From Actinomycetota bacterium (GTDB taxonomy: Bacteria; Actinomycetota; Acidimicrobiia; Acidimicrobiales; CADCSY01): a stretch of DNA of 38,477 bases. Made by a program: the position numbers and the translations under genes. Below the pieces are notes generated by a model. That model saw only the letters and a program-made list of their open reading frames with translations. It ran no database searches and was not told where the DNA came from. The stretch spans positions 1 to 38,477 of the forward strand of contig JAHWJI010000013.1 in the NCBI GenBank assembly GCA_019348495.1, read 5' to 3'. This document shows positions 1 to 38,477 of this stretch, one piece after another; the stretch's first letter is position 1, and each line of letters opens with the position of its first letter.

Positions 1-86
1 GGCGCCCCGCCCCCGACGGCCACCGCCTGGGACGGGTGGGCGAGGACGACCTGACGGGTGGCGCGCCGCCCGCGGGCGGTGCTCAC
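1..86 (-). CDS. ispG: 4-hydroxy-3-methylbut-2-enyl diphosphate synthase IspG (GcpE), N-terminus only
   Basis: Only the first 28 codons lie in the window; the gene continues past the left edge. Reading leftwards from a GTG at 84-86, the peptide includes ATRQVVLA and then VAVGGGAP, which resembles the start of IspG, where a basic TRQV-type strand is followed by a VGG-AP loop. IspG is the 4Fe-4S enzyme that converts MEcPP to HMBPP in the MEP isoprenoid pathway. The GTG overlaps the TGA of rseP (83-85) by four bases, so the two are probably translationally coupled. Linkage of dxr, rseP and ispG is common in Actinobacteria, which strengthens a call resting on very little sequence. The iron-sulfur cysteines are outside the window. 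Confidence 0.72.
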   Translation of the reverse strand, partial: MSTARGRRATRQVVLAHPSQAVAVGGGA

Positions 87-1357
87 TGGAGCGAGATGGG
101 ATCGACGATGTCCAGGTACAGCGAGCTGACGAAGACGAAGGCCAGCAAGGCCACCACCGCGTAGGTGACGGGCATGAGCTTGGAGACGTCGGCGAAGTGA
201 CGCCGACCCTTGCGGCTGCGGATGCGCTCGTAGGTGGCGATGGCCACGTGACCCCCGTCGAAGGGCAGCAGCGGCACCAGGTTGAACACCCCGAGGAAGA
301 TGTTGATGGCGAACAGGAAGTACAGACCGGCGGCGATGTCGGGCGACTGGCTGGCCAGCTGGACGGCTCCCACGACCGAGACGACCCGGTCCTGGCCCTC
401 GACCTCACCCGGCGCCAGTGTGGGTGAGCCGCCGGTGAGGGTCTCCACGTAGCCGGACAGGCCCTCGGGGGAGAAGAACGAACCCAGGGCCTTGACCGAC
501 AGCCACATGGTCTCCCCGGTGGCCTGGACCGATTCCACCAGCCCGGTGAGCGGGCCCACCCGCACGTTGGGGAACTCGGGCCCCACGCCGAGGAAGCCGA
601 CCGACGCCCCGTCGTTGTTGGTGCTCCCGAGGGTGGTCCTCAGCTCGAGCTGGCGGCCCTGGCGCTCCACGGTCAAGGTGACGTCCTCGCCCGGGTTGTC
701 CCGCAGGTAGCCCGACATGGCCGCGAAGGTGTCGAAGCGTTTGCCGTCGACACTCACGATGCGGTCGCCGACCTGGAGCCCGGCGGTGTCGGCCGCGCTG
801 TTCTGGGTGATGGCGGCAACGGTCCAGCGACTGGAGGTGGGGTCGGGGCTGCCGATGACGCTCACCACGGTGAAGAACAACGCGATGGCCATCAGGAAGT
901 GCATGGTGGAGCCGGCCACGGCCACCGACATCCGCCGCCAGTACGACTTCTGGCGGTAGGTACGCCCCTCGTCGGCCGGGTCGACCTCCTCGAGGTTGCT
1001 CATCCCGATGATGCGCACGTAGGCGCCGGCGGGGATGGCCTTGATCCCGTACTCGGTCTCGCCCCGGCGGAACGACCACAGACGGGGACCGAAGCCCAGG
1101 AAGAACTCCGTCACCTTCATGCCGGCCGCCTTGGCCGTGAGGTAGTGACCCAGCTCGTGCATGAAGATCATGAAGACCAGGGCCAGGATGATGGCCAGGG
1201 TGGGCAGGGAGACCCAGATTCCCAGCGCCACCACCGAGCCGGCGACGAGGGCCCGGCGCAGCCAGCTGGTGGTCTCGCCCTCGGGCGCCTGGGGCGCCAC
1301 GGTTGCCCCCGTGGGCCCAGGGGGCGGGGTGGTGCCGGTGTTGGCAGCGTCGCTCAC
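83..1357 (-). CDS. rseP: Site-2 intramembrane zinc metalloprotease RseP family (M50)
   Basis: A 424-residue membrane protease that cleaves transmembrane segments of regulators such as anti-sigma factors; Rip1 of mycobacteria is the best-known actinobacterial member. HELGH at residues 67-71 supplies the zinc ligands and catalytic Glu within the first hydrophobic helix. A single PDZ domain spans about 178-245. The third zinc ligand is in the NLVPLLPFDGGH motif at 359-370, followed by a last helix near the C-terminus. The first 30 or so residues are Pro/Gly/Thr-rich and probably cytosolic and disordered. The GTG start (1355-1357) overlaps the dxr stop as GTGA, and the end overlaps the start of ispG the same way. 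The natural substrate cannot be read from the sequence; no anti-sigma factor gene is adjacent. Confidence 0.95.
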   Translation of the reverse strand: MSDAANTGTTPPPGPTGATVAPQAPEGETTSWLRRALVAGSVVALGIWVSLPTLAIILALVFMIFMHELGHYLTAKAAGMKVTEFFLGFGPRLWSFRRGETEYGIKAIPAGAYVRIIGMSNLEEVDPADEGRTYRQKSYWRRMSVAVAGSTMHFLMAIALFFTVVSVIGSPDPTSSRWTVAAITQNSAADTAGLQVGDRIVSVDGKRFDTFAAMSGYLRDNPGEDVTLTVERQGRQLELRTTLGSTNNDGASVGFLGVGPEFPNVRVGPLTGLVESVQATGETMWLSVKALGSFFSPEGLSGYVETLTGGSPTLAPGEVEGQDRVVSVVGAVQLASQSPDIAAGLYFLFAINIFLGVFNLVPLLPFDGGHVAIATYERIRSRKGRRHFADVSKLMPVTYAVVALLAFVFVSSLYLDIVDPISLQ

Positions 1358-2508
1358 GCCGTGCTCCTCTCGACGATCTTGGCGGCCAGCTCCCGACCCC
1401 GGCGGTCGACGTCGACCACGGCCTCGGCGTTGTCCATCTCGATCCCATCATGCTCGGACATCGACTGTTTCAACACCTCGGCGATGCTCGACCATCCGAT
1501 GCGCCCCTCGAGGAAGGCAGCCACGGCCACCTCGTTGGCGGCGTTGGCCCATGCCGGCGCCGACCCACCCGCCCGGCCCGCCTCACGGGCCAGCTCCAGA
1601 CAGGGAAAGGCGGCCGGGTCGGGGGGCTCGAAGTCGAGGCGGCCGAGCTCGGCCCAGTCGATGGCGCCAAAGGCCCGGGCGCAACGCTCGGGCCAGGCCA
1701 GGGCGTAGCCGATGGGCAGGCGCATGTCGGGCAGCGAGAGCTGGGCGATGGTGGCGCCGTCGCTGAACTCGACCATGGAGTGGATCACCGACTGGGGGTG
1801 GACGACCACGTCGATGCGGTCGTAGTCGATCCCGAACAGCTCGTGGGCCTCGATGACCTCCAGGCCCTTGTTCATCATGGTGGACGAGTCGACGGTGATC
1901 TTGGGCCCCATGCGCCAGGTGGGATGGTCGAGGGCGTCGTCGACGGTGACCCCGGCCAGCTCGGCCGGTGATCGCCCCCGGAACGGGCCCCCGCTGGCGG
2001 TGAGCACCAGGCGGACGACCTCGTTGTCCCGACCGGCGCGCAGGCACTGATGCAAGGCGCAGTGCTCGGAGTCGACGGGGACGATCTCGGCCCCCGGGGT
2101 GGACCGCACCCGCTGCACCACCGGTCCCCCGGCGATCAGGGACTCCTTGTTGGCCAGCGCCAGGCGCCGCCCGCCCGACAGGGCGGCCAGCGTCACCGAC
2201 AGGCCGGCGAAGCCCACCACGGCGTTGAGGACCACCTCGGCTTCGACTGCCGCCGCGGCCAGGGCGTCGGGGCCGGCCAGCACCTCGGTGCCTGCCGGCG
2301 CCAGGGCCTGGAGCTCGGCCGCCCGCGAGGCGTCGGCGATGGCCACGACCGCCGGACGGTGCTCGACCGCCTGGGCGACCAGCAACTCCACCGAGGATGC
2401 CGCGCCAAGGGCCGCCACCCGGTAGCGCCCGGGCTCGGCCCGCACGACCTCGAGCGCCTGGGTCCCGATGGAGCCCGTCGAGCCCAGAATGGCGACGCTC
2501 GTGGTCAC
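1354..2508 (-). CDS. dxr: 1-deoxy-D-xylulose 5-phosphate reductoisomerase
   Basis: DXR (IspC) catalyses the NADPH-dependent conversion of DXP to MEP, the committed step of the non-mevalonate isoprenoid pathway. The 384-residue length is typical. The N-terminal nucleotide-binding loop GSTGSIG is at 9-15, the substrate and cofactor region NKE at 120-122, and the metal-binding DSEH at 146-149. The flexible-loop and catalytic region with SSTMMNKGLEVIEAH and HPQSVIHSM is intact. The start is a GTG at 2506-2508; the TGA is shared with the rseP start (GTGA). It lies 15 bases downstream of cdsA on the same strand, so isoprenoid and phospholipid precursor genes may be co-transcribed. Confidence 0.97.
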   Translation of the reverse strand: MTTSVAILGSTGSIGTQALEVVRAEPGRYRVAALGAASSVELLVAQAVEHRPAVVAIADASRAAELQALAPAGTEVLAGPDALAAAAVEAEVVLNAVVGFAGLSVTLAALSGGRRLALANKESLIAGGPVVQRVRSTPGAEIVPVDSEHCALHQCLRAGRDNEVVRLVLTASGGPFRGRSPAELAGVTVDDALDHPTWRMGPKITVDSSTMMNKGLEVIEAHELFGIDYDRIDVVVHPQSVIHSMVEFSDGATIAQLSLPDMRLPIGYALAWPERCARAFGAIDWAELGRLDFEPPDPAAFPCLELAREAGRAGGSAPAWANAANEVAVAAFLEGRIGWSSIAEVLKQSMSEHDGIEMDNAEAVVDVDRRGRELAAKIVERSTA

Positions 2509-2523
2509 GCCGCCTCCGACCCC

Positions 2524-4059
2524 CTAGAAGATCTCGAGGAGGCGGCAGAGGTAGTAGGCCGCGGGCAGCACGAACAGAAGTGCGTCGAACCGGTCGAGGA
2601 GGCCGCCGTGGCCGGGAAGGATGCTCCCCATGTCCTTGAGGCCGAGGTCGCGCTTGATCATCGACTCGCACAGGTCGCCCAGGGGGGCGGCGACGGCGAC
2701 CAACAGGCCCAGGGCGATGCCCGTGCCCGGCGACCAGGGGTGCAGACCGATGATGCCCAGCCCCAGCCACCCGGTGACGACTCCCACCACGGCACCGCCC
2801 ACCACACCCTCGACCGTCTTGCCCGGGCTGATGTCGGGGGCAAGGGGGCGTTGGCCGAGACGACTGCCGATGAACAGCGCGGCGGCGTCGTTGAGGGCCA
2901 CGACCAGCACGACGCCGATCAGGATCCCGATGCCGTTGGGGAAGGTGAGCATCAGCGCGGCGAAGGACCCGAGCAGCCCGACGTAGGCCACCCCGAAGAC
3001 GGTGACGGCCAGGTTCAGCGTCGGCGCCGCCCTGGTGACTCCCACCAGGTACCACAACAGGGTGAAGACCACCGTGAGGCCCAACACGAGAGGGATCGCC
3101 GTCTCCCCCTTCCAATAGGCAGCCCCGACCATGGAGACCGAAGCCACCAGCCCCAGCAGCACCGCAGGCTGGTAGCCGCCTCGGCGCAGGGCGTCGAAGA
3201 ACTCAGCGGCGCACACGGCCACCACCACGGCCACCAGGACCGTGGCCGGGGCTGGGCCCAAGGCGAACACCCCCAGGGCGACGGCGGCGAAGATGGCGGC
3301 GGTGAGGGCGCTCTGGCGCAGGTCACGCCCACCCGACGGTGCGTCGGGAGGGGCGCCGGTCGGTGGTCGAGGCGATTCGCGGGCGGAGCGGGCGCCGGCG
3401 CCCGAGGGCGGTGGTCGGTCCGTGCTGCGTCGAGTCCGCCGGCCCACCTGCACCGGCGACGGAGGTGGCTCCTCGACCTCGTCGTCGAAGGAGAAGAAGT
3501 CATCGGGAGCGGGACGGTCGGATGTGTCGAGGGCGCCGATTCGGGTCTGGTCGTCGTGGAGCATGGTGGCGTCGTCGTAATCGGGTTCGGCCCAGTCGCT
3601 GGACTGATCGCGCCAGCGCGGTCCCGCCGAGGCGAAGGTGGACCACGCCTCCAGATCGTCGGCGGCCTGGTCACCCTTGGCCTCGGGCACGATGACGGGC
3701 ACCTCGCCGCTGGGCGGCTCCGTCCACGGCTGCAGCGGAGCTTGGGGGGCGCTGCTCACCCGGGGGCGGGGAACCTCGCCAGCCTCGCTGCCGGCGCTCA
3801 GGGGGAAGCGCATGGCGGGGCGGACGTCGTCGGGCGGGGCCTCAGGGCGGTCGCCATAGCGAGGCGTGCCCATGCCCCGACGGGGCGCCACCTCGCCCCG
3901 CTCGATGGCCTCGGCGGCTTCGTCGGCTCCGATGATCCTCACCCTCTCGGTGCTCTCCCGCTCCTCGGGCCCATCGCCGCCGAGCGGTCCGGGCGTGTCC
4001 GAAGGCCCGCGGGCATCGCTGTCGTCTTCGGGTCGCTCCCAGAACGGACGCTCGTCCAT
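2524..4059 (-). CDS. cdsA: Phosphatidate cytidylyltransferase CdsA with a long disordered N-terminal extension
   Basis: CDP-diacylglycerol synthase: CTP plus phosphatidic acid gives CDP-DAG, the precursor of all phospholipids. The membrane domain occupies about residues 250-511 with several hydrophobic helices. The family signature lies near 466-495: SMIKRDLGLKD, then LPGHGGLLDRFD. Residues 1-250 are quite different, rich in Pro, Asp, Glu, Arg and Ser, without hydrophobic segments, and contain acidic DDFFSFDDEVEE near 186-197. The usual bacterial enzyme is about 270-300 residues, so almost half of this protein is extra. The ATG at 4057-4059 is preceded by a strong GAGGAGG ribosome-binding site, so the extension is very probably translated. 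It sits between frr and dxr, as in many bacteria. Confidence 0.93.
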   Translation of the reverse strand: MDERPFWERPEDDSDARGPSDTPGPLGGDGPEERESTERVRIIGADEAAEAIERGEVAPRRGMGTPRYGDRPEAPPDDVRPAMRFPLSAGSEAGEVPRPRVSSAPQAPLQPWTEPPSGEVPVIVPEAKGDQAADDLEAWSTFASAGPRWRDQSSDWAEPDYDDATMLHDDQTRIGALDTSDRPAPDDFFSFDDEVEEPPPSPVQVGRRTRRSTDRPPPSGAGARSARESPRPPTGAPPDAPSGGRDLRQSALTAAIFAAVALGVFALGPAPATVLVAVVVAVCAAEFFDALRRGGYQPAVLLGLVASVSMVGAAYWKGETAIPLVLGLTVVFTLLWYLVGVTRAAPTLNLAVTVFGVAYVGLLGSFAALMLTFPNGIGILIGVVLVVALNDAAALFIGSRLGQRPLAPDISPGKTVEGVVGGAVVGVVTGWLGLGIIGLHPWSPGTGIALGLLVAVAAPLGDLCESMIKRDLGLKDMGSILPGHGGLLDRFDALLFVLPAAYYLCRLLEIF

Positions 4060-4109
4060 CGGACCTCCTCGGTCGGGTGGTGGTGCGGGTGGATCCTCCA
4101 GAAGTGTCC

Positions 4110-4667
4110 TTACACCTCCAGGAGCTCCCGCTCTTTGTGCTCGAGGGCGACATCGATGTCGCCCACGTGGCGGGTGGTGAGCTTCTCCAGGTCCTTCTCG
4201 GCCCGCTCCCGCTCGTCGGCAGCCATGCCCCCGTCGCTCTCGAGCGCCTCCAACTCGTGACGTGCCGCCCGGCGAAGGTTGCGCACGGCGACCCTTCCCT
4301 CCTCGGCCATGTGCTTGACCACCCGCACGAAGTCCTGACGGCGCTCGGCCGTCAGCGGGGGGAAGGCGAGGCGGATGACATGACCGTCGTTGCTGGGATT
4401 GATGCCGAGATCGGAGTGCTGGATCGCCTTTTCGATGGCGGCCATGGCCCCCCGGTCGTAGGGCTGGATCACGAGCATGCGGGCCTCGGGCACGCTGAAG
4501 CCGGCCAGCTGCTGGAGAGGCACCTCCGAGCCGTAGTACGCCACCGGGAGCTTCTCCACCAGGGCAGGAGTGGCCCGACCGGTGCGGATCGAGCTGAACT
4601 CGCTCTGGGTGTGGGCCACGGCCTTGGCCATCTTGGCCCCGGCGTCGGCAAGGATGTCCTCGATCAC
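4110..4667 (-). CDS. frr: Ribosome recycling factor
   Basis: RRF splits post-termination ribosomes together with EF-G. At 185 residues it is full length. The N-terminal helix is followed by FSSIRTGRATPALVEK and then VPLQQLA, the hallmark start of the family, and the C-terminal half is a charged long-helix bundle. The GTG start (4665-4667) overlaps the pyrH stop as GTGA, the classic pyrH-frr pairing. The 50 bases between its stop and cdsA hold only the cdsA ribosome-binding site and a GC-rich spacer. Confidence 0.97.
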   Translation of the reverse strand: MIEDILADAGAKMAKAVAHTQSEFSSIRTGRATPALVEKLPVAYYGSEVPLQQLAGFSVPEARMLVIQPYDRGAMAAIEKAIQHSDLGINPSNDGHVIRLAFPPLTAERRQDFVRVVKHMAEEGRVAVRNLRRAARHELEALESDGGMAADERERAEKDLEKLTTRHVGDIDVALEHKERELLEV

Positions 4668-5428
4668 CTCACCAGGGTACCGATTTGGTCCCGTCCGATG
4701 AGGACACGGCGGATGTTGCCGTGCTGGAGCACGTCGAAGACCACGATGGGGAGCCGGTGGTCCATGCAGAAGGTGATCGACGTGGGGTCCATCACCTTGA
4801 GGCCGCGGTTGAGCACGTCCATGTAGGTGAGCTCGTGGAGCTTGACCGCGCTCGGATCGGTACGGGGGTCGGCGGAGTAGACGCCGTCGATGCCCGAGTG
4901 GGTCCCTTTCAAGATGGCGTCGGCATCGATCTCGGCCGCCCGCAGGGCGGCAGGGGTGTCGGTGGTGAAGAAGGGGTTGCCCAGGCCGCCGGCCAGGATC
5001 ACCACCCGGCCCCGCTCCAGGTGGGCGATGGCCCGGCGCCGGATGTAGGGCTCGGCCACCTGCGCCATCTGGATGGCGGTCTGCACCCGAGTGGGCTGGT
5101 CGAGGCGCTCCAGGGCGTCCTGGAGGGCCAGGGCGTTGATCACGGTGGCGAGCATGCCCATGTAGTCGGACTGGGCCCGGTCCATCCCCGCCCCTGCCCC
5201 GGTCATACCCCGCCAGATGTTGCCGCCGCCCACCACCACGGCCACGTCGACACCGAGGTTGCGGCGGGCATCCACGATCTCGCTGGCCAGCTGGCTGACG
5301 ATGTCACCGTCGATGGAGGCGCCGCTGCCGTTGGAGTCGCCGGTCTTGGAGAACGCCTGACCCGACAGCTTCAGCACCACCCGCTTCCACCGAGCGGCCC
5401 CGAGCTCAAAATCCTCCGAGTCGGTCAT
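4664..5428 (-). CDS. pyrH: Uridylate kinase (UMP kinase)
   Basis: PyrH phosphorylates UMP to UDP in pyrimidine nucleotide synthesis; the bacterial enzyme is a hexamer of the amino-acid-kinase fold. The KLSGQAF loop is near residue 20, VVVGGGNIWRG near 64-74, and the nucleotide region with NPFFTTDT at 151-158. One change stands out: the normally near-invariant GGTGNP is GGLGNP here (L149). The rest of the acceptor and donor sites (DADAILKGT, GVYSADP) is intact. The ATG start is at 5426-5428, and the stop overlaps the frr start. A 201-base non-coding gap separates it from tsf, so it may have its own promoter or depend on read-through. Confidence 0.96.
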   Translation of the reverse strand: MTDSEDFELGAARWKRVVLKLSGQAFSKTGDSNGSGASIDGDIVSQLASEIVDARRNLGVDVAVVVGGGNIWRGMTGAGAGMDRAQSDYMGMLATVINALALQDALERLDQPTRVQTAIQMAQVAEPYIRRRAIAHLERGRVVILAGGLGNPFFTTDTPAALRAAEIDADAILKGTHSGIDGVYSADPRTDPSAVKLHELTYMDVLNRGLKVMDPTSITFCMDHRLPIVVFDVLQHGNIRRVLIGRDQIGTLVR

Positions 5429-5551
5429 CGAAGGAAGAAACTAGCCGCACCCCCACGAGCGGCCCGAGCCGAAGCCGCGAGGCCATGTCGGCCGGCCGCA
5501 GACGGCGCCGAAGGCGCCCCCCACGGCTGGCGGACCAGGAAGGTGTTCAGC

Positions 5552-5617
5552 GCTCCGGCCGGTGGCTTTGCCGCCGGTCGGAGCACCGCCGAGCTCGGTC
5601 GAACGGAGCGAAGCGAG
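5552..5617. repeat. Hairpin plus GAGCGAAGCGAG element in the tsf-pyrH gap
   Basis: The 201-base gap between tsf and pyrH contains no plausible gene. It holds an imperfect inverted repeat of about 15 bp (5552-5584; arms begin GCTCCG and end CGGAGC, loop TTT). This is followed by GAGCGAAGCGAG at 5606-5617. The hairpin could act as a U-tract-less terminator or an RNA-stability element between tsf and pyrH. The 12-base motif recurs in the ffh-ftsY gap, on the opposite strand sense, so it looks like a dispersed intergenic repeat rather than a site specific to this operon. Confidence 0.45.
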
Positions 5618-5629
5618 TGAGACCGAAAC

Positions 5630-6427
5630 CTAGATCTCCACCTGGGCAAAGCGGACCACGGTGGCGCCACCGAGGGCCTGGGCCACCGACTGCTTCTCGT
5701 CCTTGACAAAGGCCTGGTCGAGCAGGGCGCCGCCGGGCGCCTCCTTGAAGAACCCGTTCATCCGCCCCTCGATGACCTTGGGCAGAGCGGCCTCGGGCTT
5801 GCCCTCGTTGCGGGAGAGCGCCTCGAGCTCCTCCCGGCGGGCGGCGACCACGTCGGGCGGGAACTCCCCACGGGTGAGGTGGCGCGGCCGGGCGAAGGCG
5901 ATGTGGACAGCGATGTCGTGGGCCAGCCTCCGATCGCCGCCGGCGAGCTCGACCACGACGGCGTTGATGCCCCTGCCGTTCTGCACGTGGAGGTAGCTGT
6001 CGAGGACGTGACCCTCAGCCGGCGCCACCCGGACCACCCGGCCCACCTCCAGGTTCTCCTTGAGCGTGACCTTGAGATGGTCGAGGCGGTCGGCCAGCTC
6101 GGCCACCGCCTCCTCGCCTCGCGCGGCCACGGCAGCGGCCAGGTCGTCGGCCAGGCCGGTGAACTCCGGTGACTTGGCCACGAAGTCGGTCTCCGAGCGC
6201 AGCTCGACGATGGCCGCCACGCCGTCGTCCACGGCCAGGCCCACCGCCCCTTCGGCGTTCTGCCGGCCGGACCGCTTCTCCTGGGCGGCCAAGCCCTGCT
6301 CGCGCAGCCACCGAGCGGCGATCTCGAAGTCGCCGTCGCTGGTGACGAGGGCTCTCTTGGCGTCCATCATCCCTGCGCCGGTCTGGTCTCGGAGGCGCTT
6401 GACGTCGCCGGCTCCGAAGTTGGCCAT
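5630..6427 (-). CDS. tsf: Translation elongation factor Ts
   Basis: EF-Ts is the guanine-nucleotide exchange factor for EF-Tu. The 265-residue protein begins with the UBA-like domain (VKRLRDQTGAGMMDAKRAL, residues 9-27) and carries the diagnostic TDFVAK core motif at 80-85, which inserts into the EF-Tu GTPase domain. The C-terminal subdomain ends with a typical FARFQV-like strand (VVRFAQVEI). The ATG start is at 6425-6427, four bases downstream of the rpsB stop. rpsB-tsf is a near-universal bacterial pair, usually co-transcribed. Confidence 0.97.
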   Translation of the reverse strand: MANFGAGDVKRLRDQTGAGMMDAKRALVTSDGDFEIAARWLREQGLAAQEKRSGRQNAEGAVGLAVDDGVAAIVELRSETDFVAKSPEFTGLADDLAAAVAARGEEAVAELADRLDHLKVTLKENLEVGRVVRVAPAEGHVLDSYLHVQNGRGINAVVVELAGGDRRLAHDIAVHIAFARPRHLTRGEFPPDVVAARREELEALSRNEGKPEAALPKVIEGRMNGFFKEAPGGALLDQAFVKDEKQSVAQALGGATVVRFAQVEI

Positions 6428-6431
6428 GGCT

Positions 6432-7652
6432 CTACTCCTCGGTGGTGGCGGGCTGTTGGGGCATGACGCCCTCGGGCTCGGCCGAGGCGGGAGGAGCCAG
6501 ATCGTCGGCCGTGGCGCCGGCGGTGGCCGGCGGGGTGGGCACGTCGTCGTCGCTCACCGGCGCGTCGGCGGTGGCCCCATGGGAGCCGATGGGCGAGCTC
6601 GCCGCCGAACCGGGCTGGGTCTGGGGGAACAAGGCGGCCACCGCGGCAGCGTCGTCGCGGGTGGGCACCGCGCCGGGGTTGGGCTCCACGGCATCCGAGG
6701 GGGGCGCCTGCACCGAGGGCACGGGCTCGCCGCCGCGCTCCTGGCCCATCTCCGGTGATGCGTGGGCGGGCGCCACCGCCTCGGTCTCCTCGGCCGAGCC
6801 CGGGGCAGGCGCGGCCACGGGTGCAGCTTCAGCCCGGCGGGCCTCCCGCTCGTCGCGCTGACGGATGGCGTCGGCCCGGGCCGCCGCCTGCTGGTGGCCC
6901 CGCTCGGCTTCCTGCTGGGGGGTGGGCGGCGGCGGGACGGGCTTGGGTGCGTTCCCCCGGCGCTCGGCGATGAAGCGGCCTTCCTTCACGGCATCGCTGA
7001 CGACCCGGCACATCAGCGTGCCCGATCGGATGGCATCGTCGTTGCCGGGGATGACGTAGTCGATGAGGTCGGGGTCGCAGTTGGTGTCCACCACGGCCAC
7101 GACCGGCACCTTGAGCTTGTTGGCCTCGGTGACGCCGATGTGCTCCTTCTTGGTGTCGATCACGAACACGGCGTCGGGCAGCTTGGCCATGTCGCGGATG
7201 CCGCTCAGGTTGCGCTCGAGCTTCTCCAGCTCCCGGCTCTTCTGCAGGGCCTCCTTCTTGGGCATGGCCTCGAAGTCGCCCATGGCCCGCATGCGCTGGA
7301 ACTCCTGCATCTTCTTCACCCGCCCGCTGATGGTGGAGAAGTTGGTGAGCATGCCCCCCAGCCAGCGCTCGTTTATGTAGGGCATGCCGCAGCCGATGGC
7401 GGCGGCGGCGATGGGGTCCTGAGCCTGCTTCTTGGTGCCGATGAACAGCACCGAGCCGCCGTCGGCGACGAGGTCGCGCACGAAGACGTAGGCCGTCTCG
7501 ATCCGGCGCAGGGTCTGCTGGAGGTCGATGATGTAGATGCCGTTGCGCTCGCCGTAGATGAACCGCTTCATCTTCGGGTTCCACCGCCGGGTCTGGTGGC
7601 CGAAGTGGACCCCCGCTTCGAGCAGCTGCTTCATGGTCACGACCGGCGCCAC
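6432..7652 (-). CDS. rpsB: Small ribosomal subunit protein S2 with a long C-terminal tail
   Basis: Residues 1-232 are a standard S2: [21 protein letters not shown] near the N-terminus, the FIGTKKQAQ strand at 70-78 and [10 protein letters not shown] at 201-210. Residues 233-406 are a low-complexity tail rich in Ala, Pro, Glu and Gln, with a charged helical stretch near 245-275. E. coli S2 has 241 residues. The start is the GTG at 7650-7652, giving [12 protein letters not shown]. It follows a GAAGGAGG ribosome-binding site at ideal spacing, whereas the open frame upstream to 7868 would run into the neighbouring gene. The 113-base leader upstream would be the place for a promoter; a weak TATGCT box lies at 7751-7756. 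Confidence 0.95.
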
Positions 7653-7765
7653 AGGTGCCTCCTTCGGTGGACGGTTGACGGGCTCCGGGCGCCGCGCTCC
7701 TCTGGGAGCGACCGTCGACAGGCGTCGGAGGGAAACGATCGGGAGCGTCCAGCATACCCGCCGGC

Positions 7766-9637
7766 TCAGCCGCCCCCGGTAGCGACAGGGAGGGGGGCAA
7801 CAGGACGAGAGGGGCCGGGCGGGCGACGGAAGGCCCCCGAGGGGGTGGGCACCTGGCGGTCGAGCCACAACGCCCCCAACCCGGCCGTCAGCCCGAGGGC
7901 ATCTTCACCCATGCTGATCCCTGCGGCCAGGGCGAGGTCGCCGGTGAGGTCGCGACAGGTCGGACCCTCCCCCGCCAGGGCGAGGGCCAGCTCCCGCTGG
8001 GTCAAGGGCGATCCCGGAAGCTCGGCGTGGGCGGTGAGGCCGTCGAGGGGGATCACGACGTTGGTGGCGCCCTCGAGCGAGCTTTGCAGGCCGGCCACGG
8101 TGAGGTCTCCGCGGGCGGCGATCGACGTGACCCTGGTCCGAGCAGGTGGGGGCCGGTCGTTGAGCTCGTGGATGAAGCCCGACGTCTCGGCCAGCTGGCC
8201 CGCCGCCGCCGACGCCCCGTCGAGCGAGCCCCCGGTGACCTTGCTGGTGACCGCCTGGGCCGCCTCACCCGCGCCCGTGGTCCCGAGCAGGGCGTTGGCC
8301 GTGGCCGCGTCGGCACCGTGGTGGGGCGCGCCCAGGGTGACGAGGTTGGCCACCGGCCGGTGGTCATCGAGGGCCAAGCGGGCCACGATGCCACCCTGGG
8401 AGTGGGCCACCACGTCGACACCGACGCCGGGGTTGGCGGCGGCGATGACGTCGATCAGCTCCCCGAGACGCTGCCCGGCCACCTGCAGGTCGCCGGTCGA
8501 GTGCTCCGGGCCGTACTCGCTGACGCGGACGCCGGCGAGGCTGCCCCTGGTCGGGGTTCGACCCCCGGCGTAGGAGAACTGGACCACGTCGTCGTGGGCG
8601 TAACCCAGGGCCGCGGTGTCGACGTCGAGCACATCGGCTCCCTCCGACGACGAGCCGAACCCGGCCACCAGGACGGCGATCCGGCGTCCTGGTGAGGGTG
8701 GGGGTGGTGGTTGTGAGGCCGGCGTGCAATGGGCCTGGGCGGCCCGGAAGCGCTCGGCTCGCTCCCACTGCTCGACCACGTGGAGGACGAACAACGGGGT
8801 GACGGGGAGCTGGCTGGCGTAGGCGGCGAGCACCACCGCCTGGGTCCACAACGACTCGGCTTCGCCCCGTAGCGCCTCCCAGCCCGTCTGCGCCGCCCGC
8901 TCGGCCAGGGAACGGGCCTCTGCCGCGGCCACCACGGCGGCGTCGGCAGCCCATGACAGGGCGCCGTCGGCTGCCTCGCCGATGGCTCCCACGCCGGCCC
9001 CGACCCCCCGCCAGGCCTCACCGACGACCTGCTCCACCAGGTCGACGAGCCAACGGCGCTCCTGGGTGGCGTCCTGGGGCTCGCGCAGCTCCACGGGGAT
9101 GAGGTGGACCTCGACGGCACCACCGGCCAGCAGCACGGCAGGGTCGATGTAGCGCTCTCCGGCCCGCACCCCGAAGTGCAAGACGGGACCAGCGGTCCCC
9201 ACCACGTCTCCCGCAGCCAGCCGTGCACCCCGGTCCACGCCCACCGTCGACAGGAATGAGTAGCTGGTGCGCAGGCCGTCGGGGTGCAGGACCACCACAT
9301 GGCTGGACGGGCCGATGCGCCCGGCGAAGGTGACCTCGCCCTCAGCCGAGGTTCGGACCGGTTCGCCGGGTGTGGTGGCGTAGTCGATCCCCCGGTTGCC
9401 GGCGGCGTAGGGGGTAGCCGGAGGCCGGAAGCTGTCGACCACCGGTGCCTCGACCGGAGGGCGGTATGCGGTGGTGGCCTCGGTGCCGGCAGCGGCGGCG
9501 GGCGCGGCGCCAGCCAGGGTGGCCAGGGCCACGATGGCGGCGGCCAGCGTTCGAAGCGCCGGCGTGGGGCGGGATCGGCGCAGGGACGCGCTGGGGCGGG
9601 CGGGCACGAGACCCGGGCCCGGACGGGACGAGGGCAT
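7766..9637 (-). CDS. Secreted LytM/M23-like domain fused to an alpha/beta-hydrolase (lipase/PGAP1-like)
   Basis: A 623-residue exported protein. Residues 1-50 look like a signal region (basic start, Ala-rich helix 31-50 ending in an AAAA cleavage-type site). Residues 58-170 match an M23/LytM fold, but ligands are missing: the expected HRG-D is N81-R-G-I-D85 and the expected H-x-H is V152-L-H154. It is therefore probably a non-catalytic peptidoglycan-binding or activator domain. Residues 190-300 are Ala-rich and helical. Residues 318-540 are a serine hydrolase: VAGFG oxyanion loop, nucleophile AHSQGG (S413), TLGAPHHG, with D511 and H537 as plausible triad partners. The C-terminus is Pro-rich. 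An M23 protein beside rpsB is common in Actinobacteria, but the hydrolase fusion is unfamiliar to me. The substrate is unknown. ATG start at 9635-9637 after GGGAG. Confidence 0.85.
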
Positions 9638-9795
9638 GGCTTCTCCCTGGACAGGGTGGCGTCAGAGGGGGAAGTGCCGGGGGAAGCGCGGTCGACGCCT
9701 ACGGCGATGACGACCAGGCGGGCCTGACGCTACCGCAGCCGTCCCGGGCGGGGAAAGGGGGGATGCTGCGGGCCAGAGGCCCACGCCCCTGAGGC

Positions 9796-10638
9796 TCAGG
9801 CGGTCTGGCGGTCGACGGCCAGCGTGGAGCGGAGGTGGATGACCGCCTTGGTGTGGATCTGGCAGACCCGGCTCTCGCTGACGCCGATCACCTGGCCGAT
9901 CTCTCCCAGGGTCAGGCCCTCGTAGTAGTAGAGCGTGAGCACCAGCTTCTCCCGCTCCGCCATCCGGTTGATGGCGTCGGCGAGGACCTGGCGTACCTCC
10001 TCGACCTCGTAGGTGGCCACCGGGCCCGGGGCAGGGTCGGCGACGGTGTCGCCCAGGGTCAGGCTCTCACCCTGGTCGGCGCTCACCATCAAGATCTCGT
10101 CGAGCGCCACCAGCCCCACGAAAGAGATCTGGCCGAGGGCCGACTGGAGCTGGGCGTCGGTCATGTCCAGCTCGCTGGCCAGCTCGGCGTCGGTCGGCGC
10201 CCGCCGCTGGTCGGCCTCGAGCTTGGAGAAGGCGGCCTCGATGGCCCGGGCCTTCAGCCGCACCGACCGCGGCACCCAGTCGATGGAGCGGAGCTCGTCG
10301 AGTATGGCGCCTTTGATCCGCGAGATGGCGTAGGTCTCGAACTTGAAGCCGCGAGCGGGTTCGAACTTGGCGATGGCGTCGATCAGCCCGAAGATCCCGT
10401 TGCTCACCAGATCGCCCTGCTCGATGTTCTGGGGCAGACCCCCCGCCACCCGCCCGGCGACGTACTTCACCAGCGGCGAGTAGTGGACGATGAGCTGGTC
10501 GCGCAGCTCGACGCTGTCCGTCTCCTTGTAGTCGGCCCACAGCCGGGCCAACTTCTCCTTCTGCCGCAACTTGTCGCGTTCGTCGACACGCTTGTCATCC
10601 TCAAGCCTGTCGCTGTCGCCGCTGTCGTTGTGGTCCAC
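9796..10638 (-). CDS. whiG: RNA polymerase sigma factor of the WhiG/FliA (sigma-28) family
   Basis: A 280-residue sigma-70 family protein lacking region 1.1. Residues 1-40 are highly charged. Region 2 spans about 48-122, with QGDLVSNGIFGLIDAIAKFE and FKFETYAISRIKGAILDELR, the region 2 pattern of FliA/WhiG/SigB-type factors. Region 3 is about 130-180, and region 4 with the helix-turn-helix about 220-272 (LTLGEIGQVIGVSESRVCQ). WhiG of Streptomyces controls sporulation and FliA controls flagella; which role applies here cannot be told, because no flagellar or whi target genes are in the window. GTG start at 10636-10638, 23 bases after xerC. A short GGGCC/GGCCC hairpin (9770-9782) follows the stop at some distance. 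Confidence 0.9.
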   Translation of the reverse strand: MDHNDSGDSDRLEDDKRVDERDKLRQKEKLARLWADYKETDSVELRDQLIVHYSPLVKYVAGRVAGGLPQNIEQGDLVSNGIFGLIDAIAKFEPARGFKFETYAISRIKGAILDELRSIDWVPRSVRLKARAIEAAFSKLEADQRRAPTDAELASELDMTDAQLQSALGQISFVGLVALDEILMVSADQGESLTLGDTVADPAPGPVATYEVEEVRQVLADAINRMAEREKLVLTLYYYEGLTLGEIGQVIGVSESRVCQIHTKAVIHLRSTLAVDRQTA

Positions 10639-10661
10639 GTGTCCCCGGTCGAGAGCCTCCG

Positions 10662-11693
10662 TCAGCTCGGTCCCTGGTCCGGCGCATCGCCGGTGGCCAG
10701 CCGAGCCCGCGGGTGCGATGCCTGGTGCACCGACCGCAACCGCTCCTTGCTGACGTGAGTGTAGTGCTGGGTGGTGGCCAGGTCGGCGTGGCCCAGGAGC
10801 TCCTGGACGGCGCGCAGGTCGGCGCCCCCATCGAGCAGGTGGGTGGCGAAGGTGTGGCGCAGGGCGTGGGGATGGGTCGGCGACACCGCCCGTCGATCGA
10901 GGATGCGGCGCACGTCGCGCGTCCCCAGGCGACGACCACGGCGGTTGAGGAACACGGCCTCGTCAGGTGAGGCGGCGGTGGCCAGGGCGTCACGCCCCCG
11001 ATCGCACCACGCCCGTAACGCCTCCATCGAGGGGGCGCTGACGGGCACCTGGCGCTGCTTGGCGCCCTTGCCCCACACCCGCAGCACACCCCGGTCGAAC
11101 AGCACGTCGTCGGGGGCCAGGGCGCACAGCTCGGCCACCCGCAGGCCACTGCCGTAGAGAAGCTCGAGCACGGCGTCGTCGCGCAGGCGAATGCTCGGAT
11201 CGTCCTCGTCCACCACCGCGGGCGGGTCGTCGAGCAGGACCTCGAGCTCCTCGGCACGCAACACCCGGGGCAGGCGACCAGCTCCCCCGGGGGCGGACAC
11301 GCCGATCGACGGGTCCGATCCCAGGCGACCGCTGCGGACCAACCAGGCGAAGTAGCGGCGCAGGGCCGAGGCCTTGCGGGCGATGGTGCGCCGGGCGTAG
11401 CGCCGGGTGGCGAGGTAGGCGAGATAGCGGCGCAGCACCCGGCGGTCGACGGCTTCGGGCCCACCAAGACCGGCCCGGCCCGCCCACACGGTGAAGGCGA
11501 CCAGGTCGCCCTGGTACGCCCGCACCGTGCTCGCCGACACCGAGGTCAGCGAGGAGACGAACGACTCGATCTGCCAGGCCGGTTCGGCCGACTGCGCCCG
11601 GCGGAGCCGGCCGGATGCCTCAGCCCTGGCTGACGGTGCCCTCGATGAGGTCCCTGGTCTCCTTGCTGGCCGCGCCACAGTTCTGGAGACCAT
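10662..11693 (-). CDS. xerC: Tyrosine recombinase XerC family
   Basis: A 343-residue tyrosine recombinase likely to resolve chromosome dimers at dif with XerD. The N-terminal SAM-like core-binding domain (about 40-125) precedes the catalytic domain. The active-site residues are complete: R185 (SGLRVAEL), K209 (GKGAKQR), H276 and R279 (HPHALRH), H302 (LLGHADL) and the nucleophile Y311 (TQHYTHVS). The start is uncertain: the ATG at 11691-11693 overlaps the end of the lipoprotein gene by 74 bases and its first 35 residues are low-complexity, but there is no ATG or GTG between residue 7 and the folded domain. The housekeeping context and the absence of att-like repeats argue against a mobile-element integrase. 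Confidence 0.9.
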
Positions 11694-12111
11694 AGGCCAC
11701 GGACAGCTCCTGGTAGCGACCGAAGCCGCTGTCGACGCTGCTCAACAGCACCGTCGGGTCCTCTTGGACCCTGTCGACACCGTCACGGCCGGCCTGGAGG
11801 AGATCCTCGATCCGCTCCTCGTCCACCTCGGGCGGCCGTAGCTCGCTCAGTTGCTCCACCTCGTTCTCGATGGTGGGAGCCACCACCTCGTTGGCGAACT
11901 CGGTGACCAGCTCTGCGCTGGCGATCTCCCCCGGCGTGGTGAAGGTGCGCCGGGCCGCCTCCTCGACGCGCTGGTTCGCCTTGGCGCAGATGGCGTTCCC
12001 CCGCTCGATGTACTGCGACTTGGTGAGCCTCGGCTCATCCGATCCGCAGGCTCCCACGGCCAGCGCGGCAGCGATGACCAGCGCCAGGATCTTCCCCCTG
12101 TGCGTACGCAC
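11620..12111 (-). CDS. Small predicted lipoprotein of unknown function
   Basis: A 163-residue protein starting at a GTG (12109-12111) with a GGAG ribosome-binding site seven bases upstream. It begins [20 protein letters not shown] and then AC, a lipoprotein signal peptide with the lipid-acceptor Cys at about residue 22. The mature part is acidic and helical, with [12 protein letters not shown] and [13 protein letters not shown], and one further cysteine (QNCGAA) near the C-terminus. The pattern resembles small actinobacterial lipoproteins with a Cys in an ICAKAN motif and another near the C-terminus, which may form a disulfide. I do not recognise a named family. The last 74 bases overlap the annotated start of xerC. 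A TACATT box (12146-12151, minus strand) is a weak promoter candidate. Confidence 0.8.
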
Positions 12112-12241
12112 CCTGATCTCCCCCCAGTAGTGAAACGGCAGACGGAATGTAGCCCCTGGTATCGATCGTCGCATGTTCTCCGGGTGGGTGCCACCACGAG
12201 GGGAAGGTGGCGCCGCCAGTTGAACCCGGCGCCGGAGACGC

Positions 12242-13393
12242 TCACCGCCGTGCTTCCCGGCGTTGGCGGCGTTCGAGCCAGCTCCCGTGGCGGACCAGCA
12301 ATCCGTCACGCTCCATCCTGGACAGCTCCACGGCCACCGCGGCCAGGGGAGCGTCCACCCGTGCCGCCACCTCGTCGATGGTGGCCGGCTCCCACCCCAG
12401 CGCATCGAGCAGGACCACAGCCAGGGGCCGGTCGGGCGGGCACGGGTCGCTCCGTCCCCGTGCCACCGCCGGGGCCTCGAGGCCCAACGCCGTCACGACG
12501 TCCTCGGCGTCACGCACCGGTCCGCAACCAGCCACCAACAACTCGTTGGTGCCCGCCGAGGCCGGGCTCCGCACCGGCCCGGGCACGGCCATCACCGGAC
12601 GATCCCGCTCGAGTGCCGCGTCGACGGTGTGCAGCGATCCTCCCCGGGCATGGCTCTCCACGACGACGACCACGTCGGCCAGGGCGGCGATGATCCGGTT
12701 GCGGGCCGGGAAGCGCCAGGCCTGGGCCCGAGTCCCCAGGGGGTACTCGGACAGCACCGTGCCCACCGCCGCCACCCCGGACCACAGCTCGGTGTTGGTC
12801 CTCGGGTACACCACGTCGAGACCGGTGCCCACCACCGCAGCCGGCGCCGCCCCTCCTGCGTGCTGGGCCTCCAAGGCACCGTGATGGGCCTCGCCGTCGA
12901 TCCCCCGCGCCAGCCCGGAGACGACACAGACCCCGGCGGCGGCCAGGTCTCGGCCCAGGGCACGGGCCGTGGCCCGCCCGGCGTAGGTGCACCGACGCGT
13001 GCCCACCACCGCCACGCGGGGGTGCTCGAGGGTGGCCAACGAACCCTGGTGGAACAGCACTGCGGGTGGCTCGGGGTCGTCGGCCAGCGGCACGGGGAAG
13101 CCAGCCTCGCCCCGGGCCACGACCCCCACCCCCGCGGCTGCGTGGGCCGTCCAACAGGTGGCCACGTCGGTCCGCCTGGCCTCCTGGCACCACCGGGCAG
13201 CCAGGGTGGCATCCAGGTGGCCGGCTCGGGTCACGACCTGAGCGTCGCGGTGCACGGCGCCCGCCACCACCTGTCGCCACGCCTCCTCGGGTTCCCAGCG
13301 CGCCAGCAGCGCCCCCAGCCGCGCCGGTCCCATCCCCACCAGACCGGACAACGCCACCACCCATGCCGTGGACGGCAGCTCCGACCCGCTCAT
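12242..13393 (-). CDS. dprA: DNA-processing protein DprA (Smf)
   Basis: DprA binds incoming single-stranded DNA and loads RecA during natural transformation; many non-transformable bacteria also keep it. The 383-residue protein has an N-terminal helical region, the Rossmann-like core with GTRRCTYAGR at 131-140, VVSGLARGIDGEAH near 157-170, a GTGLDVVYP loop and ARNRIIAAL, and a C-terminal winged-helix domain (about 325-375). The start is the ATG at 13391-13393, which overlaps the comM stop (ATGA); an upstream in-frame start would lie inside comM. Pairing with comM/yifB is conserved in many bacteria. No other competence genes (comEA, comEC) are in view. Confidence 0.95.
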   Translation of the reverse strand: MSGSELPSTAWVVALSGLVGMGPARLGALLARWEPEEAWRQVVAGAVHRDAQVVTRAGHLDATLAARWCQEARRTDVATCWTAHAAAGVGVVARGEAGFPVPLADDPEPPAVLFHQGSLATLEHPRVAVVGTRRCTYAGRATARALGRDLAAAGVCVVSGLARGIDGEAHHGALEAQHAGGAAPAAVVGTGLDVVYPRTNTELWSGVAAVGTVLSEYPLGTRAQAWRFPARNRIIAALADVVVVVESHARGGSLHTVDAALERDRPVMAVPGPVRSPASAGTNELLVAGCGPVRDAEDVVTALGLEAPAVARGRSDPCPPDRPLAVVLLDALGWEPATIDEVAARVDAPLAAVAVELSRMERDGLLVRHGSWLERRQRREARR

Positions 13394-14901
13394 GCCACCG
13401 CTCCCAGGCGTTCGGGCTGGGCCCGCAACTGCAGGGCGAGGCACACGTCGCCCTCATCCAGGGGCCCTTCCCGGCCTCCGAGGTCGGCCAGCGTACGGGC
13501 GACGCGGCGGACCCGCTGCAAGCCCCGGGCGCTGAGCGTGCCCGACCGCAACCCGCTCTCGAGCATGGCCGAGGCGTCACGGCCCAGAGCCGCCGTCTCG
13601 TCGAGGCTCCAACCCGGCAACTGGGCGTTGCACGACACACCCCGGGCGAGGGCGAGGCCGCGGGCCTGGGCCACCCGAGCGGCCACGGTGGCGGTGGGCT
13701 CCCCCGGCGGCCCGCTCAGGAGCTGCCCGGCGTCGGGGCGGGCGACGTCGAGGCGCAGGTCGAAGCGGTCGAGCAAGGGGCCCGACAGTCGCCGTCCGTA
13801 GCGCTCTCGAATGGCCTCGCTGCACCGGCAGGCGCCGGGCGGCCCACCCTCCCCGCACGGACAGGGGTTCATGGCCCCCACGAGGAGGAAGTGGGCCGGG
13901 TAGCACACGGCCGCCCGGGCCCGGCACACGCGGACCACCCCCTCTTCGAGAGGTTGGCGAAGCGCATCCAGCACCGGCCGGGCGAACTCGGCCAGCTCGT
14001 CCATGAACAGCACGCCCCGGGTGGCCAGGCTGATCTCTCCCGGGCGCATCCAGGTGGTACCACCGCCGATGAGCGACACCGCCGACGCGCCATGGTGAGG
14101 CGCCCGCAACGGGGGCCGGTACACCAGGCCACCAGGGGGAAGGGGCAGGCCTGCTGCAGAATGGACCCGCGTCGCCTCGAGGGCCTCGCTGCGCTCGAGA
14201 TCGGGCAGGAGCCCGGGCAGGCGCCGGGCGAGCATGGTCTTGCCCGCTCCCGGGGGCCCTACGAGGAGCAGGTGGTGTCCTCCCGCGGCCGCCACCTCCA
14301 GGGCCAGGCGGGCCACGGGCTGGCCCCGGACATCGGCCAGGTCGGGCTCGAGCGGGGGCAGGCTTACCTGATCGTGGCGGGGGGGATCGGGCCAGGACGC
14401 CTCGCCACGCAGTGCCCCCACGAGCTCGGCCAGGGTGCGTACCTCCCGCACCTGGAGGCGACCCACCAGGCCAGCTTCGCTTCCGCAACCGGCGGGCACC
14501 ACCACCGTGTCGGCCACCAGGGCCTCGACGAGGGGCACCATGCCGGGGATGCGCCGGAGCGACCCGTCGAGGCCGAGCTCGCCGAGGAAGCCGGTGCCGG
14601 CGACGGCCGACGCCGGGAGGTCACCATGGGCGACGAGGACGCCAATGGCCACGGCCAGATCGAGGCCGGCGCCGTTCTTGCGCACCCCCGAAGGCGCCAG
14701 GTTGACGGTGATGCGGCGCTGCGGCCACCGGATGCCGGTCGAGCTGAGCGCGGCCCGAACCCGGTCGCGCGCCTCTCGACACGCCGTGTCGGGCAGGCCC
14801 ACGATGTTGAAGCAGGGCAGCCCTGGGCACACGTGGACCTCGACCGACACCTGGCGACCATCGACGCCGAGCAAGGTGGCGGAGGCGATGATGGCGAGCA
14901 C
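13390..14901 (-). CDS. comM: ComM/YifB family Mg-chelatase-like AAA+ ATPase
   Basis: ComM is a hexameric helicase that promotes branch migration during natural transformation. The 503-residue protein has the N-terminal LonC-like fold (about 1-170), a Walker A GPPGAGKT near 215, Walker B GVLFMDELAEF, the APHHGAS motif, and the cysteine-containing MNPCPCG loop with a second Cys pair (ACRCS), followed by the sensor region GPLLDRFDL. The GTG start (14899-14901) has a strong GGGAGGAG ribosome-binding site. A TAGGGT box at 14965-14970 (minus strand) is a possible -10. The 121-base region to the right is shared with the divergent small gene at 15023. Confidence 0.95.
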   Translation of the reverse strand: MLAIIASATLLGVDGRQVSVEVHVCPGLPCFNIVGLPDTACREARDRVRAALSSTGIRWPQRRITVNLAPSGVRKNGAGLDLAVAIGVLVAHGDLPASAVAGTGFLGELGLDGSLRRIPGMVPLVEALVADTVVVPAGCGSEAGLVGRLQVREVRTLAELVGALRGEASWPDPPRHDQVSLPPLEPDLADVRGQPVARLALEVAAAGGHHLLLVGPPGAGKTMLARRLPGLLPDLERSEALEATRVHSAAGLPLPPGGLVYRPPLRAPHHGASAVSLIGGGTTWMRPGEISLATRGVLFMDELAEFARPVLDALRQPLEEGVVRVCRARAAVCYPAHFLLVGAMNPCPCGEGGPPGACRCSEAIRERYGRRLSGPLLDRFDLRLDVARPDAGQLLSGPPGEPTATVAARVAQARGLALARGVSCNAQLPGWSLDETAALGRDASAMLESGLRSGTLSARGLQRVRRVARTLADLGGREGPLDEGDVCLALQLRAQPERLGAVA

Positions 14902-15010
14902 GGTGCTCCTCCCAACAGACGGCGAGAGAGGAGGACCGTCACGCCGGTCACTCGAGCTGGCGCCACCCTAGACCGGGGGTGCGACAGTCACGTTCGGAGC
15001 CGGAGCGCGT

Positions 15011-15016
15011 GATACT
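15011..15016 (+). promoter_or_regulatory. Possible -10 box of a leaderless promoter
   Basis: GATACT ends seven bases before the ATG at 15023, the spacing expected if transcription begins at or next to the start codon, as is common for leaderless actinobacterial genes. No good -35 is visible. A similar arrangement (CATACT then GGG and ATG) occurs at 38409-38421. Confidence 0.4.
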
Positions 15017-15022
15017 CGGGAC

Positions 15023-15136
15023 ATGGGCTTCAACCCCTTCCGGTCTGGCCGACGCTCGCCGGCCGACTACCTCTTCGTCGCCGCCGCGCTGACGCTGACC
15101 CTGGCGTTGGTGCTGTGGGCCGCCGGTGTCGTCTGA
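15023..15136 (+). CDS. 37-residue single-pass membrane protein
   Basis: An ATG-initiated 37-codon gene starting MGFNPFRSGRRSPADYLFV and followed by a hydrophobic helix (about residues 17-37, rich in Ala, Leu and Val). The basic N-terminus (FRSGRRS) followed by one helix predicts an N-in single-span peptide. It is too short for normal gene finders. Three things support it: a -10-like box at leaderless spacing, almost exclusive G/C at third codon positions, and an 11-base overlap with the start of the next gene, implying coupled translation. The MGFNPFR start looks like a pattern I associate with conserved short actinobacterial proteins, but I cannot confirm this here. No function is known to me. 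Confidence 0.65.
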   Translation: MGFNPFRSGRRSPADYLFVAAALTLTLALVLWAAGVV

Positions 15137-15341
15137 GCTCTGGTCCGACGACCTCGTGGACGTACGGCGGGTGCAACCGTTCGAGGCGACCAAGTCCTAC
15201 CGCTGCCCGGGCTGCAACGGAGCCATCGAAGCCGGCACCGGCCACGTGGTGGCGGTGCCCCACGACGCCCCGGAGCTGCGCCGCCACTGGCACCACCCGT
15301 GTTGGACCATGCGCCACCGGCGCCGTCCCGGGCGGGCCTGA
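15126..15341 (+). CDS. Small zinc-ribbon-like protein
   Basis: A 71-residue protein whose GTG start (15126-15128) lies inside the end of the preceding 37-codon gene. It contains YRCPGCNGAI (a CxxC knuckle at about residues 27-30) and then RRHWHHPCW with further His/Cys candidates, separated by about 25 residues, which suggests a single zinc site. This layout (YRCPGC, then G-HVV, then RRHWH--CW) is a recognisable small family in Actinobacteria, sometimes mislabelled as an ATP/GTP-binding protein. The molecular role is unknown. It converges on yraN. Confidence 0.8.
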   Translation: MSSELWSDDLVDVRRVQPFEATKSYRCPGCNGAIEAGTGHVVAVPHDAPELRRHWHHPCWTMRHRRRPGRA

Positions 15342-15350
15342 GGGGGCCCG
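15333..15350. terminator. Possible bidirectional terminator hairpin
   Basis: CGGGCC and GGCCCG form a 6-bp stem with a 6-base loop, between the convergent zinc-ribbon gene and yraN. There is no U-tract, as is usual in high-GC Actinobacteria. The stem overlaps the last codons of the zinc-ribbon gene. Confidence 0.35.
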
Positions 15351-15379
15351 AAACCCAGAACCGGCTAGGCATCAACGGG

Positions 15380-15724
15380 CTAGAAGGCGGCCTCGACGAC
15401 CTCCACGTGGCCGTCGAGCACCGCAGCCACGTCGAAGCGCAGCTCGGGCGCGCCTCGCCCCGCCTGGTCGAGCCATGCCGCCGCCAGCCGGCGGATGCGC
15501 CGGCACTTGCGGGGTGTGACCGCCTCCAGGGGGGATCCGAAGGCCAGCGACGAGCGGGCCTTCACCTCGCAGAACACGATGGTGGGACCCCGGCGCAGGA
15601 CCAGGTCCAACTCTCCGTCCCGGCAACGCCAGTTGCGGGCCAGCACCTCGTAACCCCTGGACTCATACCACGCCGCGGCCAGGTCCTCCCCGGCGGCACC
15701 CAGGGCCTGGCGGGCGCGGGTCAC
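15380..15724 (-). CDS. yraN: YraN/UPF0102 family nuclease-fold protein
   Basis: A 114-residue protein of the restriction-endonuclease-like fold. The conserved core is complete: GEDLAAAWYESRGYEVLARNW, then GELDLV (a catalytic-type Asp) and FCEVKAR (Glu-x-Lys), the usual PD-(D/E)XK arrangement. Its role is poorly defined, but the gene is widely linked to rnhB, lepB and comM/dprA. GTG start at 15722-15724; it lies 34 bases downstream of lepB. Confidence 0.92.
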   Translation of the reverse strand: MTRARQALGAAGEDLAAAWYESRGYEVLARNWRCRDGELDLVLRRGPTIVFCEVKARSSLAFGSPLEAVTPRKCRRIRRLAAAWLDQAGRGAPELRFDVAAVLDGHVEVVEAAF

Positions 15725-15758
15725 CTGGACACCGCCGAGCGACGGGTCCCGCGCTCCC

Positions 15759-16343
15759 TCACAAGAAGGCTGTGCGGGTCAGGGGCCACACCCGGTGCGT
15801 CGCCCGGCCCACGACGGTATCGGCGTCGATGGGTCCGAAGGACCGGCTGTCGGAGGAGTTCGTGCGGTTGTCGCCCATCACCCAGAGCTGGCCGAGGGGC
15901 ACGGTGGTCGATTGGAACTCGACGATGGTGGCCGACGGGGGGAGGTAGGGCTCGACCAGCCGACGGCCCTCGACGTACACCGCCCCGTCGCGGCCCTCCA
16001 CCCGTTCCCCGGGCAGGGCGATCACCCGCTTGATGTACTCCTCGGTCGAGGGCTGGCGAAGGCCCACGGCCTCCGCCAGCCCGTGCAGGCCCCGGACCAC
16101 CAGACCCGCGTCCAGGTCTTCGTCGTCAGGGCACCCGGCGCCGGGGGGGCAGTCGAAGACCACGATGTCTCCCCGGTTGGGGTCGTGCAGGCGGTAGGCC
16201 AACTTCGAGACGACCACCCGGTCACCCACCAGCAGCTGCGGGCTCATGGAAGCGGAGGGGATGGAGAAGGCCTGGGCCACGAAGGCCCGCAACACCAGGG
16301 CGATGACGGCGGCCAGGACCACCAGCACCACCGTCTCGGCCAC
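15759..16343 (-). CDS. lepB: Signal peptidase I
   Basis: Type I signal peptidase, which removes Sec and Tat signal peptides at the outer face of the membrane. The N-terminal hydrophobic anchor (residues 4-24) is followed by box B IPSASMSP with nucleophile S32, box D YIKRVIALPG with general base K105, and box E GDNRTNSSDSRSFGPI. The C-terminus has no second helix. The start is unsettled: the first GTG (16341-16343) has no ribosome-binding site, and the frame stays open upstream. That stretch encodes a basic segment (PERGQGRARRPAGAL) resembling a cytosolic N-terminus, up to a CTG overlapping the rplS stop at 16439-16442. The real protein may be about 33 residues longer than the 194 given here. 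Confidence 0.92.
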   Translation of the reverse strand: MAETVVLVVLAAVIALVLRAFVAQAFSIPSASMSPQLLVGDRVVVSKLAYRLHDPNRGDIVVFDCPPGAGCPDDEDLDAGLVVRGLHGLAEAVGLRQPSTEEYIKRVIALPGERVEGRDGAVYVEGRRLVEPYLPPSATIVEFQSTTVPLGQLWVMGDNRTNSSDSRSFGPIDADTVVGRATHRVWPLTRTAFL

Positions 16344-16438
16344 GAGGGCACCGGCGGGACGACGGGCTCTGCCCTGCCCGCGCTCTGGATCCCGCGCCCG
16401 GACGCGGGCGCCCGGGCGCGTAGCGGCCCGGAGGTCGG

Positions 16439-16789
16439 TCAGCGGACGGACCGCTTCTCCTTGATCTTGGCCGCCTTCCCCCGCAGGTCCCGCAGGTAGT
16501 AGAGCTTGGCCCGGCGCACGTCGCCCTGACTGATGCGCTCGATGGAGGCGAGGACGGGCGAGTGCACCGGGAAGGTGCGCTCCACCCCCACCCCGAAGCT
16601 CACCTTGCGCACGGTGAAGGACTCGCGCACACCTGAGCCCTGGCGACGGATCACCGCGCCCTGGAAGGCCTGGACCCGCTCACGGGTGCCCTCCACCACC
16701 CGCACGTTGACCTTCACGGTGTCGCCGGGAGCGAAGACGGGCACGTCGTCGCGCAGGCTGGCACGATCGACCAGATCGGTGGGGTTCAT
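16439..16789 (-). CDS. rplS: Large ribosomal subunit protein L19
   Basis: Ribosomal protein L19 sits at the 30S-50S interface. The 116-residue length is standard. It has the SH3-like core with [16 protein letters not shown], the [13 protein letters not shown] strand, and the conserved basic end [20 protein letters not shown]. The start is the ATG at 16787-16789, with AGGAG about 11 bases upstream; a longer version would begin at a TTG with no support. rplS-lepB and trmD-rplS linkages are conserved. Confidence 0.97.
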
Positions 16790-16831
16790 GGCGCGCTCGA
16801 CTCCTGAGGGATGCAACCGGGACAGCGCAGC

Positions 16832-17563
16832 CTACGGGATCAGGTCGAAGGATTCCAAGAGCGCCTCCTCCTCGGGCGTCAGGCCCCCACGGGCCTCGAT
16901 CAGGTCGGGGCGCTGACGCAGGGTCCGAGCCAGCGACGCCGCCCGCCGCCAGCGAGCGACGCGGCCGTGGTCGCCGGAGCGCAACACCTCGGGAACGGAC
17001 CAGGTCCGGAACTCGGCGGGCCGGGTGTACTGGGGGTACTCGAGAAGCCCGCCGGTGAAGCTCTCCTCACTCGCCGAGGCCTCGTTTCCCATGACTCCGG
17101 GGACCAGGCGGCCCACCGCCTCCATCACCACCATGGCCGCCACCTCGCCACCGGCCAGGACGTAGTCGCCCACCGACAGCTCGCCGTCGACCAAGTGGGT
17201 CCGGACTCGCTCGTCGACCCCCTCGTAGCGACCGCACAACAGCGAGAAGCCATCGCCGTCGGCCAAGTCCCGGACCAGGCTCTGGTCGAGGCGTCGACCG
17301 CCGGGGCCGAGCAGGTACAGCGGCCGGGGCGGGTCCACCGACTCCACCACGGCGAAGGCCGGGCCGGGCGTGAGCACCATCCCCGGCCCCCCACCGAAGG
17401 GGGCGTCGTCCACCGAGCGGTGCACGTCGTCGGCACCTCGGCGCAGGTCGTGCACCCGCACGTCGAGCAGCCCCCGTGCCGACGCCCGACCCAACAGGCT
17501 GGTACCGCTGAAGCCGAGGATCAGCTCGGGGAAGATGGTGAAGACGTCGATGCGCAGGGCCAT
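16832..17563 (-). CDS. trmD: tRNA (guanine-N1)-methyltransferase
   Basis: TrmD methylates G37 next to the anticodon using S-adenosylmethionine, preventing +1 frameshifts. The 243-residue SPOUT-fold protein contains the trefoil-knot motifs LLCGRYEGVDERV (about 108-120) and SVGDYVLAGGE (130-140), and the GGGPGMVL substrate loop at 57-64. The C-terminal helical tRNA-binding domain is complete. ATG start at 17561-17563. It lies between rimM and rplS in the classic rpsP-rimM-trmD-rplS order. Confidence 0.97.
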   Translation of the reverse strand: MALRIDVFTIFPELILGFSGTSLLGRASARGLLDVRVHDLRRGADDVHRSVDDAPFGGGPGMVLTPGPAFAVVESVDPPRPLYLLGPGGRRLDQSLVRDLADGDGFSLLCGRYEGVDERVRTHLVDGELSVGDYVLAGGEVAAMVVMEAVGRLVPGVMGNEASASEESFTGGLLEYPQYTRPAEFRTWSVPEVLRSGDHGRVARWRRAASLARTLRQRPDLIEARGGLTPEEEALLESFDLIP

Positions 17564-17609
17564 CGCCGCCTCAAGGTACCGGCCCGAGGGCTTCTCACCG
17601 GTTGCCGCC

Positions 17610-18083
17610 TCAGTCGAAGAGGCCCTCGGGTGGGTCGATCACCACCCGGGCCGGGGACCGGCCGACCACGAAGACCAGGGGCACCAGGGCACCGCCGTCG
17701 AGGACCAGCAGGTCGCTGGCCGGGTTGGCCTCCACGGCCACCACCCGCCCGTGGGTCCCGCCGTCGACGTCGACCACCTCGGCGCCGATCAGCTCGTGCA
17801 CCCACAGCGTGTCGGGATCGTCGAGGGCCGGGGCCAAGAGCGTCAACCCCCGGAGGGCTTCGGCTCCCTGCCGATCGATCACCCCGGCGAACACCACGAT
17901 GAACCCGGCCTGGTGGGGCCGCGAGGACACCACCTCGACCGCGCCCCGCTCGGTGTGCAGGACGGTGCCCGCGGCCAGGCGCTCGCGCCGGTCGGTCACC
18001 AGCTTGACGCTGACCTCGCCCCGAAGGCCATGGGGTTTGACCACCCGTCCCACCTCCAGCAGCGGCGGGGTCTCCGGACCCAC
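17610..18083 (-). CDS. rimM: 16S rRNA-processing protein RimM
   Basis: RimM assists maturation of the 30S head and binds S19. The 157-residue protein begins MGPETPPLLEVGRVVKPHG and contains the conserved GRVVKPHGLRGEV strand, followed by the PRC-barrel domain with LIGAEVVDVDG and the terminal PEGLFD. The GTG at 18081-18083 is chosen because it directly precedes the family's conserved start; a longer open frame upstream lies over khpA and is implausible. It lies 10 bases after the khpA stop. Confidence 0.95.
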   Translation of the reverse strand: MGPETPPLLEVGRVVKPHGLRGEVSVKLVTDRRERLAAGTVLHTERGAVEVVSSRPHQAGFIVVFAGVIDRQGAEALRGLTLLAPALDDPDTLWVHELIGAEVVDVDGGTHGRVVAVEANPASDLLVLDGGALVPLVFVVGRSPARVVIDPPEGLFD

Positions 18084-18093
18084 GTCGATGCCG

Positions 18094-18390
18094 TCAGTCG
18101 ACGAAGTCGACGTCGACGGCGACGCCGTCGGGCGCAGCCGCGGCCCGCACGACAGTGCGGATGGCGTTGGCGATGCGGCCACGACGCCCGATGACGCGGC
18201 CCATGTCGCCGGCACCGACGCGAACCTGCATGCGCAGGCCCCGTCGGTCCTCGTCGACGTCGACTTCGACCGCGTCCTCGTCGTCGACCAGGGCCTTGAC
18301 CAGGTACTCCAACACGTCGGTGGCCGTGGCCCCCGGGAGCTGGTTGGCGTCGTCGTCGTCGTCGACGGCCTGGGCCGGCGAGTCGCTCAC
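18094..18390 (-). CDS. khpA: KH-domain RNA-binding protein KhpA
   Basis: A 98-residue KH-domain protein; KhpA with KhpB binds many RNAs and affects cell division and elongation in Gram-positives. The KH core is in the second half, with the GxxG RNA-binding loop G68-R-R-G71 within GRVIGRRGRIANAIRTVV. An acidic Asp run (residues 10-14) at the N-terminus is unusual but low-complexity. The GTG start (18388-18390) overlaps the rpsP stop as GTGA. It lies between rpsP and rimM, as in most Gram-positives. Confidence 0.93.
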   Translation of the reverse strand: MSDSPAQAVDDDDDANQLPGATATDVLEYLVKALVDDEDAVEVDVDEDRRGLRMQVRVGAGDMGRVIGRRGRIANAIRTVVRAAAAPDGVAVDVDFVD

Positions 18391-18656
18391 CGCGCCGCCG
18401 GCGACGTGAACTGCTCCCACGCCCCGGACTCCTTGAGCAACCGCTCTACCCGCTCGGTGGGCTTGGCCCCCTTCCTCAACCAGTCGACGGCGCGCTCGTT
18501 GTCGATGCGCACCACCGACGGCTCCTGGCGGGGCTCGTAGGTGCCCACGATCTCGATGAAGCGCCCGTTGCGGGGGCTGCGGCTGTCGGCCGCCACCACC
18601 CGGTAGGTCGGCTGCTTCTTCTTGCCCATCCGCATCAGGCGGAGCTTCACGGCCAC
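18387..18656 (-). CDS. rpsP: Small ribosomal subunit protein S16
   Basis: Ribosomal protein S16, 89 residues, beginning MAVKLRLMRMGKKKQPTYRV and containing ADSRSPRNGRFIEIVGTYEP, the family's diagnostic strands. The start is the GTG at 18654-18656, five bases after an AGAGG ribosome-binding site; a second GTG two codons later is possible. It opens the rpsP-khpA-rimM-trmD-rplS-lepB cluster, read leftwards. Confidence 0.96.
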   Translation of the reverse strand: MAVKLRLMRMGKKKQPTYRVVAADSRSPRNGRFIEIVGTYEPRQEPSVVRIDNERAVDWLRKGAKPTERVERLLKESGAWEQFTSPAAR

Positions 18657-18739
18657 AGTGCCCTCTTTCGTCTCTGGTCGCCGTCGTGGCGACCCGTTGT
18701 CGTCCCACCGCCTCCGAAGGCGGCCTGTTCGCACCTCCA

Positions 18740-18758
18740 CCGGCGAGTGTCTCGCCGG
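18740..18758 (-). terminator. Probable terminator hairpin after ffh
   Basis: A perfect 8-bp stem (CCGGCGAG / CTCGCCGG) with a 3-base loop begins one base past the ffh TAG. A second smaller hairpin (18708-18723, CCGCCT/AGGCGG) follows. There is no U-tract. This would separate ffh from rpsP transcription. Confidence 0.5.
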
Positions 18759-18759
18759 C

Positions 18760-20112
<1,353 letters not shown>

Positions 20113-20130
20113 CAGGTAGCCACGCTACCG

Positions 20131-20248
20131 GCTCGCTTTGCTCACCCCGAAAGGCACAGGCTCGCTTCGCTCGCCCCCAAAAGGGCAGGGTGCCGCCTTT
20201 CGGCGGCACCGACTGGCTGGTTCCGACAGGCCAGGTTCGCTTCGCTCT
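20131..20248. repeat. Three CTCGCTTCGCTC-type repeats and a hairpin between ffh and ftsY
   Basis: The 142-base ffh-ftsY gap contains three near-copies of a 14-base motif, at 20131-20144 (GCTCGCTTTGCTCA), 20160-20173 (GCTCGCTTCGCTCG) and 20235-20248 (GTTCGCTTCGCTCT). A perfect hairpin lies between them at 20190-20209 (8-bp stem GTGCCGCC/GGCGGCAC, loop TTTC). The motif is the reverse complement of the GAGCGAAGCGAG in the tsf-pyrH gap. No gene is apparent here. Confidence 0.5.
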
Positions 20249-20254
20249 CGCCCG

Positions 20255-21499
20255 TCAGCCGAAGAGGGCCTCGATGAACTCGTCGGGGTCGAAGGGGACG
20301 AGGTCGTCGACGGTCTCACCCAGGCCCACCAGCTTGACCGGGATGTCCAGCTCACGCTGGATGGCCAGCACGATCCCGCCTCGGGCCGAGCCGTCGAGCT
20401 TGGTGAGCACCACCCCGGTGACCTCGACCGCGTCGGTGAACTGCTGGGCCTGCGCCAGCCCGTTCTGGCCGGTGGTGGCGTCGAGGACCAACAGCACCTC
20501 GGTCACCCGCCCGGGGGGCTTCTCCGCCACCCGGCGCACCTTGCGGAGCTGCTCCATCAGGTTCACCTTGGTGTGGAGCCGCCCGGCGGTGTCGGCCAGC
20601 ACCAGGTCGACGTTGCGGGCGGCGGCCCTCTGCACGGCGTCGAAGATCACCGAACTGGGGTCCCCCCCCTCCGCGCCCTGGACCAGGTCGGCCCCCACCC
20701 GCTCGGCCCACACGCCCAGCTGCTCGGCTGCCGCCGCCCGGAAGGTGTCGCCGGCGGCCATGACGACGGAGCGCCCATCGGCCCGAGCCCGCTTGCCCAG
20801 CTTGCCGATGGTGGTGGTCTTGCCCACCCCGTTGACGCCCACGAACAACCAGACGTTGGGCGCGCCGGGCTCGAAGCTCAGCTCGCGGGTCCCCACCGCC
20901 AGGCGAGCCTTGAGGTCGCCCTTGAGCTGGGCCATGAGCGCCTCAGGTTCGGTGATGCCCTTCTCGGCCACCTCGGCCCGAAGCTCGTCGAGCACCATGG
21001 TCGTGGTGGTCACGCCCACGTCGGCCCGGATCAGGGCTTCCTCCAGCTCGTCCCAGGTCTGCTGGTCGATGGTGCTGCGGGCCAGGATGGAGCTGACGTA
21101 ACCGGCCAGCAGGCTGCGGGCCTTGGCCAGACGGTCGCGGAAGCGGGGCTTGACCGCTTCGGCCTGCTCGGCTTCGACGGCCTGGGCCAGCGCCTCTTCG
21201 ATCTCGGCCACGGTGGCGTCATCGGGCTCGGGGCCGCCGACGTCGCCCAGGCCCTCCACCGAGGGCGCCTCGCCGGGCCGGGGTGCCACACCCACGCCCG
21301 ATGACGGCTGGTTCAGGTCGGCGTCGTCGAGATCGAGTCTCGTCGGGCCGGGCGGGGCCGGCGCGTGCGCGGCACCGTCCGGTCCGGGAGCCGGTGGCTC
21401 CAGCTCTTCCTCGTCGCCGGGCCGGCGCTTGGGCACGTAGGCCGCGAGCAACGAGAAGAAGAAGACCAGTAGGGCGGCGAGCAGGATCACGACTTCCAT
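20255..21499 (-). CDS. ftsY: Signal recognition particle receptor FtsY
   Basis: The SRP receptor GTPase that docks SRP complexes at the Sec translocon. Residues 1-22 form a transmembrane helix (VVILLAALLVFFFSLLAAY), an arrangement seen in Actinobacteria where FtsY is membrane-anchored. Residues 25-110 are an acidic, Pro-rich linker. The NG domain (about 120-414) includes GVNGVGKTTTIGKLG, DTAGR, TKLDGSARGG and the terminal VGLGE and DLVPFD motifs. ATG start at 21497-21499. It lies 29 bases downstream of smc, in the usual smc-ftsY-ffh order. Confidence 0.96.
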   Translation of the reverse strand: MEVVILLAALLVFFFSLLAAYVPKRRPGDEEELEPPAPGPDGAAHAPAPPGPTRLDLDDADLNQPSSGVGVAPRPGEAPSVEGLGDVGGPEPDDATVAEIEEALAQAVEAEQAEAVKPRFRDRLAKARSLLAGYVSSILARSTIDQQTWDELEEALIRADVGVTTTTMVLDELRAEVAEKGITEPEALMAQLKGDLKARLAVGTRELSFEPGAPNVWLFVGVNGVGKTTTIGKLGKRARADGRSVVMAAGDTFRAAAAEQLGVWAERVGADLVQGAEGGDPSSVIFDAVQRAAARNVDLVLADTAGRLHTKVNLMEQLRKVRRVAEKPPGRVTEVLLVLDATTGQNGLAQAQQFTDAVEVTGVVLTKLDGSARGGIVLAIQRELDIPVKLVGLGETVDDLVPFDPDEFIEALFG

Positions 21500-21528
21500 G
21501 GCGGGGGCAGCCTAGCCATGGCCCGTGG

Positions 21529-24500
21529 TCAGCCGATGGCTGCCGCCGCCCGTTCGCTGACCACGCCCGAGGTGCCTCCGGGGGCCATGGTCACCCCGTA
21601 GAGCACGTCGGCAGTCTCCATCGTCCGCTGCTGGTGGCTCACGATGAGGAGCTGGGCCTCCCGCCGGAACTCCCCCACCAGGTCGAGGAAGCGATGGAGG
21701 TTGACGTCGTCGAGGGCGGCCTCCACCTCGTCGAGCACGTAGAACGGCGAGGGCCGGCTGCGGAAGACGGCGAAGAGGTAGGCCAGGGCGGTGAGCGAGC
21801 GCTCGCCGCCCGAGAGCAGGGAGATCGAGCGGACGTTCTTGCCCGCGGGCCGGGCCCGGACCCGGATGCCGGTCCCCAGGGGGTTGGCCGGATCGGTGAG
21901 CTCGAGCGATCCCTGTCCGCCGGGGAACAACAGGCTGAACAGGCGGGAGAAGTTCTCGGCCACGTCGGCGAAGGCGGCCACGAACACGTCGACGATCTCG
22001 GCGTCGACCGTGCGGATGACCTTGGCCAGCTCCCTCCGGGACGCCTTGACGTCGTCGAGTTGGCTGTCGAGGAACTCCTGGCGCTCCCGCAGCGCCACCG
22101 CCTCCTCCAAGGCCAAGGGGTTGATGGGGCCCAGCAGGCGCGTCTCCCGCTCCAACTCCCGGCTGCGAGCCAGCGCGCCGACACCCTCGGGCAGCGGGGG
22201 ACACCCGGCCAGGGCGGCGGCCTCGGGCTCGACGTCGAAGTCGCGCCGTAACGTCTCCAGCGCGGCATCGGTCCGCAAGCTGAGCTCCTGGGCCTCCATC
22301 TCCGCCCGGGTGCGGCGGGCCCGGAGCGCTTCGAGGTGCTGCTCCAGCTCGACCCGCCGACCCCGCAGCCCCTCGAGGTGCTGGGAGCGGGCCCGGGCCC
22401 TCTCGACCTCGAGGCGCCGACGCTCGCGCCCGGCGACGAGGATCTCCTCGAGTCGTCCCCCCCGCTCGTCGACCAGTGCCGACAGCCGGTCGATGGCAAC
22501 CAGGCGCCGGTCGAGCTCGACGCGACGAGCCTCGGCCCGGGCCCGGGCCGCCAGATTGCCGGCCAGGCGTCCGTCGACCTCGTCGAGGCGCTGGCGCAGC
22601 CAGCACCGGCGGTCGACAAGGGCGCTGGCCCGGACCTCGATGTCGCTGCGCAGCGCTCGCAGCGCCGCCGCCCGCTCGTCGCACCGACGCCGGGCCACCT
22701 CCAACTCACGCCGGCGGGCAGTGGCGTCGGCCTCGGCCGACTCGAGGGCAGGCAGGACCTCCTCGAGCTCGTGCACCCGTCGTCGATCACGGGCGACGGC
22801 CTCCTGCAGCGAGGCGAGCTGACGGCCCACGTCGTCGATCTCGGCCGCGACCGTCTCGACCTCCCGGGTCACCCGAGCCACGGCCGCGTCGGTCCCGACC
22901 ACCGTGGCCTGCTCGTCTTGGGCGCGCCGGGCCGCACCCGCCTCGGCGGCACGGGCGCAATCCAGCGCCGCCCGGGCCCGCTCCATGTCGGCCTCGGCCT
23001 GCTCGACCCCCGTCGTCGCCGAAGCCACCCGTCTCCGGGCCTCCTCCAGCACCCCGCTCGTGGGCCCGGCTGCCTGGTCACCGACCCTCCAACCGTCAGG
23101 AGCGAAGCGGTCGCCGGCCAGGGTGACCACCACGGCACCGGGATGGGACACGACGACATCGAGAGCGTCGTGCCAGGCGTGCGGACCGGTGCCGCCCACG
23201 CACACTGCCGGGCCCAGCAGGCGATCGAGCAGCGGGGCGACCTCGCACCGGCGGGGGTGGACGTGGGAGCGCACCCGCTCGCCGGCGCTGGCTGCCTCGG
23301 ACGTCGCCTCGCCGGTGGCCACGTCGTGGCTCGCCAACTCCGTCGACGCTGGTTCGCTCGCCCAACGCTCGCTCAACGACGGCTCGGTCCCCAGCCCGAG
23401 GACGACCCCGGCCCCGTCGTCGCGCAGGCGTGCCAGGCAGCGCCGGACGACCTCATGGTCACCGCCCACCACCACCGCACCCAGGGCGGCGCCGGCCGCG
23501 GCCTCGAAGGCGGCCTCCCAACCGGGGTCGACGTCGACCAGCTCGGGCAGGGTGGCGACCACCTCGGCCACCTCGGCGAGGCGCTCGACGCCGGCCCGGG
23601 CCCGAGCCTCGTCGAGCGCGGCCGTCAGCGCGTCGGCCCGAGCGGTCCAGCTGTGGCGCTGGCCGTCCGCGGCCCGCAGCTGCGCCTCTGCCTCGCTCCT
23701 GGCCACCTCGGCCCGGGCCACCTCGGCGGCGGCGGCGCCGTGACCGGCCTGCGCCCGGGTGAGGTCCCGCCGAGCGCCGACCAGGCGACCGACCAGCTCG
23801 TCGCGCTCGGCCGTCACTCTCTGCTTGCGCTCCGCCAGCGCCGTCGCCCGCAGTCGAGTGCGGGCACACTCCGCGTCACCGCGCTCGACAGCCGACCTCA
23901 CCAGAGCCAGCTCGGTCCTGGCCTCCCGGGCCCTGTCGACGGGAGACGGCGCACCGCCGGCGACGGCAGCGCCATCCGAAGCCTCCAGGGCGTCGACCTC
24001 CTCGGCCAGTGCCGCCTCGGCCCCCGCCAGGCGCTCGACCTCCGGGGCGAGCAGAGCCGACGCCTCCTCGGCCGCCTCCAGCTCCCGGCGCAGACGCCAG
24101 GCCTCCTCCTCCAGGCTGGCCACGACCGTCTCGTCCATCGCCGCAGCCCGATCACGTAGCGCCCCCCGACGCCGCTCGGCCAGGACCGCCGTCAGCCCCC
24201 GGGCCTGCTCGCGCAGCCGCTCCGCCCGTCCCCACATCTCCGCCGAGCCATCGGTGCCCGCCGTCACCAGCGACCGCTGGGCGGCGTCGAGCTCGGCATC
24301 CACAGCCCGCTGCCCGGCCCGGGCCTCGGCCTCCTCGGCGCCGAGGGAGGCCCGCGAGTCCTCGTTCGCCGCCCGCCGCGCCGCCAGCGTCACCAGCTCC
24401 CGCCCCGCCAGGTGGAGGCGAATGGCACCGAGCTCAGCCACCAGCTCGCCGTGGCGCCGGGCGGCCTCGGCCTGGCGCTCGAGAGGCCGCAGCTGGCGCC

Positions 24501-25095
24501 GGGCCTCTCGGGCCAGGTCGGTGAGGCGGACCAGGTTGGCCTCGGTGGAGGCCAGGCGGCGCTCGGCCCTCTCCTTGCGGCGGCGGAACTTGAGGACCCC
24601 GGCGGCCTCCTCGATGACGGCCCGGCGCTCCTCGGGACGGGCCTCGAGCACGGCGTCGATCTGGCCCTGGCCCACGATGACGTGCTGGGTCCGGCCCACG
24701 CCCGAGTCGCTGAGCAGCTCTTGGATGTCGAGCAGTCGACACGGGACCTGGTTGACGGCGTACTCGCTGGCCCCGGTGCGAAACAACGTGCGGCTGATGG
24801 TGACCTCGGCCACGTCGATGGGCAGCATGCCCGAGGCGTTGTCGATGGTGAGGCTCACCTCGGCCCGCCCCAGCGCCGGCCGGCTGGCGCTACCGGCGAA
24901 GATGACGTCGTCCATCTTGGCCGAGCGCAGCACCCGCGGGCCCTGGGCGCCCAGCACCCACGCCACCGCATCGACCACGTTGGACTTGCCGCTGCCGTTG
25001 GGCCCCACCACCACGGTGATGCCCGGCTCCAGGTGCAGCGTGGTGGTGTCGGCGAAGGACTTGAAGCCCCGCAGGGTCAGGCTCTTGAGGTACAC
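21529..25095 (-). CDS. smc: Chromosome segregation protein SMC
   Basis: The condensin ATPase that, with ScpAB, extrudes DNA loops and aligns chromosome arms. The 1188-residue protein has a head N-terminus with Walker A GPNGSGKS (31-38), a first coiled coil, a hinge (roughly 500-650) containing a Gly/Ala-rich patch, a second coiled coil rich in Arg, Glu and Ala, and the C-terminal head with signature LLSGGERSLTA (1093-1103) and Walker B FYVLDEVEAALD (about 1117-1129). The GTG start (25093-25095) has no clear ribosome-binding site, but MYLKSLTLRGFKSFA is the standard beginning. rnc and mutM, often upstream of smc, are absent; trpD is there instead. Confidence 0.97.
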   Translation of the reverse strand: MYLKSLTLRGFKSFADTTTLHLEPGITVVVGPNGSGKSNVVDAVAWVLGAQGPRVLRSAKMDDVIFAGSASRPALGRAEVSLTIDNASGMLPIDVAEVTISRTLFRTGASEYAVNQVPCRLLDIQELLSDSGVGRTQHVIVGQGQIDAVLEARPEERRAVIEEAAGVLKFRRRKERAERRLASTEANLVRLTDLAREARRQLRPLERQAEAARRHGELVAELGAIRLHLAGRELVTLAARRAANEDSRASLGAEEAEARAGQRAVDAELDAAQRSLVTAGTDGSAEMWGRAERLREQARGLTAVLAERRRGALRDRAAAMDETVVASLEEEAWRLRRELEAAEEASALLAPEVERLAGAEAALAEEVDALEASDGAAVAGGAPSPVDRAREARTELALVRSAVERGDAECARTRLRATALAERKQRVTAERDELVGRLVGARRDLTRAQAGHGAAAAEVARAEVARSEAEAQLRAADGQRHSWTARADALTAALDEARARAGVERLAEVAEVVATLPELVDVDPGWEAAFEAAAGAALGAVVVGGDHEVVRRCLARLRDDGAGVVLGLGTEPSLSERWASEPASTELASHDVATGEATSEAASAGERVRSHVHPRRCEVAPLLDRLLGPAVCVGGTGPHAWHDALDVVVSHPGAVVVTLAGDRFAPDGWRVGDQAAGPTSGVLEEARRRVASATTGVEQAEADMERARAALDCARAAEAGAARRAQDEQATVVGTDAAVARVTREVETVAAEIDDVGRQLASLQEAVARDRRRVHELEEVLPALESAEADATARRRELEVARRRCDERAAALRALRSDIEVRASALVDRRCWLRQRLDEVDGRLAGNLAARARAEARRVELDRRLVAIDRLSALVDERGGRLEEILVAGRERRRLEVERARARSQHLEGLRGRRVELEQHLEALRARRTRAEMEAQELSLRTDAALETLRRDFDVEPEAAALAGCPPLPEGVGALARSRELERETRLLGPINPLALEEAVALRERQEFLDSQLDDVKASRRELAKVIRTVDAEIVDVFVAAFADVAENFSRLFSLLFPGGQGSLELTDPANPLGTGIRVRARPAGKNVRSISLLSGGERSLTALAYLFAVFRSRPSPFYVLDEVEAALDDVNLHRFLDLVGEFRREAQLLIVSHQQRTMETADVLYGVTMAPGGTSGVVSERAAAAIG

Positions 25096-25141
25096 GTGGC
25101 CAAAAGGCTAGGCGCGAGCCCGCCGGCCCCGGTGGACCGGG

Positions 25142-26203
25142 TCATCCCGTCGCCGCTCGGCGGGAGACCACCACCATCCGCTCGGCCACCTGCGCCGCTG
25201 CCCCACCGTCGACCGATGCGACCGCCGCCTCGTAGCCCGCGGCCAGGTCCTCCACGACACCCGCCGCCACCAGGCCGGCGGCGGCGTTGAGCAGCACCAG
25301 GTCGCGGTGGGCGCCCCGCTCCCCGTCGAGCACCCGCCGGGCCAGGTCGAGGTTGGCCCGGGCGTCGCCACCCCGAATGGCCGCCGCCTCGGCCCTGGGG
25401 ATGCCCAGGACCAGCGGGTCGACCTCGCTGACCCTCACCCCGCCCTCGTGCAGCTCCAGCACGGTAGACGTGGTGGTGGTGGTCAGCTCATCGAGACCGT
25501 CGTGGCCGAAGACCACCAGCGCCCGCTCGGTGCCGGTGGCCTCCAACACCCCTACCAAGCGCTCGGCCATGGCCGGGTCGCTGACGCCCACCACCTGGCG
25601 GCGAACCCCGGCCGGGTTCGTCAGGGGACCGAGGAAGTTGAACACCGTGGGCACCCCCATCTCCCGGCGGGTTGGGCCGGCGTGGCGCATGGCGGGGTGG
25701 AAGCGGGGGGCGAAGCAAAAGCCCATGCCCGCCTCGGTCACGCAGCGGGCCACCCCGGCGGGACCGAGGTCGATGGTCATACCCATGGCCTCGAGCAGGT
25801 CGGCCGAGCCGCTGGTCGACGACGCCGCCCGGTTGCCGTGCTTGCACACCGCCACCCCGGCACCGGCGATGACGAAGCCGGCGATCGTCGACACGTTGAA
25901 GGCGGCCCGGCGCCGGCTGGCCGCCCCACCGCTGCCGCAGGTGTCCACTGCGACCAGGCCCACCGGGAGCTCGACGCGCTCAGCGACGTCACGCATGGCC
26001 TCCACCAGCCCGCGCATCTCCTCGACCGTCTCGCCCTTGGCGCGCAACGCCACCAGGAACGCCGCCAGTTGGGCCGAGGTGGCGGCCCCGTCGAGCACCT
26101 CGGCCAGCGCGGCCCGGGCGTGGGCCGCGCTGAGATCCTCACCGGCCAGGAGCGGTCGCAGCACGCCGGGCCACCCACCCAGCTCCTCGAGGGTGGCGCT
26201 CAC
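25142..26203 (-). CDS. trpD: Anthranilate phosphoribosyltransferase
   Basis: TrpD joins anthranilate and PRPP in tryptophan synthesis. The 353-residue protein has the family's KHGNRAASST-SGSADLLEAMG block (121-141), GMGFCFAPRFHPAM, FNFLGPLTNPA and GLDELT (metal-binding Asp-Glu). The PRPP loop is altered: the usual GTGGD is G90-S-G-G-A94, followed by an Arg-rich stretch before FNVST. The GTG start (26201-26203) is chosen because the family fold begins there; a longer frame would overlap whiB. No other trp genes are nearby. It could be a functional TrpD or a related phosphoribosyltransferase with changed PRPP handling. Confidence 0.88.
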   Translation of the reverse strand: MSATLEELGGWPGVLRPLLAGEDLSAAHARAALAEVLDGAATSAQLAAFLVALRAKGETVEEMRGLVEAMRDVAERVELPVGLVAVDTCGSGGAASRRRAAFNVSTIAGFVIAGAGVAVCKHGNRAASSTSGSADLLEAMGMTIDLGPAGVARCVTEAGMGFCFAPRFHPAMRHAGPTRREMGVPTVFNFLGPLTNPAGVRRQVVGVSDPAMAERLVGVLEATGTERALVVFGHDGLDELTTTTTSTVLELHEGGVRVSEVDPLVLGIPRAEAAAIRGGDARANLDLARRVLDGERGAHRDLVLLNAAAGLVAAGVVEDLAAGYEAAVASVDGGAAAQVAERMVVVSRRAATG

Positions 26204-26228
26204 CCTGGCGAGGGGACCACGGCGCGGC

Positions 26229-26462
26229 TCACGCCGAACGGCGCCGGTGGCGCAGCATCCGGCGCCGCTCCCGCTCGGTCGCGCCGCCCCACACACCATC
26301 GCGCTCCCGATGGGTCAAGGCGTGCTCCAGGCAGGCTTGGCGCACGGGGCAGACCACGCACACCTCTTTGGCCGCATCGGCCTCGTCGTCCTCGTCGAGG
26401 GGGTAGAAGACGTCTGGATCGATGCCCCTGCACGCCGCGTGCTGTCGCCAGGTCTGCTTCAT
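26229..26462 (-). CDS. WhiB-family iron-sulfur transcriptional regulator
   Basis: A 77-residue Wbl protein. The four cluster-binding cysteines C11, C35, C38 and C44 (C, then CVVC, then C) hold a 4Fe-4S cluster in this family, and the GVWGG turn (56-60) contacts the sigma factor. A basic tail (RERRRMLRHRRR) follows as the DNA-binding part. Wbl proteins are restricted to Actinobacteria and their phages. The subclass (WhiB1-7) is not certain; the DP-VFYP sequence and general layout are compatible with the WhiB2 group. ATG start at 26460-26462 with an AGGAG site. The 222-base upstream region contains a CATACT box (26513-26518, minus strand) as a weak promoter candidate and no gene I can support. 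Confidence 0.93.
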   Translation of the reverse strand: MKQTWRQHAACRGIDPDVFYPLDEDDEADAAKEVCVVCPVRQACLEHALTHRERDGVWGGATERERRRMLRHRRRSA

Positions 26463-26684
26463 GTGCGACTCCTGTTGCTTGCTGGACCGTGACCGACGGT
26501 GCCCGAGGATGCAGTATGGTGCAGCGGGCCGGGGCGCGTCCAGGGTGAAGCGCGCTCCTCCTCGGCCCCCGATCGCGCCACGATGACCGGGTCCCCGTAC
26601 CCTCGAGCCATGGCCCGCGCACTACGCAGCCGTGCCGGCGGCTGACCCCGCGGGCCCCGGCCCGGCGGGCGTCGGTGTGTCGAC

Positions 26685-27116
26685 GTGAGGAGCGTCGAGC
26701 CCGGCGCGGTGCTCCCCGGTGCCCTGACCGCCGCGGTCATCGCCCTACCCGTGGGTCTGGCCGGCCAGATCGTCGTGGATGGCACCAGGACCAACAGCAG
26801 CGTCCTCGCCCTGGTGTTCCTTGTCCCCATCCTGGTGGCGTTCGCGGCCGGTGGCTTCGTCACCGCCCGCCGGGCCGGCGCCGCCCCCCTGACCAACGGG
26901 GCGCTGGCGGCGGTGGCTGCCTTCGCCCTCATCCAGGGCGTGGGCGTCGTGCGCCGCCTGGTCAGCGGTGAGGACATCTCGCCGGCGAGCCTGGCCTTCG
27001 CCGCCTTCTTGGCCTACTCCTGTGGGCTCGTGGGCGCCCTCGCCGCGCAGCGCCAGGCCACCGGGAGGGCTTCGGGCACCAGCGCCGCCGGCCAGACCAC
27101 CGACCCGGAGTCGTGA
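26685..27116 (+). CDS. Predicted four-helix membrane protein of unknown function
   Basis: A 143-residue protein starting at GTG (26685-26687). It has about four hydrophobic helices: residues 8-30 (LPGALTAAVIALPVGLAGQ), 39-60, 70-90 and 100-122. A short Gly/Thr/Ser-rich tail follows. I do not recognise a named family; small four-helix proteins of this shape are common in Actinobacteria and often lack any assigned role. It is divergent from whiB. No strong ribosome-binding site is visible (GACGTGAGG), so a start inside the first helix cannot be excluded. Confidence 0.6.
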   Translation: MRSVEPGAVLPGALTAAVIALPVGLAGQIVVDGTRTNSSVLALVFLVPILVAFAAGGFVTARRAGAAPLTNGALAAVAAFALIQGVGVVRRLVSGEDISPASLAFAAFLAYSCGLVGALAAQRQATGRASGTSAAGQTTDPES

Positions 27117-27194
27117 CGGTCGAGGTGGACGGCGCACCTACCGCCTGGTGCCCTCGCCTGGACGCTGATCGAGCGAGGCTGGTGGCACCGGTGA

Positions 27195-27509
27195 ATGCGG
27201 CATACAGCTATTGACACGTTCTGGCAATGGACACACCATGGCAGGATCAGCGTCGACACGCACCCGTCCCCGCAACCAGCCCTGCCGGCCGCCCTCGAGG
27301 CGACCTTCGCCGCCCTGCACAGCGACGCAGCCTCAGCTCGCGACCGCCTGCGCCAACCGCGTTCCCGGTCCCGTCCACGAGGCACCCCTTTGCTGTGGGA
27401 CGCCGGTCCCATCGACCCCCGCCCCGACGACTGCTGGCGCTGCGATGCGGCGGCGTCGGCCGACACGCTCGGCCTGTGCCCGGCGTGTCGCAGGGAGCTC
27501 TGCGCCTGA
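27195..27509 (+). CDS. Small protein with a C-terminal double CxxC motif
   Basis: A 104-residue reading frame ending in DDCWRCDAAAS, then LGLCPACRREL: two Cys pairs spaced like a zinc ribbon. Codons from about 27250 onward have almost uniform G or C in third position, as expected for a real gene here. The first 15 codons are AT-rich and contain a promoter-like sequence (27211-27239), so the ATG at 27195 may not be the true start, although no other ATG or GTG is in frame. Unknown function. It converges on the pRiA4b ORF-3-like gene, and the 78 bases to its left appear to be non-coding. Confidence 0.5.
   Translation: MRHTAIDTFWQWTHHGRISVDTHPSPQPALPAALEATFAALHSDAASARDRLRQPRSRSRPRGTPLLWDAGPIDPRPDDCWRCDAAASADTLGLCPACRRELCA
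27211..27239 (+). promoter_or_regulatory. Promoter-like -35/-10 pair
   Basis: A perfect TTGACA (27211-27216), a 17-base spacer and CACCAT (27234-27239), in a locally AT-richer stretch after GC-rich coding sequence. If active, transcription would begin near 27246, inside the annotated first codons of the small Cys-pair protein. Confidence 0.35.
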
Positions 27510-27544
27510 AGGCCTTGCCGCCAGCGAGTTGCAGGGACGCCGGC

Positions 27545-28036
27545 TCAGCCGGTGGGGCGGCCGTCGGCGACCACTGCGGGGTTCCGACCCCGCGCCTGGT
27601 AGACGACCGGATGGCTGGGCCCGTCGAGTAGGACCTCGTCGGGGTCGATCCACCCGACGACGACGCACTCGTGCTCCCAGCGCTCGCCGGTGTCGGCGAG
27701 GTACACGAAGCGCTCGCCCTCCCGTAGGCGGTACAACCGAGCCCGCCGGTCGTCGACGAGGTCGCGTCGGCGCAACCCGTCGACCGCTTCGCCCGCCCGG
27801 GAGCCGTCCTCGAAGGAGTACTCGCGCCCACTGCCCAGCTCCCAGCGACCGAAGGCCTCGTCGATGGCCAGGGCCAGGTCGGCGAAGGTGTGGCGCGGTG
27901 AGGCGATCAGCACCCGCTCGGGCCGAGGCAGCGTCAGCGCCCGCCCGGTGCAGGCTCGCAGGGTGACGCCGATGGACAGGCACCGCATCTCGGGCAGAGG
28001 CAGCCGATTCGCCTGAAGGGGCTTGGTCTTCTGCAT
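27545..28036 (-). CDS. pRiA4b ORF-3-like family protein
   Basis: A 163-residue protein with features I associate with the plasmid pRiA4b ORF-3 family: an ASPRHTFADLALAIDEAFGRW segment (about 46-66), then EYSFEDGS, and GERFVYLADTGERWEHECVV (about 106-125), which resembles the family's F-Y-YD-GD-W-H pattern. The biochemical role of this family is unknown. The first 30 residues are basic and may be partly misassigned; M17 is an alternative start. A hairpin upstream (28051-28065) separates it from the thiamine operon. Confidence 0.65.
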   Translation of the reverse strand: MQKTKPLQANRLPLPEMRCLSIGVTLRACTGRALTLPRPERVLIASPRHTFADLALAIDEAFGRWELGSGREYSFEDGSRAGEAVDGLRRRDLVDDRRARLYRLREGERFVYLADTGERWEHECVVVGWIDPDEVLLDGPSHPVVYQARGRNPAVVADGRPTG

Positions 28037-28050
28037 GGGCGGGATGCTGG

Positions 28051-28065
28051 CAGGCCTTGGGCCTG
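28051..28065 (-). terminator. Possible terminator of the thiamine operon
   Basis: CAGGCC and GGCCTG form a 6-bp stem with a TTG loop, 17-31 bases past the thiD stop. It has no U-tract but is well placed to end the seven-gene operon before the next gene at 28036. Confidence 0.4.
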
Positions 28066-28081
28066 AAGTGGTGGACCCGCC

Positions 28082-28878
28082 TCAGACGGCGAAGTGGTCG
28101 ATGGGGCCGTGCCCCTGGCCGAGGCGCCATCCTGCCGACGCCTCGAGGCCCCGACGCACGTAGGCCTTGGCCGCGCAGACCGCAGGGAGGAGCTCGCCGC
28201 CGAGGGCCAGGCCGGCGGCGATGGCCGAGGCCAGGCTGCAGCCGGTTCCGTGGTTGTTGGTGGTCGCCGTGCGGGGCCCCCCCAGCTCGTGGAGGCCCTG
28301 GCCGTCCCACACCACGTCGACGGCCACGTCGGCGTCGAGGTGGCCGCCCTTGACCACCACGGCGCCGGCACCGGTGGAGGCGGCCAGCTCCCGCGCCGCC
28401 TCGCCCATGTCAGCCACCGACTGGAGCGTCCGGCCGACCAGGACCGAGGCCTCACGGAGGTTGGGCGTGACCACTGCGGCGTGAGGGAACAGCAGGCGGC
28501 GATAGGCCTCCTCGGCCTCGACCTCCAAGAGGCGGTCGCCGGCGGCGGAGACCATGACCGGGTCCACCACCAGGGCGGGAAGGCGCCCGCCGGCGGCGTA
28601 GCGGGCCACCAACTCGATGATCTCGGCGGTGGCGAGCATGCCCGTCTTGGTGGCGCGCACGTCGAAGTCAGCCAGCACGGCCTCGATCTGGGCGGCCACG
28701 ATCTCGGCCGGCACCACGTGCACGCCGTGGACTCCCACGGTGTTCTGGGCGGTCAGGGCGGTGATGGCGGTGGTGGCGAACACGCCGTGGGCGGCCAGGG
28801 CGCGCACGTCGGCCTGGATGCCGGCTCCCCCGCCCGAGTCGGAGCCGGCGATCACCAGCGCCACCGGCGGCGTGACGC

Positions 28879-28882
<4 letters not shown>
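28082..28882 (-). CDS. thiD: Hydroxymethylpyrimidine/phosphomethylpyrimidine kinase
   Basis: ThiD phosphorylates HMP and HMP-P to HMP-PP for coupling to the thiazole. The 266-residue ribokinase-fold protein begins MSVTPPVALVIAGSDSGGGAG, with the substrate-binding GSDSGGGAGIQAD, DPVMVSAAGDRLL, VVTPNLREASVL, the KGGHLD region and the catalytic anion hole NNHGTGCSLASAIAAGLA. The ATG (28880-28882) overlaps the stop of the upstream thiE/tenI-type gene (ATGA). A longer open frame upstream is a shadow of that gene. It is the last gene of the operon. Confidence 0.96.
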
Positions 28883-35322
<6,440 letters not shown>

Positions 35323-35326
35323 GCCG

Positions 35327-37606
35327 GTGCGCATCACCCGCCTGCGCCTGGGCAACTACCGGGTCTTCGCCGACGAGCTCGAGCTGGAGGTCCCGCCCGG
35401 CCTGGTGGGCATCTACGGCGCCAACGGAGCGGGCAAGTCGGCGCTGGTGGAGTCCATACCCTTCGCCCTGTTCGGCTGGTCGCGCACGGGCAACGACCAG
35501 GTGCGCACGTCGGGGGTCGACGACGAGGCGCGGGTCGAGGTCGAGCTCGAGCACGAGGGCCACCTCTACTCCGTCCGGCGCACGATCAGCGGGGTCAACC
35601 ACACGGTCAGGGCCCAGGTCCAGGCCGACGGTCACCACGTGGCCGAGGGCGTACGGGACACCAACCGCTACCTCCGGTCGATCCTCGGCCTCGACGACAC
35701 CGCCTTTCGGTCCTCGGTCTTCGCCGAGCAGAAGCAACTGGCTGCCTTCTCCAGCACCACCCCGGCCAAACGCCGCGACCTGGTGCTCAAGCTGCTCGGC
35801 ATCACCCCCGTCGACGCGGCGCGTGATCGAGCCCGGCGCGACGCCCGGTCGGCCCACGGCGACCTCGAGCGGGTGCGGGCGCTGCTGCCCGACCTCGAGT
35901 CTCTGGCGGCAGCCGGCGAGGCGGCCCGGGCGGCGGCGGCGGCCAGCAGGGAGGAGGCCGAGCGGAGGGGGGCCGAGCTGGACGATCGTCGTCGCCAGCT
36001 CGGCCGAGCCCGGCGTGTTCACGACGAGCTGGCCGTGCGGGCGGCCGAGCACGAGTCGCTGGTGGCCGAGGGCCGTGAGGTGCGCCGCCAGCACGACACG
36101 GTGGTGGTCCGCTTGGCCCGCCTCGGCGAGGAGCTGGCCGACCTCGCTGACGCACGGGCACGAGTGGCAGCCTTGGCCGAGTCGGCCGGCGGACTGGCCG
36201 AGTGCGAGGCCCGCCTCCGGGCCGCCGAGGAGGTGCGCCGGGCGGAGCGGGCGTTGGCGGCGGTGGTGGTCGGTCCGCACCCGGCCAGTCCCGACGAGGC
36301 GGCTGGCGAGCGAGCCCGCACTGCTGCCGAGCAGGCCCAGTCGGTGCTCGACGCCCACCGGGCCCAGCTCGGCGAGGTCCGTCGGTCCGCCGAGCAGGCG
36401 GCAAAGGTGCTCGGCGATGCCAGCCGGCTGACGGGCGAAGCCGACTGCCCCCTGTGCGGCCAGTGTCTGGGAGCGGCCTTCGAGCAGGTCCAGGCTCACC
36501 GGGGCGAGGAACTGGCCGATGCCCAACGGCGGCTGGCCGAGCTGACCGCCGCCGAGGCCGGTCTGGTTCGGTCGGCCCAGCAGGCCAGGGCCGAGGAGCG
36601 ACGGATCGGCACCGAGCTGGATCTGGCTCGCCAGGCCCGCAACGCCTGGGACCAGCGCCGAACAGCTGCGCACGCTGCCCGACAGGCGCTCGACGAGGCC
36701 ACCGCCGGCATCGATCCCCCGTTGCAGCCCGACGAGGAGGTTCGCCTGGCGGTTGAGGTCCAACGCCGGCGCCAGGCGGGGGCCGAGCGACAGCGCCTGC
36801 AGGGCCGCCTCGAGCGGGTGCCCCAGGCCGAGGCCGAGGCCGACGCCTGTCGCGCCGACCTGGACACCCTGGCCGGCCGTCTCGGCACCCTGCGCGAGAA
36901 GGTACGGGGCCTGGCCTTCTCCCCCGACGCGCTGGCCGAAGCCCGCCAGGCCCTCGAGCTGGCCGAGCAGGCCCAGGACCAGGCCGACCGGGACGCCCGC
37001 GGGGCCGACCTACAGGCAGCCCGCGACGAAGCCCGGGCCCAGGAGGCCCGTCGTTGCACGGCTGCAGCCCAGGAACAGCACTTGGCGCTGGCCACCCTGG
37101 CCGAACAGGCCCGCCACCTCGGTCGCCTGGCCGAGCTCTTGGGGGCCTTTCGCAACGAGCTGGTGGGCGCCGTAGGGCCCCGCCTGTCGCGCCAGGCCGC
37201 CTCGCTGTTCGCCGAGCTCACCGACGCCGAGTACGACGAGCTCCAGGTCGACCCCGAGACCTACGGCATCAACATCTGTGACCAGGGGGTGGCCTACGGG
37301 CTCGAGCGCTTCTCCGGCTCGGAGAGCGACCTGGCCAGCCTGGCCCTGCGGGTGGCCATCAGCGAGCACCTCTGCTTCCAGTCGGGGGGCCAGATCGGGC
37401 TGCTCGTGCTCGACGAGGTCTTCGGCCCCCTCGACGCCGATCGCAAGGACCGCATGCTGCGGGCGCTGGAGCGGTTGCGGGGCCGCTTCCGCCAGGTCCT
37501 GGTGGTCACCCACGAGGACGACCTCAAGGACCAACTCCCGAGCGCCATCGAGGTGGTGAAGCTCCCGGGCCGGCGGGCGAGGGCCCACCTGCTGGAGCGT
37601 CCCTGA
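35327..37606 (+). CDS. sbcC: SMC-like ATPase SbcC (Rad50-like)
   Basis: The partner ATPase of SbcD. The 759-residue protein, shorter than E. coli SbcC (about 1048), has Walker A GANGAGKS (31-38), the Q-loop region VFAEQKQLAAF, coiled coils, a zinc hook C374-P-L-C377 with an extra Cys at 380, the signature FSGSESDLASLALR (about 662-676) and Walker B LLVLDEVFGPLD (about 692-703). The shorter coiled coils explain the length. GTG start at 35327-35329, in the purine-rich end of sbcD (GGAGGAGG upstream). It ends just before a terminator-like hairpin. Confidence 0.94.
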   Translation: MRITRLRLGNYRVFADELELEVPPGLVGIYGANGAGKSALVESIPFALFGWSRTGNDQVRTSGVDDEARVEVELEHEGHLYSVRRTISGVNHTVRAQVQADGHHVAEGVRDTNRYLRSILGLDDTAFRSSVFAEQKQLAAFSSTTPAKRRDLVLKLLGITPVDAARDRARRDARSAHGDLERVRALLPDLESLAAAGEAARAAAAASREEAERRGAELDDRRRQLGRARRVHDELAVRAAEHESLVAEGREVRRQHDTVVVRLARLGEELADLADARARVAALAESAGGLAECEARLRAAEEVRRAERALAAVVVGPHPASPDEAAGERARTAAEQAQSVLDAHRAQLGEVRRSAEQAAKVLGDASRLTGEADCPLCGQCLGAAFEQVQAHRGEELADAQRRLAELTAAEAGLVRSAQQARAEERRIGTELDLARQARNAWDQRRTAAHAARQALDEATAGIDPPLQPDEEVRLAVEVQRRRQAGAERQRLQGRLERVPQAEAEADACRADLDTLAGRLGTLREKVRGLAFSPDALAEARQALELAEQAQDQADRDARGADLQAARDEARAQEARRCTAAAQEQHLALATLAEQARHLGRLAELLGAFRNELVGAVGPRLSRQAASLFAELTDAEYDELQVDPETYGINICDQGVAYGLERFSGSESDLASLALRVAISEHLCFQSGGQIGLLVLDEVFGPLDADRKDRMLRALERLRGRFRQVLVVTHEDDLKDQLPSAIEVVKLPGRRARAHLLERP

Positions 37607-37611
37607 ACCCT

Positions 37612-37631
37612 GGCGCCTCGGATGAGGCGTC
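37612..37631. terminator. Probable bidirectional terminator between sbcC and the methyltransferase
   Basis: GGCGCCTC and GAGGCGTC form an 8-bp stem (one G-T pair) with a GGAT loop, beginning six bases after the sbcC stop and reaching the stop of the convergent methyltransferase gene. Confidence 0.5.
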
Positions 37632-38346
37632 ACCGATCACGGCGTTGGCGGTTTGCCCCCTGCGGCGGGAGCGGCGGGTGAAGGCCACCGCTCGGGCGGT
37701 GCATCGTCCTCGGTCTGGGGCGCCGACTCTCGGTAGACGGGGGACCGCGGCGAGCCCGCACGATGACGTCGACGGCGAAGCGCTCGGCGCCGCCCTCGTC
37801 GACGCCCGCCGGCAGTCGCAGACTCTCGGCTCGTTCGATGTGCAGATCGGCGAGATCGGCGACGATCCCCTCGGTGGTCAAGAGCAACGAAGGGTCCCGG
37901 GGCCCTCCACCGGAGCTCTCGTGGAGATGGCTGACGTCCTAGCCGACCACGAGGATGACACCTCCCGGGCGAAGGGATGTGGCTGCGTGCCGCAGGAGCG
38001 CCCGACGCTCGGTCGCCGCGAGGTGCACGAAGAACTGGAGCACCAGGTCGAAGGTGCACGGGGGAAGGTGGTGGGATCGCAAGTCGGCGACCATCCAGTT
38101 GACCTCGACACCCCGGCGCTCGGCCAGACGCCGGGCCTTGGCCATGCCGACGTCGGAGAAGTCGACCGCGGTCACCCGCCATCCCTGTTCGGCCAGCCAC
38201 AGCGCGTTGCGCCCTTCGCCGCTGCCCAGGTCGAGGGCACGCCCCGGCGACAGGGCAGCCACCTCGGGCCCGAGGAAGTGTGAGGGGTCGGCGGTGAACA
38301 CCAGCTCCTCTTCCCGGTAGCGGATGTTCCATCCCTGGGGGTCCAT
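37630..38346 (-). pseudogene. Class I SAM-dependent methyltransferase interrupted by an in-frame TAG
   Basis: A typical small actinobacterial methyltransferase of about 238 codons. Reading from the ATG at 38344-38346: motif I ALDLGSGEGRNALWLAE (37-53), motif II VTAVDFSDVGMAKARRLAE, VADLR, and LRPGGVILVVG (125-135). Codon 136 is TAG (37939-37941). The same frame then continues with DVSHLHES, SLLLTTEGIVADLADL, HIERAESLRLPAG and VDVIVRARR, the normal C-terminal half of the family (commonly VVGHD followed by a GG-DP turn), to 37630. The break is therefore a nonsense codon where family members usually have His, not a frameshift. Motifs for SAM binding are intact upstream. It could be a recent pseudogene, a sequencing error, or a site of read-through. 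The last 35 residues are an atypical Pro/Arg-rich tail. Confidence 0.8.
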
Positions 38347-38408
38347 GGCCCCCAACCCTCGTGTCAGCGGGTGGATTTGCGCGTCGCAGTCACCTCCGCC
38401 GGTACGGG

Positions 38409-38414
38409 CATACT
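38409..38414 (+). promoter_or_regulatory. Possible -10 box close to the start of the last gene
   Basis: CATACT ends four bases before the ATG at 38419 (seven before a second ATG at 38422), similar to the box before the small gene at 15023. No -35 is evident. Confidence 0.3.
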
Positions 38415-38418
38415 AGGG

Positions 38419-38477
38419 ATGATGGTGAGCCGGCTGGGTGGCCGCGGCACGACGGCCCTGCTGATCGTGTCGAGGAA
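38419..38477 (+). CDS. N-terminus of an unidentified gene running off the window
   Basis: A reading frame opening at ATG (38419) with a second ATG and a GTG immediately after; it encodes a short basic stretch (SRLGGRG) and then hydrophobic residues (TTALLIVS), possibly a signal peptide or membrane anchor. Only 19 codons are present, so no identification is possible. It is divergent from the methyltransferase gene. Confidence 0.4.
   Translation, partial: MMVSRLGGRGTTALLIVSR

Follow-up and report, generated by a model that had tools for sequence, protein, structure and literature searches.

Between rpsB and a whiG-type sigma factor gene, the window analysed here (38,477 nucleotides of Actinomycetota DNA) encodes a 623-residue protein in which a degenerate LytM domain is joined to an α/β-hydrolase of lipase type. 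Computation established its domain make-up, which active-site residues are lost or kept, its conservation and synteny, and purifying selection on it. We consider it fairly probable that the protein is a secreted, wall-docked lipase or esterase of the envelope, built on an ancient actinobacterial LytM protein. The fusion is an old, widely kept design in the class Acidimicrobiia and is not singular to one genome. No description of a LytM-hydrolase architecture was found in the open-licence literature.

Domains and active-site residues of the fused protein

The gene and its surroundings are laid out as follows.

7766..9637, minus strand: LytM-hydrolase gene, 623 aa, ATG start; signal peptide, degenerate LytM domain, helical linker and α/β-hydrolase
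9488..9637, minus strand: predicted signal peptide, residues 1-50, with hydrophobic helix 27-43 and an AAA/GT-type cleavage site (from sequence and model)
9113..9487, minus strand: degenerate M23/LytM domain, residues 51-175 (from PF01551, active-site columns and fold matches)
9395-9397, 9383-9385, 9254-9256, 9182-9184 and 9176-9178, minus strand: LytM-half positions N81, D85, F128, V152 and H154, respectively
8693..9112, minus strand: Ala-rich helical linker, residues 176-315, holding conserved C304 (8726-8728)
7943..8692, minus strand: α/β-hydrolase, residues 316-565 (from Pfam, conservation of triad and Cys, and fold)
8399-8401, 8105-8107, 8027-8029 and 7955-7957, minus strand: hydrolase positions S413, D511, H537 and C561, respectively
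7769..7942, minus strand: C-terminal helix and Pro-rich tail, residues 566-623, poorly conserved
6957..7631, minus strand: rpsB, ribosomal protein S2 core, downstream syntenic neighbour
9796..10638, minus strand: whiG/fliA-type sigma factor gene, upstream syntenic neighbour
10662..11693, minus strand: XerC/D-type tyrosine recombinase gene, part of the kept gene order

The neighbours rpsB and whiG, both named in a preliminary description of this DNA, were confirmed. The start region of the fused gene is common to the same-genus relative L055, and the linker differs in length among aligned relatives. The signal peptide predicts that the protein is exported. A search of the window against Rfam gave no match.

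An AlphaFold2 model, run with 24 family members, had pLDDT >90 over most of the LytM domain and most of the hydrolase. Residues 176-279 were mostly below 50, and helix 281-303 was confident. Structure prediction, proposed earlier as a check, thus gave high confidence for both halves and matched them to M23 and lipase structures. The LytM half aligned (VIA-align) with the M23 hydrolase StM23 (9gy1, Z 19.6), DipM (7qrl, 18.9), EnvC (4bh5, 17.8) and SpoIIQ (3tuf_B, 17.2); by Foldseek its top structural match was DipM. The hydrolase half (residues 314-563) aligned with lipases at Z ~18, including Streptomyces lipase 5h6b and CalB. Profile comparison against solved structures agreed with these matches.

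Pfam Peptidase_M23 (PF01551) matched residues 81-166 above its curated cut-off (E 4.3e-15). The same-genome paralogue L001, with the complete pattern H-D-H-H-H, was used as the reference for the M23 active site. Aligned with it, the window protein reads N81-D85-F128-V152-H154, and three of the five residues are lost. The zinc motif H-x-x-x-D is broken (N81-D85), the second catalytic His (YxH) is F128, and H-x-H, with its catalytic first His, has become V152-L-H154; the remaining ligands D85 and H154 are kept. In M23 enzymes the residue replaced by N81 is a zinc-ligand His, those replaced by V152 and F128 are catalytic His, and the site of H154 is a ligand. We take the position of V152 to be LytM H291 in the established numbering, the catalytic first His of H-x-H. 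The preliminary description had counted at least two lost metal ligands; this stands for N81, but V152 replaces a catalytic His, and F128, the third loss, had been missed. As in degenerate LytM regulators, a LytM fold is present without catalytic residues. The earlier view that the M23 half is no ordinary cutting enzyme agrees with these losses, from which we infer that it is not a normal peptidase and has lost peptidase activity. Because D85 and H154 are kept, it may still form a weak metal site.

No single clear Pfam family covers the hydrolase. PF02089, PF07819 and PF05057 scored above their cut-offs around the AHSQGG nucleophile elbow; DUF7379 was found in 24 of 24 members at E<=0.001 and fell below its own cut-off in the window protein. 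The triad proposed earlier proved complete in every relative covering the columns and lies in a lipase fold: among the aligned rows of 80 fused proteins, Ser was present at 413 in 79/79, Asp at 511 in 78/78 and His at 537 in 78/78. Because this triad is intact, esterase activity is predicted. Two cysteines flank the hydrolase, C304 (77 of 80 fused proteins) and C561 (74 of 80), and a disulfide between them likely closes it. The lipases 5h6b of Streptomyces, BlEst2 of B. licheniformis and CalB have the fold, Ser-Asp-His triad and AHSQGG elbow in common with the window hydrolase, as do its Pfam relatives DUF7379, DUF676, PGAP1 and Lipase_2. However, identity to known lipases is ~20-26%, and here the enzyme is carried on a LytM domain.

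Stepwise change of the LytM active site

The comparison of active-site columns took in ~145 LytM domains. Only one relative retains the second catalytic His; eight retain the first His of H-x-H, namely six LytM-only loci of other classes, L054 and L223. Most members outside the window's order have kept the H-D-H zinc triad. Of 46 loci in the window's own order (its family and genus included) that have a residue at position 81, 45 carry Asn; the residue is His in 17/18 loci of other orders of the class and in 38/39 elsewhere in the phylum. Four changes at this position are needed on the LytM tree. Where H-x-x-x-D once stood, the window's order has a nearly invariant GNRG[ILV][DE], in which Asn81 is near-fixed within G-N-R-G and position 85 varies between D and E. 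Catalysis was probably lost first and zinc binding later. Because the replacing Asn is nearly invariant in a dead site, these columns suggest a new task for the groove.

The same columns bear on whether the LytM half still binds metal through N81, D85 or E85, and H154, for catalysis or ligand recognition. The frequency of Asn81 in the order, D or E at position 85 in most members, H154 in nearly all and the zinc triad of relatives outside the order speak for this. Against it, almost no relative retains the catalytic histidines, even where the zinc triad persists, and D/E85 or H154 is missing from some N-type members; we regard such binding as improbable.

In six LytM-only loci beside whiG in other classes (L199, L201, L203, L204, L213 and L215), H-D and H-L-H are both intact and the second catalytic His is the sole loss; their products may still bind zinc.

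Distribution, selection and genomic place

In a family-profile search of 296 Acidimicrobiia genomes (threshold E <= 1e-10), 211 had a match. Both halves lay in one match in 44 genomes and in two adjacent pieces in at least 8 more, giving ~52 of 296 among the matches listed. Conservation of the fusion in Acidimicrobiia, a check named earlier, was evident: it is present in many families of the class, at one locus. Outside the class, a small number of other classes in the phylum also have fused proteins (L191, L194, L205, L208, L209, L211, L212 and L214), some encoded at the whiG/rpsB place and others elsewhere. An assembly artefact, or a fusion confined to one genome, was rejected. Two refuting conditions set out earlier, restriction of the fusion to this genome and a broken hydrolase, were thus both contradicted. 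Dozens of genomes have an orthologue in the same position, which together with the dN/dS values below speaks against chance.

Comparison of the window gene with four close relatives gave dN/dS of ~0.24-0.37 in both halves, and mostly higher values in the signal peptide, which is under the weakest purifying selection. Because of these values, neither half is judged to be decaying. In a tree built from the short LytM domain, the fused/unfused label changed 15 times on the best topology (48 after shuffling), with at least 4 changes forced by well-supported branches. Because the label changes, the hydrolase is, on this tree, dispensable in some lineages. The LytM-domain tree is compatible both with one fusion followed by losses and with several fusions. 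The lipase-type fold and triad, together with the presence of the hydrolase in some lineages and not others, would fit a secreted lipase that feeds on extracellular lipid and alone matters, the LytM half being a remnant or spacer. We consider this highly improbable: constraint on the LytM domain is similar to that on the hydrolase, the domain is kept alone at the same place in many genomes, and its GNRG motif is nearly invariant in the window's order.

Almost all relatives of the order have the gene order chlI-dprA-xerC-whiG-LytM(-hydrolase)-rpsB-tsf-pyrH-frr. The window gene belongs to the rpsB-adjacent actinobacterial LytM genes and has their place in the order xerC-whiG-LytM-rpsB-tsf-pyrH-frr. 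A short, hydrolase-free LytM gene adjoins rpsB in many members of the window's order. Among 17 further members of the phylum nearly all have one as well, and there it is often on the opposite strand. Because such a gene is found there across order and phylum, a LytM gene beside rpsB is probably the old state, and the hydrolase an addition or a part repeatedly lost. The location between ribosomal genes and a sigma factor had been called unusual; on the contrary, LytM at whiG/xerC-rpsB is widespread in the phylum, and the hydrolase is the variable part.

Rv2891 of Mycobacterium tuberculosis, which adjoins rpsB, is presumably the mycobacterial counterpart. It has been listed as an M23-like gene, without characterisation (PMC8594824). 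Genes of this type resemble the window gene in having a LytM domain next to rpsB with the catalytic His replaced, in the phylum members examined. Unlike it, the rpsB-adjacent LytM genes of other phylum members are short (frames mostly ~170-300 aa), encode no hydrolase and retain an H-D-H zinc triad; they are often found on the opposite strand. The window gene thus draws attention to an uncharacterised relative, the rpsB-adjacent LytM gene of better-known Actinomycetota.

Neighbouring envelope genes and proposed function

The gap between the fused gene and rpsB holds no gene in the window. A SpoIID-domain (lytic transglycosylase-like) gene occupies it in 7 loci (L052, L064-L068 and L070), a PQQ/BamB-like β-propeller gene with a lipoprotein-like start in 17 (L053, L069, L243, L249 and others), one of these loci having both; the propeller gene occurs in members of the window's order and of other orders of the class. 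One or the other lay directly downstream in 23 of 67 fused loci and in none of 43 LytM-only loci (Fisher p 2e-6, uncorrected for kinship); the association may follow kinship.

The window genome has one SpoIID gene, on another contig, and one Amidase_2. Searches of this genome (98% complete) found no Amidase_3 (PF01520), for which the same search was positive in 8 of 14 control genomes, and no NlpC/P60. With both families absent, a strict EnvC/NlpD-type activator of Amidase_3 was set aside. The genome, 2.2 Mb in size, has a small wall-hydrolase set.

Dead LytM domains of other systems are binding partners and stimulators of lytic transglycosylases and amidases (PMC10336132), and they serve as protein hubs (PMC9662197). 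In activator LytM proteins, the dead groove serves chiefly to engage wall hydrolases and switch them on (PMC10336132, PMC9662197). The window protein shares a dead LytM groove and a strong fold match with DipM of Caulobacter and the EnvC/NlpD regulators; it differs in that its LytM domain is N-terminal and fused to a hydrolase, and its genome lacks Amidase_3. No LysM domain was found in the window protein with Pfam. SpoIIQ, a degenerate LytM protein of endospore formers, has the LytM fold in common and a different architecture. The preliminary description had likened the M23 half to activator LytM proteins, as a domain that probably binds peptidoglycan. The likeness holds only in part: those proteins chiefly activate wall hydrolases, and Amidase_3 is absent here.

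It is possible, though rather unlikely, that the LytM half is chiefly a DipM/EnvC-like regulator whose dead groove switches on a SpoIID-type transglycosylase or Amidase_2, with the hydrolase as an accessory. Besides the Foldseek match to DipM, which stimulates a lytic transglycosylase (PMC10336132), this would suit the 7 fused loci that have a SpoIID gene immediately downstream, and the single SpoIID and Amidase_2 of the window genome. However, that genome has neither Amidase_3 nor NlpC/P60; and because no LytM-only locus had an adjacent SpoIID gene, such a partner would be expected to follow the hydrolase, not the LytM half.

We favour instead the wall-docked lipase or esterase. The LytM half would no longer cut peptidoglycan, and its groove may, as a guess, dock onto peptidoglycan or onto a partner in wall remodelling. 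A flexible helical arm would hold the active Ser-His-Asp hydrolase, probably closed by the C304-C561 disulfide, and the enzyme would remove acyl or ester groups at the wall or membrane surface; the substrate is guessed, and so is a link to a SpoIID-type lytic enzyme. We counted for this proposal the residue loss, the triad, the folds, dN/dS, conservation at one locus, the downstream envelope genes and the LytM analogues. Counted against it were the empty rpsB gap and the SpoIID gene on another contig in the window genome, the label changes on the tree, and the retained D85 and H154. Only tentatively do we suggest that the GNRG[ILV][DE] groove exchanged zinc catalysis for recognition of a new ligand and positions the hydrolase with a SpoIID-type lytic transglycosylase. 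If this is true, lipid or ester chemistry and peptidoglycan remodelling would be coupled in one secreted polypeptide, in a wall enzyme complex of a hitherto undescribed kind.

Dead LytM domains are known switches for wall enzymes, and the studied cases come mostly from Proteobacteria and endospore formers. Here one was followed across a whole phylum at a fixed place, with its active site lost in steps and a lipase-like enzyme joined to it. In Acidimicrobiia, a large class with few cultured members, the protein is a concrete candidate for linking the wall with lipid or ester chemistry.

Two minor observations concern the surroundings of rpsB. The gap of one LytM-only locus is occupied by an opposite-strand gene (L036:6389-7144, minus strand) encoding a membrane protein that resembles cytochrome b. 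The window's rpsB frame (~6432-7640, minus strand) encodes an Ala/Pro/Glu-rich C-terminal tail that extends ~165 aa past the usual S2 core; this tail is also present in same-genus and same-family relatives (tblastn matches of ~400 aa).
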